NCBI GenBank assembly: GCA_945901725.1
Contig: CAMDLK010000005.1
Location: 1-56,380, forward strand
Direction: 5' to 3'
From: Bifidobacterium breve
Lineage (GTDB): Bacteria; Actinomycetota; Acidimicrobiia; Acidimicrobiales; Ilumatobacteraceae
DNA: 56,380 nucleotides
Made by a program: the position numbers and the translations under genes. The first letter of the stretch is position 1, and each line of letters begins with the position of its first letter. The notes beneath the pieces are model-generated. The model saw only the letters and a program-made list of their open reading frames with translations, made no database searches and was not told where the DNA came from. Of this stretch, positions 1 to 56,380 are shown one piece after another.

Positions 1-2501
1 TTGTCCTTGCCCAAGAAGAGGCGCGCCTTCTCAATCACTCGTACATCGGTACAGAGCACATTTTGCTCGGACTGATTCACGAAGGTGAAGGTGTTGCAGC
101 AAAGGCACTTGAGTCTTTGTCCATCTCTCTTGATGCGGTACGTGCGCAAGTCGAAGAGATCATCGGCCAGGGTGGTTCATCACCTTCTGGCCACATTCCT
201 TTTACTCCGCGTGCCAAGAAGGTTCTTGAACTTTCATTACGTGAAGCTCTTCAATTAGGTCACAACTACATCGGCACCGAACACATCCTTCTCGGACTTC
301 TTCGTGAAGGTGAAGGCGTTGCTACTCAAGTTCTCGTGAAGTTGGGCGCAGACCTCGGCAAAGTTCGTCAGCAAGTTATTCAATTGCTCTCTGGCTATCA
401 GGGCCCAGGCACTAAAGGTGAAGCTGCCGGTAGTGCAGCAGCCCCCGGCAGCAAAGAAGAGCCAGGCGAAAAAGGCGGAAGCCAAATTCTCGACCAGTTC
501 GGTCGCAACCTCACTCAACTCGCACGCGAAAAGAAACTCGACCCCGTCATTGGTCGTACTCGCGAACTCGAGCGCGTCATGCAGATTCTTTCTCGTCGTA
601 CAAAGAACAACCCTGTTCTCATCGGTGAACCTGGTGTTGGTAAGACCGCAATTGTTGAAGGCCTCGCACAGAAAATTGTTTCTGGCGACATTCCTGAAAC
701 ATTGAAAGACAAGCAACTCTACACGCTTGACCTTGGTGCACTTGTTGCAGGTAGCCGTTACCGCGGTGACTTCGAAGAGCGCCTCAAAAAAGTTCTCAAA
801 GAAATTAAGTCGCGTGGCGACATCGTGTTGTTCATCGACGAAATCCACACACTCGTAGGTGCTGGTGCTGCTGAAGGCGCAATTGATGCCGCAAGCATTC
901 TCAAGCCAATGCTTGCTCGTGGTGAATTGCAAACAATCGGTGCAACTACAACTGACGAGTACCGCAAGCATCTTGAAAAAGATCCTGCACTCGAGCGTCG
1001 TTTCCAACCAGTAAAGGTTGAAGAGCCAACTGTCGCTCACACCATTGAAATCCTCAAGGGTGTTCGCGACAAGTACGAAACTCATCACCGCGTCACAATT
1101 ACTGATCAAGCAATCGTTGCTGCAGCCAACTTGGCCGATCGTTACATTGCTGATCGTTTCTTGCCAGACAAAGCAATCGACCTTATTGACGAAGCCGGTT
1201 CACGTCTTCGCATCAAGCGCATGCAAACCCCTCCAGATCTCAAAGATCTTGAGAATCGTGTATCTGAAGTGCAAGAAGCAAAGAAGAAGGCCATCGAAGA
1301 CCAGCGCTTCGAAGAAGCTGGCCGTTTGCGCGATCAAGAGCGTTCATTGCTCGAAGAGAAGTCTGAAAAAGAAGCTGAAATCAAAGCATCGGGCATCAAC
1401 TTGTTCGACGAAGTCGACGAAGAAGCCATTGCAGAAGTACTCAGCATCTGGACTGGTATTCCTGTGTACAAACTCACAGAAGAAGAGACAGCAAAGCTTC
1501 TCAACATGGAAGGCGAACTGCACAAGCGCATCATCGGTCAAGAAGATGCAGTTAAGGCTGTCTCGCAAAGCATCCGTCGTACACGTGCCGGTCTGAAAGA
1601 CCCACGTCGTCCTAGCGGTTCATTCATCTTCCTCGGACCAACTGGTGTTGGTAAAACAGAACTTGCAAAGACCCTTGCTGAATTCTTGTTCGGTGATGAT
1701 CAAGCACTCATCACGCTCGACATGTCTGAGTACATGGAAAAGCACACGGTTAGTCGTCTCGTTGGTTCTCCTCCGGGATACGTCGGCTACGAAGAAGGCG
1801 GACAACTTACTGAAGCAGTACGTCGCAAGCCGTTCTCTGTTGTGTTGTTCGACGAAATCGAAAAGGCTCACCCCGACGTGTTCAACACGTTGTTGCAGAT
1901 CCTTGAAGAAGGTCGTCTCACTGACAGCCAAGGCCGCAGTGTTGACTTCCGTAACACCGTCATCATCATGACAAGTAACTTGGGTACTCAAGACTTGCGC
2001 AAAGCAAATCTTGGTTTCACCACAGGTGACACAGCAGTTTCATACGACCGTATGAAAGACAAAGTCAACGACGCATTGAAGTTGCACTTCCGTCCAGAAT
2101 TCTTGAACCGTATTGACGAAACAATTGTGTTCCACGAATTGGCTAAGAGCGAAGTCATCCAAATGGTTGACATGATGATCAAGCGCCTTACAGGCCAACT
2201 TGAATCACAAGGTCTTGGCATAGAGCTCACACAGTCAGCAAAAGAATTGTTGGCCGACGTCGGATACGACCCGACGATGGGTGCGCGTCCTTTGCGTCGT
2301 GCCATTCAGCGTCAAATCGAAGATCAACTGTCTGAGAAGATTCTCTACAAGCAATTCTCAGCTGGCCAGATCATCGTTGTTGATACTGAAGACGACCCAG
2401 ACAACGTCGGAAAGCGTCGTATGACATTCCGCGCTGTTGAAGGCATCGTTGCGCCAAGCGAACCACCACTCGCTGGTGACACGCCTGCTGCTGTCGAGTG
2501 A
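1..2501 (+). CDS. clpC: ClpC-type AAA+ unfoldase, 5' end cut by window edge
   Basis: ATP-dependent Hsp100 unfoldase that feeds substrates to the ClpP protease. The reading frame is already open at base 3, giving VLAQEEAR and [13 protein letters not shown], the start of the Clp N-domain, so only about a dozen residues lie outside the window; the internal TTG at 63 is not the real start. Visible in order are the double Clp N repeat (second copy [16 protein letters not shown]), the first AAA+ module with Walker A GEPGVGKT and Walker [11 protein letters not shown], a UVR-like coiled middle region ([10 protein letters not shown]) characteristic of ClpC, and the second AAA+ module with [21 protein letters not shown] and the C-terminal D2-small domain. 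The stop codon overlaps the GTG of the next gene (GTGA), suggesting translational coupling. Confidence 0.97.
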
Positions 2502-3283
2502 CCCGAAAGATAATCACTCGCATCGCAGCATCAATTGCTGCAGTTCTTGTTCTGTCGTCATGTCGTGTCGACTCTGACATCACGCTTGCAGTGAAGCCAA
2601 ACGGCACTGGCACTATTTCAGTTGTCATCACTGCTGATAAAGACATCGTTGCAAAAGCACCTGGTTTAAAGGCTGACATTCGAACAGATGACCTCGTTGC
2701 TGCTGGCTGGAAAGTGCAAGGCCCAACCGACACGAAAGACGGCGGACTCACCATCACCCTCACTCATGATTTCATGGGGCCTGCAGAGGCAACCGCATTG
2801 CTGGGGCAAATCAACGGAACTCGTGGGCCATTGCATGAAATGGTCATGACCCGCACCGGGAAAGATACGAACAGCACCTACACCTTGGCCGGCAGACTTG
2901 AAGTCAATGGTGGCCTCAGTGCATTTGCAGACGATGCCACATTGAATCTTCTCGGCGCTGCTCCGTACGCAGCAGATGTGCAAGCAGCAGGTCTCGACCT
3001 CGGCGACGCAGTGGGAATCACGTTCAGCGCAAACTTGCCTGGCAAGGTCAACAGCACAACTGGTCAAACTACCGATGGTGTTATCTCGTGGCGTGTACCA
3101 ATGGACGGCACTCCGACAAGCCTCGCAACTAGCGTCACCAACGTTGATATCGCATCCAGTATTTCGCGGTTTGCCAAAGTGTTAGTCCTTGGTTTGTTGT
3201 ATTTATGGATAATCGCCTCGGTGATACTCATCTTGTTGGTGTTGCGCGCCCGTAATAGACGTCGCCCCACACCCCGCATATAA
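2498..3283 (+). CDS. LppM-like lipoprotein with C-terminal membrane anchor
   Basis: Predicted lipoprotein of 261 residues. The N-terminus is a short lipoprotein signal peptide ending in the lipobox LSSC (Cys about residue 22). The body (residues 25-215) resembles the LppM/DUF3153 beta-rich domain of actinobacterial lipoproteins (start [19 protein letters not shown]). A transmembrane helix near residues 225-248 ([22 protein letters not shown]) is followed by a basic tail RARNRRRP, which would leave the domain outside the cell. It starts at a GTG inside the clpC stop (GTGA), so it is probably co-transcribed with clpC, and radA follows after 9 bases. The molecular role is unknown; in mycobacteria LppM is linked to envelope function, which is family knowledge and not visible here. 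Confidence 0.78.
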
Positions 3284-3292
3284 AGTCACAGT

Positions 3293-4663
3293 GTGGCAAA
3301 ACTTCGACTCATACATCGGTGCTCTGAGTGCGGAGCATCATTTCCGAAATGGTCTGGCCAATGTTCTGTTTGTACCGCATGGAACTCTCTTGTTGAAGAA
3401 GTAGAAGGTCCTGAAGAATCGCGTGTCTCGCTAGCTGCTGGCCTCGCGCTTGTGCCTCCAGGTCTTGCAACACCTATTGGTGATGTAAACCCCAACGAAT
3501 CAGATCCTGTGCCAACAGGTATTGACGAACTTGATCGTGTACTCGGTGGCGGTCTTGTTCCCGGCTCTGTCACGTTGCTTGGTGGTGAACCCGGAATTGG
3601 TAAGAGCACGTTGCTACTGCAACTTCTTGGCGGCGCAAAAGGACCATCTCTATATGTCACTGCAGAAGAAAGCGCACAACAAGTCCGTCTACGTGCAGAC
3701 CGACTTGGCGCCATCAGCCCCGACTTATGGTTGCTTCCTGAAATGTCATTGCCAAACATCATTGCTGCCATCGACAAAATTTCTCCATCACTTGTTGTTA
3801 TCGACTCCATCCAAACTGTGGTCGACCCAGAACTTGGTTCATCACCAGGTTCTGTTGTGCAAGTGCGCGGGTGTGCGCATCGGTTAGTGCAAGAAGCAAA
3901 GCGTCGCAATATTTCTGTCGTGCTTGTTGGTCATGTCACTAAAGAAGGCGGCCTCGCTGGTCCGCGCGTTCTTGAACATGTTGTCGACACTGTGTTGTCA
4001 TTCGAAGGTGAGCGTCACAACGCATTGCGCCTGATGCGTGCCGCCAAGCATCGTTTCGGCCCAACTAATGAACTTGGTCTTTTTGAAATGACCGAAGCTG
4101 GCCTTGTTGGTGTTCCCGATGCAAGCCAGTTATTCCTTACAGATCGCCGCACTGGTGTTCCGGGTTCCGTTGTTGTCCCAACCATCGAAGGTCAACGACC
4201 ATTACTAGTAGAACTGCAAGCTCTCACCAATCAAGTCAGTGCATCAGTTCCTGCGCGTCGTAGCGCACAAGGTCTCGACCAAGGTCGCTTATCTATGTTG
4301 CTCGCAGTTCTTGAACGCCGCGCTCGCATCAGTTTGTCTGGCCACGAGGTATACGCATCAGTTGTTGGCGGAGTAAAACTCACTGAACCTGGTGCAGACC
4401 TCGGTATGTGTCTCGCCCTCGTCTCAGCGGTATCCAACATTCCCCTGCCAGCAGACCTTGTTGTCATTGGTGAAGTTGGCCTTGCTGGCGAGGTTCGCCA
4501 AGTCGGTCACTTGGCTCGTCGCCTGAACGAGGCATCACGTCTCGGTTTCACACAAGCCATTGTTCCGGCAAGCGCACCTGACATTCAGTCTGGTTGCACT
4601 ATCCGTCGCGCCAGCACGTTGAACGAAGCTTTGGCGTTGGCCGGCTTCACTACTAACGGCTAG
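3293..4663 (+). CDS. radA: DNA repair protein RadA
   Basis: RadA/Sms, a RecA-like ATPase that promotes branch migration during recombinational repair. The 456-residue product has all the family parts: N-terminal zinc finger (Cys10, Cys13, Cys24, Cys27), RecA-type core with Walker A GEPGIGKS at 98-105 and Walker B LVVID near 167-171, the RadA signature region at 252-256, and a C-terminal Lon-protease-like domain (about 290-450). The signature reads KHRFG instead of the usual KNRFG. The start is a GTG nine bases after the preceding stop. In many actinobacteria disA follows radA; here the next gene is convergent and unrelated, so disA is not linked. Confidence 0.96.
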   Translation: MAKLRLIHRCSECGASFPKWSGQCSVCTAWNSLVEEVEGPEESRVSLAAGLALVPPGLATPIGDVNPNESDPVPTGIDELDRVLGGGLVPGSVTLLGGEPGIGKSTLLLQLLGGAKGPSLYVTAEESAQQVRLRADRLGAISPDLWLLPEMSLPNIIAAIDKISPSLVVIDSIQTVVDPELGSSPGSVVQVRGCAHRLVQEAKRRNISVVLVGHVTKEGGLAGPRVLEHVVDTVLSFEGERHNALRLMRAAKHRFGPTNELGLFEMTEAGLVGVPDASQLFLTDRRTGVPGSVVVPTIEGQRPLLVELQALTNQVSASVPARRSAQGLDQGRLSMLLAVLERRARISLSGHEVYASVVGGVKLTEPGADLGMCLALVSAVSNIPLPADLVVIGEVGLAGEVRQVGHLARRLNEASRLGFTQAIVPASAPDIQSGCTIRRASTLNEALALAGFTTNG

Positions 4664-4687
4664 TCACTTCGCCTCCGCGCGCCGTTA
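4654..4687. terminator. possible hairpin between convergent genes
   Basis: TAACGGC at 4654-4660 and its exact complement GCCGTTA at 4681-4687 can form a 7-bp stem with a 20-base loop, at the radA stop codon and just before the stop of the convergent lipoprotein gene. There is no clear U-tract, so an intrinsic terminator is only a possibility. Confidence 0.28.
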
Positions 4688-4700
4688 ACGCCCACTCAAA

Positions 4701-6500
4701 TTATTTTGGTTTGGTTGGCGGGTTAGTTGATGAGACAGTTGTAGATGCAACAGTCGTAGGCGTCGCACGCACAGTGGTAACTGATGCAACTGTTGTTGGC
4801 GTCGCGCGCACAGTGGTAACTGATGCAACTGTTGTCGCGGTAGCCCGAGCCACAGTTGTTGGTGGAGCAGTTGTCGCAGTTGTCGCACGGGTGGTTGTTG
4901 GTGATTCGCTCAAAGGAGCCTTTGTTCCCTGCGTTGTGGGCGCAGGAGTTGAAGCAATCGACGAAGGAGTTGGCTTTGCATCAACTGTGGAGCCAGTCGA
5001 CTTCGACGGAGCAGTGCCAGGGCCAGTTGGTGCTTTCTCAACTATCGCTGCGTAGTTGGGGTTTGAGAGGTCGCGAGATGATGGGGCCGACAGACCAGGT
5101 TTGGCGTCGGGTGGTTTTAGCGCGGGAACAATAGACGGAACAACAGTGACAAGATTTTTCACCTTGGTTATTACCGGAGGTGAATTCTTGTCAGAACGCA
5201 CCATTATTTGAGGATTTGCTTCATTGACATTGATGGGTGCATTCTTGCCGCCAAGGTCAATGGCAAGACGGCTTGGACCCACATTGATATTTGCCATGTT
5301 TGATTTAACTTGCGCAACCACGTTGTCTGAAGACACGGTCAAAGTAGTGCTCGTGTCCTCAACGCTGATGATGTTCTTCTTGAACAAAATTGGCTTGCGA
5401 ACCTTTGAGCCAGTTGCAGCAACTTGGACAACAGAATCACCGTTCGAGACATAGGCAGATGAGGTGTCTGGCAGCTGCAATTCAAAATCTTCTGCATCTG
5501 TATACAAGATGTATTCCGGAACCTTCACCTGCGATGTAGATGATGCGGATCGCAATGTTCTAGACCTCACTCCTGCAACTGAGGCACTTGAAGACGGTGA
5601 ATATGTACCGTTCGTTGTCTTTACAGACCAGTTAAGAGAAGTGGAGCGAATCAGAAGAACAGATTTTGCGACCGTTGTGTTATCTCCACAGAACGGACAT
5701 GTTGCAGAAGTTCGCGCACCCATCGGTGTGATGTCTATGTCGCCAATCTTTCCAGTCCATGCATCTGCATCTTCCTGTGGGTTCTCACCAGAGAATGAAA
5801 AAGACCACACCTTTGCCGCAAGATTGATGCTGACATAGCGTTCCATTCCTGGCCAGTTGGAGTCATAAACCTTCACTATTGCCAAATCAGGTTTTGGAAA
5901 CTCAATTGCATATGGCAAAACTGCATGCCCTCCGGTTGATGTATACAAACCCATCGTGTACGACACGTTCTTGTTTACAAACGACGTTGAGAGTTCGTTC
6001 ACTATGTCGACAAGTGATTTCTTGGCCCACCCTTCAGTTGCATCCTGCACTTCCGGAAGAAACTGTGTCGCGAATGCACGAATAATCCCATGCGTTACGT
6101 CTCCTGCATTTGTCAAAGACTCTGTGACTGGTGTGGCCTTTGAATCAAATCGTGTGGCGGCCTGCACCGCGAGTCCTTCACAGTGACCTGATGCACGAGA
6201 TTCATTAACCATTTTTGCCCACGCTGATGCTTGCGCTGTCGGCGTACATGGAGTGGTGATTCCACCAACACAGGCACCTCCACCAAACATGGTGACTAGG
6301 TCCTCACTATTGAGGTATTCAGCGGTCGCATCTGAACCGAAGTTGGCAAACGAGAAGCCGTGCTCATTTGGTTTGACCCCAGAATCAATCGCTACCGCGG
6401 TAAGTATCGAGGTTGACGCAGATCCCCCACATGAACCCAATACGCCTCCAACGAGTACGGCGATGGTGGCAAAGCGTGTGGCCCGTTGAATCAATGACAT
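4701..6500 (-). CDS. lipoprotein with papain-like domain and Thr-rich repeat tail
   Basis: A 599-residue predicted lipoprotein. I start it at the ATG at 6500, which gives a clean lipoprotein signal (MSLIQRATRFATIAVLVGG, then LGSC, Cys24); the open frame runs further upstream but only into the divergent gene. Residues about 85-235 contain SGHCEGLA (Cys107), TGGHAVLPYAI (His192) and VYDSNWPG (Asp213/Asn215), the order and spacing of a papain-like Cys-His-Asp/Asn active site, so it may be a secreted cysteine peptidase or peptidase-like binding domain. A Cys-rich CPFC motif follows near 267, then beta-rich sequence. Residues from about 480 are low-complexity Pro/Ala/Thr with a 13-residue repeat (TVRATPTTVASVT), probably a cell-wall-spanning stalk. 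Family unknown to me; the peptidase call is inference. Confidence 0.7.
   Translation of the reverse strand: MSLIQRATRFATIAVLVGGVLGSCGGSASTSILTAVAIDSGVKPNEHGFSFANFGSDATAEYLNSEDLVTMFGGGACVGGITTPCTPTAQASAWAKMVNESRASGHCEGLAVQAATRFDSKATPVTESLTNAGDVTHGIIRAFATQFLPEVQDATEGWAKKSLVDIVNELSTSFVNKNVSYTMGLYTSTGGHAVLPYAIEFPKPDLAIVKVYDSNWPGMERYVSINLAAKVWSFSFSGENPQEDADAWTGKIGDIDITPMGARTSATCPFCGDNTTVAKSVLLIRSTSLNWSVKTTNGTYSPSSSASVAGVRSRTLRSASSTSQVKVPEYILYTDAEDFELQLPDTSSAYVSNGDSVVQVAATGSKVRKPILFKKNIISVEDTSTTLTVSSDNVVAQVKSNMANINVGPSRLAIDLGGKNAPINVNEANPQIMVRSDKNSPPVITKVKNLVTVVPSIVPALKPPDAKPGLSAPSSRDLSNPNYAAIVEKAPTGPGTAPSKSTGSTVDAKPTPSSIASTPAPTTQGTKAPLSESPTTTRATTATTAPPTTVARATATTVASVTTVRATPTTVASVTTVRATPTTVASTTVSSTNPPTKPK
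4744..4860. repeat. 39-bp tandem repeat, three imperfect copies
   Basis: Three adjacent 39-bp units (4744-4782, 4783-4821, 4822-4860), the first two nearly identical, each starting GATGCAAC. They encode 13-residue Thr/Val/Ala units in the C-terminal tail of the lipoprotein. The unit length is a multiple of three, so copy-number change would keep the frame. Confidence 0.85.
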
Positions 6501-6582
6501 GGAGACCAATCGTAACCCCAACTGCCAAAAGGACCTAAGGCCTCGGTTGGGGGTGCCTACCAGAATTGTTAGAGTCTCTAAC

Positions 6583-7599
6583 ATGTTCACGAAAGCCGGT
6601 CGCATTGCCCCTGGCCTCGTGGTCGCTGGAATCGCAGTGTTGTGCAGTTTTGTCGTTAGTTGGCAGTGGTCAAGTGTTTCCCCTCTCACTGTCTCTTTAT
6701 TGATCGGCGCACTTGCAGGCAACCTTGGTCTCATCCCATCAGCAAGTGAACCAGGTCTGACATTTGCGTCACGACACATCTTGCGCGCAGGAATAGTTCT
6801 GCTCGGTTTCCAATTGTCGTTCAGTGAAGTTGCGCATTTGGGTAGTCGAGGATTTCTTGCAGTGATCTCCGTAGTCATAGTCACGTTCTTTGGGACGCAA
6901 TACATTGCACGACTTCTTGGTGTCTCTCCGGGTCTCGGTCTACTCACGGCTACTGGTTATTCCATCTGTGGAGTGTCTGCAATTAGTGCGATGACAGGTG
7001 CAGTCGACGGTGACGATGAAGATGCAACGTATGCAATTGCTCTTGTCACAATATTCGGAAGCATCTCAATCTTTGCTCTTCCCGCACTCGGACAATTGAT
7101 GAACATGAGCAACATTCGCTTCGGTATGTGGGCAGGGTCATCAGTTCACGACGTTGCACAAGTTGTCGCCAGCGCAACCACATATTCACATCAGTCACTT
7201 GCACCAGCTGTAGTTGTAAAACTCACACGTGTAGTTCTATTAGCTCCCTTGGTTGCCATCTACGGCTATCGACACAGCCAATCGCAAAAGCATGCAGAAC
7301 CACACCAGCACCCACACACAGGTTCACAACGAATATCTCTGCTGCCAATGTTCATCGTGTTTTTCCTCGTTGCTGTCAGTGTTCGTACCACTGGTGCACT
7401 TTCATCAGACTTACTGAACACGCTCAAGCAACTCGAGAAGATTCTTCTAGCGTTGGCACTTGTCGGCCTCGGCGCTGCAGTAAACATCAAAAAACTTCGC
7501 CTTTTAGGTTCGCGCCCAATTATTCTGGGTGTCTGTTCTTGGGCATTGGTGCTCGCAACGTCTGTAATTACTATCCGTCTTATCCCACTTACCTTGTAA
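6583..7599 (+). CDS. UPF0324 (YeiH-type) membrane protein
   Basis: A polytopic inner-membrane protein of 338 residues, the normal size for UPF0324/YeiH. I start at the ATG at 6583 (MFTKAGRIAPGLVVAG); the longer frame from 6499 would overlap the divergent lipoprotein start. Features seen are about ten hydrophobic segments, the conserved stretch ATGYSICGVSAISA, the acidic DGDDEDATYAIALVT and the motif GMWAGSSVHDVAQVVA. The biochemical role of the family is not firmly settled; transport of a small anion has been proposed. It heads an operon with an SsuD-type monooxygenase 11 bases downstream, which releases sulfite, so a sulfite or sulfonate link is a reasonable inference from context only. Confidence 0.88.
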   Translation: MFTKAGRIAPGLVVAGIAVLCSFVVSWQWSSVSPLTVSLLIGALAGNLGLIPSASEPGLTFASRHILRAGIVLLGFQLSFSEVAHLGSRGFLAVISVVIVTFFGTQYIARLLGVSPGLGLLTATGYSICGVSAISAMTGAVDGDDEDATYAIALVTIFGSISIFALPALGQLMNMSNIRFGMWAGSSVHDVAQVVASATTYSHQSLAPAVVVKLTRVVLLAPLVAIYGYRHSQSQKHAEPHQHPHTGSQRISLLPMFIVFFLVAVSVRTTGALSSDLLNTLKQLEKILLALALVGLGAAVNIKKLRLLGSRPIILGVCSWALVLATSVITIRLIPLTL

Positions 7600-7610
7600 G
7601 GAACCCTCCC

Positions 7611-8717
7611 ATGATTGAAATGAATTGGTTTTTGCCAACTGGTGGCGACTCGCGTGATGTGTTACCCGATGACAGCTCTATCAACCGCGCACCCAGTCAC
7701 GCATACCTGGCACAAGTTGCGCGCGCATGTGAAGAACTTGGGTTTGATGCCTTGCTCACGCCGTGCGGAACTGGCTGCGAAGATGCTTGGCTTGCTACTG
7801 CGTCTCTCATCGCGCTCACCTCGCGAATTAAATTTCTTGTCGCATTCCGTCCTGCACTTCTTACGCCAACACTCGCTGCCCAAATGGCAAGTACGTTCCA
7901 GCGCATGTCAAATGGTCGTTGTTTAGTCAACATTGTTACTGGCGCTGAACAAGCAGAACTTGCTCGTTTCGGAATTTCGGAGGACAAAGAAACTCGTTAT
8001 GAGCGCACAGGTGAATTCATTGAAGTGATGCGAGGCGCATGGTCTGGCGAGCCCTTTACGTACAAGGGAAAGTATTTCGAAGTCACCGATGCAACAACAC
8101 GCGAAGTGCCGAACCCCATTCCCCCTATTTACTTCGGTGGCGCCTCAGCATCTGCTGAAAAGGTGGCAGGTGACAATGTTGATCTGTACTTGTCATGGGG
8201 CGAAACACCAGACGCCATCAAAGAGCGCCAAGATCGTGTTGCAGCCATTGCGGCAGAACAAGGACGCTCCATACGTTTTGGAATTCGTTTTCACACCATT
8301 GCTCGACCAACTAGCGAAGAGGCATGGGCAGTTGCAGACGGCATCTTGAATTCAATGGCACCTGATGCAATTGCTGCTGCGCGAGAAGACTTCTTGAAGA
8401 CCCAATCTGTCGGCCAACGTCGACAGTTTGAATTACATGGTGGCGATCTGACAAAGCTCGAGATTCACCCGAATGTTTGGGCCGGTATTGGTCTTGTGCG
8501 CGGCGGTGTCGGCACTGCACTGGTGGGAAGTTACGAAGAAGTCGCAGACCGAATTGTTGAGTACCACAACCTTGGTATTGAAGCATTCATCATGTCTGGT
8601 TACCCGCATCTTGAAGAGGCCTATTGGTTTGGCGAAGGCGTGATGCCTATCTTGCGTGAACGCGGATACTTGCCAGCACTTGAAGGCGGACCCACAAAGG
8701 TGTTTTCATTCCGATGA
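7611..8717 (+). CDS. ssuD: FMNH2-dependent alkanesulfonate monooxygenase
   Basis: A luciferase-fold two-component monooxygenase that cleaves the C-S bond of sulfonates to give an aldehyde and sulfite using reduced FMN. The 368-residue product follows E. coli SsuD along its length: MNWFLPTGGD at the start, GCEDAW with Cys56 at the position of the SsuD active-site-loop cysteine, NIVTGAEQ, PPIYFGGAS, VDLYLSWGE, IRFGIRFHTI (equivalents of the catalytic Arg/His), WAGIGLVRGGVGTALVG and SGYPHLEEAY. I use the ATG at 7611, preceded by AAGGA, because the upstream extension lies entirely in the UPF0324 gene in another frame. No FMN reductase (SsuE) or SsuABC transporter is in the window, so reduced flavin must come from elsewhere. 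It overlaps the next gene by ATGA. Confidence 0.92.
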   Translation: MIEMNWFLPTGGDSRDVLPDDSSINRAPSHAYLAQVARACEELGFDALLTPCGTGCEDAWLATASLIALTSRIKFLVAFRPALLTPTLAAQMASTFQRMSNGRCLVNIVTGAEQAELARFGISEDKETRYERTGEFIEVMRGAWSGEPFTYKGKYFEVTDATTREVPNPIPPIYFGGASASAEKVAGDNVDLYLSWGETPDAIKERQDRVAAIAAEQGRSIRFGIRFHTIARPTSEEAWAVADGILNSMAPDAIAAAREDFLKTQSVGQRRQFELHGGDLTKLEIHPNVWAGIGLVRGGVGTALVGSYEEVADRIVEYHNLGIEAFIMSGYPHLEEAYWFGEGVMPILRERGYLPALEGGPTKVFSFR

Positions 8718-9415
8718 AAAAGATTGGTCTTCTCTTAGTCGGCCACATTGATGCCGGAAGTCTTCATGTTGGCGGTGATTACCCCGAGCTATACAACGCA
8801 CTGCTTGCGCCATTAGATATCGAACTCACTACATATCGTTGTGATGAAGGTCAGATGCCCGATTCTGTAGATGAACAAGATGGTTGGGTTTGTTCTCCAA
8901 GTCGCCTGAGTGTTTACGACGACCATGCATGGTTGCGTGACGTTGAACAATTGCTTCGCGACTTTGTAGCGCACGAAACGCCATATGTAGGAATCTGCTT
9001 TGGTCATCAACTCATGGCCCAAGCAATGGGCGCAACTGTTGCCAAAGCAGATTTCGGTTGGGGCATCGGTGCAAAGCACTACGAAATTGTGGAACCACAA
9101 CCGTGGATGGATTCGAATGCCGACATAGTGCTTGCAGCGAGCCACCAAGATCAAGTGCAATCACTTCCTGATGGCGCTCGCCTCATGGCACGCGCGCCGT
9201 ATTGCCCTGTCGGAGGAATGTTGATTGGCGATCGCGCATGGACTCTTCAAGTGCACCCTGAATTCTCACCAACGCTTGCAGACAGTTTGCTTGCAACACG
9301 CCTTGCGCTCTTTGGCGAAGAGAAAGCGAACGCGGCCAGAGCAACATTGTCTGAACCACTTGACCAACACCGGATTGCCGGCTGGATGGCTCGTTTCTTT
9401 CACCAGACATCATGA
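8714..9415 (+). CDS. class I glutamine amidotransferase-like protein
   Basis: A stand-alone class I amidotransferase domain of 233 residues, of the type often labelled GMP-synthase-like. The triad is complete: Cys95 in the nucleophile elbow YVGICFGHQL, then His181 and Glu183 in LQVHPEF. Substrate residues are not identifiable. Such proteins hydrolyse glutamine or gamma-glutamyl amides, and some are gamma-glutamyl hydrolases in polyamine or amino-acid catabolism. The start codon overlaps the ssuD stop and the stop overlaps the next start (both ATGA), so it is translated with the monooxygenase and the regulator. Its role in sulfonate metabolism is not obvious and may concern a specific organic sulfur substrate. 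Confidence 0.85.
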   Translation: MKKIGLLLVGHIDAGSLHVGGDYPELYNALLAPLDIELTTYRCDEGQMPDSVDEQDGWVCSPSRLSVYDDHAWLRDVEQLLRDFVAHETPYVGICFGHQLMAQAMGATVAKADFGWGIGAKHYEIVEPQPWMDSNADIVLAASHQDQVQSLPDGARLMARAPYCPVGGMLIGDRAWTLQVHPEFSPTLADSLLATRLALFGEEKANAARATLSEPLDQHRIAGWMARFFHQTS

Positions 9416-9984
9416 CCCAACAAAAGATTCGCCTCAGTCGCGCGACCGTCATTGACATGGCAGCAGTTATTGCTGATTCCGAAGGCATCGACGCCGTCAC
9501 GCTCAGCCGTATTGCATTAGATGCCGGCGTGAAACAACCAGCTTTGTATCGCCATGTCACAGGTATCGAAGAACTCTGGACCTTGTTGTCACTACGTGCA
9601 CGTGAACTTCTAGTCACTGATCTCGCAAATGCCATCGCAGATACGACGCGTGATTCCGCAGTACTTGCAGTTGCTCATGCATGGCGTGGTTTCGTGAAGC
9701 AGCACCCCGGGCTTTATAGCGCTACAGACCGTGTTCCATCAGTTGGCGACTTAGATATTGAATTATCGTTGGCCCGTGTAGTGGCCGTCCTTGCACAATC
9801 ACTTGATGGTTACACACTGTCAGCATCACAACGCGCACACTGTGCTCGCACATTACGCAGTGCATTACATGGTTTTTGTGTTCTTGAAAAAGATGAAGGA
9901 CACCCAGAGCCATACGCACTAGATAAGAGCCTTACTCAACTAGTTGAACTCTTTTGTCGAGGAATTGAAACTCTCGAGGTCTAG
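9412..9984 (+). CDS. TetR-family regulator with WHG-like C-terminal domain
   Basis: A 190-residue one-domain repressor of the TetR family. Residues about 8-55 form the helix-turn-helix (GIDAVTLSRIALDAGVKQPALYRHV); the C-terminal half (RGFVKQHPGLYSATD, LRSALHGF) matches the TetR_C_33/WHG ligand domain. It is the last gene of the UPF0324-ssuD-amidotransferase operon, coupled by an ATGA overlap, so it most likely autoregulates that operon in response to a substrate or product. The stop codon abuts the stop of the convergent gene. Confidence 0.9.
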   Translation: MTQQKIRLSRATVIDMAAVIADSEGIDAVTLSRIALDAGVKQPALYRHVTGIEELWTLLSLRARELLVTDLANAIADTTRDSAVLAVAHAWRGFVKQHPGLYSATDRVPSVGDLDIELSLARVVAVLAQSLDGYTLSASQRAHCARTLRSALHGFCVLEKDEGHPEPYALDKSLTQLVELFCRGIETLEV

Positions 9985-10824
9985 TTATTCTGATTCTTCT
10001 GAAGGAACCAGTTTCCCCCACAGCTCATCTTCTGTGGGGATGGAACATTTCACCGATGAGCCATCGGTACCTGCAGTATCAAGTTCTGTTCGCGCTAAGT
10101 TGCGCACAATTGACAAAGAATCAGACAGTGCAGTGCGATTCTCTTGCTGCATTGCAACAGCATTGATTCCTGCTTCAACGCTTCCCTCAACTTGCAGTGA
10201 AGATCGAGTCCAGTTCAAAGCGTTCTGCCAGGTGTCTAACATGGCCACAAATTTGTCAAGACATTTGTTTGTTACTGCTGAAGAAACAAGTCCGGCCTTT
10301 GCAGTGGAATACGCCAAAGACTCACGCGTCTTGAGATAATCGGTTTCCTTTGCCGCTTCATTAGCAAGTGCCTCATCAAGAATGACGCCCTGTTGTTCTA
10401 TTGCCGCACCATACGCCCACAAGTCATTGGCGCGTTGACCCAACAATTCAATTGCAGACGAGGCATCTGCAACAGTGACAGACCACTCTTCCACCAACGC
10501 TTCAACGCGAGCACCGCGGCGAGTCTCATTGAGGTTTCTATTTGTCGTAGACAACGTTGCATACATTGCCGTAAATGCCACCAGTGCCGTAGTCCCGACC
10601 GTAACTGTGGCATTGAATATCATCGACCGGTCACGACTTTTACCCTCCCGCTTCATGTAGAGCAGTAATTGCCACCATCGCCGACGTTCTGATCGCTCAG
10701 CTGCCTCAAGCGGAGTATCCGCAGGGGTGGCGTCGGCGATCTGATCGCTTTCAATAGACGGCTCAGAGGTATCGGACATGCCTATGAGATTAGTGACCTT
10801 TTGAAGCCCGTTCTTGATAGACAT
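9985..10824 (-). CDS. membrane-anchored protein of unknown function
   Basis: A 279-residue protein I do not recognise. An acidic N-terminal stretch (SIESDQIADATPADTPLEAAER, in part) is followed by a basic segment RSERRRWWQLLLYMKREGKSRDR, one transmembrane helix at about residues 68-88 (MIFNATVTVGTTALVAFTAMYA), then a largely helical region with coiled-coil character (LNETRRGARVEALVEEWSV onward) to the end. The topology is probably N-in with the helical domain outside or in the periplasmic-like space. It is convergent with the TetR gene and divergent from a second TetR gene 72 bases away, so it is a candidate target of that regulator. Confidence 0.72.
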   Translation of the reverse strand: MSIKNGLQKVTNLIGMSDTSEPSIESDQIADATPADTPLEAAERSERRRWWQLLLYMKREGKSRDRSMIFNATVTVGTTALVAFTAMYATLSTTNRNLNETRRGARVEALVEEWSVTVADASSAIELLGQRANDLWAYGAAIEQQGVILDEALANEAAKETDYLKTRESLAYSTAKAGLVSSAVTNKCLDKFVAMLDTWQNALNWTRSSLQVEGSVEAGINAVAMQQENRTALSDSLSIVRNLARTELDTAGTDGSSVKCSIPTEDELWGKLVPSEESE

Positions 10825-10833
10825 ATAGTTCTA

Positions 10834-10858
10834 TTAGACTCTCGTTAGACGATTAGTT
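10834..10858. promoter_or_regulatory. possible operator: 11-bp-spaced TTAGAC repeats
   Basis: In the 72-bp divergent intergenic region, TTAGAC occurs at 10834-10839 and again at 10845-10850, one helical turn apart, followed by a near copy ATTAG at 10853. A direct repeat spaced by 11 bp next to a TetR start is suggestive of a regulator site, but TetR sites are usually palindromic, so this is weak. Confidence 0.3.
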
Positions 10859-10880
10859 TAAATATCACCTATATTTGCTA

Positions 10881-10890
10881 GAGAAGGGGA
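10881..10890 (+). promoter_or_regulatory. ribosome-binding site for the second TetR gene
   Basis: GAGAAGGGGA lies 6 bases before the ATG at 10897, a good Shine-Dalgarno region that fixes this start. An A+T-rich stretch with CTATATTT just upstream could hold the -10 element. Confidence 0.5.
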
Positions 10891-10896
10891 TGGGTC

Positions 10897-11568
10897 ATGG
10901 CAATTCCTAAAGACACACCCAAAAGAACTGACGGCATCGAGACAATGGCTCGACTGATGAAACAGGCCCGCCTCGAGTTAGCGAAAAACGGCGTCGACAA
11001 TTTTGATGTTGAAGCAGTCCTTGAACGCGCAGAAGCAGCACGCAGTTCCTTGTATCACCACTTCGGTAGCAAGTTTGACCTTATTTACACAGCCCAATTA
11101 GAAGAACTTGTTGAGGGTCTTAGGAGCGACAACCAACTGTTTCGATATCTGGTTGAGTCGGCGGTATCAGAAGAAGATTTCTTCGCAAAGTTAGCTGAAC
11201 TAATGAGATTCACATCCTCAAAAGAACTCGTCGATTTCCGTGCGCATCGTCTCCAGGTACTTGCCTCGGCCACACACAACGCCAAACTTGCCGAGGCCAT
11301 TCGCGTCGCACAGGTTGAGGGCAATCTCTTTTTCACTGAATCTTTGGAGATTCTTCGCACTCGGGGATGGATCAATCCGCAGCATGATCTACTCACTGTG
11401 ACCTACATGATTCAGGGTCTGCTATTGGGCCACATCATGTTGGACTTCGCTCAGTTGCCCGACCTCGAAGACAGCTGGGTAGAACTTGCAATGGAGACCA
11501 TAGTGAACCTGGTCGGGGGCTCTGAGAAATTCCAGTCTCTCGCCAAAGCTTCAAAGAAGAAGAAATAA
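10897..11568 (+). CDS. TetR-family transcriptional regulator
   Basis: A 223-residue TetR-type regulator. The DNA-binding domain covers about residues 12-62, with the recognition helix in AEAARSSLYHHFGSKFDLIYTAQ; the remainder is the all-helical ligand/dimer domain and ends in a lysine-rich tail (ASKKKK). The ATG at 10897 follows a strong ribosome-binding site. It is divergent from the membrane-anchored unknown and ends directly in a strong intrinsic terminator, so it is transcribed alone. The ligand and targets cannot be read from the sequence; the divergent neighbour is the first candidate. Confidence 0.88.
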   Translation: MAIPKDTPKRTDGIETMARLMKQARLELAKNGVDNFDVEAVLERAEAARSSLYHHFGSKFDLIYTAQLEELVEGLRSDNQLFRYLVESAVSEEDFFAKLAELMRFTSSKELVDFRAHRLQVLASATHNAKLAEAIRVAQVEGNLFFTESLEILRTRGWINPQHDLLTVTYMIQGLLLGHIMLDFAQLPDLEDSWVELAMETIVNLVGGSEKFQSLAKASKKKK

Positions 11569-11569
11569 A

Positions 11570-11597
11570 AAATGCCCCTGCTTCTGCAGGGGCATTT
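11570..11597. terminator. strong intrinsic terminator, probably bidirectional
   Basis: A perfect 12-bp stem (AAATGCCCCTGC at 11570-11581 with GCAGGGGCATTT at 11586-11597) closes a TTCT tetraloop. A-rich and T-rich flanks on both sides mean that it can stop the TetR transcript from the left and act behind the tRNA-Arg gene from the right. Confidence 0.93.
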
Positions 11598-11601
11598 CTA
11601 T

Positions 11602-11677
11602 TGGCGCGCTCGGCAGGACTTGAACCTACAACCTTCTGATCCGTAGTCAGATGCTCTATCCATTGAGCTACGAGCGC
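11602..11677 (-). tRNA. tRNA-Arg(ACG)
   Basis: A 76-base cloverleaf on the minus strand. Acceptor arm GCGCTCG pairs with CGAGCGC, the D arm is GCTC/GAGC, the anticodon stem TCTGA/TCAGA encloses loop CTACGGA with anticodon ACG, and the T arm has GTTCAAGT. The CCA end is encoded. ACG (read as ICG) decodes CGN arginine codons. Confidence 0.96.
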
Positions 11678-11710
11678 TTGTTATTAGGAAAGTAACTCTA
11701 CCTGTGAGTT

Positions 11711-12289
11711 TTAATTCCAGGCACCCCAGCCGTTTGATCGCTTATATATGGCATATCCGGCCTTGGCATTCACTCTGGCATCCAGCAATTGACTGGCAGA
11801 CGTAATCCCGATGTCCTTTAGCCAACTGCGGTGTGCCAGCCAGTGAATTTGAAACAGCCCTAAGCAGCAACCGCCGTTATATGAAGCGGCATTCAGTTTG
11901 CTTTCCCGCTTGGCAATGGCAATGGCCCTGTCCTCTAGCTTGTCTGGCCAGAACTCGCGAATAATGGCAACCGATTGCTTCACCGTGTACCGCTTGGCCG
12001 GTGGCTTCAACTTCAAGGTGGTCGAGGAGTCCTTCGTGGTGGCTGATTTCGGCAGGCAAATAACGTCACCAATTAATAAGAGCGATTTTGTATTGGCTTT
12101 ATTGACCTTTAGCAACAGGCTCATGGTCACATTCACCTTGCCGGCTATGCGATTCCAGGAATCATTCGGCACCACGGTGTAGGTCTTGGCGCAACCCGTC
12201 GCCACTTTCGCCCCTGCCGGGGCTGGCCCGCTGAAAACCAGCGCGCCTGCAACCACAAGGGCTGCCAGGGGTTTGCGTAGCAAACTCAT
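11711..12289 (-). CDS. secreted LysM and lysozyme-like protein
   Basis: A 192-residue exported peptidoglycan-binding, probably peptidoglycan-cleaving protein. It has a signal peptide (residues 1-27, ending APAGA), a LysM domain at about 35-80 (TYTVVPNDSWNRIAGKVNVT) and, after a short linker, a lytic-transglycosylase/lysozyme-like domain at about 103-192 with putative catalytic Glu129 in AIAKRESKLN and the fold motif LGLFQIHW. The C-terminus ends at GWGAWN, as in resuscitation-factor-like and transglycosylase-like domains. The ATG at 12289 lies directly beside tRNA-Ser on the same strand, so transcription may come through the tRNA. Enzyme activity is inferred from the Glu and domain match. Confidence 0.85.
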   Translation of the reverse strand: MSLLRKPLAALVVAGALVFSGPAPAGAKVATGCAKTYTVVPNDSWNRIAGKVNVTMSLLLKVNKANTKSLLLIGDVICLPKSATTKDSSTTLKLKPPAKRYTVKQSVAIIREFWPDKLEDRAIAIAKRESKLNAASYNGGCCLGLFQIHWLAHRSWLKDIGITSASQLLDARVNAKAGYAIYKRSNGWGAWN

Positions 12290-12290
12290 A

Positions 12291-12382
12291 TGGCGGAGAG
12301 GGTGGGATTTGAACCCACGGTCCGCTTTAAGACGGACAACGCCTTAGCAGGGCGCCCCATTCGGCCACTCTGGCACCTCTCC
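12291..12382 (-). tRNA. tRNA-Ser(GCT)
   Basis: A 92-base type II tRNA on the minus strand. Acceptor GGAGAGG pairs with CCTCTCC, the anticodon stem GCGCC/GGCGT encloses loop CTGCTAA with anticodon GCT (codons AGC/AGT), a long variable arm GTCCG..CGGAC is present, and CCA is encoded. Confidence 0.95.
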
Positions 12383-12560
12383 TGGGAAGGGTTGAAGTGT
12401 ACCTGCGCGCACCCCCCTGCAACTCCCGAAGGCGGGTTCGTTCGGGTCGCCATACTCTTTGTTAAATAACGGTTTCGGATGATTTCGGCCTGTTTCACGG
12501 CGAGTAAGGTTTTCCAATCGGCACTGCTTGCAGTGTCTCAAACCCAGGGAGACCAAATAC

Positions 12561-13715
12561 ATGAAGAAAATGTGGAAGCTTGCAGCAGTTGCAGCTACAG
12601 CATCACTTCTCGTCGCAGCATGCGGCGGAAGCGATTCATCATCAGACACAACCGCCGCACCAGCAGCAACAACCGACGTAAAGGTCGCTGTTGTTTACCT
12701 CGGTACTGCCGAGGACAAGGGCTGGACATACCAGCACGAGCAGGGCATCTTGCAGCTTGAAAAAGATCTTGGTGTCGAAGTAAAGCGCATTGAGAATATT
12801 GCGGACAACGCAGATTCAGAAAAGACTTTCGAACAACTCGCATCAGAGGGTTACAACCTCATCTACGCAACCTCATTCGGTTACGGCTCACCAATGGCAA
12901 ACGTTGCAGCGAAGTACCCAGACGTGTGCTTCCAGTGGGCAACAGGTGCAAAGTTCCTTCTTACTAAAGACGGTGGCGGCGCATTTGCTGACTTCGCAGC
13001 TTTGCCAACAAACCTTGGTACATACTTTGGTGCAGCTGAAGAAGCTCGTTACCTCAGTGGTATCGCAGCAGGTAAGGCAACAAAGAACAACAAGCTTGGT
13101 TATGTTGCTGCATTCCCAATTCCAGAAGTAATTCGCGGAATCAATGCATTCACATTGGGTGCACAGTCAGTGAACCCAGATGCAACTGTTCAAGTTTCAT
13201 GGACAAAGACATGGTTCGACCCAACAGTTGAGAAGCAGGCTGCAGAGTCACTTCTTGATGCAGGCGTCGACGTTCTTGCTCAGCATCAAGACACCACTGC
13301 TGCCGGCGTTGCAGCAGAGGCAAAGGGTGCTAAGTGGGTTGGTTACAACAGTGACGTAAAAGAAGCAGCACCTGCTGCTTGGCTCACAGCACCAACATGG
13401 AACTGGGGTCCTTACTACACAAAGACCACCAAGTCAGTTGCTGATGGCACATGCCCAACAGATGAGTACTACGGATCAATGGCAGACGGCATGGTCACTC
13501 TTGCTTCTTTCGGTGACTCAGTTGATGCAGATACACAAGCATCAATCACCGCTAAGGGTGAAGAAATCATTGCTGGAACATTTGCTCCATTCACAGGACC
13601 AATCAGTGACCAAGACGGAAAAGAAGTTCTTGCAGCTGGAGCGAAAGCCGAACTCGGCGCACTCCTCAGCATGAGCTACTTCGTTAAGGGTGTCATCGGT
13701 TCCGCTAAGGGCTGA
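12561..13715 (+). CDS. BMP-family nucleoside-binding lipoprotein of an ABC importer
   Basis: Substrate-binding lipoprotein of the basic membrane protein (BmpA/PnrA) family, 384 residues. I start at the ATG at 12561 behind a GGGAG ribosome-binding site, giving a lipoprotein signal with lipobox LLVAAC (Cys21) and a Ser/Thr/Ala-rich linker. The periplasmic-binding fold begins at VKVAVVYLGTAEDKGWTYQHEQG and includes the family motifs FGYGSPMANVAAKYPDVCF and GKATKNNKLGYVAAFPIPEVIRGINAFTLGA. PnrA-type proteins bind purine nucleosides. The ATPase and two permease genes follow at once, so this is the receptor of a complete importer. Confidence 0.93.
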   Translation: MKKMWKLAAVAATASLLVAACGGSDSSSDTTAAPAATTDVKVAVVYLGTAEDKGWTYQHEQGILQLEKDLGVEVKRIENIADNADSEKTFEQLASEGYNLIYATSFGYGSPMANVAAKYPDVCFQWATGAKFLLTKDGGGAFADFAALPTNLGTYFGAAEEARYLSGIAAGKATKNNKLGYVAAFPIPEVIRGINAFTLGAQSVNPDATVQVSWTKTWFDPTVEKQAAESLLDAGVDVLAQHQDTTAAGVAAEAKGAKWVGYNSDVKEAAPAAWLTAPTWNWGPYYTKTTKSVADGTCPTDEYYGSMADGMVTLASFGDSVDADTQASITAKGEEIIAGTFAPFTGPISDQDGKEVLAAGAKAELGALLSMSYFVKGVIGSAKG

Positions 13716-13723
13716 TCTCACAA

Positions 13724-15286
13724 ATGACTAACGCCTCTCACGAGGTGGCGAAGGGGCCGCATCACGCAAGTGGTGCGGCCCCTAGCGCACTCTCGGCACA
13801 CTCCATTGTTAAACGCTTTCCTGGCGTTCTTGCTAACGACTCTGTTGACTTCGACGTTCTCCCTGGCGAAGTTCACACACTCCTTGGTGAAAACGGTGCA
13901 GGAAAGAGCACGCTTGCTGCAATGTTGTGTGGCCTGTACCAACCAGATGCTGGCTACATCACGCGCAATGGCGAACGTATTTCACTGTCGTCACCACGCG
14001 CGGGCCTTCAACACGGCATCGCAATGGTGCACCAGCACTTTCGCTTGGTGGAACGTTTCACCGTTGCAGAAAACGTCATTCTTGGAAGTCGCGATCTTTC
14101 ATACAAACTGAATCGCTCTGAACTTGAAGACAAAGTCGCTGCCGTTGCCGAGTCGTACGGTTTGCCAATTGAGCCAGGCGCGACTGTCGGAGACCTTTCA
14201 GTTGGTCAACGTCAGCGCGTGGAAATCGTAAAGGCGCTGTATCAAGGCGCAGAGATTCTGTTGCTCGACGAGCCAACTGCAGTATTAGTCCCTGCCGAAG
14301 TTGAGAAACTTTTTGAAAATGTCCATGCCATGACTAAGGCTGGAAAATCAATTGTCTTCATCAGTCACAAACTTGGTGAAGTTGTAGAGATTTCAGATCG
14401 TGTCACTGTGTTGCGCAATGGTCGCGTTACTGGGCACGTGTCTGGTCGTGGTACCACCGACACCAAAGAATTGGCTCGCCTCATGGTGGGCAGAGATATC
14501 GAACTAACAACGCAACGCGCATCACACGCAACTGGTCACGAGGTTCTCCAAATTCGTGATCTCTCCCTTACCGTTGGCGGCGTCAGTGTGTTGTCAGATA
14601 TTTCTTTCAACGTGCACGCAGGCGAAATGGTTGGCATCGCAGGTGTTGCCGGAAACGGCCAACGCGAACTTGCTGACACCATTGCTGGTCTCATGTCTCC
14701 CACCAGCGGTTCAATTGCAATCTCTGGTTCACTCACAACAGATCGCGGCCCAATCCATGCACGTGAACTCGGTTTGGCATACGTGCCCGAAGATCGTTTA
14801 GGTATGGGCCTTGTGCCATCAATGTCGATTCTCGACAACTTGCTACTCACTCGCGACCGTCGTGTCGTTGTAGACCGCACAACCGTACGCCCAGAAGCAA
14901 CACGCCTGATTGAACAATTTGAGATCAAAGCAAACGGCCCAGACCACATGGCTCGCAAACTCTCTGGCGGAAACGCTCAGAAAGTTCTCCTTGCCCGTGA
15001 ACTATCTGGCGGACGAACCGCCACAAAATTGCTTGTGGTGTGTTCTCCTACTCGCGGACTTGATGTCGGTGCAATTGAAACAGTGCGCGCACTTCTTGAT
15101 GATGCACGCAGTGCAGGACAAGCAATCTTGTTGATTTCAGAAGACCTCGACGAAGTGATGTCGCTGTCAGATCGAATCTTCGTTCTGTATCGCGGAAGTG
15201 TCGTTCATGAGACACCAGGCGAATCAGCAGAACTCGCAACTGTCGGTGCGGCAATGGCCGGACTCAAGCCAGAAGGAAAATCGTAA
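13724..15286 (+). CDS. double-domain ABC ATPase of nucleoside importer
   Basis: ATPase with two fused ABC domains (520 residues), as in the sugar/nucleoside CUT2-like class (NupO/YufO relatives). Domain 1 has Walker A GENGAGKS, signature LSVGQRQRVEI and Walker B ILLLDEPTAVL; domain 2 has a degenerate Walker A (GVAGNGQRE), signature LSGGNAQKVLLARELS and CSPTRGLDVGA. The loss of the consensus lysine in the second Walker A is normal in this class. The stop overlaps the next start (TAATG), and the upstream receptor gene ends 8 bases earlier. The first 25 residues are a poorly conserved leader, so the true start could be slightly downstream. Confidence 0.94.
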   Translation: MTNASHEVAKGPHHASGAAPSALSAHSIVKRFPGVLANDSVDFDVLPGEVHTLLGENGAGKSTLAAMLCGLYQPDAGYITRNGERISLSSPRAGLQHGIAMVHQHFRLVERFTVAENVILGSRDLSYKLNRSELEDKVAAVAESYGLPIEPGATVGDLSVGQRQRVEIVKALYQGAEILLLDEPTAVLVPAEVEKLFENVHAMTKAGKSIVFISHKLGEVVEISDRVTVLRNGRVTGHVSGRGTTDTKELARLMVGRDIELTTQRASHATGHEVLQIRDLSLTVGGVSVLSDISFNVHAGEMVGIAGVAGNGQRELADTIAGLMSPTSGSIAISGSLTTDRGPIHARELGLAYVPEDRLGMGLVPSMSILDNLLLTRDRRVVVDRTTVRPEATRLIEQFEIKANGPDHMARKLSGGNAQKVLLARELSGGRTATKLLVVCSPTRGLDVGAIETVRALLDDARSAGQAILLISEDLDEVMSLSDRIFVLYRGSVVHETPGESAELATVGAAMAGLKPEGKS

Positions 15287-16383
15287 TGCGCTCCCCCATT
15301 CGTATTGTGTTTGAGCAACGCAACGAAACTCCGAAACACCTTTCAGTTCTTGTGCCACTTCTCTCTGTAGTTGCTGCACTTGTTGTTGGTGCCCTGTTCT
15401 TGCTTGCAACGGGCTACTCGCCCCTCGAGACATATTCCAACATGTTGAGTGACGGCTTCACGTCGTCACGTGGCATCACTGACACTCTTGGTCTATCCAC
15501 CGTGTTGATCTGCACTGGTATCTCTGCTGCATTTGCATTTCAAATGAACTTGTACAACATCGGTGGCGAAGGCCAGTTGTATCTGGGAATGATTGGTGGC
15601 GCGTGGGTCGGACTCGCAATCGGCGACCGTCTGCCAACCTTTGTCATGATTCCCATTGTGCTTCTCGTTGGTTCACTCGCTGGCGCATTGTGGATTCTTC
15701 TTCCTGCATTCGTCCGTTCACGTTTGGGAACAAGCGAAATTGTCACCACATTGCTACTGACATACATCGCAGCCAGTTTGGTCAAGCATTTCGTGTACTC
15801 ACCGGGGAGTTTCTTCGTTACTAAGAACTCAGCTTTCCCGCAAGGCCGATTAGTTCCTGACTCCGCGTCCTTGTCTGGAATTGGAAACACGTCTCTGTAC
15901 CCCTCGTTCTTCCTAGTCATCCTGATAGCGATTGTGCTGTTCTGGGTAGTGAAGAAAACCGAATACGGATACCGCATCCAAGTGATTTCAGATTCACCAC
16001 GTGCAGCTCACTACGCAGGCATCAACGCCAATCGCACCACCATGTCAGTAATGCTCATCTCTGGTGCACTGTCTGGGCTTGGCGGCGCTGTTCTCATTGT
16101 TGGGCCATTTGGTCGACTTGATCCGGGCATCATCTTGCTCGGTTACGGCTATGCAGGCATTGTTATTGCAGCACTTGCTCGCAATAACTTCTCAGCAATC
16201 ATCGTCAGCGGCATCTTGTTTGCTGGCCTTCGTTCAGGCGGAGACAAACTGCAGATCTCTACCGACACGCCAATTCATATTGGAGTCATGCTGCAAGGTG
16301 CAATCTTGCTCTTCGCACTTGGCGGTGAGGCCTTTCGGCGCTATCACATCCATGCCGTACGCACGGAGAGGGCCACACAATGA
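15286..16383 (+). CDS. ABC importer permease, nucleoside type (first)
   Basis: Inner-membrane permease of 365 residues in the branched-chain/ribose-like BPD_transp_2 family, equivalent to NupP. About nine hydrophobic helices are visible; conserved stretches include NLYNIGGEGQLYLGMIGGAWV and RSRLGTSEIVTTLLLTYIAASLVKHF, and the EAA-like loop GINANRTTMSVMLISGALSGLGGA. It is translationally coupled to the ATPase (one-base overlap) and to the second permease (ATGA). Confidence 0.93.
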   Translation: MRSPIRIVFEQRNETPKHLSVLVPLLSVVAALVVGALFLLATGYSPLETYSNMLSDGFTSSRGITDTLGLSTVLICTGISAAFAFQMNLYNIGGEGQLYLGMIGGAWVGLAIGDRLPTFVMIPIVLLVGSLAGALWILLPAFVRSRLGTSEIVTTLLLTYIAASLVKHFVYSPGSFFVTKNSAFPQGRLVPDSASLSGIGNTSLYPSFFLVILIAIVLFWVVKKTEYGYRIQVISDSPRAAHYAGINANRTTMSVMLISGALSGLGGAVLIVGPFGRLDPGIILLGYGYAGIVIAALARNNFSAIIVSGILFAGLRSGGDKLQISTDTPIHIGVMLQGAILLFALGGEAFRRYHIHAVRTERATQ

Positions 16384-17318
16384 ACGGAAACATTTGGGTC
16401 TTAGCGTCTGCTGACTCGGTGGCTATCGCCACCACACTTATCCTCGCCGCATTAGGCGCACTGTTCACAGAGCGTGCTGGTGTTCTGAACTTAGGTATTG
16501 AAGGAATCTTGCTCACGTCTGCAATCTCTTCATTCCTCGTTGCTGATTCTTCAGGAAGTATTTGGCTTGGCCTCATTGTGGGTTCGCTAGTTGGTGCATT
16601 GCTCGCGGGCATCCATGCAGTGCTGTCTGTTGTCCTACGCGCAAACCAAATTGTTGCTGGTCTTGCGTTAGTAATTTTTGGTACTGGCCTTGCCAACTTC
16701 CTTGGTAAACCTGCTGAGGGCAAAACAGTGACAACACTTATCAAGCCGCTGTCATTTGGTCCGCTATCTGACATCCCGCTCATCGGACCAATCGTGTTTC
16801 GACAAGACCCAATTACATACGCATCAATTGTGATTGCAATTGTGTCGTCGTTGTATTTGTTCCGCAGTCGCCCCGGTTTGGAATTGCGCGCTACGGGCGA
16901 CGACCCAGCAACAGTCGATGCTCAAGGTTTGTCCGTTGCATCAATTCGTATTCGCTACACACTGTTCGGCGGACTACTTGTTGGTCTCGGCGGTTCTTGG
17001 CTCATGCTTGCGCAAAGCGCTGCATGGCATCAGGCAGCAACAACAAACGGTGTTGGCTGGATTGCACTAGCCCTTGTGGTGTTTGCCGGCTGGCGCCCGA
17101 TGCGTTTGATTTTCGGGGCAATCTTGTTCGGCTTCACCTTGCAACTACCGTTCACATTGCAGGCAGAACAAATCACGTTCATTCCATCTGCACTGATGCA
17201 AATGCTTCCCTACTTGGCAACGTTGATTGCACTGATCGCATTAAGTCGGCCAAGTACACGCAACAAGCTAGGAGCTCCCAAGTCGTTGGGAATCCCGTTT
17301 GTGCGTGACGAGCGCTGA
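16380..17318 (+). CDS. ABC importer permease, nucleoside type (second)
   Basis: Second permease of the heterodimeric membrane channel, 312 residues, equivalent to NupQ. It shows the family start ATTLILAALGALFTERAGVLNLGIEGILL and the loop GLSVASIRIRYTLFGGLLVGLGGSWL. With the preceding three genes it completes an importer (binding protein, double ATPase, two permeases) most likely for purine or other nucleosides. The operon ends just before tRNA-Ser on the opposite strand; a short T-run at 17323-17327 lies after the stop but no hairpin is obvious. Confidence 0.93.
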   Translation: MNGNIWVLASADSVAIATTLILAALGALFTERAGVLNLGIEGILLTSAISSFLVADSSGSIWLGLIVGSLVGALLAGIHAVLSVVLRANQIVAGLALVIFGTGLANFLGKPAEGKTVTTLIKPLSFGPLSDIPLIGPIVFRQDPITYASIVIAIVSSLYLFRSRPGLELRATGDDPATVDAQGLSVASIRIRYTLFGGLLVGLGGSWLMLAQSAAWHQAATTNGVGWIALALVVFAGWRPMRLIFGAILFGFTLQLPFTLQAEQITFIPSALMQMLPYLATLIALIALSRPSTRNKLGAPKSLGIPFVRDER

Positions 17319-17328
17319 CGTATTTTTC

Positions 17329-17415
17329 TGGCGGAACGGAAAGGATTTGAACCTTCGGGGCTATTAACCCTCTTGTTTTCAAGACAAGTGCATTAGGCCG
17401 CTCTGCCACCGTTCC
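17329..17415 (-). tRNA. tRNA-Ser(TGA)
   Basis: An 87-base type II tRNA on the minus strand. Acceptor GGAACGG pairs with CCGTTCC, anticodon stem CTTGT/ACAAG encloses CTTGAAA with anticodon TGA (TCA codons), a long variable arm is present, the T arm has GTTCAAATC, and CCA is encoded. Confidence 0.95.
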
Positions 17416-17446
17416 GCCTGACACGCTATCGGGCTAAAACCCCGAG

Positions 17447-18394
17447 TTAGCCACGAATTTGGGTGCGCAAATGGGCAACCCAGTCGTCGGCGTCTTGCCA
17501 ACGGGCATCGGCATGTTCCCGTGCCGTATGTGCTTGGTCGCCCGCAGCGGGGTACGAGCCAAGGAATTTCACGCCACCCTGCTTGGTGTGCAGGTCTCGC
17601 AATACGTCAGCCATCAGTTCGTCGCCCACGTGGCCGTCGGCGTAAATAATGAAGCAGTAATCGCCAAGGCCACCAGCTTTTGTGGGGCGCGATGACAGAA
17701 GCGACAAGTTGATTCGGCGAGCAGCGAACTCTTGCAAGATCGAAATCAGGCTGCCCGGTTCATCGGCACGCTGAAACACCACGATGCCTGTCTTGTCATG
17801 ACCTGTTGGTTGCGGAATGCCCTGTTGCGATACCAACACGAAACGTGTTTGATTTCCGGCGTGGTCTGCAATGTCGCGCGCGACAACAGTTAGGCCGTAT
17901 AGCTCTGCTGCATTCGCAGGCGCTAGTGCTGCTAAACCTTTTTCGCCAGCAACACTTCGCTCGCCCACACTGCGCGCAGCAGCAGCGGTTGAGTTTGCTG
18001 CTTGAACATCAGCGTTTGGCAAAATGTCGCGCAACCATGCACTGCACTGTGCGGTTGCAACAGGAATTGACAACACAACTGAAACATCAGACAATGATGT
18101 TCCAGCAGCCGCCAGTAAACAATGTTCAATATCAAGAACTACTTCGCGTTGAATCAACAATTCATAATCAAAGATCAATGCATCTTGTGTGAAGTTGACA
18201 GTTCCTTCAATGGAGTTCTCAATGGGTACGAACCCAGCATCAACGTCACCGCGTGCAACAGCATCAAGTACATCTGGCACGCTGCGATAGGGCACCAATT
18301 CAGACGCAGCAAGATCAGCCTGCGTCAGCAGAGCTTGTTCGGTGAAAGTACCGAATGGGCCAAAGAACCCGATGCGTTGTGGTGTTGATGTCAC
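17447..18394 (-). CDS. pheA: prephenate dehydratase
   Basis: Converts prephenate to phenylpyruvate in phenylalanine biosynthesis. The 315-residue protein has the catalytic domain (GPFGTFTEQAL at the start, FVPIENSIEGTV, NQTRFVLVS with the TRF catalytic motif) followed by an ACT regulatory domain (KTGIVVFQRADEPGSLISIL). The Phe-binding ESRP motif reads SSRP here, so feedback inhibition could differ. The start is GTG at 18394. It lies 48 bases downstream of the thioredoxin-like gene on the same strand and may be transcribed with it. Confidence 0.95.
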   Translation of the reverse strand: MTSTPQRIGFFGPFGTFTEQALLTQADLAASELVPYRSVPDVLDAVARGDVDAGFVPIENSIEGTVNFTQDALIFDYELLIQREVVLDIEHCLLAAAGTSLSDVSVVLSIPVATAQCSAWLRDILPNADVQAANSTAAAARSVGERSVAGEKGLAALAPANAAELYGLTVVARDIADHAGNQTRFVLVSQQGIPQPTGHDKTGIVVFQRADEPGSLISILQEFAARRINLSLLSSRPTKAGGLGDYCFIIYADGHVGDELMADVLRDLHTKQGGVKFLGSYPAAGDQAHTAREHADARWQDADDWVAHLRTQIRG

Positions 18395-18442
18395 GAGAAG
18401 AAAGGTTACGCCGTGACCTTCATGAGATCAGGCTGATTTGTT

Positions 18443-19156
18443 CTAGTTCTTTACGCCGGCAGCTGCATTAGCTCTAGTTGTGATTTCTTCAACCGGAACT
18501 TCACCAGAGGTGCGACTTGTGACATTGCCCGCCGGGTCAATGAACACAAGGAATGGATAACCACCAACGCCGTAAGCCGCTGCTGCTTCTTGCTTTTCAC
18601 TGTCGGCGAACTGATCGAATGTCCACTTCTTAGCAACCAACCACTTTGATGGTGGCCAGTTTGCTTGGTCTTCACGTGATCCAGTGGTGACACCAACAAC
18701 ACGAAGGTTTGGAGGCATCAGACCCTTTTCTTTCCATTCGTTCAATACTGGAATCTCATAGTTGCAGTGAGGGCACCAGTGCGCAAGGTATACAAGCATT
18801 GTTGCTTTGCCGTCAGAGCCTGGATCAATAGTTGCAGGGCGGCCAGCCAAGTCGTACCCAGTAAGTGTGGGGGCAGCTTTGCCAACTGCAGGGTCATCGC
18901 CGCTCTCTGGCAATTGTGGAAGTGCATCACCAGTCGTGGTCACCTTCTGAAATTCTGCAGCAGCAACGCCACCAGGAACTGTTACGCCAGAGACTGTTGT
19001 GGTCTTTGTTGTGCCGCCTGCAGTACCGATTGACACTGCACCAGCAATACCGACAACAACCAACACGATGTACAAAATGACTTTGAGATTGCCATTGTCT
19101 CGTGCGCTTGATACGCCAGCTTTCTTTTGTTTCTTCTTGCGCTGATTCTGAGCCAT
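18443..19156 (-). CDS. membrane-anchored thioredoxin-fold protein (CPHC)
   Basis: Extracytoplasmic thiol-disulfide enzyme of 237 residues: a basic N-terminus (QRKKKQKK), a single transmembrane helix at about 25-47, a Thr/Val/Gly-rich linker, and a TlpA/thioredoxin-like domain from about 88 with active site Cys128-Pro-His-Cys131 (LAHWCPHC) and the cis-Pro region GVGGYPFLVFIDPAG. The CPHC motif is shared with oxidising DsbA proteins, whereas the fold resembles TlpA. It begins 2 bases after the stop of the DsbB-like gene, so the two form an electron-relay pair: this protein would oxidise exported substrates and be reoxidised by its neighbour. Confidence 0.88.
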   Translation of the reverse strand: MAQNQRKKKQKKAGVSSARDNGNLKVILYIVLVVVGIAGAVSIGTAGGTTKTTTVSGVTVPGGVAAAEFQKVTTTGDALPQLPESGDDPAVGKAAPTLTGYDLAGRPATIDPGSDGKATMLVYLAHWCPHCNYEIPVLNEWKEKGLMPPNLRVVGVTTGSREDQANWPPSKWLVAKKWTFDQFADSEKQEAAAAYGVGGYPFLVFIDPAGNVTSRTSGEVPVEEITTRANAAAGVKN

Positions 19157-19158
19157 GA

Positions 19159-19767
19159 TTAGTTCTCCTGGTTAGTTGAGGTTGAATCGATTTTTTCTTC
19201 GCGCATAATCGCGAGCGACACTGCGATGACCGTGATGAATGCGCATCCAGCCATAAAGCACAGCGTAACGAAGCCGAGTTCACGGAACCACACTGCGGTA
19301 CACGGAACATCAAGACTGCACACATTGGTCTCTAACGTTGGGAACCACTCAAGTAAATAGTGGTACGTGGAAACAATCAGACCAAGCGGCGCCAACACAA
19401 TGGTGTAACGCGCAATGTTCTTGTCGTTGCGCAATGCAGCAGCAAACGAAATAATGGCGATGCTGAACATGGCGATGCGTTGGTACCAGCACAATTTGCA
19501 CGGAGCAAAGCCCACGATTTCGCTGAAGTACAAACTTCCCACCATGGCGCCGGTGGTGATCATGCAGATAATCCACAATCCGCTGGCTCGCACTTGGGTC
19601 AGCCACGCGCTGGTCCAGGTCATTCGATTTTCGAAAACAAGCGCAACCAAAGTGCCGAGTCCGCCCACCAGAACGGCCAGAGCCAAGATGGCCGAAAACA
19701 GCTCGAAGGCTTCCTGATTCACCCAACCATTCTGTCGTGTGTCGGGCCCATTCGGCAGGCACATCAT
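19159..19767 (-). CDS. DsbB/BdbC-type quinone-linked disulfide oxidase
   Basis: Four-helix membrane enzyme that reoxidises a thioredoxin-like partner and passes electrons to quinone. The PCKLCWYQR motif (CxxC in the first external loop) and the second cysteine pair CSLDVPC in the other loop are both present. I choose the ATG at 19767 (MMCLPNGPDTRQNGW); the open frame extends to 19863 but would then run under the divergent gene. It is coupled to the CPHC protein downstream. Many Actinomycetota use VKOR for this step, so a DsbB-type enzyme is worth noting. The exact start between the 19767 and 19764 ATG codons is open. Confidence 0.88.
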   Translation of the reverse strand: MMCLPNGPDTRQNGWVNQEAFELFSAILALAVLVGGLGTLVALVFENRMTWTSAWLTQVRASGLWIICMITTGAMVGSLYFSEIVGFAPCKLCWYQRIAMFSIAIISFAAALRNDKNIARYTIVLAPLGLIVSTYHYLLEWFPTLETNVCSLDVPCTAVWFRELGFVTLCFMAGCAFITVIAVSLAIMREEKIDSTSTNQEN

Positions 19768-19804
19768 GGTGTTGTTACCCCTAAACAGTGGCAGGCTGGA
19801 ACTT

Positions 19805-21445
19805 GTGAGTTCCCAGTCCCTTGGCATCGATGCCCTCCACGCCATGCGTGCCGAGCGCCGCAAGCATCGAGTAGCCGATATGGACTGGTTTGAAGCCCTG
19901 TATCGGGTCTATATCTCTGCATTTCTCGGCGGCGGAGCCATTTTGTTCCTCTCTGGGCTGTCGGGCGACAAGCCACTACTCGGCTCTGACCTGCAAAACG
20001 TAATCACCCACACCCCTCATGCCGTGGGCCTCGTTGCCTCCATCATCGTGTTCCTCGGGTTGCGCAGTGGTGCAAATGGCGGACCAATTGCTGTGGAAGA
20101 ACCCGAAGTGCGCCACGTGCTGCTGGCCCCTGTTCCCCACTCTGCAGTTCTGCGCCACCCAGCCATTCAACGACTGCGCACGTTTGCATTCATGGGCGCC
20201 ATCGCCGGTGCCACCGCCAACCAATTACTCAGTCGCCGCGTTGAAGCATCGGGAACTTCACTCGTTGTATGGGCACTGTGGGGCGCAATCGCAGGTGCAC
20301 TGATGGCGATGTTGTTTGTTATCGCTGCACTACTGATTCATGGGCTTGGCATTTCACGATGGCTCACCACTGCAATTGGCACCACTCTTGTCGGTTGGCA
20401 AGTTGCTGTCACGTTTGGCGACACAAACATTGCGGGCCCTTTTGATTTCATCGGCAGTATTAGTCGCTGGTGGCTGAACGGTGTGCAATTGCAAGACGTC
20501 ATCGGCATTGTTGTCGTTCTGGCATTCGCTGCACTAGCTGTGTATCTTGCTGGCAACTTGTCGCTCGAAGCATTGTTGCGTCGCAGTGCATTGGTATCGC
20601 AAATGAAATTCGCTGTCACCTTGCAAGACATCCGCACAGTTGTTCTGTTGCGTCGTCAACTTAGCCAAGAGCACATGCGCGTGAAACCGTGGATAAAAGT
20701 ACCGCGCGTCTTTCGCCGCGACATCATCGTCGGCCGCGGTCTTCGCAGCTTGATGCACTTTCCATTGCGACGAGTTCTTCGCATGACTCTTCTCACCATC
20801 ACAGCTGCCGCAGCTTTAGTAATGGCATTCCGTGGAACATCACCAGCAATTGTCGTTTCAGGTTTGTTGTTATTCATTGTTGGGCTTGATGCTGTTGAGC
20901 CGTTGTCGCAAGAAGTTGATCAACCAGACCGCACTGATGCATTACCTATTGAGCGCGGACTGTTAATGACAAAACATCTCATCGTTCCCGCAATTGCAAT
21001 GACCCCATTTCTTCTTGTCGGCGTGCTCACTGCTTTCATACTTGAACCACAGGTATCCACCATCGCCTATGGCTTTCTTGTAGGTATTCCTGCTGTTCTT
21101 GCTGGTGTCGCAGGTGCATCTATCAACGCAGTCAAAGGTGCGCCAGACCCTGTGGGCGGCGCAAACCAAGGTCTTGCACTGCCACCGGAAATGAGCGGCA
21201 TGGGTACCGTCATACGTTCCGCATTCCCACCTGCTGTATCTATCCTCGGTTGCTTACCTGTTATCGCACTGCAGCGCGGTGTTGAAAATGGCAGCTTCGT
21301 TTTTGCAAACACTCTTCGCGCATCACTCGCCGTCTTACTAGTACTCGGACTTGTCGCTGGTTGGGTTCGCCAACGCGACGCAATTCTCATCTGGTTCCGC
21401 AACGCACAAAAAACTGCTCAAACATCGAAAGCCGAAGGTAACTAA
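19805..21445 (+). CDS. ABC-2-like exporter membrane subunit
   Basis: Polytopic membrane protein of about 546 residues with roughly twelve hydrophobic segments in two halves, separated by a cytoplasmic stretch (LRRQLSQEHMRVKPWIKVPRVFRRD in part). The family is not one I can name, but the next gene, one base after the stop, is an ABC ATPase, so it is almost certainly the transmembrane part of an exporter. The start is uncertain: GTG at 19805 gives a weak ribosome site, ATG at 19844 (MRAERRKHRVADMDWFEALY) gives a typical cytoplasmic N-terminus, and the frame is open back to 19739, overlapping the divergent dsbB-like gene. Confidence 0.75.
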   Translation: MSSQSLGIDALHAMRAERRKHRVADMDWFEALYRVYISAFLGGGAILFLSGLSGDKPLLGSDLQNVITHTPHAVGLVASIIVFLGLRSGANGGPIAVEEPEVRHVLLAPVPHSAVLRHPAIQRLRTFAFMGAIAGATANQLLSRRVEASGTSLVVWALWGAIAGALMAMLFVIAALLIHGLGISRWLTTAIGTTLVGWQVAVTFGDTNIAGPFDFIGSISRWWLNGVQLQDVIGIVVVLAFAALAVYLAGNLSLEALLRRSALVSQMKFAVTLQDIRTVVLLRRQLSQEHMRVKPWIKVPRVFRRDIIVGRGLRSLMHFPLRRVLRMTLLTITAAAALVMAFRGTSPAIVVSGLLLFIVGLDAVEPLSQEVDQPDRTDALPIERGLLMTKHLIVPAIAMTPFLLVGVLTAFILEPQVSTIAYGFLVGIPAVLAGVAGASINAVKGAPDPVGGANQGLALPPEMSGMGTVIRSAFPPAVSILGCLPVIALQRGVENGSFVFANTLRASLAVLLVLGLVAGWVRQRDAILIWFRNAQKTAQTSKAEGN

Positions 21446-21446
21446 C

Positions 21447-22196
21447 ATGGCTCGCTCGCGTCGCAATGTTCCACAACCAAAAGAACACTCAGCACTCAGT
21501 GTCGACAACGTGTCAAAGTCGTACGGCACTGCACCAGCACTTGACCCAATTTCATTCGACATCAATACAGGTGATCGTGTTGCTCTTATCGGACACAACG
21601 GTTCCGGTAAAACAACTCTCATTCGCATTGCTGCAGGCCTACTTGATTCTTCAACTGGCAGCGTCAGCGTCGGTGGCGCAGCATCTGGTTCAATGTCTGC
21701 ACGTGCAGCATTAAGTTTCATTGCAGACCAACCAACGTTTTACGATGACCTATCTTTGTGGGAACACATGGAATATGTAGCGCGTTTGCATGGCGTTGAA
21801 AATTGGGAACAGACCGCAGCAGACCTCTTAGGCCATCTCGGTTTGTATGACCGCGCAGATGACATGCCAAATCGTTTCAGTCGCGGTCTCAAACAAAAGT
21901 CAGCAATCGCTCTCGGCTTTATTCGCCCGTTTGATTTGTTGCTCGTCGACGAACCATTCGTTGGTCTCGACGCTGCCGGCAAGGAAGCCCTTCTCGAGCT
22001 TCTTGCTGATGCCACTTCACACGGGTCCACTGTGGTGGTTGCCACACATGAACTGTCCTTTGTCCACACCGTGAGCCGCATTATCGCCCTGCGCGATGGA
22101 CGCTTGGTATACGACGGTGGAACAGACGGCATCAACGTTGATAGCCTTGTCCGCACTGAAGACCCTGCAGGCGAACACGACGGCGAACAGCACTAG
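21447..22196 (+). CDS. ABC transporter ATPase (exporter type)
   Basis: A single-domain ABC ATPase, 249 residues from the ATG at 21447. Walker A is GHNGSGKT, the signature is degenerate (FSRGLKQK) as in ABC-2/NatA-like ATPases, Walker B is LLLVDEPFVGLD and the switch His is in VATHEL. The frame is open further upstream but only within the preceding gene. It pairs with the membrane protein before it. The substrate is unknown; the next gene, starting 9 bases later, encodes a small DUF2510 protein that may be part of the same transcript. Confidence 0.9.
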   Translation: MARSRRNVPQPKEHSALSVDNVSKSYGTAPALDPISFDINTGDRVALIGHNGSGKTTLIRIAAGLLDSSTGSVSVGGAASGSMSARAALSFIADQPTFYDDLSLWEHMEYVARLHGVENWEQTAADLLGHLGLYDRADDMPNRFSRGLKQKSAIALGFIRPFDLLLVDEPFVGLDAAGKEALLELLADATSHGSTVVVATHELSFVHTVSRIIALRDGRLVYDGGTDGINVDSLVRTEDPAGEHDGEQH

Positions 22197-22205
22197 TCTG
22201 TAGCC

Positions 22206-22613
22206 ATGTACACGTACGACGTCATTTCCGAATCGGTCCGTAACCCACACCAACTTGCTTCAGAGCTCACCCGACGTTCCCAAGAAGGCTGGGAAGTGGT
22301 TCAAATTACTTTTGATGGTGCTGCATGGTTCCATGCGTTCATCCGCCACAGTGGTTACGTTTCTGTCGCGCCACACCCCGGCATGACACCTGATCAGCTC
22401 AAGGCCAATGATGCGGCTCCAGCTGCTTCAGCCAACACAGTCACCGGTGCAACACCCGTTGCTTCCACCACTGCTACTGGTGCAACACCAAGTGTTCCGG
22501 CCGATTGGTACAAAGACCCATCTGGTCGTTTTGAATTGCGCTACTGGAACGGCACGGCCTGGACCGAGCACGTTGCAACCGGCGGAACTCAGTCCACCGA
22601 CGCTCCTCGGTAA
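22206..22613 (+). CDS. DUF4177 plus DUF2510 small protein
   Basis: A 135-residue protein with two recognisable modules. Residues 1-55 (MYTYDVISESVRNPHQLASE, then RRSQEGWEVVQITFDG) resemble the DUF4177 fold, and residues about 98-125 are a DUF2510 motif (ADWYKDPSGRFELRYWNGTAW), a short Trp-rich element common in actinobacterial membrane-associated proteins. An Ala/Thr/Pro-rich linker joins them. No enzymatic residues are evident. It sits between the ABC exporter and the MBL-Rieske gene, with 6 bases to the latter. Confidence 0.82.
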   Translation: MYTYDVISESVRNPHQLASELTRRSQEGWEVVQITFDGAAWFHAFIRHSGYVSVAPHPGMTPDQLKANDAAPAASANTVTGATPVASTTATGATPSVPADWYKDPSGRFELRYWNGTAWTEHVATGGTQSTDAPR

Positions 22614-22619
22614 TCAGTC

Positions 22620-24170
22620 ATGCAGGCCATCTCTATTGGTCATGCGGGCATTCTCATTCGCACACAAGGGATCACCATTGCGTGTGATCCATGGTTTGAA
22701 CCAGCGTTCTTCGGTTCGTGGTTCGTCTTTCCGCGCAATGATCAATTAGCGCCAGACATCATGCACGACGTGTGCAACCCTGACTTTCTCTACATTTCGC
22801 ATTTACACGGCGACCACTTCGACGCAGAGTTCCTGACGAAACACATGAACAAGAACACCACAGTGTTGTTGCCAGATTTCCCCACACGTGAAATGGAACG
22901 CGAATTCAACAAACTGGGTTTTCGTAACTTCTTTCGCACCATTCGCGCCAAAGAACATGTCATCGCTCCGAATGTCACTATCGCTATTCACACAGAGGTA
23001 TCAATCACTGATGGTCCCGGTGGCGATTCAGCTCTCATGGTGTCTGACGGTGAAGCACGACTTGTCAACCAAAACGATTGCCGCACCAATGACCTCACGG
23101 CGTTACTTGAACACGGCCCTGTTGACCTGCATTGGTTGCAGTACTCGGGCGCCATTTGGTACCCCATGGTCTATGAAATGGATGCTGCGAAAAAGAAGCA
23201 ACTGTGTGTAGAAAAAGTGGAAAGCCAATTCGCACGTGCCACTCGTTATGTCGAAGCAATCCACGCCACCACTGTTGTTCCCTCAGCTGGCCCACCATGT
23301 TTCTTAGATCCTGAACTGTTCAGCCTCAACATGATCACCGGCGACGAAATCAGTATCTTTCCTGATCAGACAGAATTTCAACGTCGCTTGTCAGACGAAG
23401 GTCGCTTAAACGCAGCGACCACTATTCCCGGAACCACCTTCACTGTTCTTGGTGGCGGCGTCACCGTGGAACAACCAATGTCGGGCGAAGACATCACGCG
23501 CATCTTCACGCACAAGGCTGAATACCTAACTAAGTACCAAGCCGATTACGCACAGTGGCTTATCGACGCTCGCGCTTCCTGGGCTTCACCATCCACTGAC
23601 ATTATTGGCACGTTGAAGTTGTGGTGGGAACCATTGATGGCAATGGCCACCAGTGTGCGCACCGGTATCGGCGCCAACTGCCTCATCAACGCTGGCGACA
23701 TTCAGATCTATGTCAACTTCGTTGATGGCCTCGTACAGCCATACACAGACCAACCGTTCGGTTTCCGTTTCGACATTGCACGTGACTTAGTAGAAAACGT
23801 CGTTGCCAAGCGCGCCGTCGACTGGTCGAACTCGTTGTTCCTATCTGCACGTTTCACCGCATGGCGCGCAGGTGATTACAACGAATACATCTACAACTTC
23901 TTCAAGTCGTTATCAGTAGAACGCATGTCGCGTACAGAGTCCGAAGCCAAGAGCAAGCTAAACGGCGTTCCTTCGAACGAAGGCGACATTGAAATTGGCG
24001 ACTACACCGTGCAGCGCCGATGCCCTCACCGCAATGCTGACCTCAGCGTGTTTGGTGAAATCGACGGCGATGACCTTGTCTGCACATTGCACGGTTGGCG
24101 TTTTGATCTTGAGACCGGCGCATGCCGCAACGCCGACGAACGCCCCATCCGCGTCAAAAAACGCAGCTAA
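22620..24170 (+). CDS. metallo-beta-lactamase-fold/Rieske fusion, CMAH-like
   Basis: A 516-residue fusion. The N-terminal part is an MBL-fold domain with HLHGDHFD (His61, His63, Asp65, His66) and further SAGPP and middle-domain sequence resembling the UlaG/CMP-N-acetylneuraminate hydroxylase group. The C-terminal 60 residues are a Rieske [2Fe-2S] domain: Cys468-x-His470 in RRCPHRNADL and Cys488-x2-His491 in CTLHGWRFD. Animal CMAH, which hydroxylates CMP-Neu5Ac, has the same two modules but with Rieske first. No sialic-acid genes are visible in the window, so the substrate is unknown; an iron-dependent monooxygenase acting on a sugar or amide is a reasonable guess. Both metal sites look intact. 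Confidence 0.86.
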   Translation: MQAISIGHAGILIRTQGITIACDPWFEPAFFGSWFVFPRNDQLAPDIMHDVCNPDFLYISHLHGDHFDAEFLTKHMNKNTTVLLPDFPTREMEREFNKLGFRNFFRTIRAKEHVIAPNVTIAIHTEVSITDGPGGDSALMVSDGEARLVNQNDCRTNDLTALLEHGPVDLHWLQYSGAIWYPMVYEMDAAKKKQLCVEKVESQFARATRYVEAIHATTVVPSAGPPCFLDPELFSLNMITGDEISIFPDQTEFQRRLSDEGRLNAATTIPGTTFTVLGGGVTVEQPMSGEDITRIFTHKAEYLTKYQADYAQWLIDARASWASPSTDIIGTLKLWWEPLMAMATSVRTGIGANCLINAGDIQIYVNFVDGLVQPYTDQPFGFRFDIARDLVENVVAKRAVDWSNSLFLSARFTAWRAGDYNEYIYNFFKSLSVERMSRTESEAKSKLNGVPSNEGDIEIGDYTVQRRCPHRNADLSVFGEIDGDDLVCTLHGWRFDLETGACRNADERPIRVKKRS

Positions 24171-24204
24171 CCAACCGCAATTAATAGGTTAGATAACCAA
24201 CGTA

Positions 24205-24783
24205 TTAGTCGAGCATCATGGGCAGCTCGCACCAGATGGTGAGGCTATATTTCACTCCGCGAGTCAATTGACTGCTGGCATGAGGGTGAGTCACCAAACT
24301 TGGCCACGCGATCACATCGCCCACTGGCACGTTTGCATTTGAAAACTTCTGTCGAGGAAATTCCAGCACCGCGCCTTCGTAGTCGTCATTTAGTTTGATG
24401 CTTGCGCTTACCTGCGCCACATCATGATGCATCCGTAGTTCTTCTTGCTCACCCATGGCATAACGAATCACAAACGCATCACGCAGGCCGTGGTAATCAA
24501 TCAGCGGCCACCACTGTTGCAATGCCGGCCACAAACGAATACCAATGTCTTGTTCCACCGCTTCAAACAACCGTGGTGCAATAGCGGCCAACGAAATTTC
24601 ATACCCAGGCACCGGATCATCGCTTTGTTGCGCAAACCCACCTGCTGCCTGCGCGGCTTGAATCAACGTGGCACAAAACTCAGGGGTCCAAAACGGCATC
24701 TGCACAATCTCTTGCCCCACCATTGCAGCATCGCCCTCACGCACAGCGCCTTGATAGCCGAGTATTTGTTCAAGATTTCCCAT
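24205..24783 (-). CDS. 2-oxoglutarate/Fe(II)-dependent oxygenase, P4H-like
   Basis: A 192-residue protein with the double-stranded beta-helix metal motif of prolyl-4-hydroxylase-like oxygenases: His119-x-Asp121 in RMHHDVAQVS, distal His168 in THPHASSQL, and a basic residue ten positions later (Lys178 in RGVKYSLTIW) where Arg or Lys binds 2-oxoglutarate. Such enzymes hydroxylate proteins or small molecules. It is convergent with the MBL-Rieske gene and downstream of the toxin-antitoxin pair on the same strand (45 bases). The substrate is not evident. Confidence 0.82.
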   Translation of the reverse strand: MGNLEQILGYQGAVREGDAAMVGQEIVQMPFWTPEFCATLIQAAQAAGGFAQQSDDPVPGYEISLAAIAPRLFEAVEQDIGIRLWPALQQWWPLIDYHGLRDAFVIRYAMGEQEELRMHHDVAQVSASIKLNDDYEGAVLEFPRQKFSNANVPVGDVIAWPSLVTHPHASSQLTRGVKYSLTIWCELPMMLD

Positions 24784-24827
24784 TCACACAGCCTGTCACT
24801 AAACATGCATCGGAATGTGGAAGGTAG

Positions 24828-25172
24828 TTATTCTTCTTCGCTGCCTGGCAGCGGTTCATTCAATAACGAATACACCTTGTCACCGAATCGAATATTGACT
24901 TCCAATTTCCCACCCATGGCAACAGACAAACGCCATAACTTGGAAATGGTCGCGGGTCGCTTCAACATCTGGCATACGCCTGGCTGCGAGATATGCAAAG
25001 CCTCGGCAATTTGCTTCTGTGTAATTTTGCGACGCCTGCGATTGAGATTGACGTAATACGCGACAATCTCTTGAAACATTTCCTCAGAATGTTCAGCAGT
25101 GTTCTTTTCGTAGTCTGGTGAGTCGTAGATTGCCTGAACAACCGGTAGGTCATAATAGTTTTTTGTTGCCAT
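24828..25172 (-). CDS. HigA-like XRE antitoxin
   Basis: A 114-residue helix-turn-helix protein. Residues about 50-80 form an XRE-type HTH (ITQKQIAEALHISQPGVCQM). It follows the toxin gene after a single base on the same strand, the reverse toxin-first order typical of HigBA systems. It would neutralise the toxin and repress the shared promoter. The long helical N-terminal part (EHSEEMFQEIVAYYVNLNRR) may be the toxin-binding region. Confidence 0.86.
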   Translation of the reverse strand: MATKNYYDLPVVQAIYDSPDYEKNTAEHSEEMFQEIVAYYVNLNRRRRKITQKQIAEALHISQPGVCQMLKRPATISKLWRLSVAMGGKLEVNIRFGDKVYSLLNEPLPGSEEE

Positions 25173-25173
25173 A

Positions 25174-25536
25174 TCATTTTTCTCCTAATTTTCGAATGTG
25201 CTCTTCAAAAAGGTCATCAGCTCGCCGTATTGCGCCGACATACCAGTCGTTCCACCGAGAGTCCTTTGACTTATCCCCACCGAGAAGTAGAACAGCGCGC
25301 CTCATCGGATCAAAAGCAAAGAGAACGCGAAGTGCTCCCTGTGACGAGACACGAAGTTCTTTCATGTTTTTGAATCGACTATTGCGAATCGTGTCGACAT
25401 ACGGGCGCCCCAAAGTCGGGCCATCTTGGCGCAATTGATTAATGGCGTCGTCTGTATCCGTGCGTTGCTTGTCTGTCAGGCCCATCATCCACTCCTCGAA
25501 CTCTTCGGTGGCCACCACCGCCCATGGGCCGGTCAC
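25174..25536 (-). CDS. HigB/Gp49-like RelE-superfamily toxin
   Basis: A 120-residue protein of the phage Gp49-like/HigB group of ribosome-dependent mRNA endonucleases. Diagnostic stretches are LRQDGPTLGRPYVDTIRNSR, NMKELRVSSQGALRVLFAFD and AVLLLGGDKS, in the family order, with the basic residues Lys/Arg expected for RNA binding. It is the first gene of a two-gene toxin-antitoxin operon. The A+T-rich stretch upstream (25550-25577) is the likely promoter region. Confidence 0.88.
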   Translation of the reverse strand: MTGPWAVVATEEFEEWMMGLTDKQRTDTDDAINQLRQDGPTLGRPYVDTIRNSRFKNMKELRVSSQGALRVLFAFDPMRRAVLLLGGDKSKDSRWNDWYVGAIRRADDLFEEHIRKLGEK

Positions 25537-25677
25537 ATCGGCCTATTCCACAGTATAAGCATTTACTTATATTCCGTACGGCTGGCCATACCCCTCATGT
25601 GTGCCCGCCACTGCCCTAACTGGCATCACAACCCCAAGCCCCACATCACTTCTGGCGCCCGTACCCTTACAACGGCT

Positions 25678-26103
25678 ATGGACAGCAAGAAACCCCGTCA
25701 GATGGATCGCAGGCAGCGCATGGAGGCCATCCTCGAGCGCGACGGCGACCTCTGCGTCTGGTGTTCGGTGCAGTTCGACGACCGCCTCAACCCCGCCACC
25801 ACCGAGCATTTGGTCCCCTCTATTAAGGGCGGTCCCAGCTGGATTGAAAACGAAGTGGCGGCCTGTCGACGATGCAATAACGAACGCGGCCACCAAGGCC
25901 CCGCCGGTTGGTTACAGGACTGCGTGGGAATGGGCCGCACGCCGAGGCCGGAGATTGTGATCGCCGGTTTGCGTCGGTTGCAACTAGCTATTGAAGACCG
26001 CGGCGGCCAACGTAAATCGCGTCCGTATATCGATACGAACTTGCGACGTTTAGTGAACGCCTACCCCGACCCGCGCAAGCACAGCCGCCAGAAGAACGAG
26101 TAA
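25678..26103 (+). CDS. HNH endonuclease-domain protein
   Basis: A 141-residue HNH nuclease. I start at the ATG at 25678 (MDSKKPRQMDRRQRMEAILE); the upstream extension runs across the toxin promoter region. The fold is CVWCSVQF (first zinc CxxC), TTEHLVPSIKGG with the catalytic His, an Asn in ENEVAACRRCNNERG with the second CxxC. Such small actinobacterial HNH proteins are common and often of unknown role; mobile, defensive and housekeeping functions are all possible. The gene is convergent with wzm, with no bases between the stops. Confidence 0.85.
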   Translation: MDSKKPRQMDRRQRMEAILERDGDLCVWCSVQFDDRLNPATTEHLVPSIKGGPSWIENEVAACRRCNNERGHQGPAGWLQDCVGMGRTPRPEIVIAGLRRLQLAIEDRGGQRKSRPYIDTNLRRLVNAYPDPRKHSRQKNE

Positions 26104-26931
26104 TTACAACTCTTCAGCGAAACGGCGCGACAACTTGGTGAAGATTGTCCAACCAATCAGCATCGACAACACAGCAACAAGTGCGCACGCACCCAAGTTG
26201 CTCCACCCTGCAAACTTGCCGTCATACATAGACCTGCGGAAACCCTGGCCAAATACTGCCATCGGGTTTAACTTCCAAATCCACTCTGTCCATGCAGGAA
26301 CACGACCTTCAATGATTGACGGCGTATACACAATCGGCGTAATAAAGAACCAGATCTGACCAAAGATCTGCCACAAATACCCAAGGTCACGGAAATACAC
26401 ATTGCCTGCAGCTAACGCCAATGCGATGCCTGATGCAAACAACGTCAACAACACCATCTGCACCAACACCACAGGCAACCACGGCAAAAAGATGCTTCCA
26501 CCAATAAGCAACGCCACAGTCAACAAGCCCATCTCAATACTGAATTGCACCACACCATGCAATGAGTTCGAAAACACCAACACCTCACGTGGGAATGCCA
26601 CCTTGCGCACCAACGCCGCATTCGAAAGCATCGAGTTCATACCCAGGTTTGTCACCAGCATGAAGAAGTTCCATGGCAACAACGCACACAACAAATACAA
26701 CGCAAACGACATCACGCCGCTCGGGTCACCCACTGGCGCCTGAGCCTGAAACAAGTGCCCAAATACAAACGTATAAATGGCAACAGTGGCCAATGGGTTC
26801 AACATGGACCATGTCCACCCCAACACGCTCTTGCGGTACTTCGTGCGCAATTCGCGCAAAGTGAGATTCCACAACAACTCGTGGGCCCCAGCCACACGCT
26901 TCACCGGAGCAAGCACTGAATTAATTGCCAT
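26104..26931 (-). CDS. wzm: polysaccharide ABC exporter permease (Wzm-like)
   Basis: ABC-2-type membrane subunit for export of an O-antigen- or teichoic-acid-like polymer. Six hydrophobic helices over 275 residues; diagnostic parts are LLWNLTLRELRTKYRKSVLGWTWSMLNP at the N-terminus and the final LNPMAVFGQGFRRSMYDGK. I use the ATG at 26931 because GGAG lies 9 bases before it; the frame also allows 26955. The start overlaps the preceding glycosyltransferase by 11 bases. Its likely ATPase partner is Wzt at 34.4 kb. Confidence 0.9.
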   Translation of the reverse strand: MAINSVLAPVKRVAGAHELLWNLTLRELRTKYRKSVLGWTWSMLNPLATVAIYTFVFGHLFQAQAPVGDPSGVMSFALYLLCALLPWNFFMLVTNLGMNSMLSNAALVRKVAFPREVLVFSNSLHGVVQFSIEMGLLTVALLIGGSIFLPWLPVVLVQMVLLTLFASGIALALAAGNVYFRDLGYLWQIFGQIWFFITPIVYTPSIIEGRVPAWTEWIWKLNPMAVFGQGFRRSMYDGKFAGWSNLGACALVAVLSMLIGWTIFTKLSRRFAEEL

Positions 26932-28087
26932 GCTGAGATCTCCAGATCTGTTCAAGTCGACCCTTCATTATTGCCCCACACGAGGCAACATCGAAGGCTC
27001 TCAGAATATCTGCCTGCCCACGAAGGCCCTTTTGCGCTGCTTCAGCCTGATTCTCATACACATATCGCATGTATTTAGCTGCTTCAGTCACATTCGGTTC
27101 CATCCACATTGCTTCTGGTGAGTAACCCTCCGCTCCATCGCCCACCTTCACGCGTGACCCCGGAACTATGAACGAATTCGCATTGCTAAGAAAATCAAGA
27201 TTGCCCGAATACCCCGTTGCAATCACGGGCCTACCCAATGTCATTGCTTCAGACATCGTTAGCCCAAGCCCTTCACTTCTATGCAGCGACACGTAACAGT
27301 CAGCAAGGCTCGTCAATGTCGACGTCTCCACTTTCGTGAAGTACTCATCTATCAACACAATGTCACTTCTCTTGCGCACCGCATCTCGCAACATGTTGCG
27401 TTCCACCACCCGCTTATCGCCATTGATTGCCTTTATCACCAACATCGGCCCTTCACCTTCAGCAAAGGCGTTAGTAAACGCCACAATCAATCCCAGTGGG
27501 TTCTTGCGCTTCATCACGCTCATGAAATCAAATGCAAACAAAAACATGAACCTGTCATCAAGACCAAAACGTGACCGAGCAATTGAAGCATCCACCTGGG
27601 GCGTCACCACTGGCAACGGTACATACTTCACCTGCACCCTCGACGGCGCATGCTTGCGCAACATAGTTTCAATAAACCGAGTCGGCGCCCACAACTCATC
27701 AACATGCGCAAATGCTGGCCCAAACCACTGCGGTGCTTCCTCTAGTTCCCAGAACCACTGCCCAATCACATACCGGTCGGTAAAGAAGTCAGCCCCAAGT
27801 CTGTCCTTGGCAGCATTCAAATGATCCGCGTTTATTGCGGTCATCAACACCTTGTTCCGTGACACATTGTCACAATCAAACAAATGTCCACGCCTACTTT
27901 GCGTATCGGTGTAATCAATGCTGCTTACCGAAACTCCAGCAGCCTGCAACGTCGAAGTCAACACCCGTGCTGCTTCACCAACACCATGTTCTGCTGTAAA
28001 GAACCCCAGCACATCAATGCCATTTAGCGACCGTCCCTCGTTCACAATTACAGGACCATTGCCCTTGTTATTACGACGGAAAATCAC
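26921..28087 (-). CDS. glycosyltransferase, GT4 type
   Basis: A 388-residue GT-B-fold glycosyltransferase of the group 1/GT4 type. The N-terminal domain begins at GIDVLGFFTAEHGVGEAARVL, and the C-terminal nucleotide-sugar site is HRSEGLGLTMSEAMTLGRPVIATGYSGNLDFL, with the EX7E-like pair characteristic of retaining enzymes. Starts at GTG 28087. Acceptor and donor sugars cannot be assigned. It is in the exporter operon, just before wzm. Confidence 0.88.
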   Translation of the reverse strand: MIFRRNNKGNGPVIVNEGRSLNGIDVLGFFTAEHGVGEAARVLTSTLQAAGVSVSSIDYTDTQSRRGHLFDCDNVSRNKVLMTAINADHLNAAKDRLGADFFTDRYVIGQWFWELEEAPQWFGPAFAHVDELWAPTRFIETMLRKHAPSRVQVKYVPLPVVTPQVDASIARSRFGLDDRFMFLFAFDFMSVMKRKNPLGLIVAFTNAFAEGEGPMLVIKAINGDKRVVERNMLRDAVRKRSDIVLIDEYFTKVETSTLTSLADCYVSLHRSEGLGLTMSEAMTLGRPVIATGYSGNLDFLSNANSFIVPGSRVKVGDGAEGYSPEAMWMEPNVTEAAKYMRYVYENQAEAAQKGLRGQADILRAFDVASCGAIMKGRLEQIWRSQHGN

Positions 28088-28110
28088 AACTCCACTCTAT
28101 TAGAAAGCCC

Positions 28111-29043
28111 TTACAGAGTCTTCTGAAACCACTCGATTGTGTGTCGTAATCCCTCACGTAATTCAACCGTCGGTTCCCACTTCAGCAATTGACGAGCCAA
28201 GGTGATGTCCGGGCAACGCTGCAACGGGTCATCGGCAGGAAGTGCCTCGTACACAAGTTGTGATTGCGAGCCTGTTAGCTCAAGAACAAGTTCAGCCAGT
28301 TCCAGCATGGTGAATTCAACTGGGTTACCAATATTTATTGGACCCCGCTCGTTTGAATCGAGCAATGCCAAAATTCCACGGATCTCATCATCTACGTAAC
28401 AGAACGAGCGTGTTTGCGAACCATCGCCATACACGGTGAGATTTTGACCTTGCAGTGCTTGGCACACGAAATTCGATACAACGCGTCCGTCAGTTGGGTC
28501 AAGACGTGGTCCATACGTGTTGAAAATTCGAACGATTCCAATGTTGGCCTGATACTCACGCCAATACGCCATGCACAAGGCTTCGGCATATCGCTTCGCT
28601 TCGTCGTAACACGATCTCTCACCAATCGAGTTCACATTTCCCCAATACGTTTCTACCTGTGGTGAAATCGTTGGGTCTCCGTACACCTCACTAGTAGAAG
28701 CCATGATAAAACGAGCGTTGTTTTCAAGGGCAAACTGCAACGCATTGTCAGTTCCACGGCTTCCCGTTCGCAATGTCTGAATGGGCATGTTCAAATACCG
28801 CGGTGGTGATGCAGGAGATGCAAAGTTCAAGACGGCATCAACTGTGCCACGCACAGGAATACCTTCTGCAATATCACCTTTCAGAAATGTGAATCGTGGT
28901 TCTGATTCCAGCGCCTTTAGGTTCACACCAGTACTCGAAGACAAGTCATCAATGCCTACAACTTCATCGCCGCGTGCAATCAACTCATCACATAAATGTG
29001 AGCCAAGAAATCCAGACGCACCAAGAACAACTATGCGGGCCAT
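28111..29043 (-). CDS. uxs: UDP-glucuronate decarboxylase (UDP-xylose synthase)
   Basis: Short-chain dehydrogenase-type sugar-nucleotide enzyme, 310 residues. NAD-binding GASGFLGSHLCDEL, then EVYGDP, ETYWGNVNSIGERSCYDEAKRYAEAL with catalytic Tyr-x3-Lys, and NTYGPRLDPTDGRVVSNF. The YWGNVN-IG-RSCYDE block is characteristic of UDP-xylose synthases, which decarboxylate UDP-glucuronate. The UDP-glucose dehydrogenase immediately upstream (stop/start overlap TAATG) supplies the substrate, which supports this specificity over a general epimerase. It would supply UDP-xylose or a related pentose donor for the polymer. Confidence 0.9.
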   Translation of the reverse strand: MARIVVLGASGFLGSHLCDELIARGDEVVGIDDLSSSTGVNLKALESEPRFTFLKGDIAEGIPVRGTVDAVLNFASPASPPRYLNMPIQTLRTGSRGTDNALQFALENNARFIMASTSEVYGDPTISPQVETYWGNVNSIGERSCYDEAKRYAEALCMAYWREYQANIGIVRIFNTYGPRLDPTDGRVVSNFVCQALQGQNLTVYGDGSQTRSFCYVDDEIRGILALLDSNERGPINIGNPVEFTMLELAELVLELTGSQSQLVYEALPADDPLQRCPDITLARQLLKWEPTVELREGLRHTIEWFQKTL

Positions 29044-30320
29044 TAACGGCCAATTCCCTGATACTCAAATCCGGCACGACGCCATTCAGATCTATCCAAC
29101 AAGTTTCGCGCATCAACAATCTGCTTCACGCTCACCGCACCCGCAGCTTCTACTGGTGACACCCAACGGAAATCGTCCCATTCGGTGAGTACAGCAATCA
29201 CGTCTGCACCAGCACATGCCTCAAGTGGCGAAGAGCAAACCGTAATTGCATCAAGCCCTTTCGGCGCAACAGTCACAGTTGGGTCAAACACCGATACCGA
29301 AGCACCATCAGCAAGTAGCCGAGTAATAATCTCAACAGCCGGTGAATCGCGAAGGTCATCAGTCAGTGCTTTAAAGGTCAAACCCCATGAAGCAATCTTC
29401 TTTCCTTTCAGGGTTCCACCTGCAGCTGTACGAATCTTGTCCACAATGCGACCGTACTGCTGATCATTAACTGTGATTACGCCTTTTAGAAGTCCAAAGT
29501 CGTAGCCGGCATCTTGTGCAATCTTCACCATTGCTTTGGTGTCTTTCGGGAAACAACTGCCTCCCCACCCTGGTCCAGGCCGCAAAAATTCATGGCCAAT
29601 GCGTTTGTCATAGCCGAGTCCAAGCACCACATCATTGATGTCAGCACCGACACCTTCGCAAATTGCGGCAACAGCATTGATATACGAAATCTTTGTGGCC
29701 AAAAACGCATTAGCTGCATATTTAATGGTTTCAGCAGATGCTGGGTCGGTCACAACAACTGGTGCGCCAACTTTTTCATACAACGCACCAACGGCAATCG
29801 CGGCTTCCTGATTATCGGAACCAACTACAACTCTGTCTGGGTGCAGGAAGTCCTGAATCGCGCTTCCTTCGCGTAGAAATTCGGGGTTTGATACCACCGA
29901 GACATCTGGCCGCTTCAGTTCTCGTTCCACTACCTTCGTAGAGCCAACTGGCACAGTTGATTTATTCACCACAATCGCACCACTACGCAACAACGGTGAC
30001 AATGTCCTTGCTGCCGTCTGAATGTAAGACAGGTCAGCACTGCCGTCTGCGCCTTCTGGTGTTGGAACACACAAGAACACCACATCCGCATTCTTCACAG
30101 CGCTCACCACATCAGTTGTGAAAATCAACTTGCCGGCAGCAACACCTTCGGCGACAAGTTCTTCAAGCCCGGTTTCAACGATGGGCAAGATGCCTTTATT
30201 CAGGTTGTCAATCTTTAACTGCACTACGTCAACACATGTGACGACATGACCTAAGTGAGCAAAACAGGCGCCGGAAGACAAGCCCACATACCCGGTACCA
30301 ATTACAGCAATATTTGACAT
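29043..30320 (-). CDS. ugd: UDP-glucose 6-dehydrogenase
   Basis: Oxidises UDP-glucose twice to UDP-glucuronate with NAD. The 425-residue protein has the Rossmann start GTGYVGLSSGACFAHLGH, the domain hinge region with VSNPEFLREGSA, the nucleophile Cys in GPGWGGSCFPKDT and the C-terminal UDP-binding domain with GLTFKALTDDLRDSPAVEI. It is the first gene of the leftward exporter operon (ugd-uxs-GT4-wzm), with a divergent gene starting 54 bases away. Confidence 0.95.
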   Translation of the reverse strand: MSNIAVIGTGYVGLSSGACFAHLGHVVTCVDVVQLKIDNLNKGILPIVETGLEELVAEGVAAGKLIFTTDVVSAVKNADVVFLCVPTPEGADGSADLSYIQTAARTLSPLLRSGAIVVNKSTVPVGSTKVVERELKRPDVSVVSNPEFLREGSAIQDFLHPDRVVVGSDNQEAAIAVGALYEKVGAPVVVTDPASAETIKYAANAFLATKISYINAVAAICEGVGADINDVVLGLGYDKRIGHEFLRPGPGWGGSCFPKDTKAMVKIAQDAGYDFGLLKGVITVNDQQYGRIVDKIRTAAGGTLKGKKIASWGLTFKALTDDLRDSPAVEIITRLLADGASVSVFDPTVTVAPKGLDAITVCSSPLEACAGADVIAVLTEWDDFRWVSPVEAAGAVSVKQIVDARNLLDRSEWRRAGFEYQGIGR

Positions 30321-30374
30321 TCCATAGAGTCTAGAGATTGTCTTCAGTCAGCATCGGGAGTAGTAGAGCGCATC

Positions 30375-31532
30375 GTGCTACTAACTACACCCATTAGGCT
30401 TGATGTTGTGTTGAAACCCTTTCTTGCTCGTGTTTTTGCCCGCGTGGCGCGACTTCTCGGAATACCCGAAATTCAGCACCGCATTGACCACGCCGACTCT
30501 GAGATTCGCAATCTCAGAGATTTCAGCCGAACAGATTCGCGTTTTGGAACCCTCGAACGCCACCTTGAGCGGCGCACTCAACAACAACTCACCGATCAAG
30601 CAGCCCACACACAACAACAACTCACCGACCAAGCAGCCCACACACAACAACAACTCACCGACCTGCGCCAGCTCCTAAATGAGGCGCAACAGGCAATCAT
30701 TTCAACCACAACACTTCACACAGAACAAGTAGTAAATGAAGTTCGGTCACACCTCGAAGCCCAACTCAATGTAGCCAAACGTGACCTAGACAATCTCCGC
30801 CGAATGGCTAGCACTCAATCCCCAACCACTGGCGCAACACCTTCCAAAGCGGAAGCTCCGGCCGTCATTGATGACGCCTTATATATAAGTCTTGAAGATC
30901 ACTTCCGTGGCGACAAAGCAACAGTGCACCAACGCCAGATGGAATACCTTCCATATATAACTGGCATCGTTTCCGATCAGTTCCCACTGATTGACCTCGG
31001 ATGCGGACGTGGCGAGTGGTTACAAGTTCTCAAAGAACACCACCTTGCTGCTCGTGGAATCGATAGCAACACAGCTTGTGTTGCTGAATGTACTGAGAAT
31101 GGTCTCTCGGCGTCGCTGGGCGACCTTCTCGAAACGCTCACTCAGCTACCTGATGCCAGTTGCGGGTCAGTCACAATGTTTCAAGTTCTAGAACACTTAC
31201 CGTTTGACGTTGTAGTTAATGTGTTGCGTGAAGCTCGTCGAGTCCTGATCCCTGGCGGTGTATTCATTGGTGAAGTTCCAAACTCGGAGACTCTGCGCGT
31301 GGGTGCCAGCACGTTCTGGATAGACCCCACGCATCAACGCCCACTATTCCCTGCAGTTCTTGCGTTCCTCGCATCATCGGTTGGATTTACAGGAGTCACT
31401 GGGAAGTATTCATCACCGTTGGCACCAACCCCAGATCTCACTGGGTTGCCAGATGCTGCTACCAAGACAATTCTGGATCTTCACCATGCCATTAACGGCC
31501 CTGGTGACTTCGCTCTTATCGCTACCGCTTAA
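30375..31532 (+). CDS. coiled-coil class I methyltransferase
   Basis: A 385-residue protein with two parts. Residues about 20-155 are strongly helical with coiled-coil character, including a repeated 11-residue unit QQQLTDQAAHT present 2.6 times. Residues about 170-385 are a SAM methyltransferase fold: LIDLGCGRGEWLQVLKEHHL (motif I), CGSVTMFQVLEHLPFD, and GGVFIGEVPNSETL, followed by HQRPLFPAVLAFL. The arrangement recalls bacterial chain-terminating methyltransferases with a coiled-coil ruler (WbdD), though there the coil is C-terminal. Start is GTG at 30375; no good ribosome site is close. The gene is divergent from ugd, and its end overlaps the convergent glycosyltransferase by 11 bases. Confidence 0.87.
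   Translation: MLLTTPIRLDVVLKPFLARVFARVARLLGIPEIQHRIDHADSEIRNLRDFSRTDSRFGTLERHLERRTQQQLTDQAAHTQQQLTDQAAHTQQQLTDLRQLLNEAQQAIISTTTLHTEQVVNEVRSHLEAQLNVAKRDLDNLRRMASTQSPTTGATPSKAEAPAVIDDALYISLEDHFRGDKATVHQRQMEYLPYITGIVSDQFPLIDLGCGRGEWLQVLKEHHLAARGIDSNTACVAECTENGLSASLGDLLETLTQLPDASCGSVTMFQVLEHLPFDVVVNVLREARRVLIPGGVFIGEVPNSETLRVGASTFWIDPTHQRPLFPAVLAFLASSVGFTGVTGKYSSPLAPTPDLTGLPDAATKTILDLHHAINGPGDFALIATA
30579..30664. repeat. 33-bp tandem repeat, 2.6 copies
   Basis: Units at 30579-30611, 30612-30644 and a partial one from 30645, almost identical at base level (one T/C difference between units 1 and 2). Each unit encodes 11 residues of the coiled coil in the methyltransferase. Confidence 0.93.
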
Positions 31533-32742
31533 GTGCGTGACGTCGGGTAGCGAACTGCGATTGAGCAAGTAACAACGCTTCCTCGACGCCTTCCATCACA
31601 GTGTCCCAACCGTAATTCTTTCGAACATATTCATGACCGGACAATCCCATCTGGTCCGCAACTTCCGGATTCTGAAGCAAGAAGTCAACACTTGCTTCAA
31701 ACTCTGCAAATCCTTCGTACGGAATTGCACCACCGCTGCGCATTGCTTGTCCTCGCAATACTTCACATTTCCCTTGCACAAGCGCTGGCCTATTTTGTAC
31801 CCAAGATTCACACAGCACAATAGAGAAGCTTTCGAAGTACGACGACTGCACTAATGCCATACTTCCCGCCAATGCATCACGTTTACCTTGTTCAGTAAGA
31901 AAACCCGTCAATCGAATATCCGGGTGATCAGGAATATCAATCTGCGCATCACCAGCAAGAACCAGCATCAGATCATTGTTTTGGCGCTTTTTCATTTCAA
32001 CAAAGAAGTTCATCAATTCGCCGACACCTTTGCTTGGGTCAAGTCGGCCCACGTATAACAGATACGGTGCTGTCCCTAAGTTGTGTTCACGACGGAACCG
32101 CTCTCCATCACCAGCAGGAGAGAACTGATCAATCCCAATTCCTACAGTGTTTCCCTTAGTTTCAATATGAAAAATACGTTCAACAATTGCACGCTCTTCT
32201 GGCGTAAAGAACAAGAACGCATCTGGTTGACGAAATAGTGATTGAAATAGTGACACATAGATAGGTGGTTCATCATGTGCCGTTGGCTGCAAGATTGTTG
32301 GCAATCTATTCGCCAATGTAGGTAGGCCTGCAGTAGTAGTGGAATACAGATACGTCATGAACACTGCAACATCAAATCGTTCTGCATTACGAAGTAGCCA
32401 GGAGCGCTGATCTTGCAACTGTGGGCCCATCAATCGTGCCCAGCGTTGCTGTTCAAACAATGGGCTACCCGCTGGCTTGTTCATCATGTGACTATGAAGT
32501 GGCCCGAACAATTCATCCGTTCGCCGCTCGACTACTGGCAACCGATGAACAATGACTCCATTGATCTCTTCAGTTCCGAGCGCATATTCATCACCCCAGT
32601 CGATATAACTCTGGGCGCAACTTGTCATCACTTCAACATCATGACCTCTGCGCACAAGCTCTTCACTAAAATGTCGACATGCTGCTTCGCTGCCGCCAAC
32701 AATTTGTGAACCGTATCGCTGAACCGTGTACAAAACTTTCAT
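31522..32742 (-). CDS. glycosyltransferase family 4
   Basis: Group 1 glycosyltransferase of 406 residues. N-terminal MKVLYTVQRYGSQIVGGSEAACRHFSEEL is the usual acceptor-side start with a GGSE motif; the donor domain contains YLLYVGRLDPSKGVGELMNFF and SSYFESFSIVLCESWVQNRPALV, with the conserved Glu pair. It overlaps the upstream glycosyltransferase by ATGA and is part of a three-gene leftward operon (coiled-coil protein, GT4, GT4). Sugar specificity is unknown. Confidence 0.9.
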   Translation of the reverse strand: MKVLYTVQRYGSQIVGGSEAACRHFSEELVRRGHDVEVMTSCAQSYIDWGDEYALGTEEINGVIVHRLPVVERRTDELFGPLHSHMMNKPAGSPLFEQQRWARLMGPQLQDQRSWLLRNAERFDVAVFMTYLYSTTTAGLPTLANRLPTILQPTAHDEPPIYVSLFQSLFRQPDAFLFFTPEERAIVERIFHIETKGNTVGIGIDQFSPAGDGERFRREHNLGTAPYLLYVGRLDPSKGVGELMNFFVEMKKRQNNDLMLVLAGDAQIDIPDHPDIRLTGFLTEQGKRDALAGSMALVQSSYFESFSIVLCESWVQNRPALVQGKCEVLRGQAMRSGGAIPYEGFAEFEASVDFLLQNPEVADQMGLSGHEYVRKNYGWDTVMEGVEEALLLAQSQFATRRHALKR

Positions 32743-33821
32743 ACTGTGATTCCCGAGACCAATTCCACAAACTTCTGTGCTGAGTTCTCTCCAAATCCCT
32801 CATTCAATCGGGCGACTCCAGCACGACGGAGTTGACTGCGTAAATCACTGTTCGTAATCACCTCTGCAACCACCTCTGCGAATTCAATTACTCCGGTATC
32901 AATCGGAAGCACAATTCCACCCGACTTCACTGTTTCAGGTACTGCACCCGCACCCAACACAACAACTGGTGCACCATTAGCCATTGCTTCAAGTGGTGGG
33001 ACTGATAGGCCTTCATGCTCACTCGTGCCGATGTAACACAGACAAGCGCGATACAGCGTTGCCAACTGTTCATCGGTTACGGCGTTTGCCATCAATAAGT
33101 GTGAGTCCTGCAATTTGTCACGCAATGTCTGCACTGCAAACTCATACGCAGGCTGCCGAATGGGGCCTGCAATCACTAACCCAATATTTAGACGATGCAC
33201 AGTTCTTAACAACTGCAGAATCTCCAATGCATGATCTACACGTTTATGAGGTAAGACCTGAGAAACGAACAGTATAAATCCATTAGGGAAGTGTTGTTCC
33301 AGATCTGCCATGAAGTTCACATCAATTGCGACTTCTCGTAAACGTTGTGGGTTAGCCCCACCTGCAACAACATGAACATCCTGATATCCAAACGATTCAA
33401 GTTCCTCAGCATTGAATTCAGAATCTGAAATAGCGAGCGAAACTTGATTCTTCAAAAATGACGCTTCTGATTTTCCATACGCCAATGCATCAGCAAATTC
33501 GGGCAGTAACTCTGCGTAATACTCAGCTGGAGTCACATTGTGATACGCAATCACCAACTTCTCAGGTCGCCCCAAGAGTAATTCTGTCATTTCAGGTATC
33601 CCGAAACTCAAATGATAAATCAGTACATCATCAGGGGACCCAGCGTCGATTTCAGTCAACTGTCGTACATAGTCAGGAAATGATGCATCCACTGGATGGT
33701 GACAATAGATGTTTGAAGTAAAACTCACAGTTAGTTCTGATTGAATTTCCAAGGCCATGGCAGTGATTGCATCGTTTCGAGCGGCACCTACTAGTACCTG
33801 ATGCACGCACCGGGTGCCCAT
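32739..33821 (-). CDS. glycosyltransferase family 4
   Basis: Group 1 glycosyltransferase, 360 residues. ILFVSQVLPHKRVDHALEIL marks the start of the donor domain, and IGTSEHEGLSVPPLEAMANGAPVVVLGAGAVPE is the EX7E active-site region. The N-terminal half is shorter than average (start MGTRCVHQVLVGAARNDAIT), as in mannosyltransferase-like members acting on polymer chains. Two bases separate it from the upstream coiled-coil gene, and its stop overlaps the next glycosyltransferase start. Confidence 0.88.
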   Translation of the reverse strand: MGTRCVHQVLVGAARNDAITAMALEIQSELTVSFTSNIYCHHPVDASFPDYVRQLTEIDAGSPDDVLIYHLSFGIPEMTELLLGRPEKLVIAYHNVTPAEYYAELLPEFADALAYGKSEASFLKNQVSLAISDSEFNAEELESFGYQDVHVVAGGANPQRLREVAIDVNFMADLEQHFPNGFILFVSQVLPHKRVDHALEILQLLRTVHRLNIGLVIAGPIRQPAYEFAVQTLRDKLQDSHLLMANAVTDEQLATLYRACLCYIGTSEHEGLSVPPLEAMANGAPVVVLGAGAVPETVKSGGIVLPIDTGVIEFAEVVAEVITNSDLRSQLRRAGVARLNEGFGENSAQKFVELVSGITV

Positions 33822-33823
33822 GC

Positions 33824-34339
33824 CTACTTGCCTTGGTGAGACTCGAGATTGCGCACTCGCGCCTCAAGTTCAGTTATGAGAATTGCAAGATGGTCTACCA
33901 CTGCAACTCTGTCAAGCACATGTTGAGACAATTCGCGTACTACTCGGCTGTCAGCTTCTTCTTGTGACTCAGCAAAGTCACCTAACATTTTCAACACGAC
34001 AACAACTATTGATTCAACATCACGAATTTGCGCTGTTAAGCCAAGAACTTGGCGCTTTGTTAGTTTGCCAACCAGCCGATGAACAAGAGAGAGGCCTGGA
34101 ATACGAGACCGAGGAGATATCTGGCCGGATAACCGAACAAAAGCATCCTCAAGATGACTCAATTGTGCCTGCAAGTCTTTTGACGCAAAGTACCGACGGT
34201 TGGTCGATGACATGATTTCTGCGAATTCGCGTTCTAGTTGTTGTTCAAGGCCCGGCGGGTACAAGCCCGCAGCGCGCCGATCTTCAATTTGAACGCGAAT
34301 CTGCTGCAACAGTTCTGTCATCTGGATTTCTGACGTCAT
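33824..34339 (-). CDS. small coiled-coil protein of polysaccharide operon
   Basis: A 171-residue protein without a recognised domain. The sequence is mostly helical with heptad-like spacing, both at the N-terminus (MTELLQQIRVQIEDRRAAG) and at the C-terminus (LDRVAVVDHLAILITELEAR), and has a basic stretch in the middle (LVHRLVGKLTKRQVLG). It is the first gene of an operon with two glycosyltransferases, so a scaffold or partner role for glycosyltransferases or methyltransferases is possible. It diverges from wzt with 76 bases between starts. Confidence 0.75.
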   Translation of the reverse strand: MTSEIQMTELLQQIRVQIEDRRAAGLYPPGLEQQLEREFAEIMSSTNRRYFASKDLQAQLSHLEDAFVRLSGQISPRSRIPGLSLVHRLVGKLTKRQVLGLTAQIRDVESIVVVVLKMLGDFAESQEEADSRVVRELSQHVLDRVAVVDHLAILITELEARVRNLESHQGK

Positions 34340-34404
34340 AGAGTCCCGAATCGAATGTTCCGCATGCGCCTAAACAGTATCATTGCTACGAAAGTGCAAT
34401 CAGT

Positions 34405-34410
34405 TCAGGA
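34405..34410 (+). promoter_or_regulatory. ribosome-binding site deciding the wzt start
   Basis: TCAGGA lies 5 bases before the ATG at 34416 and supports that start over the TTG-type start 33 bases upstream. Confidence 0.45.
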
Positions 34411-34415
34411 ACACA

Positions 34416-35636
34416 ATGCCCAATTCAGCAGTCTCAATCGATGGTCTCTGGAAGTACTTTCGCCTATATCACGAGAAGAATCAGTATCTCAAGTCAACGA
34501 TGTTGAATGGTCGTCGTTCGCGCTTTGATGAATTTTGGGCACTGAAAGACATATCGTTTGAAATTCCGGAAGGTTCCACGTTCGGCATAATCGGATCAAA
34601 CGGTTCGGGAAAATCGACTCTATTGAAATGCCTGGCTGGCATTCTCACTCCAGACAAAGGATCGCTTCAAGTCAATGGTCGTATTTCTGCGCTTCTTGAA
34701 CTCGGTGCTGGTTTCCATCCTGATCTAACCGGCAGAGAGAACGTCTTTCTCAATGGAGCGATCCTTGGTATGACCAACAAGGAAATTGAACGTAATTTCG
34801 ACGATATCATCGAATTTGCGGGTCTCGGGCAATTCATTGATACTCCAGTAAAGAATTACTCGTCAGGGATGGTTGTTCGTTTAGGTTTTGCCATCGCCAC
34901 AAACGTCGAACCAGAAATTCTCATAATTGATGAAGTGCTGGCAGTCGGCGATGCCTCATTCCAACAACGGTGCTTTGAAAAAATCGAGTCCTTCCGCAAA
35001 GAAGGACGAACCATCATTTTGGTTAGTCACGGTTTGTCCCAAATCACACAACTGTGCTCCACTGCAGCGTGGTTGGAACGTGGCGACTTGAGAATGGTGG
35101 GATCAGCTTACGAAGTGGTCAGCGAATACACAGGCGTAAGCCACGAAGCGCGACCAAAAGTTGCTGCTGAAGATATTGGTGACAGATGGGGTACCGGCGA
35201 AGCAGACATCACTTCAGTTCAATTACTAAACAAGCAAGCGCAAATAGTTGATGACTTCGAAACAAACAAACCAGCAACTATTCGAATCTCATATTCATGC
35301 CCAACTCCTATTAAGGATGCCGTATTTGGAATTCGCATCACTCACCTGCACGGCACAGTTGTGTGGGGTAGCAATACAAAGCGCCGTGGAATCGTGATTC
35401 CCACAATCACTGGAACTGGTCATATCGATCTTGAAATCGAAGCTCTCCCACTCCTTGAAGGTACGTACGACTTAACTGTGGCACTGTCAGATATGTCAGA
35501 GATTCATGAGTATGACCACTGGGAACGTCGAATCCGCTTTAACGTGAACCAACACGGAATCTTTGATGAAGGAATTACAAGCATTATTCCAAATTGGAAT
35601 TTGTCAAAGACCCAAGCATCTCAGGTCAGAGAATAA
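34416..35636 (+). CDS. wzt: polysaccharide ABC exporter ATPase with Wzt C-domain
   Basis: ATPase of the O-antigen/teichoic-acid exporter, 406 residues from the ATG at 34416. The ABC domain has Walker A GSNGSGKS, signature YSSGMVVRLGFAIA and Walker B ILIIDEVLAVGD, with the KNYSSGM/GFHPDLTGRENVFLNG features of the RfbB/TagH group. Residues about 250-400 are a beta-sandwich C-terminal domain (DITSVQLLNKQAQIV to RIRFNVNQHGIF) like the carbohydrate-binding Wzt-C domain that recognises a terminal modification of the polymer. Its permease is most likely Wzm at 26.1 kb, and the coiled-coil methyltransferase between them could create the recognised end group. Confidence 0.92.
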   Translation: MPNSAVSIDGLWKYFRLYHEKNQYLKSTMLNGRRSRFDEFWALKDISFEIPEGSTFGIIGSNGSGKSTLLKCLAGILTPDKGSLQVNGRISALLELGAGFHPDLTGRENVFLNGAILGMTNKEIERNFDDIIEFAGLGQFIDTPVKNYSSGMVVRLGFAIATNVEPEILIIDEVLAVGDASFQQRCFEKIESFRKEGRTIILVSHGLSQITQLCSTAAWLERGDLRMVGSAYEVVSEYTGVSHEARPKVAAEDIGDRWGTGEADITSVQLLNKQAQIVDDFETNKPATIRISYSCPTPIKDAVFGIRITHLHGTVVWGSNTKRRGIVIPTITGTGHIDLEIEALPLLEGTYDLTVALSDMSEIHEYDHWERRIRFNVNQHGIFDEGITSIIPNWNLSKTQASQVRE

Positions 35637-35715
35637 TTCTTGAAAACACACTCAGGCGTCAATATTCTCACAGAGTCAGAATGTATATCTCTCGCTCACT
35701 ATTGGTCTTCTAACA

Positions 35716-36897
35716 GTGCAACGTAAACTTCAAAAACACTTGACAATAATTAGAATTTCAGTGCTAACGCTTTTGGGAGGCGCGACTAACTATCTTTTTC
35801 ACATTCTGGTAGCAAGGTCACTCGGTCCAATCAAATACGGCGAAGTAGCTACAACTTTGGGCATTATGTCGATAATTACTACCTCAGGAATTGTTTTTCA
35901 AACTTCTGCGTCCAAGCAAACGGTCATAAGTCTTGACAATTCTCCAAGAATGGGAATAGATCAATTCTCAAGGAATTTAACTCGTGGCGCAATCTTTACT
36001 TTTTTGACTGTTTTATTACTGTCACCTTTACTCGCAAACTTCCTACACCTAAGTCCGCTTCTTTTCCTACCTGTGGCTTTGTTCAGTTTTCCAGCCCTGC
36101 ACGAATCTTTGGCCACTGGTCGACTTCAAGGAATGAACCGATACGAAACTACGGCGATATATTCGTTTGTTCAAAGCCTCGCAAAGCTATGTGCAATAGG
36201 AGTTAGCGTTGCAATTGGTGCTTCTACTTTTGGTTTAATCTCAATCATTGTTGTCTTCGCGACTCTAATTGTTATCCATGAGATTCGAAAAACTTCACAT
36301 GGACCGGCAATCCAAATGGCCTTTACCGATTCAGTTATTTTGAAACAACTATTTGTTGTTGTAATGATCTTGATTACTCAGAGTCTTGATGTTCCACTAG
36401 CTCGTTTCTCGCTTGGTGAACTTGAAGCAGGTAAGTTTGTTGCTGCTTCACAACTGGGGAAAATTACACTCGTCCTGCCTTTTATGTTGGCCCAGTTTGC
36501 TTTCCCGCAACTAGTAAAGGATTCGCTCTCTGGAATTCGTACCACATTCAATAGAGTCATTATGGAAATACTTCTGGCATCAACAGCAGTTAGTTTAACT
36601 CTCTTATTATTCCATGAAACTATTGTCAGTATTCTTCTAGGTAACGAATTTGCGTCTAGTTCAGCAGTTACGTGGCAAATGTCTCTAGCGTTTACGCCAC
36701 TAAGCCTTGCAAATCTTTATCTGTTGGACTGTGTTGCTAGGGGACGAATCAGGCATTCCATGCATGTTGGTCTCGCACCAATCATTCTGATAGTTATGGT
36801 GACCATATTTCCGGGCAATATAAGCATGTTGGTGGCATCATGCTTCATATCAACACTTCTATTCTTGTTTCTAACGCTTCGCATTTCTCATGATTGA
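35716..36897 (+). CDS. Wzx-like polysaccharide flippase
   Basis: A membrane protein of 393 residues with about twelve hydrophobic helices, of the MATE-like oligosaccharidyl-lipid flippase superfamily. The N-terminus TNYLFHILVARSLGPIKYGEVATTLGIMSI is typical (GPxxYG in the first loop). It is shorter than many Wzx proteins. A GTG start is used; no strong ribosome site is apparent, so translation may begin slightly downstream. The 3' end overlaps the convergent GT2 gene by 27 bases. Its presence beside an ABC exporter means the locus holds parts of two export routes. Confidence 0.84.
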   Translation: MQRKLQKHLTIIRISVLTLLGGATNYLFHILVARSLGPIKYGEVATTLGIMSIITTSGIVFQTSASKQTVISLDNSPRMGIDQFSRNLTRGAIFTFLTVLLLSPLLANFLHLSPLLFLPVALFSFPALHESLATGRLQGMNRYETTAIYSFVQSLAKLCAIGVSVAIGASTFGLISIIVVFATLIVIHEIRKTSHGPAIQMAFTDSVILKQLFVVVMILITQSLDVPLARFSLGELEAGKFVAASQLGKITLVLPFMLAQFAFPQLVKDSLSGIRTTFNRVIMEILLASTAVSLTLLLFHETIVSILLGNEFASSSAVTWQMSLAFTPLSLANLYLLDCVARGRIRHSMHVGLAPIILIVMVTIFPGNISMLVASCFISTLLFLFLTLRISHD

Positions 36898-37593
36898 TTT
36901 CTTCTTGATTTTGATGACGTCCAAAGCCATTGTGAGTGCTGAAGATAATTTCACCGAACTCGTAAAATCGAAATTCACATTTACCGGTTCCTCAATAACT
37001 ATGAAGTCTTTCTCATGTGCGATGACCAAGAGTTCGAGATCGAATGCAAAGCCGTCTGTCCGAACATAAGGTAGACAATCCTGTAAAACCTTCTGCTTAA
37101 ACATTTTCAATCCAGTTTGTGTATCTTGAATTGTCAGTCCAAAGAGAATACGGACAATCAATTTGAAGATTTGACTTTGAACACGTCTACCAAATGGATA
37201 CGAAACACTTGAATCTTTATGTGTCTTTGAACCGATTACAATGTCAACTGGTAGATCAACTGCTGTGATTCTTGAGTAAAAGTGGCTGATTCCTCTGCAA
37301 TCAATGTCTAGATCGGCGTCAAGAAAGCAGACATATTCACCAGAAGCTTCCTTCCACCCGTTGATTATCGAGGCCCCTTTGCCAAGATTCCCAAAATTTT
37401 TAACTACTCTAAGATGATGATTCTCAATTGAGTCCAACAGATCTACGGTGTTATCTTCGCTGCCATCATCTACAACTATGACTTCATACGGTACGTACAA
37501 TGACTCCAAAGTCTCAAGGCATCTTGATACGGACTCAATAATTGTCCGAGACTCATTGAAGGCCGGCATGACAACCGATATGGCAAGCGACAT
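36871..37593 (-). CDS. GT2 glycosyltransferase, polyprenyl-phosphate-sugar type
   Basis: A GT-A-fold glycosyltransferase of 240 residues similar to dolichyl-phosphate glucosyl/mannosyl transferases. Seen are VVMPAFNESRTI, EVIVVDDGSEDNT, NLGKGASIINGWKEASGEYVCFLDADLDID (DxD) and DTQTGLKMFK. Such enzymes make an undecaprenyl-phosphate-linked hexose used by GT-C membrane transferases, two of which may lie further right. The ATG at 37593 is preferred to the TTG at 37599. No membrane segment is visible. Confidence 0.88.
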   Translation of the reverse strand: MSLAISVVMPAFNESRTIIESVSRCLETLESLYVPYEVIVVDDGSEDNTVDLLDSIENHHLRVVKNFGNLGKGASIINGWKEASGEYVCFLDADLDIDCRGISHFYSRITAVDLPVDIVIGSKTHKDSSVSYPFGRRVQSQIFKLIVRILFGLTIQDTQTGLKMFKQKVLQDCLPYVRTDGFAFDLELLVIAHEKDFIVIEEPVNVNFDFTSSVKLSSALTMALDVIKIKKKSIMRNAKR

Positions 37594-37604
37594 TGTCAAG
37601 AGTC

Positions 37605-38540
37605 CTAGCTACTCTTTAAAATGTTTGACAAATACCATGAGTATGTGTCGTTGATTGATCCTCGTAGGGTGTACTGAGCTTTCCAGCCAAGCTGTATTAA
37701 CTTCGAACTGTCCAAGAGTTTTCTGGGCGTGCCGTCGGGCATATTTGAATCCCAAGAGATTTTACAATCCGGATACACGGTGTCACGTATCAACTCACTA
37801 AGAACACGTATTGATACCTCTTCACCACTTCCAATATTGATGTGTTGATGCCCGTTATAGTCCCTCATCAAAAAAACGCAAGCGCTTGCTAGATCATTTA
37901 CGTGAAGGAATTCCCTCAGTGGTGTGCCTGATCCCCAGAGCGTGACAGATTCTTCGTTGTTAACTTTTGCCTCGTGGAACTTCGTAATCATCGACGGAAT
38001 TACATGGCCGCCATCCGCGTCAAAATTATCTCCGGGTCCATAGAGGTTAGTTGGCATCGCCGATATGAAGTTACATCCGTATTGCTCACGATAACTACTA
38101 CACATTTTTATACCGGTGATTTTGGCTAAGGCATAAGCTTCGTTAGTTGGCTCAAGTTCACCGGTTAATAGTTGATCCTCAGTTATTGGCTGATTCGCCA
38201 TTCGTGGATAAATACAACTGCTACCGAGGTACAGTAATTTACTAACCTCATGGATATATGAAGCATGGATTATGTTCGCATGTATCATTAAATTGTTGTA
38301 TAAGAATTCAGCTGGACGGGTACTGTTCGCTTTTATCCCTCCAACAGTGCCGGCCACAAGATAAATCTGGGTGGGTCTATGCTCGGAAATCCAACTATCA
38401 ACTGCTCCTTGGTTTATCAGGTTTAGCTGGCTATGTGATGGGCTCATTACTTCTACATCTGAAACATTCAATAACTCTCTTTTGATTGCGGCCCCAACAA
38501 GTCCGGATCCGCCAAATACAGCTACTTTTGTTTTCGACAT
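37605..38540 (-). CDS. GDP-L-fucose-synthase-like epimerase/reductase
   Basis: NAD(P)-binding sugar-nucleotide enzyme of 311 residues from the ATG at 38540, in the GDP-fucose synthase (Fcl/WcaG) group. Motifs: FGGSGLVGAAIKREL, LYLGSSCIYPR, EPTNEAYALAKITGIKMCSSYREQYG with catalytic Tyr-x3-Lys, PTNLYGPGDNF and GSGTPLREFLHVNDLA. The normal substrate, GDP-4-keto-6-deoxymannose, requires Gmd, which is not in the window, so the substrate may be made elsewhere or be a different keto sugar. It diverges from a glycosyltransferase with 35 bases between starts. Confidence 0.87.
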   Translation of the reverse strand: MSKTKVAVFGGSGLVGAAIKRELLNVSDVEVMSPSHSQLNLINQGAVDSWISEHRPTQIYLVAGTVGGIKANSTRPAEFLYNNLMIHANIIHASYIHEVSKLLYLGSSCIYPRMANQPITEDQLLTGELEPTNEAYALAKITGIKMCSSYREQYGCNFISAMPTNLYGPGDNFDADGGHVIPSMITKFHEAKVNNEESVTLWGSGTPLREFLHVNDLASACVFLMRDYNGHQHINIGSGEEVSIRVLSELIRDTVYPDCKISWDSNMPDGTPRKLLDSSKLIQLGWKAQYTLRGSINDTYSWYLSNILKSS

Positions 38541-38564
38541 GTCACTATTGTAGCCATGAGCAAA

Positions 38565-38570
38565 AGAGGA
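38565..38570 (+). promoter_or_regulatory. ribosome-binding site deciding a GTG start
   Basis: AGAGGA lies 5 bases before the GTG at 38576, which makes this the likely start of the glycosyltransferase, not the upstream open frame that crosses the divergent gene. Confidence 0.5.
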
Positions 38571-38575
38571 CAACA

Positions 38576-39706
38576 GTGAAACAAGTAGACGTATACCTAG
38601 TTTCGTCAGGATATTCAGATGGTCCCGCTCAGGCTCTGAGTAAATGGCTCACAACGAGCTCAATCGCACGAAATATAGTCTTGATTACACATCCACTTAA
38701 CAGTGAGACCAATTTCGGGCACAATGTCCATAGCTTTCATGGCGGTCAATCAAGTACCAAAAAAATTGAAAGATACAGTAAACCACCATTTACATATCTA
38801 TTTGATTTTTTCTCACCTGTGATCTTCACCAAGGGAAAAGTTTGGATCGGCTTTAACTGTTTGGCCACACTCCAGGGTCTCATTCTTAAGAGACTTCGGA
38901 GAGTTGATGTAGTAATTCACTGGAACGTTGACTTTGTTCCACGCCGATACAAGTCTTGGTTGTTGAACACCACCTATTGTCTGCTAGATAAAATCAGTTG
39001 GAAACAGTGTGATGCGCACGTCGAACTTACGAAAAATGCTCTCACTGCTCGCTCTGAGTTGTATGGAGTTTCCGTAGGACATAAAGACCTTGTAATTCCT
39101 ATGGGGACTTGGTTCAATTCAGTTCCTAAGACTGTTCCTAGTAACCACGACCTGCAAAAGATTATCTTTGTAGGCCATTTGGTAGATCGAATGGGATTAG
39201 TTGGATTAATCGAAGAAATGAAAGAAGTGATTGCTAATTTTCCAAATGCACATCTTTTGGTTGTTGGAGATGGACCACTGCTTTCAAAACTGAGAAAACT
39301 AACCGCTCTTCATGGACTGGAATCTTCGATCACATTTACTGGATATCTGGATGATGTATCGGAAGTAGACCGTTTATTAGCTGAGGCTACTTTAGCAATC
39401 GCCCCGTACTTAGTGGATAATGAGAACTTCTCACAGTTTGCCGACCCTGGAAAATTGAAGATGTACCTCGGAGCCGGCCTTCCGATTCTCACAACAAATA
39501 TTGCTCCATTCTCGCAAGCGATTTTTGATTCAGGTGCAGGTTTTCAGATAGAACAAACTAAAGGATCTATTAGCAATAACATCCAGAATCTTTTCAATGA
39601 CAACCTGCTTTGGTTATCTGCACGCTCTAATGCTCTAGATTTAGGAACACTGTATGATTGGCCACAAATATTCGGCTCGTCAGATTTACTTCGATATTTG
39701 AAGTAA
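38576..39706 (+). CDS. glycosyltransferase, GT4-like
   Basis: A glycosyltransferase of 376 residues from the GTG at 38576. The donor domain has QKIIFVGHLVDRMGLVGLIEEM, HLLVVGDGPLLSKLRKL and ATLAIAPYLVDNENFSQFADPGKLKMYLGAGLPILTTN, the last being a variant of the EX7E region (PGKLKMYLGAGLPI) seen in glucuronosyl- and some mannosyltransferases. It ends in a 21-base tail-to-tail overlap with the next gene. Confidence 0.83.
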   Translation: MKQVDVYLVSSGYSDGPAQALSKWLTTSSIARNIVLITHPLNSETNFGHNVHSFHGGQSSTKKIERYSKPPFTYLFDFFSPVIFTKGKVWIGFNCLATLQGLILKRLRRVDVVIHWNVDFVPRRYKSWLLNTTYCLLDKISWKQCDAHVELTKNALTARSELYGVSVGHKDLVIPMGTWFNSVPKTVPSNHDLQKIIFVGHLVDRMGLVGLIEEMKEVIANFPNAHLLVVGDGPLLSKLRKLTALHGLESSITFTGYLDDVSEVDRLLAEATLAIAPYLVDNENFSQFADPGKLKMYLGAGLPILTTNIAPFSQAIFDSGAGFQIEQTKGSISNNIQNLFNDNLLWLSARSNALDLGTLYDWPQIFGSSDLLRYLK

Positions 39707-40468
39707 TATTCCTATACACGCATAGTCCTTAAAGTTTTGATCGATTTCGTCAGTAGAGCCGTCACCCACAGTTCTTATCAGTGTGATGACTTTGCCTGGA
39801 ACTTCAGAAATCACCTCTTCTAACGACAACAGCCGCTGCGCATTGAACAAAACTTCACCCTGACCCGTCGGGAAACCCAAAAGTAGATGCCCCTGATTTC
39901 GTGTGACTCTCACAAATGCTCTCACGGCCTTAAGGTAACCAAGAGGGTCAATTGGGTCACCGTATCTGCCCAAGCCAAAATGTTCAATTGCGTGTAAGGA
40001 AGAAACCAAATCGTATGAGTTGTCCTCAATTTCGTTCAAGAATCGACCATCCCCCTGCACGAAATTCAGACCTCTAACATTTGATTTCAGTTCTCTGATG
40101 TCAAGCACGTCCAGGCTTGAAAAAGTCAATACATGAGCCACGTATCCATCAAGCCGGCTTCCGACATCCAAATGTCGGCTCGCATCCAAGGTCTTAGTCG
40201 TCTGAGCCGCCCACAAATCTAACGCAAAATAGTCATCTGAGATTGTCCCAGCTTGTTCAAGTTGCTCCCCTAACATCGGGCTAAGCATCAAGGCCCTGCG
40301 AATGTTTGGATCAGATTTTCTGACAAATTGAATATAAGTCCTAAAGAAGTAGACAACGCTTCGAATGGATCTAGCAGTTTTTCTTGGGTCGAATCCCAAA
40401 GAGAGCAGAAGAAAGCCAAAACGCTTCTTCTTTGATAGGGGCTGCATATTGCTTCTACTGGCGAGCAT
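39686..40468 (-). CDS. DUF268-type methyltransferase-like protein
   Basis: A 260-residue protein of the DUF268 group, a SAM-methyltransferase-like fold found in glycan loci. The core is HLDVGSRLDGYVAHVLTFSS, VLDIREL, GLNFVQGDGRFL and DLVSSLHAIEHFGLGRYGDPIDPLG, with GHLLLGFPTGQGEVLFNAQR. The glycine-rich loop is DVGSRLDG, which differs from the classic GxGxG. It probably methylates a sugar or otherwise modifies the glycan. The ATG at 40468 has GGAG 8 bases before it; the ATG at 40447 is an alternative. Confidence 0.82.
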   Translation of the reverse strand: MLASRSNMQPLSKKKRFGFLLLSLGFDPRKTARSIRSVVYFFRTYIQFVRKSDPNIRRALMLSPMLGEQLEQAGTISDDYFALDLWAAQTTKTLDASRHLDVGSRLDGYVAHVLTFSSLDVLDIRELKSNVRGLNFVQGDGRFLNEIEDNSYDLVSSLHAIEHFGLGRYGDPIDPLGYLKAVRAFVRVTRNQGHLLLGFPTGQGEVLFNAQRLLSLEEVISEVPGKVITLIRTVGDGSTDEIDQNFKDYACIGILLQISK

Positions 40469-40592
40469 GCCATGTCTCCAAACAAGTAGCTATAAACATG
40501 TTGCTGCACTCCGTTGTTATAAAGACTCTTAGTGTTACCCCTCATACCCTAGTCTCTGCTGGTCACGTGCTTTTGCATTAGATTGTGACTTG

Positions 40593-42104
40593 ATGAAGAT
40601 GTCAAAGAGTAAAGATCTAAGATTCAGATCTTTTAAGATCCCCCTCTTTGTTTTTTGCTCATTCATAGTCTTATGCCCCATCTTGATAACACCTGTAATT
40701 GCAGATGATTACATAAACCCCTTCAGTCAAGTTTCCAAAAGCGGGAATGGACTTCTAGTGTCGCTTGCAGATTGCATCCACACAGTTTTTTCGGGGGCAA
40801 GTTTTAGATTAGTCGGAGTGCCGTTAGGCGGTCTGTTTAACTGGTTGACTCTTCAAATGTCTGGGCGTTTTCAGATAGATTTCTGGATCACGTACGCAGG
40901 TACCAAATTTCTAATCTTTTTATTTGTTTGTTTTTCTGCTTCGAAACTTTTGAGGGAGTTCTTGTCGAGCACCGGAAGATCGTTACCAAGATTCTCGCTC
41001 CTAGTTCTTTTCAGTAGTGTTTTCTTGACATCCCTCCAGCTGCATGGTTACTGGAGTAACGACCCCGTAACTAGTTATCCTCTTTCCGGCTACCTTTCTG
41101 TTGGTTTAACATTTATGTTTCTCGCCTATTCATTTGAATTTTTGAGAACAAGTAAAAGAGATATCCAACTAAAGTCTTTGTTTTTCGGTCTGATAGCTGT
41201 AGCGAACTATGAGTTGTCCTTAGGCGCAGTAATTGGTATGGGATTGTTTGTTCTTGTGTATTCATGGTCGACAAAAAGGACTAAGTCATGGTCGCGGTCC
41301 TTCGCCCAATTGTTAAAATTACAAACGCCACAAATAATTATCGGACTTTATGTAGTGATGGGTCGGTTCATAACAGGAAGAAATGCCTCAACGTACGCGG
41401 GTACGACTGTGCGTCTGGATTCGAGTTTTGTTCCCACTCTTTCAAAAGCGCTAATTTCTAGTTTTCCTGGATCATCCTGGATACTTTCGCGAGATTTTCT
41501 TGGTGGGTCGGTAGCAATGTCAATTCGAGCGACCGTCATTGCATTCACAATAATCTTTGCCATGTTTTTATACGGAAAACGCGCAGGAATTAGGCACTTG
41601 GCCGAACACACAAATGGGTTAATGATTTCGGGAGTGCTGTTTACCATTTCTTTTTATTGGATTTTTGGTACTGCTCTACAGTCCATGACCATTAAGGTTC
41701 AAGATGAGACTCCGCGTATAGGTTATGTCTATACGCACTATGCAATCGGGTCATCAGTAATTGCTTTAGTTGTTGCAATCGTCCTATTGTCAATCAACTG
41801 GAATCGCGTGCGACCCAACATGCAATTGTTTCTAGCTATTTTTGCGTCGTTTTTTATACTTGTTCAATTAACAATCAATTGGAGGCTTTCAGGACAGTTG
41901 CGGGCAAGTTTTGTTCCAAATGCACAACTCACAAAAGTCTTCACCCACCAGTATCCCGAGAATGAACGGTGCGAAGCCTTACGCAACTGGACGGCTGGAA
42001 ATTGGCCGGAATACTACGAAACTGAAATGGTTGCTGGCTTACAAACTTCGTATTTTCATTTTCACGGTGTTAGCTTCTGTAATTCCTTTGTGCCCAACCC
42101 TTAG
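40593..42104 (+). CDS. multi-spanning membrane protein, GT-C-like
   Basis: A 503-residue membrane protein with about ten to eleven hydrophobic helices. After the first helix the external loop begins ADDYINPF, an acidic pair in the place where GT-C glycosyltransferases have their catalytic Asp, and a loop with SWSTKRTKSWSR separates later helices. There is no Wzy signature that I recognise. It could be a GT-C transferase using a lipid-linked donor, or a polymerase. The start could be the TTG, or the ATG at 40593 or 40599. The next gene starts 11 bases after its stop. Confidence 0.7.
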   Translation: MKMSKSKDLRFRSFKIPLFVFCSFIVLCPILITPVIADDYINPFSQVSKSGNGLLVSLADCIHTVFSGASFRLVGVPLGGLFNWLTLQMSGRFQIDFWITYAGTKFLIFLFVCFSASKLLREFLSSTGRSLPRFSLLVLFSSVFLTSLQLHGYWSNDPVTSYPLSGYLSVGLTFMFLAYSFEFLRTSKRDIQLKSLFFGLIAVANYELSLGAVIGMGLFVLVYSWSTKRTKSWSRSFAQLLKLQTPQIIIGLYVVMGRFITGRNASTYAGTTVRLDSSFVPTLSKALISSFPGSSWILSRDFLGGSVAMSIRATVIAFTIIFAMFLYGKRAGIRHLAEHTNGLMISGVLFTISFYWIFGTALQSMTIKVQDETPRIGYVYTHYAIGSSVIALVVAIVLLSINWNRVRPNMQLFLAIFASFFILVQLTINWRLSGQLRASFVPNAQLTKVFTHQYPENERCEALRNWTAGNWPEYYETEMVAGLQTSYFHFHGVSFCNSFVPNP

Positions 42105-42115
42105 AATTTGGGACG

Positions 42116-42760
42116 ATGAACGTTATAGAAGCACTGCAAATCTCTCCTCTGGGAATGACAATTCGGTTGATTCGCAGTCGTTTTTTGTCTTTGTCCTGGG
42201 CTGTAAGCGGACGCCCCATGCCCATGCCTCCTCACAAGAAAGTGCGCGCGATTGAGGACGCAGCAATTCATATTCACGCCACAGTCTTCATTGAGACAGG
42301 AACATACCGGGGAGACACCTCAAAGATTTTGTCAAAGAGAGTGCACCAAGTTGTTAGCGTCGAAATCGATAAGCGATTGGCAGCACTCGCAAGAGAGCGT
42401 TTCAGTAATTCAAACGTTGAGATCCTAGAAGGAGATAGCGCCGAACTAATGAACTCAATAGTTTCCCGTTTCAAAAATCAAGTTTGCCTATACTGGCTCG
42501 ATGGCCACTATTCAGCCGGTGTAACTGGCGGTGGAATTAAACCAGTTCCCGTTCAAAGAGAATTGGAGGAAATACTCCCGTTTCTAAAATCAAGTGATCT
42601 AATCATCATTGATGACATCAGAGAGTTTGATGGTAAGAACTATCCTTCGCTAGAAAGCCTTACATCGTACATCACTCAAATTCGACCCGATCTCGGTTAT
42701 AGAGCTCTGAATGACATGCTCTTTATTGGTGCACCTATATCAGGCTTATTTGATTTCTAA
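42116..42760 (+). CDS. SAM methyltransferase-like protein
   Basis: A 214-residue protein with a class I methyltransferase-type core: ETGTYRGDTSKILSKRV (motif I-like), QVVSVEIDKRLAALARERF, EGDSAELM and YWLDGHYSAGVTGGG, LIIIDDIREFDG. The pattern matches the Methyltransf_24-like proteins found in cell-surface loci. It lies 11 bases after the GT-C-like gene and ends in a 4-base overlap with the convergent gene remnant. Substrate unknown, presumably a sugar of the polymer. Confidence 0.78.
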   Translation: MNVIEALQISPLGMTIRLIRSRFLSLSWAVSGRPMPMPPHKKVRAIEDAAIHIHATVFIETGTYRGDTSKILSKRVHQVVSVEIDKRLAALARERFSNSNVEILEGDSAELMNSIVSRFKNQVCLYWLDGHYSAGVTGGGIKPVPVQRELEEILPFLKSSDLIIIDDIREFDGKNYPSLESLTSYITQIRPDLGYRALNDMLFIGAPISGLFDF

Positions 42761-43263
42761 CTTGCTCGACACATGTTGTTGACATTACGAGTATTAACTT
42801 CCGCCAGAACCACATCACTTACCCAAGTTCCAACTACAACTAACTTTTTTGTAAGAACTGGTTCAAAGAAGAGCGGGCTAAGAGAACCAGGATCAAGTTT
42901 GTCCATGTCATCCATGCCTAGAATTTGACGATAATTTTTGAGACCAATAACATGAGTGATGTCGTTGTCAACAAGCCATATCAGTGCTTGGCACTCACTC
43001 TTGGCCTCCAATGCTTTTAATTCATCAGTCGCGCTACTCTCGAAAAGACCATTCGCCATTGGGGCTCCAATAAAGACTTGTTCCATCCAGCTCTGAGTTG
43101 GCAGGGTGGTAGGAAGAAAGATGAATCGAGAATCGGGAGACGACCTCACAATTTCTGAGATCTCTTTCCATGGTTTGTAAGTGTCCACTATTCGACGTCC
43201 ACCCAAGGGATTCAAGTCAAAAAATCTAAAAATAGATGGTTGGATAAGAACAATGAGCCCAGA
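42757..43263 (-). pseudogene. C-terminal remnant of a GT-C-like paralogue
   Basis: An open stretch with no convincing start codon. Translated from the stop codon upstream at 43264-43266 it begins GLIVLIQPSIFRFFDLNPLGG, which is the end of a membrane helix followed by the DLNP element of the neighbouring 734-residue protein (IIDLNPWAGR). Further matches are APMANGLFES to VPIANSLFGS and LVDNDITHVIGL to LNERQITHVLLP. The N-terminal membrane part is missing and the last 40 residues diverge. It appears to be the tail of a paralogue or of a partial duplication, standing directly behind the intact gene. A short TTG-initiated protein from 43215 is possible but unlikely to be functional. Confidence 0.72.
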
Positions 43264-43289
43264 TTAATAGTACATTTCTGAGTCTTGAA

Positions 43290-45494
43290 CTACCTTTCAT
43301 TGTCTAGTTTCTTTTCGAAAAGATCCTGATTCCTGGGTTCCAGAACTTGAACGGGCGTCACGTCTGTAGTTATTACTGCAAAACATAATTTTCGTGGATC
43401 GACTCCAGCTCCTAAAGATTCAGGAGTAACACAAGTCGAGATGTTCGAAATACGAATTGTTTGTGCGCTAGAAACTCTCCAGAAAAGTGTTTTACTCTGC
43501 CCATGAATCTTCACGACTGATTTGACGCCATCACGTTCAACAAGAATTTCATGGTTAGGAAGCAATGTCACAATCTTGACAGATAGGTCATAAAAGAAAG
43601 TCTGATTTAGGCTCGTCGGTAGCACCATCTGAACCTCGCCGCCCGTATTCCACCTGTGCTCGCCTTCTATAGGTAATAGATCACCAGTGAATTGCAGTTG
43701 TGTACTGTACGGTCCAATCCCACACGACTGGCAACTAGGCTGGCTGTTTCTCAGGACTCTATAAAGGTCAAACTTTACACTTTCCCCTGTATACACACCT
43801 GGCAAAAATTCAGAAGCCTGGAGCATAAACAATTCGCCAGGCAAATCGTACAATCGGCTATGACTATTCCAGATTGCATTTGTCAAGTATCGGTCTGGCA
43901 ATAGAACATGAGTAATTTGTCTTTCGTTTAAGAGTGAGGATAACGCAAGGGGGCCACGACTCGCTGCTTCAGCTATCTCCTGCTCTTCCATTGATCCGAA
44001 AAGGGAATTGGCAATTGGGACATTTACATAATTCTGAATTGATCGTGAGAGACCGTTTAGAGGTAAGACTAAGAGACTGGGCTTTACTTCTTTCTTGATA
44101 GCTGCATTTAGAGAACTAAATTCCTTCTGAGGTTGAAAGATGTCTCGACCAGCCCACGGATTGAGATCAATTATTGCGAACACCAGCAAACCGAGACCTA
44201 ATAAACTCCACAGTTTTTTGCCTAGACTTTTCACTTCTCTCTTGTTTGTAGAATTCTGCCACGCAATTAGGGCGATCAGTGGAAGAACTATTTGGGCAAT
44301 CAAACCAAATCTTCCCTGATGTCGAACTCCTATCATCGCATATCGAAGAAGGTATGTGATATTCGGAAAAGCAAACGGACCTAAATGAAGTATGGGTTTT
44401 AGTGTCATGAACATCGCTACAATCGCAACGATTGACAGAAATCTCATGTAAGACTTGTTTTTATTCCGTATCCCCAGCAGTAAAGCCCCAAGCCCCATCG
44501 CACAAATGAACCCTCCATAAGTGGGGTACTCAACGGCAAAGTCAACGTCATATCTGCCGGGCTGAGGAAAAAGGAGATGGCTAGGACCGGTACGGAACCA
44601 ATCAGTTAGTTGGCCAGAAAATTGAGACAGAAAGCTTAAATCTATATTTTTGGCCCTCCTACTATTGCCGAATTGGTTTCCGGCGTTTGCCAACGAATCC
44701 AAAAAGCGAACAAAAGTTTGGATTAGAACAACCGAAACAACAATGAACAAACCCCCCGTTCTTAGCTTAAAGCCAACCTTTCTCTCTGAATTCGAAGGGA
44801 TTGTGAGCATTCCAATTGCCAGAATCAATATTGCAAACCATGCAAAGTAGGGGTCGAATAGAACGCATAGTGCGAAAGCAAGAGAGAGTTTCTTTGCATT
44901 CTTCAAAAACCCCGTTGATTGCGAATCCATAACGGCTATCAACATCAACACCAAAGGCCACATATGGACATAACTGGGATGATTCATTACCCGTAGCCTC
45001 AGCCAAGGAAGAGCCTCAATGATCAACACTGCGCTCATTGCAAAAATGGGCCTTAAGCCGATCCGCTTGGCCAATGCATAGGTTGCTAACCCTGTGCCAG
45101 CCCAACCTAGATATATGAGCACGTTTGTGGTCGCTATTGGTGAGAGAAAATGAGAGCCAAGCCAAAGGAAACTTCTAGGAATTAGTTGCGTGAACTCCTG
45201 CCATCTCCACGAAGATTCACCAAACGGATAGTTTGTGAATAAGTTTCTTGCCCACGGAGTTGCTTGATTGCTGTAAATTTGGGCAAATTGTATTGATGCA
45301 CTGACATCTGTCGGTTTCCATCCGATAGTTGCATTACGATTTTGGACCAGCACTGGCCACATGAACCAGAGTGGATATGCCCCACAAAAAATTGCGATAA
45401 ATATTTTTCGGATTACGTCATTCGAGCGCGCACCCGATTGCAAAATTGATGGCCTAGGAAAAGAGCGTTGGAAATTACTACCTAGAGCTGACAT
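43290..45494 (-). CDS. large membrane protein, GT-C-like
   Basis: A 734-residue protein with about ten to eleven hydrophobic helices in its first 450 residues and a large extracytoplasmic C-terminal domain (from IDLNPWAGRDIF to the end) that contains several Cys residues near residues 600 and 690. The first external loop has IGWKPTDVSASIQFAQIY and NYPFGESSWRW, a layout like GT-C glycosyltransferases or YfhO-like proteins. No exact family is recognised. The upstream GT2 gene overlaps its start by 17 bases, and the remnant of a paralogue lies downstream. It could transfer a sugar from a polyprenyl-phosphate donor outside the membrane. Confidence 0.72.
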   Translation of the reverse strand: MSALGSNFQRSFPRPSILQSGARSNDVIRKIFIAIFCGAYPLWFMWPVLVQNRNATIGWKPTDVSASIQFAQIYSNQATPWARNLFTNYPFGESSWRWQEFTQLIPRSFLWLGSHFLSPIATTNVLIYLGWAGTGLATYALAKRIGLRPIFAMSAVLIIEALPWLRLRVMNHPSYVHMWPLVLMLIAVMDSQSTGFLKNAKKLSLAFALCVLFDPYFAWFAILILAIGMLTIPSNSERKVGFKLRTGGLFIVVSVVLIQTFVRFLDSLANAGNQFGNSRRAKNIDLSFLSQFSGQLTDWFRTGPSHLLFPQPGRYDVDFAVEYPTYGGFICAMGLGALLLGIRNKNKSYMRFLSIVAIVAMFMTLKPILHLGPFAFPNITYLLRYAMIGVRHQGRFGLIAQIVLPLIALIAWQNSTNKREVKSLGKKLWSLLGLGLLVFAIIDLNPWAGRDIFQPQKEFSSLNAAIKKEVKPSLLVLPLNGLSRSIQNYVNVPIANSLFGSMEEQEIAEAASRGPLALSSLLNERQITHVLLPDRYLTNAIWNSHSRLYDLPGELFMLQASEFLPGVYTGESVKFDLYRVLRNSQPSCQSCGIGPYSTQLQFTGDLLPIEGEHRWNTGGEVQMVLPTSLNQTFFYDLSVKIVTLLPNHEILVERDGVKSVVKIHGQSKTLFWRVSSAQTIRISNISTCVTPESLGAGVDPRKLCFAVITTDVTPVQVLEPRNQDLFEKKLDNER

Positions 45495-46362
45495 AAGTGA
45501 ATCCCACTAACAATCTGAGTGATATCACACCGACAAAGCTCAAAGGATTATTTATAATTCTTGTCCACTTACCATTTTCAAGAAATACGGAGATATACCG
45601 ATAAAAGAATCCAAGTTGTCTCTTTATATCTGAATCGTTTTCCCACTTGCTTTTATAAGCATCCATACTGCCAGAGTAATAAGACTTTTTTGCTAGATAC
45701 CCCTTCAAAGATTGTTCATCTTCATTATGGAAAATTCCAGCCAAGGATCGCGGACGCGTAATGCCTCGACTTTGAATGAAATCATCCAACGGCCAATTCT
45801 CTACTGAAGACCCGGAGTTAACCAATGTTAGTCTCCCCATTTTCTTGAATCGCTTATCAAGGTCCCAGTCTTCGGGTCCTGGCGGAAGAGCCGCATCGAA
45901 CCCACCAATTTTCTTGAAGTCGTCCAATTTGAAGAATCTCACTCCATCTATGCATGTTCCTGAATAGAAAGACCTTTCAAATCGACGAATTCTCGCAAGT
46001 TTTCCCTTGCCAAGGACTATTTCTTCAATGTGTAACGCAATTGGTTTGTTTGACAAGAACTCATTGACACAAGTCTCAATGAGATTCGGCGTGAGAATCA
46101 TGTCTGCATCAATGAACATCCCATAAACACCGGTTGCGATATCTATAAGGCCATAATTTCTCTGAGCAGATCGTTCAGGGCCTTTGTCGAAAACTAGTTC
46201 CGTGTATTGACGTGACAATTCCTTTGTTCGGTCCGATGAATTGTTATCAACAACAATGATTTCAATGTTGGTCCAGGTTTGAAGTTGAATTGATTTAAGG
46301 CAATTCTCAATATTCTTTTCTTCGTTCTTAGTCGTTATGACTACTGAGACTTTTTCTTGCAT
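45478..46362 (-). CDS. GT2 glycosyltransferase
   Basis: A GT-A-fold glycosyltransferase of 294 residues. It has VSVVITTKNEEKNIENCLKS, NIEIIVVDNNSSDRTKEL, GMFIDADMILTPNLIE with the DxD metal motif, and GGFDAALPPGPEDWDLDKRF, whose EDWDL-like acid residues are the catalytic-base region. No membrane segment except possibly the last 20 residues. The operon continues on both sides (3 bases from the next GT2 gene, 17-base overlap with the GT-C-like gene). Confidence 0.88.
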   Translation of the reverse strand: MQEKVSVVITTKNEEKNIENCLKSIQLQTWTNIEIIVVDNNSSDRTKELSRQYTELVFDKGPERSAQRNYGLIDIATGVYGMFIDADMILTPNLIETCVNEFLSNKPIALHIEEIVLGKGKLARIRRFERSFYSGTCIDGVRFFKLDDFKKIGGFDAALPPGPEDWDLDKRFKKMGRLTLVNSGSSVENWPLDDFIQSRGITRPRSLAGIFHNEDEQSLKGYLAKKSYYSGSMDAYKSKWENDSDIKRQLGFFYRYISVFLENGKWTRIINNPLSFVGVISLRLLVGFTYVSSR

Positions 46363-46365
46363 GAC

Positions 46366-47343
46366 CTACCGCAACTTACTAACTAGTTGACCCCGATGGA
46401 ACAGGCCTCTTAAAAACTGATATCCGTATGAAATATGAGTAGCGATTACATACGGAAATGCGGCGATGGCGACTATCGGTTTTTCAAATCGCATTAGATC
46501 CAAAACTCCAACAACAACTGCACTGAGATAAACACCAATACCCACAAGTGCCAACAATCCGATAAAGGTAGGAAGTAACAACGTGACTGGAGCGATTAAG
46601 AACATCAGGAAGACTAAAGATGGAAAGAAGTACTGGATGCGACGTGAAGTTTCTGGAAGATGCCGTGCAAAATAGCCGCGATGCAAACCATAAGCACCCA
46701 CTTGTTTCATATGTCGGCGCAGTCCTTCTCGTCTGTGATGCCAGACAATCAGATCAGGAACATACGTCACCTTGTGACCTGCGCGGAGCAGTTTGAGGCA
46801 CAAGAAAGTGTCTTCTCCCGGCCAGTACGGTGAGTCAAAACCGTCAACGTTGATAAATACATCACGTTTGATCATGAGGTTCACTGATGGCCAGTCATCA
46901 ACATCTCTCTGTTCACCAACAGGTCGATATCGTTCAGGCGAACCACCTGTAATGCGACTCGAGAAAACAACACCCGATACCTTCTGCTTAAATGAGTCAC
47001 TTACTGGCGTCATAGCTGGACCGCCAAGTGCAACCGAGCCAGAAGTGAATTTCGTTAGGGCGAGGGATAAGAGATTTGATTCCGGATACGAATCATCGTC
47101 TAGAAAAACTAGGTATGTACCTGCTGCCGCTCGCGCTGCAAGGTCACGTTTTTCAGCTGGTCCTACTCTGCCAGAACTCATCATCTCTATGCGTGGTTCT
47201 TCTGGCCATTCAGAGACTTGTTCGTCGTTAGTGACTATAAAAAGTTCCCAATCCGAGTAATCCAACCCAACTATGTACGGAACAGTTTCGCGCACATAGT
47301 CGTTTAGTTCCTTGACAGGGATGATGATTGAGAAAGTGGGCAT
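46366..47343 (-). CDS. membrane-associated GT2 glycosyltransferase
   Basis: GT2 enzyme of 325 residues starting at the ATG at 47343. The catalytic part has FSIIIPVKELNDYVRETV, TYLVFLDDDSYPESNLL (DDD metal motif), NVDGFDSPYWPGEDTFLCLKLLRAGHKV, and WHHRREGLRRHMKQVGAYG, resembling the QxxRW-type region. Two or three hydrophobic helices follow at about 235-300 (FLMFLIAPVTLLLP, LVGIGVYLSAVVVGVLDL). The gene follows the radical SAM gene after 21 bases, so the two are probably expressed together. Confidence 0.88.
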   Translation of the reverse strand: MPTFSIIIPVKELNDYVRETVPYIVGLDYSDWELFIVTNDEQVSEWPEEPRIEMMSSGRVGPAEKRDLAARAAAGTYLVFLDDDSYPESNLLSLALTKFTSGSVALGGPAMTPVSDSFKQKVSGVVFSSRITGGSPERYRPVGEQRDVDDWPSVNLMIKRDVFINVDGFDSPYWPGEDTFLCLKLLRAGHKVTYVPDLIVWHHRREGLRRHMKQVGAYGLHRGYFARHLPETSRRIQYFFPSLVFLMFLIAPVTLLLPTFIGLLALVGIGVYLSAVVVGVLDLMRFEKPIVAIAAFPYVIATHISYGYQFLRGLFHRGQLVSKLR

Positions 47344-47364
47344 CACGCCAGCCGAGTTGCGAAA

Positions 47365-48900
47365 TTACGCAGAGACAGAAACTCGTTCTGCTTCTGTTTG
47401 TTTTCCTTCATTTCGAGTGAGGTTGAAAATATGTTGACGAACACGGCGAATAGCTCTAATGCTGTACGTAAACAAGAATTGCCAATCTCTCTTGCGCATC
47501 TTTCCAAGGAACATGATCTGACGGGCAATAAATCTGGGATTAAACGTAATTGAGTAAATCTCGCGAATTGCCTTGTAATACTCATCGTGAGGCAGTGGCG
47601 CTGTCACGATGAGTTTGCTCATGTCATGGTCGTCGTAGTCGTCTGTGAGAAGAATGCCTTGGTCAATGCATTCTTGGTGATATGGGGTGAAGTCAAGCGG
47701 TGTGCAAATCGTGACTTGCAATGTTCGAGCAAGTCCTCTATACATCAAGCTTTTGACAGTCTTAACAGTGAGATCAAGTTGCTCTCGGGTCTGCCAGTAA
47801 TAACCAACCATGATGGTGAGGTGCGGATGTAAGCCGTACTTAGTCATCCACGTGAGACAGCTCTCAACATGTTCCATTTGATAGCCCTTATTGAGACGCA
47901 TCAGTGTCTCATCATCTGCAGCTTCAAATCCGAGCAACACAAATCTAAAGTTTGCCTTTGCCATCAACTTAATTGTCTCTTCATCGAGGTACTCAAATCG
48001 TGTATTGATACCGAAGTAGCAACCTTTTTTGTGCAGTCCTCTGTCAATGATTCCTTGAGCGAATTGACGAGCTTCGCGACCGCGATACCAAACACCAGAG
48101 TCATCAAATATCTCTTTAACTCCGTGATTTTCGATTAGATCTTGGTATTCATCAAGACTGCGCTCAACAGACATCATTGAGAAAGTGAGGTCTGGGCCGT
48201 TGTAGCGACAGAATGTGCACTTACCAAACATGCAGTCTCTAACCACACTGCTTGCATATGTTCCCGGGGTATTGAGAAAGTTTCCATTCTCGTATGCGTA
48301 ATCTTTCCAGCGAACAAGATCGCGGTCGATTAAAGGAGTTTTATCCAATGGTTCAACTTGAATGAAGTTGCCAGTCGAACGAGACTCGGTCTCGGATGTA
48401 CGAATTGTGAGACCTTCAATATCTGAGGTCATTCGCCAAAACGGATTCGTTGCCATTTCATTAACAAGTCGCAACAGTACAAAGTCCAAGTTATTGCTTC
48501 GTAGAACAACATCAATATCTGATTCATCGAGTGTTTCTTCTGGTCGACGCATCGAGTGATACCCAGTAATCACAATCGTCGTACTCGGAAGAAGTTCTTT
48601 CAGTTGACGCGACGTCTTCCAATAAAACTTCATTACAGGTGTCGTGCTTTCGAACACCACAACATCTGGTTGCCAAGCAACTAAGTCGCTTAGCCATTTG
48701 TCATAATCCTTGAGTTGCGCATTTCCATCATCCCAATACACATCATGACCAGCTTGATCAAGAGCTGTCGCAGCTTGTGCATGAATAACTGGTAACAGAT
48801 ACGTTGGTTTTTGGAAAAACTGAACGTTGCGGTTCTGTGACACCATTGCCTTTTGGCCCTGGTCATTTACGATTGGTGGGTACGAAATTGCGACTTTCAT
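47365..48900 (-). CDS. B12-binding-type radical SAM enzyme
   Basis: A 511-residue radical SAM protein of class B layout. Residues about 1-150 form a Rossmann-like cobalamin-binding-type domain (no DxHxxG motif seen, as in many of the family), followed by the radical SAM core from about 215 to 430. The cluster motif is Cys223-x4-Cys228-x2-Cys231 (CMFGKCTFC), one residue longer than the usual CX3CX2C, followed by NGPDLTF. The S-adenosylmethionine GxIxGLP-like strand is replaced by RFVLLGFEAAD. A strong AGGAGAG ribosome site precedes the ATG. It is flanked by a flavoprotein reductase gene (8 bases) and GT2 genes, so methylation or another radical change of a glycan or its lipid carrier is plausible. 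Confidence 0.9.
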   Translation of the reverse strand: MKVAISYPPIVNDQGQKAMVSQNRNVQFFQKPTYLLPVIHAQAATALDQAGHDVYWDDGNAQLKDYDKWLSDLVAWQPDVVVFESTTPVMKFYWKTSRQLKELLPSTTIVITGYHSMRRPEETLDESDIDVVLRSNNLDFVLLRLVNEMATNPFWRMTSDIEGLTIRTSETESRSTGNFIQVEPLDKTPLIDRDLVRWKDYAYENGNFLNTPGTYASSVVRDCMFGKCTFCRYNGPDLTFSMMSVERSLDEYQDLIENHGVKEIFDDSGVWYRGREARQFAQGIIDRGLHKKGCYFGINTRFEYLDEETIKLMAKANFRFVLLGFEAADDETLMRLNKGYQMEHVESCLTWMTKYGLHPHLTIMVGYYWQTREQLDLTVKTVKSLMYRGLARTLQVTICTPLDFTPYHQECIDQGILLTDDYDDHDMSKLIVTAPLPHDEYYKAIREIYSITFNPRFIARQIMFLGKMRKRDWQFLFTYSIRAIRRVRQHIFNLTRNEGKQTEAERVSVSA

Positions 48901-48908
48901 GTGCTCTC

Positions 48909-49550
48909 CTAAAAAAACGTTTCCATTAGTATTCGACCGCCTGGCACGCCACGTTCGCGAAGAATTTGTACGGTGTCGGTGATCATTTGCCTGTTTCCAC
49001 AGAGGTAGTAATGGGACTCAGGATTCATCTGTTCCCTTGATAGTACTGAAGTAATTCTCTCACCATTCCCGTTTGCGGGTTGGCTGACAGCGGTGATGTA
49101 GCGACTTGGCTCGTAATCATCAGATTCATATTTTTCATCTTCATGACGGATGCCGTGATACAGCTTGTAATCGAGCCACGGAAAGGACTTTATGAAGGAA
49201 TGAAAAGGCGCAACGCCAGTTCCACTTGCGATAAAAACAAAAGAATCTTCTGCTATGGCTTGAATTGGTAAACAAAACTCACCATATGGTCCACCAATTT
49301 CGACAAGATCGCCAGGCTTACAACGGCCGAGAGCTGGGGTCACGATTCCATCTTCAACTTCACGAATCAAAAAATCAATGAAGTCATCATCCGCCGCAGA
49401 ATACATGGAGTATTCACGGTTGATTCCAAGTTCCTTGGTACCGACACTGAAACACTGGCCAGCTTTGATTGGCACGTTTGGGCGTTCTGTGCGAAGCCTA
49501 AAGGTCGACTCAGAAAGCCTTATATTCTCGATGACCTTGAAACTATCCAT
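48909..49550 (-). CDS. ferredoxin-NAD(P)H reductase-like flavoprotein
   Basis: A 213-residue two-domain flavin reductase. FAD-binding domain: INREYSMYSAADD with the RxYS signature, then GGPYGEF; NAD(P)-binding domain: FVFIASGTGVAPFHSF and HYYLCGNRQMI, ending in an aromatic residue (METFF). There is no [2Fe-2S] domain fused. It is the first gene of the operon that contains the radical SAM enzyme, whose start is 8 bases after its stop, so it probably supplies the low-potential electron or reduces its cobalamin, directly or via a ferredoxin. Confidence 0.9.
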   Translation of the reverse strand: MDSFKVIENIRLSESTFRLRTERPNVPIKAGQCFSVGTKELGINREYSMYSAADDDFIDFLIREVEDGIVTPALGRCKPGDLVEIGGPYGEFCLPIQAIAEDSFVFIASGTGVAPFHSFIKSFPWLDYKLYHGIRHEDEKYESDDYEPSRYITAVSQPANGNGERITSVLSREQMNPESHYYLCGNRQMITDTVQILRERGVPGGRILMETFF

Positions 49551-49603
49551 AAGGAGACCATTCTACATTTGGATAGATGCGTAACACTGGAATGGGTCAA
49601 CCT

Positions 49604-49744
49604 TTACTGCTCTACAAGTCGGGACAAACATGTGCCGTAACCAGTTTTTGCAAATTTATTTGCGATTTGCATCAAACCTTGTTTGCTTAGCTGACCATTT
49701 TCCCATGCAATCTCCTCAGGACGCAAAGACTTTGTGTCCCGCCA
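49604..49744 (-). pseudogene. rmlA: C-terminal remnant of glucose-1-phosphate thymidylyltransferase
   Basis: This 47-codon open stretch, without a start, translates to SLRPEEIAWENGQL, then IANKFAKTGYG and a stop. The order of CPEEIAW and LAKTGYGQYLL is the signature of the RmlA C-terminus, where Tyr-Gly-Gln-Tyr-Leu-Leu is here degraded to GTCLSRL. The upstream frame is closed by a TAA at 49745, and the rest of the gene is missing. It points to former dTDP-rhamnose biosynthesis genes in this glycan locus. The remnant lies in the 414-base gap between the flavoprotein gene and tRNA-Leu; I see no other feature in the rest of that gap. Confidence 0.8.
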
Positions 49745-49964
49745 TTACTAAATAACACGTGCCTAATTCCTAAGGAGCATGATTCGGTTGTGGTGCTTCA
49801 AAATGCCGTACGCCCGTGAAGGTAGAACATTGATGCGAGGTATCTTCTCGCCGCAACTGTAAATGTCTTCTTTGGTTCACCAGGACTGTTCCTGCAGCAA
49901 TGGCCAATAGCCAAAAAATGGTTTACCGATTGTTTCATTAACTGATCAAATCAATAATCACGCG

Positions 49965-50050
49965 TGGTGCGCGAGGGGGGACTTGAACCCCCACGTCCTT
50001 TCGAACACTGGCACCTGAAGCCAGCGCGTCTGCCATTTCGCCACTCGCGC
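49965..50050 (-). tRNA. tRNA-Leu(CAG)
   Basis: An 86-base type II tRNA on the minus strand. Acceptor GCGCGAG pairs with CTCGCGC, the anticodon stem CTGGC/GCCAG encloses TTCAGGT with anticodon CAG (CTG codons), there is a long variable arm, the T arm has GTTCAAGTC, and CCA is encoded. It lies at the right boundary of the glycan locus. Confidence 0.95.
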
Positions 50051-50088
50051 GAGTAGAGACATGACGCTACCTACCCTTTGCCACCCAC
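50008..50088. repeat. left copy of a split direct repeat (in and beside tRNA-Leu)
   Basis: Two blocks, 50008-50021 (inside tRNA-Leu, CTGGCACCTGAAGC) and 50066-50088 (beside its 5' end, starting GCTACCTACCCTTTG), recur fused together at 52390-52424 with one mismatch, where the 44 bases between them are lacking. See the second copy. Confidence 0.82.
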
Positions 50089-50237
50089 CCAACAGTGGTT
50101 ATGAAACTGAAGCTATTCCCTGTTGGATGGTTGCGAAATCAAGGCGTTCGAGAAATACGGTGATGCGACCGGGGTAGCCGATGCCGGCAGTCCCAAATAC
50201 TTAGATCCATGTAATAAGACCCACAAGATGGTCGGCG

Positions 50238-52331
50238 TTAGGACACCTTGAGCACAACTGTTTTTGTCACAACCGAACCTTTTTTTGGCCTAATGGTAAG
50301 CGTTACCTTGCAAAGCCCCTTCTTGATTCCCTTCACAGAGGAACCCGCAAGCTTGCAATAGCGTGATGAACTTGAGAGCACCTTCACGGAGATTTTTGCT
50401 CCGGTAGGAATAACTGCCTTTGCATACTTCGCAATAGCGGTTGCCGATGCTGCTCTTGTCGCAGACACCACTGGTTGAGATATCGCCATGGTTGAAGGTG
50501 GTGCAACAGTGACCACAGAACTCGATGTTGTGACAGGAGCAGGTGTTGTTGATGGTGCAACAGTGACCTCAGTATTCAATGTTGTAGCTGTGGAGACCGG
50601 AGGACTAGTCGTCACCGGGGCAGCTGTAGTGGGTGCAGCTGTAGTGGGTGCAGCTGTAGTGGGTGCAGCTGTAGTGGTGGCGGCGGACCGTGTAACAGCA
50701 ATGGCATAGGTGGTGGTTGAGCTCCCCGAGACAGAGTTGACTGCGAAGGAGATGTTTTCAGTTGCGCCTTCAGCAACCGACAAGGCTTCAGTATCAGATG
50801 ACATCGCAATAGTTCCCGACGTATTGGTGCGCTTGATGGCGGCACCAGATGCACTAGCCATTGCCGTGAAAGTAACCGATGCAGATCCATTAGGAATGAT
50901 GAGTGAATAACTAGTTACGGCTGGGTCGAAGGAAGGTGTGAGCGTTCCTACATCAACGGAAACCAAATCTAAAGTTGATACCGAAGAAATATCAAGTGCA
51001 GCGAATCCATCTGCGGCGGCAACGCCACCAATATTGACACCGGCGGCACCAATAAGGAGTCTGCTATCACTTCCGCTGTACAACGCATCACCGAGGAGAG
51101 CATTGACAACAGATGGGGCTTGGCGGCCAATACCTTGCCACGAAGTTCCCGTCCATCGCGCTACACCACCCGACGTACCAAACGCACCAGGAAATGAACC
51201 GCCAATAAACATTTGCGAACCTACGGAGGTGATTGACCTGACTACTGCGCCAGTCCCGAATTGCGCACTGAAGCTGTTAAAAGCAGAAAATTCTCCTGTC
51301 GTAGTGTTGTACACACCAAGTTGATCTGCAACGCTCGATAACGAAGTGAATGTTCCTCCTACATATATGTCGGTGCCCACAGTTTGCATTGTGTAGATAC
51401 CAAAACCTGAGCCGAAAAATGAACAGCTAATTGCTGTGATGGGTTGCGTCCAGGTTGTGCCATCAAATTTATGAAATGCATTCCTTCGGTTTGTTGAGCT
51501 AGAACTGCACGTTGCGCTGTTGCGGTAACCACTTACATAGATGGACGTGCCCGTGCCCACCACTTCAATGTCGTGGACCACATAGTCAACTGTGCTAGAG
51601 GTGAACGGTTCTGAGTCGGAGTCGATACTGCGCCAATCCATGCCATCCCAAGTAGCGATGTTTCTTGTGTACGAAACTTGAAAGCCACTAGTTCCATTGT
51701 TGATCCCGTTATTGAACTTTCCGCCAACAAGCAAAATGTCCATACCGTAAAGGCGATTGTTGAATTGCACCGTGAGAGCTGCTGCGTAGTCGCCTGCTAA
51801 ATCTCGAGGGCTGCCCACACCGAAGTTTGCATTGGTTCCGCCCGATACGGCTAGCCCTACCCAAGCACTACCCGACCATTTGGCAACCATGTCTGCAGTG
51901 ACATCACCGCCAGCATCGTTGAATTCACCAGCGATATGGAGATCGCCTTTGTACATCACCATGTCATGCACGATGGCATTGATGGCGCCGCTTGCACCCA
52001 GTCCCGACCATGCAGTGCCGTTCCACTTTGCAACGTAATCTGCTGCTGCAACTCCGGCGAAGTTGGTAAAGCAGCCTGCAACATAGATTTCTGTATTAGA
52101 GACCTTCAGAATTTTCTTAATGCCAGGACTAGATACCACACCTGCAGTGTCATCGGCTCCGCATGAACCAGCGTCATATGAAACTGTTGCAAAGGTTGAA
52201 TAGCTATTGACCTGAGCAGCATGCGCTATGCGGGAGGGTTCAGAGGCCTTCTCAATGAATAGCGTGACGGCAGACATGAGAAGAACCGCGATTGCGAAAC
52301 CTCTGGATTTTCCACGCTGCAGACCCTGCAT
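50238..52331 (-). CDS. large secreted propeller-like protein with stalk
   Basis: A 697-residue exported protein. After a signal peptide (residues about 10-42, ending AHA) there is a long repetitive region (about 50-430) of the type VAKWNGTAWSGLG, DIYVGGTFTSL, repeated with the pattern of Kelch-like/cell-surface propeller repeats (the six or so units each contain a W-x-G-T-x-W turn). Next is a cadherin-like beta-sandwich domain at about 455-550 (LDLVSVDVGTLTPSFDPAVTSY), a Thr/Ala/Pro-rich stalk with TTAAP repeats, and a C-terminal beta-rich domain (about 635-697) with two Cys. It is probably displayed on the cell surface as an adhesin- or binding-type protein. No enzymatic motif is seen. Confidence 0.82.
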   Translation of the reverse strand: MQGLQRGKSRGFAIAVLLMSAVTLFIEKASEPSRIAHAAQVNSYSTFATVSYDAGSCGADDTAGVVSSPGIKKILKVSNTEIYVAGCFTNFAGVAAADYVAKWNGTAWSGLGASGAINAIVHDMVMYKGDLHIAGEFNDAGGDVTADMVAKWSGSAWVGLAVSGGTNANFGVGSPRDLAGDYAAALTVQFNNRLYGMDILLVGGKFNNGINNGTSGFQVSYTRNIATWDGMDWRSIDSDSEPFTSSTVDYVVHDIEVVGTGTSIYVSGYRNSATCSSSSTNRRNAFHKFDGTTWTQPITAISCSFFGSGFGIYTMQTVGTDIYVGGTFTSLSSVADQLGVYNTTTGEFSAFNSFSAQFGTGAVVRSITSVGSQMFIGGSFPGAFGTSGGVARWTGTSWQGIGRQAPSVVNALLGDALYSGSDSRLLIGAAGVNIGGVAAADGFAALDISSVSTLDLVSVDVGTLTPSFDPAVTSYSLIIPNGSASVTFTAMASASGAAIKRTNTSGTIAMSSDTEALSVAEGATENISFAVNSVSGSSTTTYAIAVTRSAATTTAAPTTAAPTTAAPTTAAPVTTSPPVSTATTLNTEVTVAPSTTPAPVTTSSSVVTVAPPSTMAISQPVVSATRAASATAIAKYAKAVIPTGAKISVKVLSSSSRYCKLAGSSVKGIKKGLCKVTLTIRPKKGSVVTKTVVLKVS
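50620..50679. repeat. 15-bp tandem repeat, four copies
   Basis: GCAGCTGTAGTGGGT at 50620, 50635 and 50650, with a near copy at 50665. It encodes TTAAP pentapeptides in the stalk of the secreted protein. The in-frame unit would allow stalk-length variation. Confidence 0.95.
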
Positions 52332-52389
52332 GACCCAAAACGCTAATCAATGGAGGTAGAAAATTCAAGGGTGTGAACGTTGACTAACG

Positions 52390-52424
52390 CTGGCACCTGA
52401 AGCTACCTACCCTTTGTCACCCAC
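52390..52424. repeat. right copy of the split direct repeat
   Basis: CTGGCACCTGAAGC at 52390-52403 matches the tRNA-Leu segment at 50008-50021, and GCTACCTACCCTTTG at 52402-52416 plus CACCCAC matches 50066-50088. In this copy the two blocks are joined. It lies just before the fhaA start and thus brackets the 2.3-kb segment with the secreted-protein gene. Confidence 0.82.
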
Positions 52425-52453
52425 TGACAACAGCCCCCAAGTAACCTGTGCGT

Positions 52454-53242
52454 ATGGCTAAAGGAACCGTTGAACGGTCTATCGAGAACATTTTTGATGG
52501 CGTGTTCTCGCGCGCCTTTAAGAGTGGTGTGAAACCCCTGCAAATTGGCAGGCGCCTCTTGCAGGTGGTCGATTCCGAGCGTGATCTTGATGCCCAAGGC
52601 CGCCGAGTGGTGCCGAATAGCTATTTGGTGCAAATGAGCGCCGCTGATCGTGAAGGCTTTGCCGACTTGGAAGGTTCGCTTCTGCAAGAACTGACTGCGG
52701 CATTGCGCGAATACATCGCAACAGAGGGTTACCACGTGGAAGGCAAGGCTCGTGTTGCATTGCGCACGAACCCTGATTTGCGCAAAGGCAAGTTCGACAT
52801 TGAAAGTCGGACCGTGATGCCCGATGAAGTGCTGGTGCCTAGTTCCACTATTGGCGCTGTGGGTTCTGTTCCACTCCCCCCTCGTACTTTGGCAACTGTT
52901 GTGGAGACACCGGAAGTAAACGCAGGTGCGTTGTGGGTTGCGCCATCAAGTTCTGATTCACCGCCAGCAGTGCTGACATTGCCAGGTGGGCAGCGCATTG
53001 AACTGCACGAAGGTCATTACGTGTTGGGTCGCCATTTGGAAAACGACATCGTGTTGAACGACACCAATGTCAGCCGCAAGCATGCAGAGTTTGTATGTGC
53101 AGCAGGCGAAGTAATGGTGCGCGACTTGGGAAGCACGAACGGCACCAAAGTAAATGGCGTTGTGGTGGGTGGCGAACAATTGCTGCAACACGGAGATGTC
53201 ATCAACTTCGGAACCGCCCAGGTGACCTTCGAGGCCTCGTAG
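52454..53242 (+). CDS. fhaA: FHA-domain protein FhaA (DUF3662)
   Basis: A 262-residue adaptor with an N-terminal DUF3662 domain (AKGTVERSIENIFDGVFSRAF to about 110) and a C-terminal FHA phosphothreonine-binding domain (LGRHLENDIVLNDTNVSRKHAEF, then DLGSTNGTKVNGV). In actinobacteria FhaA binds phosphorylated partners of the PknB system and the MurJ flippase-related complex. The start is the ATG at 52454, or GTG 6 bases earlier; the segment between two copies of the repeat ends 30 bases upstream, so its native promoter may be displaced. FhaB follows after 6 bases. Confidence 0.92.
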   Translation: MAKGTVERSIENIFDGVFSRAFKSGVKPLQIGRRLLQVVDSERDLDAQGRRVVPNSYLVQMSAADREGFADLEGSLLQELTAALREYIATEGYHVEGKARVALRTNPDLRKGKFDIESRTVMPDEVLVPSSTIGAVGSVPLPPRTLATVVETPEVNAGALWVAPSSSDSPPAVLTLPGGQRIELHEGHYVLGRHLENDIVLNDTNVSRKHAEFVCAAGEVMVRDLGSTNGTKVNGVVVGGEQLLQHGDVINFGTAQVTFEAS

Positions 53243-53248
53243 TCGTTA

Positions 53249-53716
53249 ATGACTGATGCCTTACTCAACGCCCTGAAGCTGATTCTTCTTGCGCTGATTT
53301 ATTTGTTCTTCGGCCGTGTGCTGTGGGCTGTGTGGAGCGAAGTGCGCACCCCAGTGATGCCAGCAGCTCGCGTTGGTGGCGGCAGTGCGTCGCGTAGTCG
53401 TGCGAAGAAGTCTGCGGGTAAAGGCGTGCCATTGTTTGTGGTGATTGAACCAAAGCAACACCGAGGCGCCACATACACATTGTCGAGCGTGCTTGCCATT
53501 GGTCGTTTGGAAGATAACGACATTGTGATTGATGATGATTCCTTTATATCTAGCCATCATGCGCGTATTGAAATACGGCCAGAAGGCACATGGGTAGTGG
53601 ATTTAGGCAGTACTAATGGCTGTTATGTGAATGGTCAACGGGTTGCCGATGAGCGATCCGTGCGAAAAGGCGACAGAATTCAAGTGGGCTCAACAGTGTT
53701 GGAGATGCGTTCATGA
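53249..53716 (+). CDS. fhaB: membrane-anchored FHA protein FhaB
   Basis: A 155-residue protein with an N-terminal membrane helix (LILLALIYLFFGRVLWAVW), a basic linker and one FHA domain (LAIGRLEDNDIVIDDDSFISSHHARI, DLGSTNGCYVNGQRV). In M. tuberculosis FhaB (FipA) joins the division machinery through phosphothreonine binding. The stop overlaps the phosphatase start (ATGA). Confidence 0.93.
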   Translation: MTDALLNALKLILLALIYLFFGRVLWAVWSEVRTPVMPAARVGGGSASRSRAKKSAGKGVPLFVVIEPKQHRGATYTLSSVLAIGRLEDNDIVIDDDSFISSHHARIEIRPEGTWVVDLGSTNGCYVNGQRVADERSVRKGDRIQVGSTVLEMRS

Positions 53717-54900
53717 AATTGAAATGGGGCGCAAGTACCGATGTGGGCATGGTGCGACAGCAGAACGAAGATTCGTTTCTGGCTGAAGAGACATTGTTCG
53801 TGGTTGCAGATGGCATGGGTGGCCACAACGCAGGTGAAGTAGCAAGTGCATTAGCGGTAACCACGCTAAAGGCCGGCGCACGTCTGGGTATTGATACCAC
53901 GGAAGATTTTCGTGAGTTAGTGCAGCAGGCAAACAGTGCGATCTACACCGCAAGCTTGGATGACAGCACACAAAGCGGCATGGGCACAACAGTGACTGCA
54001 CTCAGCATTGTGGAAGGCGAAGAGCCGCGCGTGTTGGTGGCAAACGTTGGTGACTCACGGGCGTACTTGTGGCGCAGTGGCGCGTTGAGCCGTTTAAGTG
54101 TTGACCATAGTTACGTGCAGGAACTGGTGAACGAAGGCATTATTACGCCAGAAGCCGCACGTGTGCACCCACGACGCAACATTGTGACTCGTGCCTTGGG
54201 TATTGACCGTTCAGTGATGGTTGATGTGTTCACACATTTCGTACGTACTGGTGACCGCATTGTGTTGTGCAGTGATGGTTTGGTAGATGAAGTTGCTGAT
54301 GTGGAAATAGCACGGGTACTTGGCCAACACACAGACCCGCAGGAGACTGCAGAGGCATTAGTAATGGTGGCGAACACCAATGGTGGCCGTGATAACACCA
54401 CCGTGATTGTGGTGGACGTGCTTGATGACATCAGTGAGCCAATTGCTTCAACGACACCTGACAACACTGCGCCGATGCAATCGCCAAGTGTTGACTCTAT
54501 TGATTCGGGGCTTGTGGGTGCTGGTGTTGGTTCTGCTTTGGTGAAAAAGAAGAGCCGTGTGGGCATGGTGTTGTTCTGGACTGCACTAGTTGCAATTGTT
54601 CTTAGTGGCATCACGATTGTGGGTGTGTATGCACGTAGCGGTTACTTCATTGGGTTCGACAAAGACAGCAGGGTTGCTGTGTATCGCGGACGTGTTGGCG
54701 GAGTGCTGTGGTTTAACCCCACTATTGATACCCAGACAACATTGTCGGGTGAAGATTTGCCAGAAGACGTATTGCGTGATGTTGCGTTGAACCGCACATT
54801 CACATCGTCTACTAACGCAAGTAAGTATTTGGCACTGATTCGTATTGCAATCATCGATGCGACCACCACCACAAGTACAACCAGCACCACCGTTGGATAA
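53713..54900 (+). CDS. pstP: PP2C-type Ser/Thr phosphatase
   Basis: A 395-residue PPM phosphatase. Metal-binding motifs are present: DVGMVRQQNEDSF, VVADGMGGHNAGEVAS, NVGDSRAYLWR, LCSDGLVDEV and NGGRDNTTVIVVD. After a linker there is one membrane helix (about 280-302) and an extracytoplasmic tail ending in Thr-rich sequence, as in PstP, which reverses PknA/PknB phosphorylation. It lies between FhaB and the RodA-like gene in the conserved operon; the coupled ends show ATGA at the start and an overlap with the next gene at the end. Confidence 0.95.
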   Translation: MKLKWGASTDVGMVRQQNEDSFLAEETLFVVADGMGGHNAGEVASALAVTTLKAGARLGIDTTEDFRELVQQANSAIYTASLDDSTQSGMGTTVTALSIVEGEEPRVLVANVGDSRAYLWRSGALSRLSVDHSYVQELVNEGIITPEAARVHPRRNIVTRALGIDRSVMVDVFTHFVRTGDRIVLCSDGLVDEVADVEIARVLGQHTDPQETAEALVMVANTNGGRDNTTVIVVDVLDDISEPIASTTPDNTAPMQSPSVDSIDSGLVGAGVGSALVKKKSRVGMVLFWTALVAIVLSGITIVGVYARSGYFIGFDKDSRVAVYRGRVGGVLWFNPTIDTQTTLSGEDLPEDVLRDVALNRTFTSSTNASKYLALIRIAIIDATTTTSTTSTTVG

Positions 54901-56251
54901 TTCACTCGCACGCAGCCGCCGTGGGGTGGAACTGGGCCTGGTGTTGTTGGCTGGTTTCATTACCGCTGGTGCATATGTATTGGCGTCGTTAGGCCAGCGT
55001 TCTTCCATGCCAGCCCGCATTGTGCCGTTCATGTTGTTTGTGTTGTCGCTGTTAGGCGCTGCACATGTTGCGGTGCGGTTTGTGGCACGCGGTGCAGACC
55101 CACTGATTCTGCCAACGGCAGCGTTGTTGCACGGCATGGGCTTTGTGATGATCGCACGGCTGAGCGACAGGTGGGCAGGGTTGCAAGCCACATGGAGCTT
55201 TGTAGGTGTCGCGGCGTTCATTGCAACGCTGGTGGTGTTGGAACGCCCCGGTGATTTGCGCAGATACCAATTCACGTCGTTGGCACTTGGTGTGTTGCTG
55301 TTGTTGTTACCAATGGTGCCTGGCGTTGGCTTCACTAGTGGTGGTGCGCGCATTTGGGTAAGCGTTGGGCCGATCAACTTTCAGCCGGGTGAGTTCGCAA
55401 AGATTTTGTTAGCCGTGTTCTTTGCTGCGTACTTGGCAGAGCGTCGCGAATTGATTGTGCAGGGCCACACGAAGATATTGGGCGTTACGTTGCCAGAGCT
55501 TCGTCACTTGGCGCCGATCCTGGTTGCGTGGGCAGTCAGTGTTGTGGTGATGGTGGGCGAAAGAGACTTGGGTTCGTCACTGATGTTCTTCACGTTGTTC
55601 GTAGTGATGCTGTGGGTTGCAACTGAACGCACCAGTTTCTTAGTTATGGGTATTGGGCTGTTCGTAGGCGGAGCAGTGATTGCGTACAACTTGTTTGACC
55701 ATGTGCAGACACGTGTTGAGATTTGGCTGAACCCGTGGGACCAATACACCGAGCGTGGTTACCAACCGATTCAGGCCTTGTTTGCATTAGCGAATGGCGG
55801 CATGACTGGTACAGGGCTTGGCATTGGAGACCCTGGTGCAATACCGGCAGCGCATAACGACTTTATTTTCGCGGCCTTAGGTGAAGAGTTGGGCTTGCTG
55901 GGTGGCGTATCGATTCTTAGCGCGTTCGTGTTGTTAGTTGGTGCTGGCATGCGCACTGCACTGCGCGCACAACGTGACTTTGAGAAGTTGTTGGCAACGG
56001 GCCTCACCACCATTGTGGCGATACAGACATTCATCATTATTGGTGGTGTGTTACGTGTGGTGCCTCTTACTGGTGTGACGTTGCCGTTCATGAGCTACGG
56101 CGGATCATCATTAGTAGCCAACTATGTGGTGCTGGCATTATTGATTCGCATTAGTGACACCACGGCGCGCAGTTTGCATGAGGTGCCAGATTCATCCAGC
56201 ATTGCCGAGCGTTTTGCATTGTGGCGCTTGCGTAGGGCGGCTGCGGCATGA
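54857..56251 (+). CDS. rodA: RodA/FtsW/SpoVE-family peptidoglycan polymerase
   Basis: A SEDS-family lipid-II polymerase of about 464 residues with ten predicted helices. Diagnostic regions: GARIWVSVGPINFQPGEFAKI, VMVGERDLGSSLMFF, GIGDPGAIPAAHNDFIFAALGEELGLLGG, and PLTGVTLPFMSYGGSSLVANY. The pairing with PbpA downstream favours RodA (elongation) over FtsW. The start is unclear: the ATG at 54857 overlaps pstP by 44 bases, a TTG at 54893 overlaps by 8. The stop overlaps the next start (ATGA). Confidence 0.93.
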   Translation: MRPPPQVQPAPPLDNSLARSRRGVELGLVLLAGFITAGAYVLASLGQRSSMPARIVPFMLFVLSLLGAAHVAVRFVARGADPLILPTAALLHGMGFVMIARLSDRWAGLQATWSFVGVAAFIATLVVLERPGDLRRYQFTSLALGVLLLLLPMVPGVGFTSGGARIWVSVGPINFQPGEFAKILLAVFFAAYLAERRELIVQGHTKILGVTLPELRHLAPILVAWAVSVVVMVGERDLGSSLMFFTLFVVMLWVATERTSFLVMGIGLFVGGAVIAYNLFDHVQTRVEIWLNPWDQYTERGYQPIQALFALANGGMTGTGLGIGDPGAIPAAHNDFIFAALGEELGLLGGVSILSAFVLLVGAGMRTALRAQRDFEKLLATGLTTIVAIQTFIIIGGVLRVVPLTGVTLPFMSYGGSSLVANYVVLALLIRISDTTARSLHEVPDSSSIAERFALWRLRRAAAA

Positions 56252-56380
56252 ACCAGCGTATTCGTCACCTGACTGTTGCACTGATTGTGTTGTTCGGTCT
56301 GTTGTTTGTGCAACTGACTAACTGGCAAGTGGTGCAACGTGATTCGTTAGTTAGTAACCCACGCAACAACCGCATTACCT
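56248..56380 (+). CDS. pbpA: penicillin-binding protein (PbpA-like), 3' end beyond window
   Basis: The first 44 residues only: MNQRIRHLTVALIVLFGLLF, then QLTNWQVVQRDSL and NPRNNRIT. The single N-terminal helix followed by NPRNNR is the usual start of actinobacterial class B PBPs of the PbpA type, where DPRNxR begins the pedestal domain. It is coupled to the RodA-like gene by ATGA. The PknA/PknB kinase genes usually follow. Confidence 0.88.
   Translation, partial: MNQRIRHLTVALIVLFGLLFVQLTNWQVVQRDSLVSNPRNNRIT

Follow-up and report, generated by a model that had tools for sequence, protein, structure and literature searches.

What reaction does a B12-type radical SAM enzyme carry out in a glycan operon, and what does the flavoprotein encoded right beside it contribute? 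This question is raised by a gene pair in the window, i.e., the whole stretch of 56,380 nucleotides analyzed here. The answer favored below, with confidence slightly above even, is that the radical SAM protein (termed type I), its FNR-type flavoprotein (FNR), and a GT2 glycosyltransferase (GT2a) would constitute a conserved envelope-glycan module that remodels a lipid-linked sugar, FNR serving as the electron donor.

The radical SAM protein (511 aa; 47365–48900, minus strand) and FNR (213 aa; 48909–49550, minus strand) are encoded 8 bp apart, exactly at the coordinates and in the frames given by the initial annotation. They head a row of minus-strand genes, in the order FNR, radical SAM, GT2a, GT2b, and a 734-aa multi-helix membrane protein. 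GT2a (326 aa; 46366–47346, minus strand; PF13641/PF13632/PF00535) has a hydrophobic region, presumably embedded in the membrane, at its C-terminus. GT2b (294 aa; 45478–46362, minus strand; PF00535, 6e-23) is a second GT2 glycosyltransferase and a frequent neighbor of the module, while the membrane protein gene occupies 43290–45494 on the same strand. The successive gaps measure 8, 18, 3, and −17 bp, the GT2b and membrane protein genes overlapping by 17 bp, and the gap sizes downstream of the radical SAM gene are compatible with a single operon. Both GT2 genes that the initial annotation had placed downstream are confirmed by Pfam and NCBIfam, but its GT-C label for the 734-aa protein found no support: this protein has no family match in Pfam or NCBIfam, its AlphaFold model (pLDDT 39) is too poor for a GT-C check, and its family stays unverified. 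Next to it, at 42757–43215 on the minus strand, lies a 152-aa ORF (TTG start) that resembles part of its C-terminal region (28% identity over 93 aa, E 1e-6) and is possibly a duplicated or decayed tail of the larger protein. The same glycan region also holds the window's own copy of a DPM1-like GT2 (242 aa; 36871–37599, minus strand; PF00535, 9e-26).

The surroundings look like those of an ordinary chromosome. The left flank bears ClpC-like and RadA-like genes and the right flank FHA/PP2C/FtsW-like genes, the ORFs being judged by eye. A chimeric or contaminating contig is not supported, as ordinary actinobacterial-looking chromosomal genes are present on both sides. The G+C content is 0.40–0.47 in the glycan region, compared with about 0.51 in the flanks; a lower G+C content is common for glycan clusters. 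Elsewhere in the window, at 22620–24170 on the plus strand, metallo-hydrolase-like, SCP2-like (Rv3818), and Rieske [2Fe-2S] protein sequences are found together.

The radical SAM protein can be assigned to its superfamily without difficulty. Pfam Radical_SAM (PF04055) matches at 3e-13, with 50.6 bits against a cut-off of 29.5, and the cluster-binding cysteines C223, C228, and C231 are invariant in 33 relatives. Together with the N-terminal Rossmann B12-binding domain, this gives the architecture of the class 1 cobalamin-dependent enzymes, in keeping with a fold match over the whole length to TsrM, OxsB, and CysS (Z 23–24). The B12-binding profile (PF02310) is borderline: it reaches 31.6 bits (1.6e-7), marginally below the cut-off of 32.1, in the Pfam search and 33.9 bits, above the cut-off, in the genome scan. 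The host genome encodes other strong B12-binding proteins according to the same scan, which makes the use of cobalamin by this enzyme plausible. Among structurally known relatives, the residue located under the cobalt varies (PMC13331322).

The [4Fe-4S] motif CMFGKCTFC (residues 223–231; 48208–48234, minus strand) follows a CX4CX2C spacing, one residue longer than the CX3CX2C of HpnJ and BchE. In the alignment of the 33 relatives (74% mean column identity), its three cysteines, F225, and G226 are invariant, the consensus C-x-F-G-[KN]-C-[TS]-F-C-R-Y-N-G is present in 33/33 sequences, and the downstream NGPDLTF is conserved, with NG invariant. As the CX4CX2C spacing is kept in all 33 relatives, it results neither from chance nor from a sequencing error. 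The extra residue noticed initially is thus real, although it is not unique: a sister clade, termed type II, also shows CX4CX2C (CX7 or CX13 between the first two cysteines in some members), so that the longer spacing is the mark of a clade rather than a one-off. The AlphaFold model of the enzyme has a pLDDT of 82, the cluster loop being its least confident part.

Relatives of the window enzyme are scattered across the bacterial tree. The genome scan returned 42 loci, at 62–76% identity, in about a dozen phyla, including Pseudomonadota, SAR324, Nitrospinota, Patescibacteria, Verrucomicrobiota, Kiritimatiellota, Lentisphaerota, Elusimicrobiota, and Spirochaetota. Within Acidimicrobiia, only one of 395 genomes carries the gene, namely that of the window. 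In a maximum-likelihood tree, the type I proteins form one monophyletic group (100/100) with type II as sister clade (100/99), and HpnJ is the closest named branch, long branches leaving the deep joins unsure. The window protein joins Thiotrichaceae, weakly (93/77). This grouping, the 1/395 occurrence in Acidimicrobiia, and the G+C content below that of the flanks suggest, as the simplest reading, that the glycan cluster was probably gained horizontally. A viral or mobile-element origin was considered and rejected, since viral contigs hold no relative and plasmids only distant homologues (HpnJ, BchE, or others, at most 27% identity).

The association between the radical SAM enzyme and FNR is nearly constant. 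Pfam finds only FAD_binding_6 and NAD_binding_1 (PF00970 and PF00175, both over cut-off) in the 213 aa of FNR, in agreement with the first description of a flavoprotein devoid of ferredoxin domain, and the nearest PDB profiles are BenC/MmoC/flavodoxin-reductase modules. With partner genes assigned by profile-based calls, FNR lies within 350 bp of the radical SAM gene in 34 of 41 scored loci and at no more than 2 kb in three others; three loci are cut by a contig end and one, L015, has none. FNR therefore accompanies the enzyme in 38/39 informative loci, contig-end cases being left out and the truncated L043 included. The distance matrices of both proteins are correlated (r = 0.84 in a Mantel-type test, with 0/2000 permutations as high), even if FNR evolves faster (48% vs. 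71% mean identity). The proposal that the pair forms one unit is thereby borne out. No FNR was seen in the type II loci inspected, which indicates that not every member of the family requires FNR; it can be proposed, from this comparative evidence, as a dedicated partner and electron donor of type I. The exceptional locus, from a Spirochaete MAG (L015:7001–8506), contains the type I gene alone, with no FNR or glycosyltransferase within ~7 kb, and the same genome carries GT2a and GT2b together at another site (L093).

Type II proteins display the motif CWWGxCxFCSW, with the pattern C-W-W-x...C-x-F-C, in which the second cysteine mostly follows the first after four intervening residues. Their genes sit with GT2a, a DPM1-like GT2, and a flippase, in the recurrent order flippase, DPM-like GT2, GT2a, radical SAM, and PMT-type transferases are found near some of these loci (one checked by Pfam). 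Genes of both types occur side by side at L032:5940–9390, next to a DPM–GT2a fusion and FNR.

A more demanding question is whether the glycosyltransferases are partners or bystanders. GT2a was initially chosen for its nearness to the radical SAM gene, and its co-occurrence was then tested on whole genomes of the sampled taxa. A profile of GT2a detects it in 34 of the 41 holder genomes, several of which have it away from the radical SAM gene, and in 0/197 other Acidimicrobiia. Among 77 Nitrospinota genomes, 11 carry the type I enzyme and 13 carry GT2a, the two additional genomes having GT2a directly beside a type II gene; the GT2a and CX4CX2C radical SAM sets hence coincide (13/13 vs. 0/64), the GT2a of one genome, G482, being cut by a contig end. 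Among 374 Microgenomatia genomes, GT2a is found in 63/63 of those with a type I or type II enzyme, compared with 15/311 of the others, and 47 of the 58 same-contig pairs are less than 600 bp apart. The corresponding Fisher p-values (~5e-15 for Nitrospinota and ~2e-57 for Microgenomatia) are overstated, related genomes being treated as independent. In the 15 Microgenomatia genomes with GT2a and no radical SAM enzyme, five were inspected and none had a radical SAM gene near GT2a. Four PVC-group loci (L031, L033, L034, and L035) and the Spirochaete locus L015 show no glycosyltransferase nearby, and GT2a is present elsewhere in four of these five genomes. By co-occurrence, GT2a is the real glycosyltransferase partner of the radical SAM enzyme. 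The link to envelope glycan assembly drawn initially is real and is carried by this one GT2 family; a lack of glycosyltransferase neighbors in all relatives, which would have refuted it, is not observed.

Other glycan genes indicate what the module may act on. GT2b homologues are encoded in 14 further loci. A DPM1-like GT2, resembling polyprenyl-phosphate-sugar synthases, is fused to the N-terminus of GT2a in seven loci (L019, L032, L041, and L086–L089) and adjoins the module in L008, L009, L018, L021, and L028; elsewhere, the neighbor is a GtrB-like GT2. Such fusions and neighbors, together with the flippase and PMT-type genes, point to a polyprenyl-linked glycan as the probable target of the module.

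None of the nearest named radical SAM families accommodates the window enzyme. The best curated profile is HpnJ (TIGR03471), at 105.8 bits, far below its cut-off of 577.6, followed by BchE (TIGR02026; 96.1 bits against 481.35). HpnR, PhpK, and further models come next, every one well under its cut-off. A fold search with the AlphaFold model ranks AprD4 first (Z 29.2; 414 residues, 2.9 Å, 16% identity), ahead of MgmA, TsrM, OxsB, and CysS (Z 23–24). A sequence search of solved structures gave no close homologue, its top phmmer row being a spurious restriction-enzyme match, and the search for close homologues with an established different function found none. The enzyme is, consequently, close to HpnJ and BchE by profile and to AprD4 by fold, while being a member of none of these families. 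No description of a radical SAM/FNR/GT glycan system was found in the open-access literature searched.

Among the closest known systems is the HpnI-HpnK-HpnJ operon of the bacteriohopanetetrol cyclitol ether pathway, also observed in genome data, where a lipid first receives a sugar from a glycosyltransferase and this sugar is then remodeled by a B12-type radical SAM enzyme. These three enzymes build, then remodel, a lipid-linked glucosamine (PMC12583986), and HpnJ is one of the few non-methylating members of the cobalamin-dependent radical SAM class, in which methylases predominate (PMC13142503). In the present case a GT2 partner, GT2a, co-occurs with the radical SAM enzyme and may correspond to the glycosyltransferase of the HpnJ pathway. 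In contrast, the window enzyme has CX4CX2C instead of CX3CX2C and an FNR of its own, and no HpnK was seen in the operon. BchE, the anaerobic Mg-protoporphyrin cyclase, is another B12-type enzyme with non-methylating chemistry, and can run in vitro on a ferredoxin/ferredoxin reductase/NADPH system (PMC13142503), but its spacing is CX3CX2C and the window locus has no chlorophyll context. A hopanoid can be rejected as the general substrate, because squalene-hopene cyclase (PF13243) gave no match in the host genome, which is 87% complete, nor in 18 of the 29 genomes searched for it; HpnH scored below its cut-off.

The best reading, drawn from these comparisons, is therefore qualified: HpnI/HpnJ-like logic would be applied to a non-hopanoid, polyprenyl-linked glycan. 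GT2a, frequently together with a GT2 of the DPM1-like or GtrB-like kind, would act at the inner membrane face, where it would load or extend a sugar on a polyprenyl-phosphate carrier. The radical SAM enzyme would bind [4Fe-4S]-SAM, and probably also cobalamin in its N-terminal Rossmann domain, then abstract a hydrogen atom from the sugar, or from the adjacent carrier, and remodel it. Electrons from NAD(P)H would reach the [4Fe-4S] cluster, cobalamin, or both through FNR, either directly or by way of a small carrier, and a flippase and membrane transferases would export and attach the modified glycan. For the remodeling step itself, C-methylation is considered slightly less likely than a rearrangement without methyl transfer, such as ring contraction, dehydration, or a similar change. 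What the analysis establishes is that the gene unit is conserved and co-occurs with GT2a, along with the clade and fold class of the enzyme; substrate, reaction, electron flow, and cobalamin binding are inferred.

The initial annotation had offered C-methylation as its example of a radical modification in envelope glycan synthesis; the glycan link has withstood analysis, but C-methylation is only one option. A cobalamin-dependent C-methylase acting on an unactivated sugar carbon, with FNR restoring the reduced cluster as well as cob(I)alamin at each turnover, is unlikely. It would be in line with the majority behavior of the class, with the fold matches to MgmA, TsrM, and CysS, and with the presence of HpnR among the weaker profile matches, and its double electron demand would suit a dedicated FNR; nevertheless, methylation is not the chemistry of its closest named relatives, whether these are taken by profile and tree (HpnJ and BchE) or by fold (AprD4). 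That last relative suggests a cobalamin-independent sugar dehydratase with a vestigial Rossmann domain, performing radical chemistry on a diol, in which FNR would reduce the cluster only. AprD4, a radical SAM diol dehydratase, clearly leads the structural matches (Z 29.2 vs. 23.9) and acts on an aminosugar, and at least one type I member (L010) has a low B12-binding score (18.6 bits). AprD4, which belongs to secondary metabolism, is not known to use cobalamin or to have a flavoprotein partner. The borderline PF02310 score and this closest fold may count against cobalamin use by the window enzyme. However, HpnJ, counted as cobalamin-dependent, is likewise low on PF02310 (23.3 bits), the AprD4 profile (NF033070) gives the window protein only 29.1 bits for a cut-off of 500, and a common fold is no proof of function, which makes a dehydratase of this kind rather improbable.

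The two remaining readings displace the sugar from the center of the reaction. NGPDLTF had inclined the initial annotation toward RiPP maturases, in which case a peptide encoded nearby would be modified and the glycosyltransferases would be incidental. The motif of the RiPP radical SAM C-methyltransferases (TIGR03975), in which more than three residues separate the first cysteine from the second, resembles the CxFG/CWWG...CTFC...NG pattern seen here, and this model does match, at 37.6 bits for type I and 72.3 bits for type II (cut-off 281.85). The window protein fits the profiles of HpnJ and BchE much better, though, and the partners kept across phyla are GT2a and FNR, the former pointing to a glycan and not to a peptide. 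Moreover, no conserved unlabelled short gene appears among the clustered ORFs of at least 110 aa, a size limit under which very short precursors would escape. This leaning was abandoned, a RiPP maturase being extremely improbable. An enzyme altering the polyprenyl carrier or a membrane lipid, and not the sugar, would agree with the lipid substrates of HpnJ, HpnR, and a ladderane-type model, which all match weakly, but the exclusion of hopanoids as general substrate and the glycosyltransferase partners make it very unlikely. Remodeling of the lipid-linked sugar is thus preferred. Taking both clades together, a widespread and not yet described glycan-editing pathway can be put forward tentatively, with a little under even confidence: type I would work with a dedicated NAD(P)H flavoprotein, type II, common in Microgenomates, without it, and both would remodel a polyprenyl-carried sugar before export.

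If this holds true, radical SAM chemistry would not be confined to hopanoids but would be a recurrent step of envelope glycan assembly in many phyla, and the envelope glycans of many uncultivated bacteria would contain a sugar of novel structure. Unusual envelope sugars of candidate-phyla bacteria, Nitrospinota, and their relatives would thereby be given an origin that can be tested. B12-type radical SAM enzymes are known to be hard to reduce in vitro; FNR would be one of the few natural electron donors assignable to such an enzyme, and could help their reconstitution. The co-occurrence of GT2a offers a concrete hypothesis on the substrate for experimental work.

Glycan loci of this sort may commonly involve B12-type radical SAM chemistry. 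Further distant genes of this kind, with the CX3CX2C spacing, are located inside glycan clusters at L022:13033–14745, L027:2992–4542, and L023:6421–7875, and others occur in plasmid glycosyltransferase clusters of Lawsonia intracellularis (L119) and Solidesulfovibrio (L114), the Lawsonia protein grouping with HpnJ in the tree. Finally, a 148-aa membrane protein that no Pfam family matches is found repeatedly next to the module in SAR324 loci and in Thiotrichaceae-related ones (L010:7900–8346, L012:2560–3006, L002:1–435, and L003:3243–3689).
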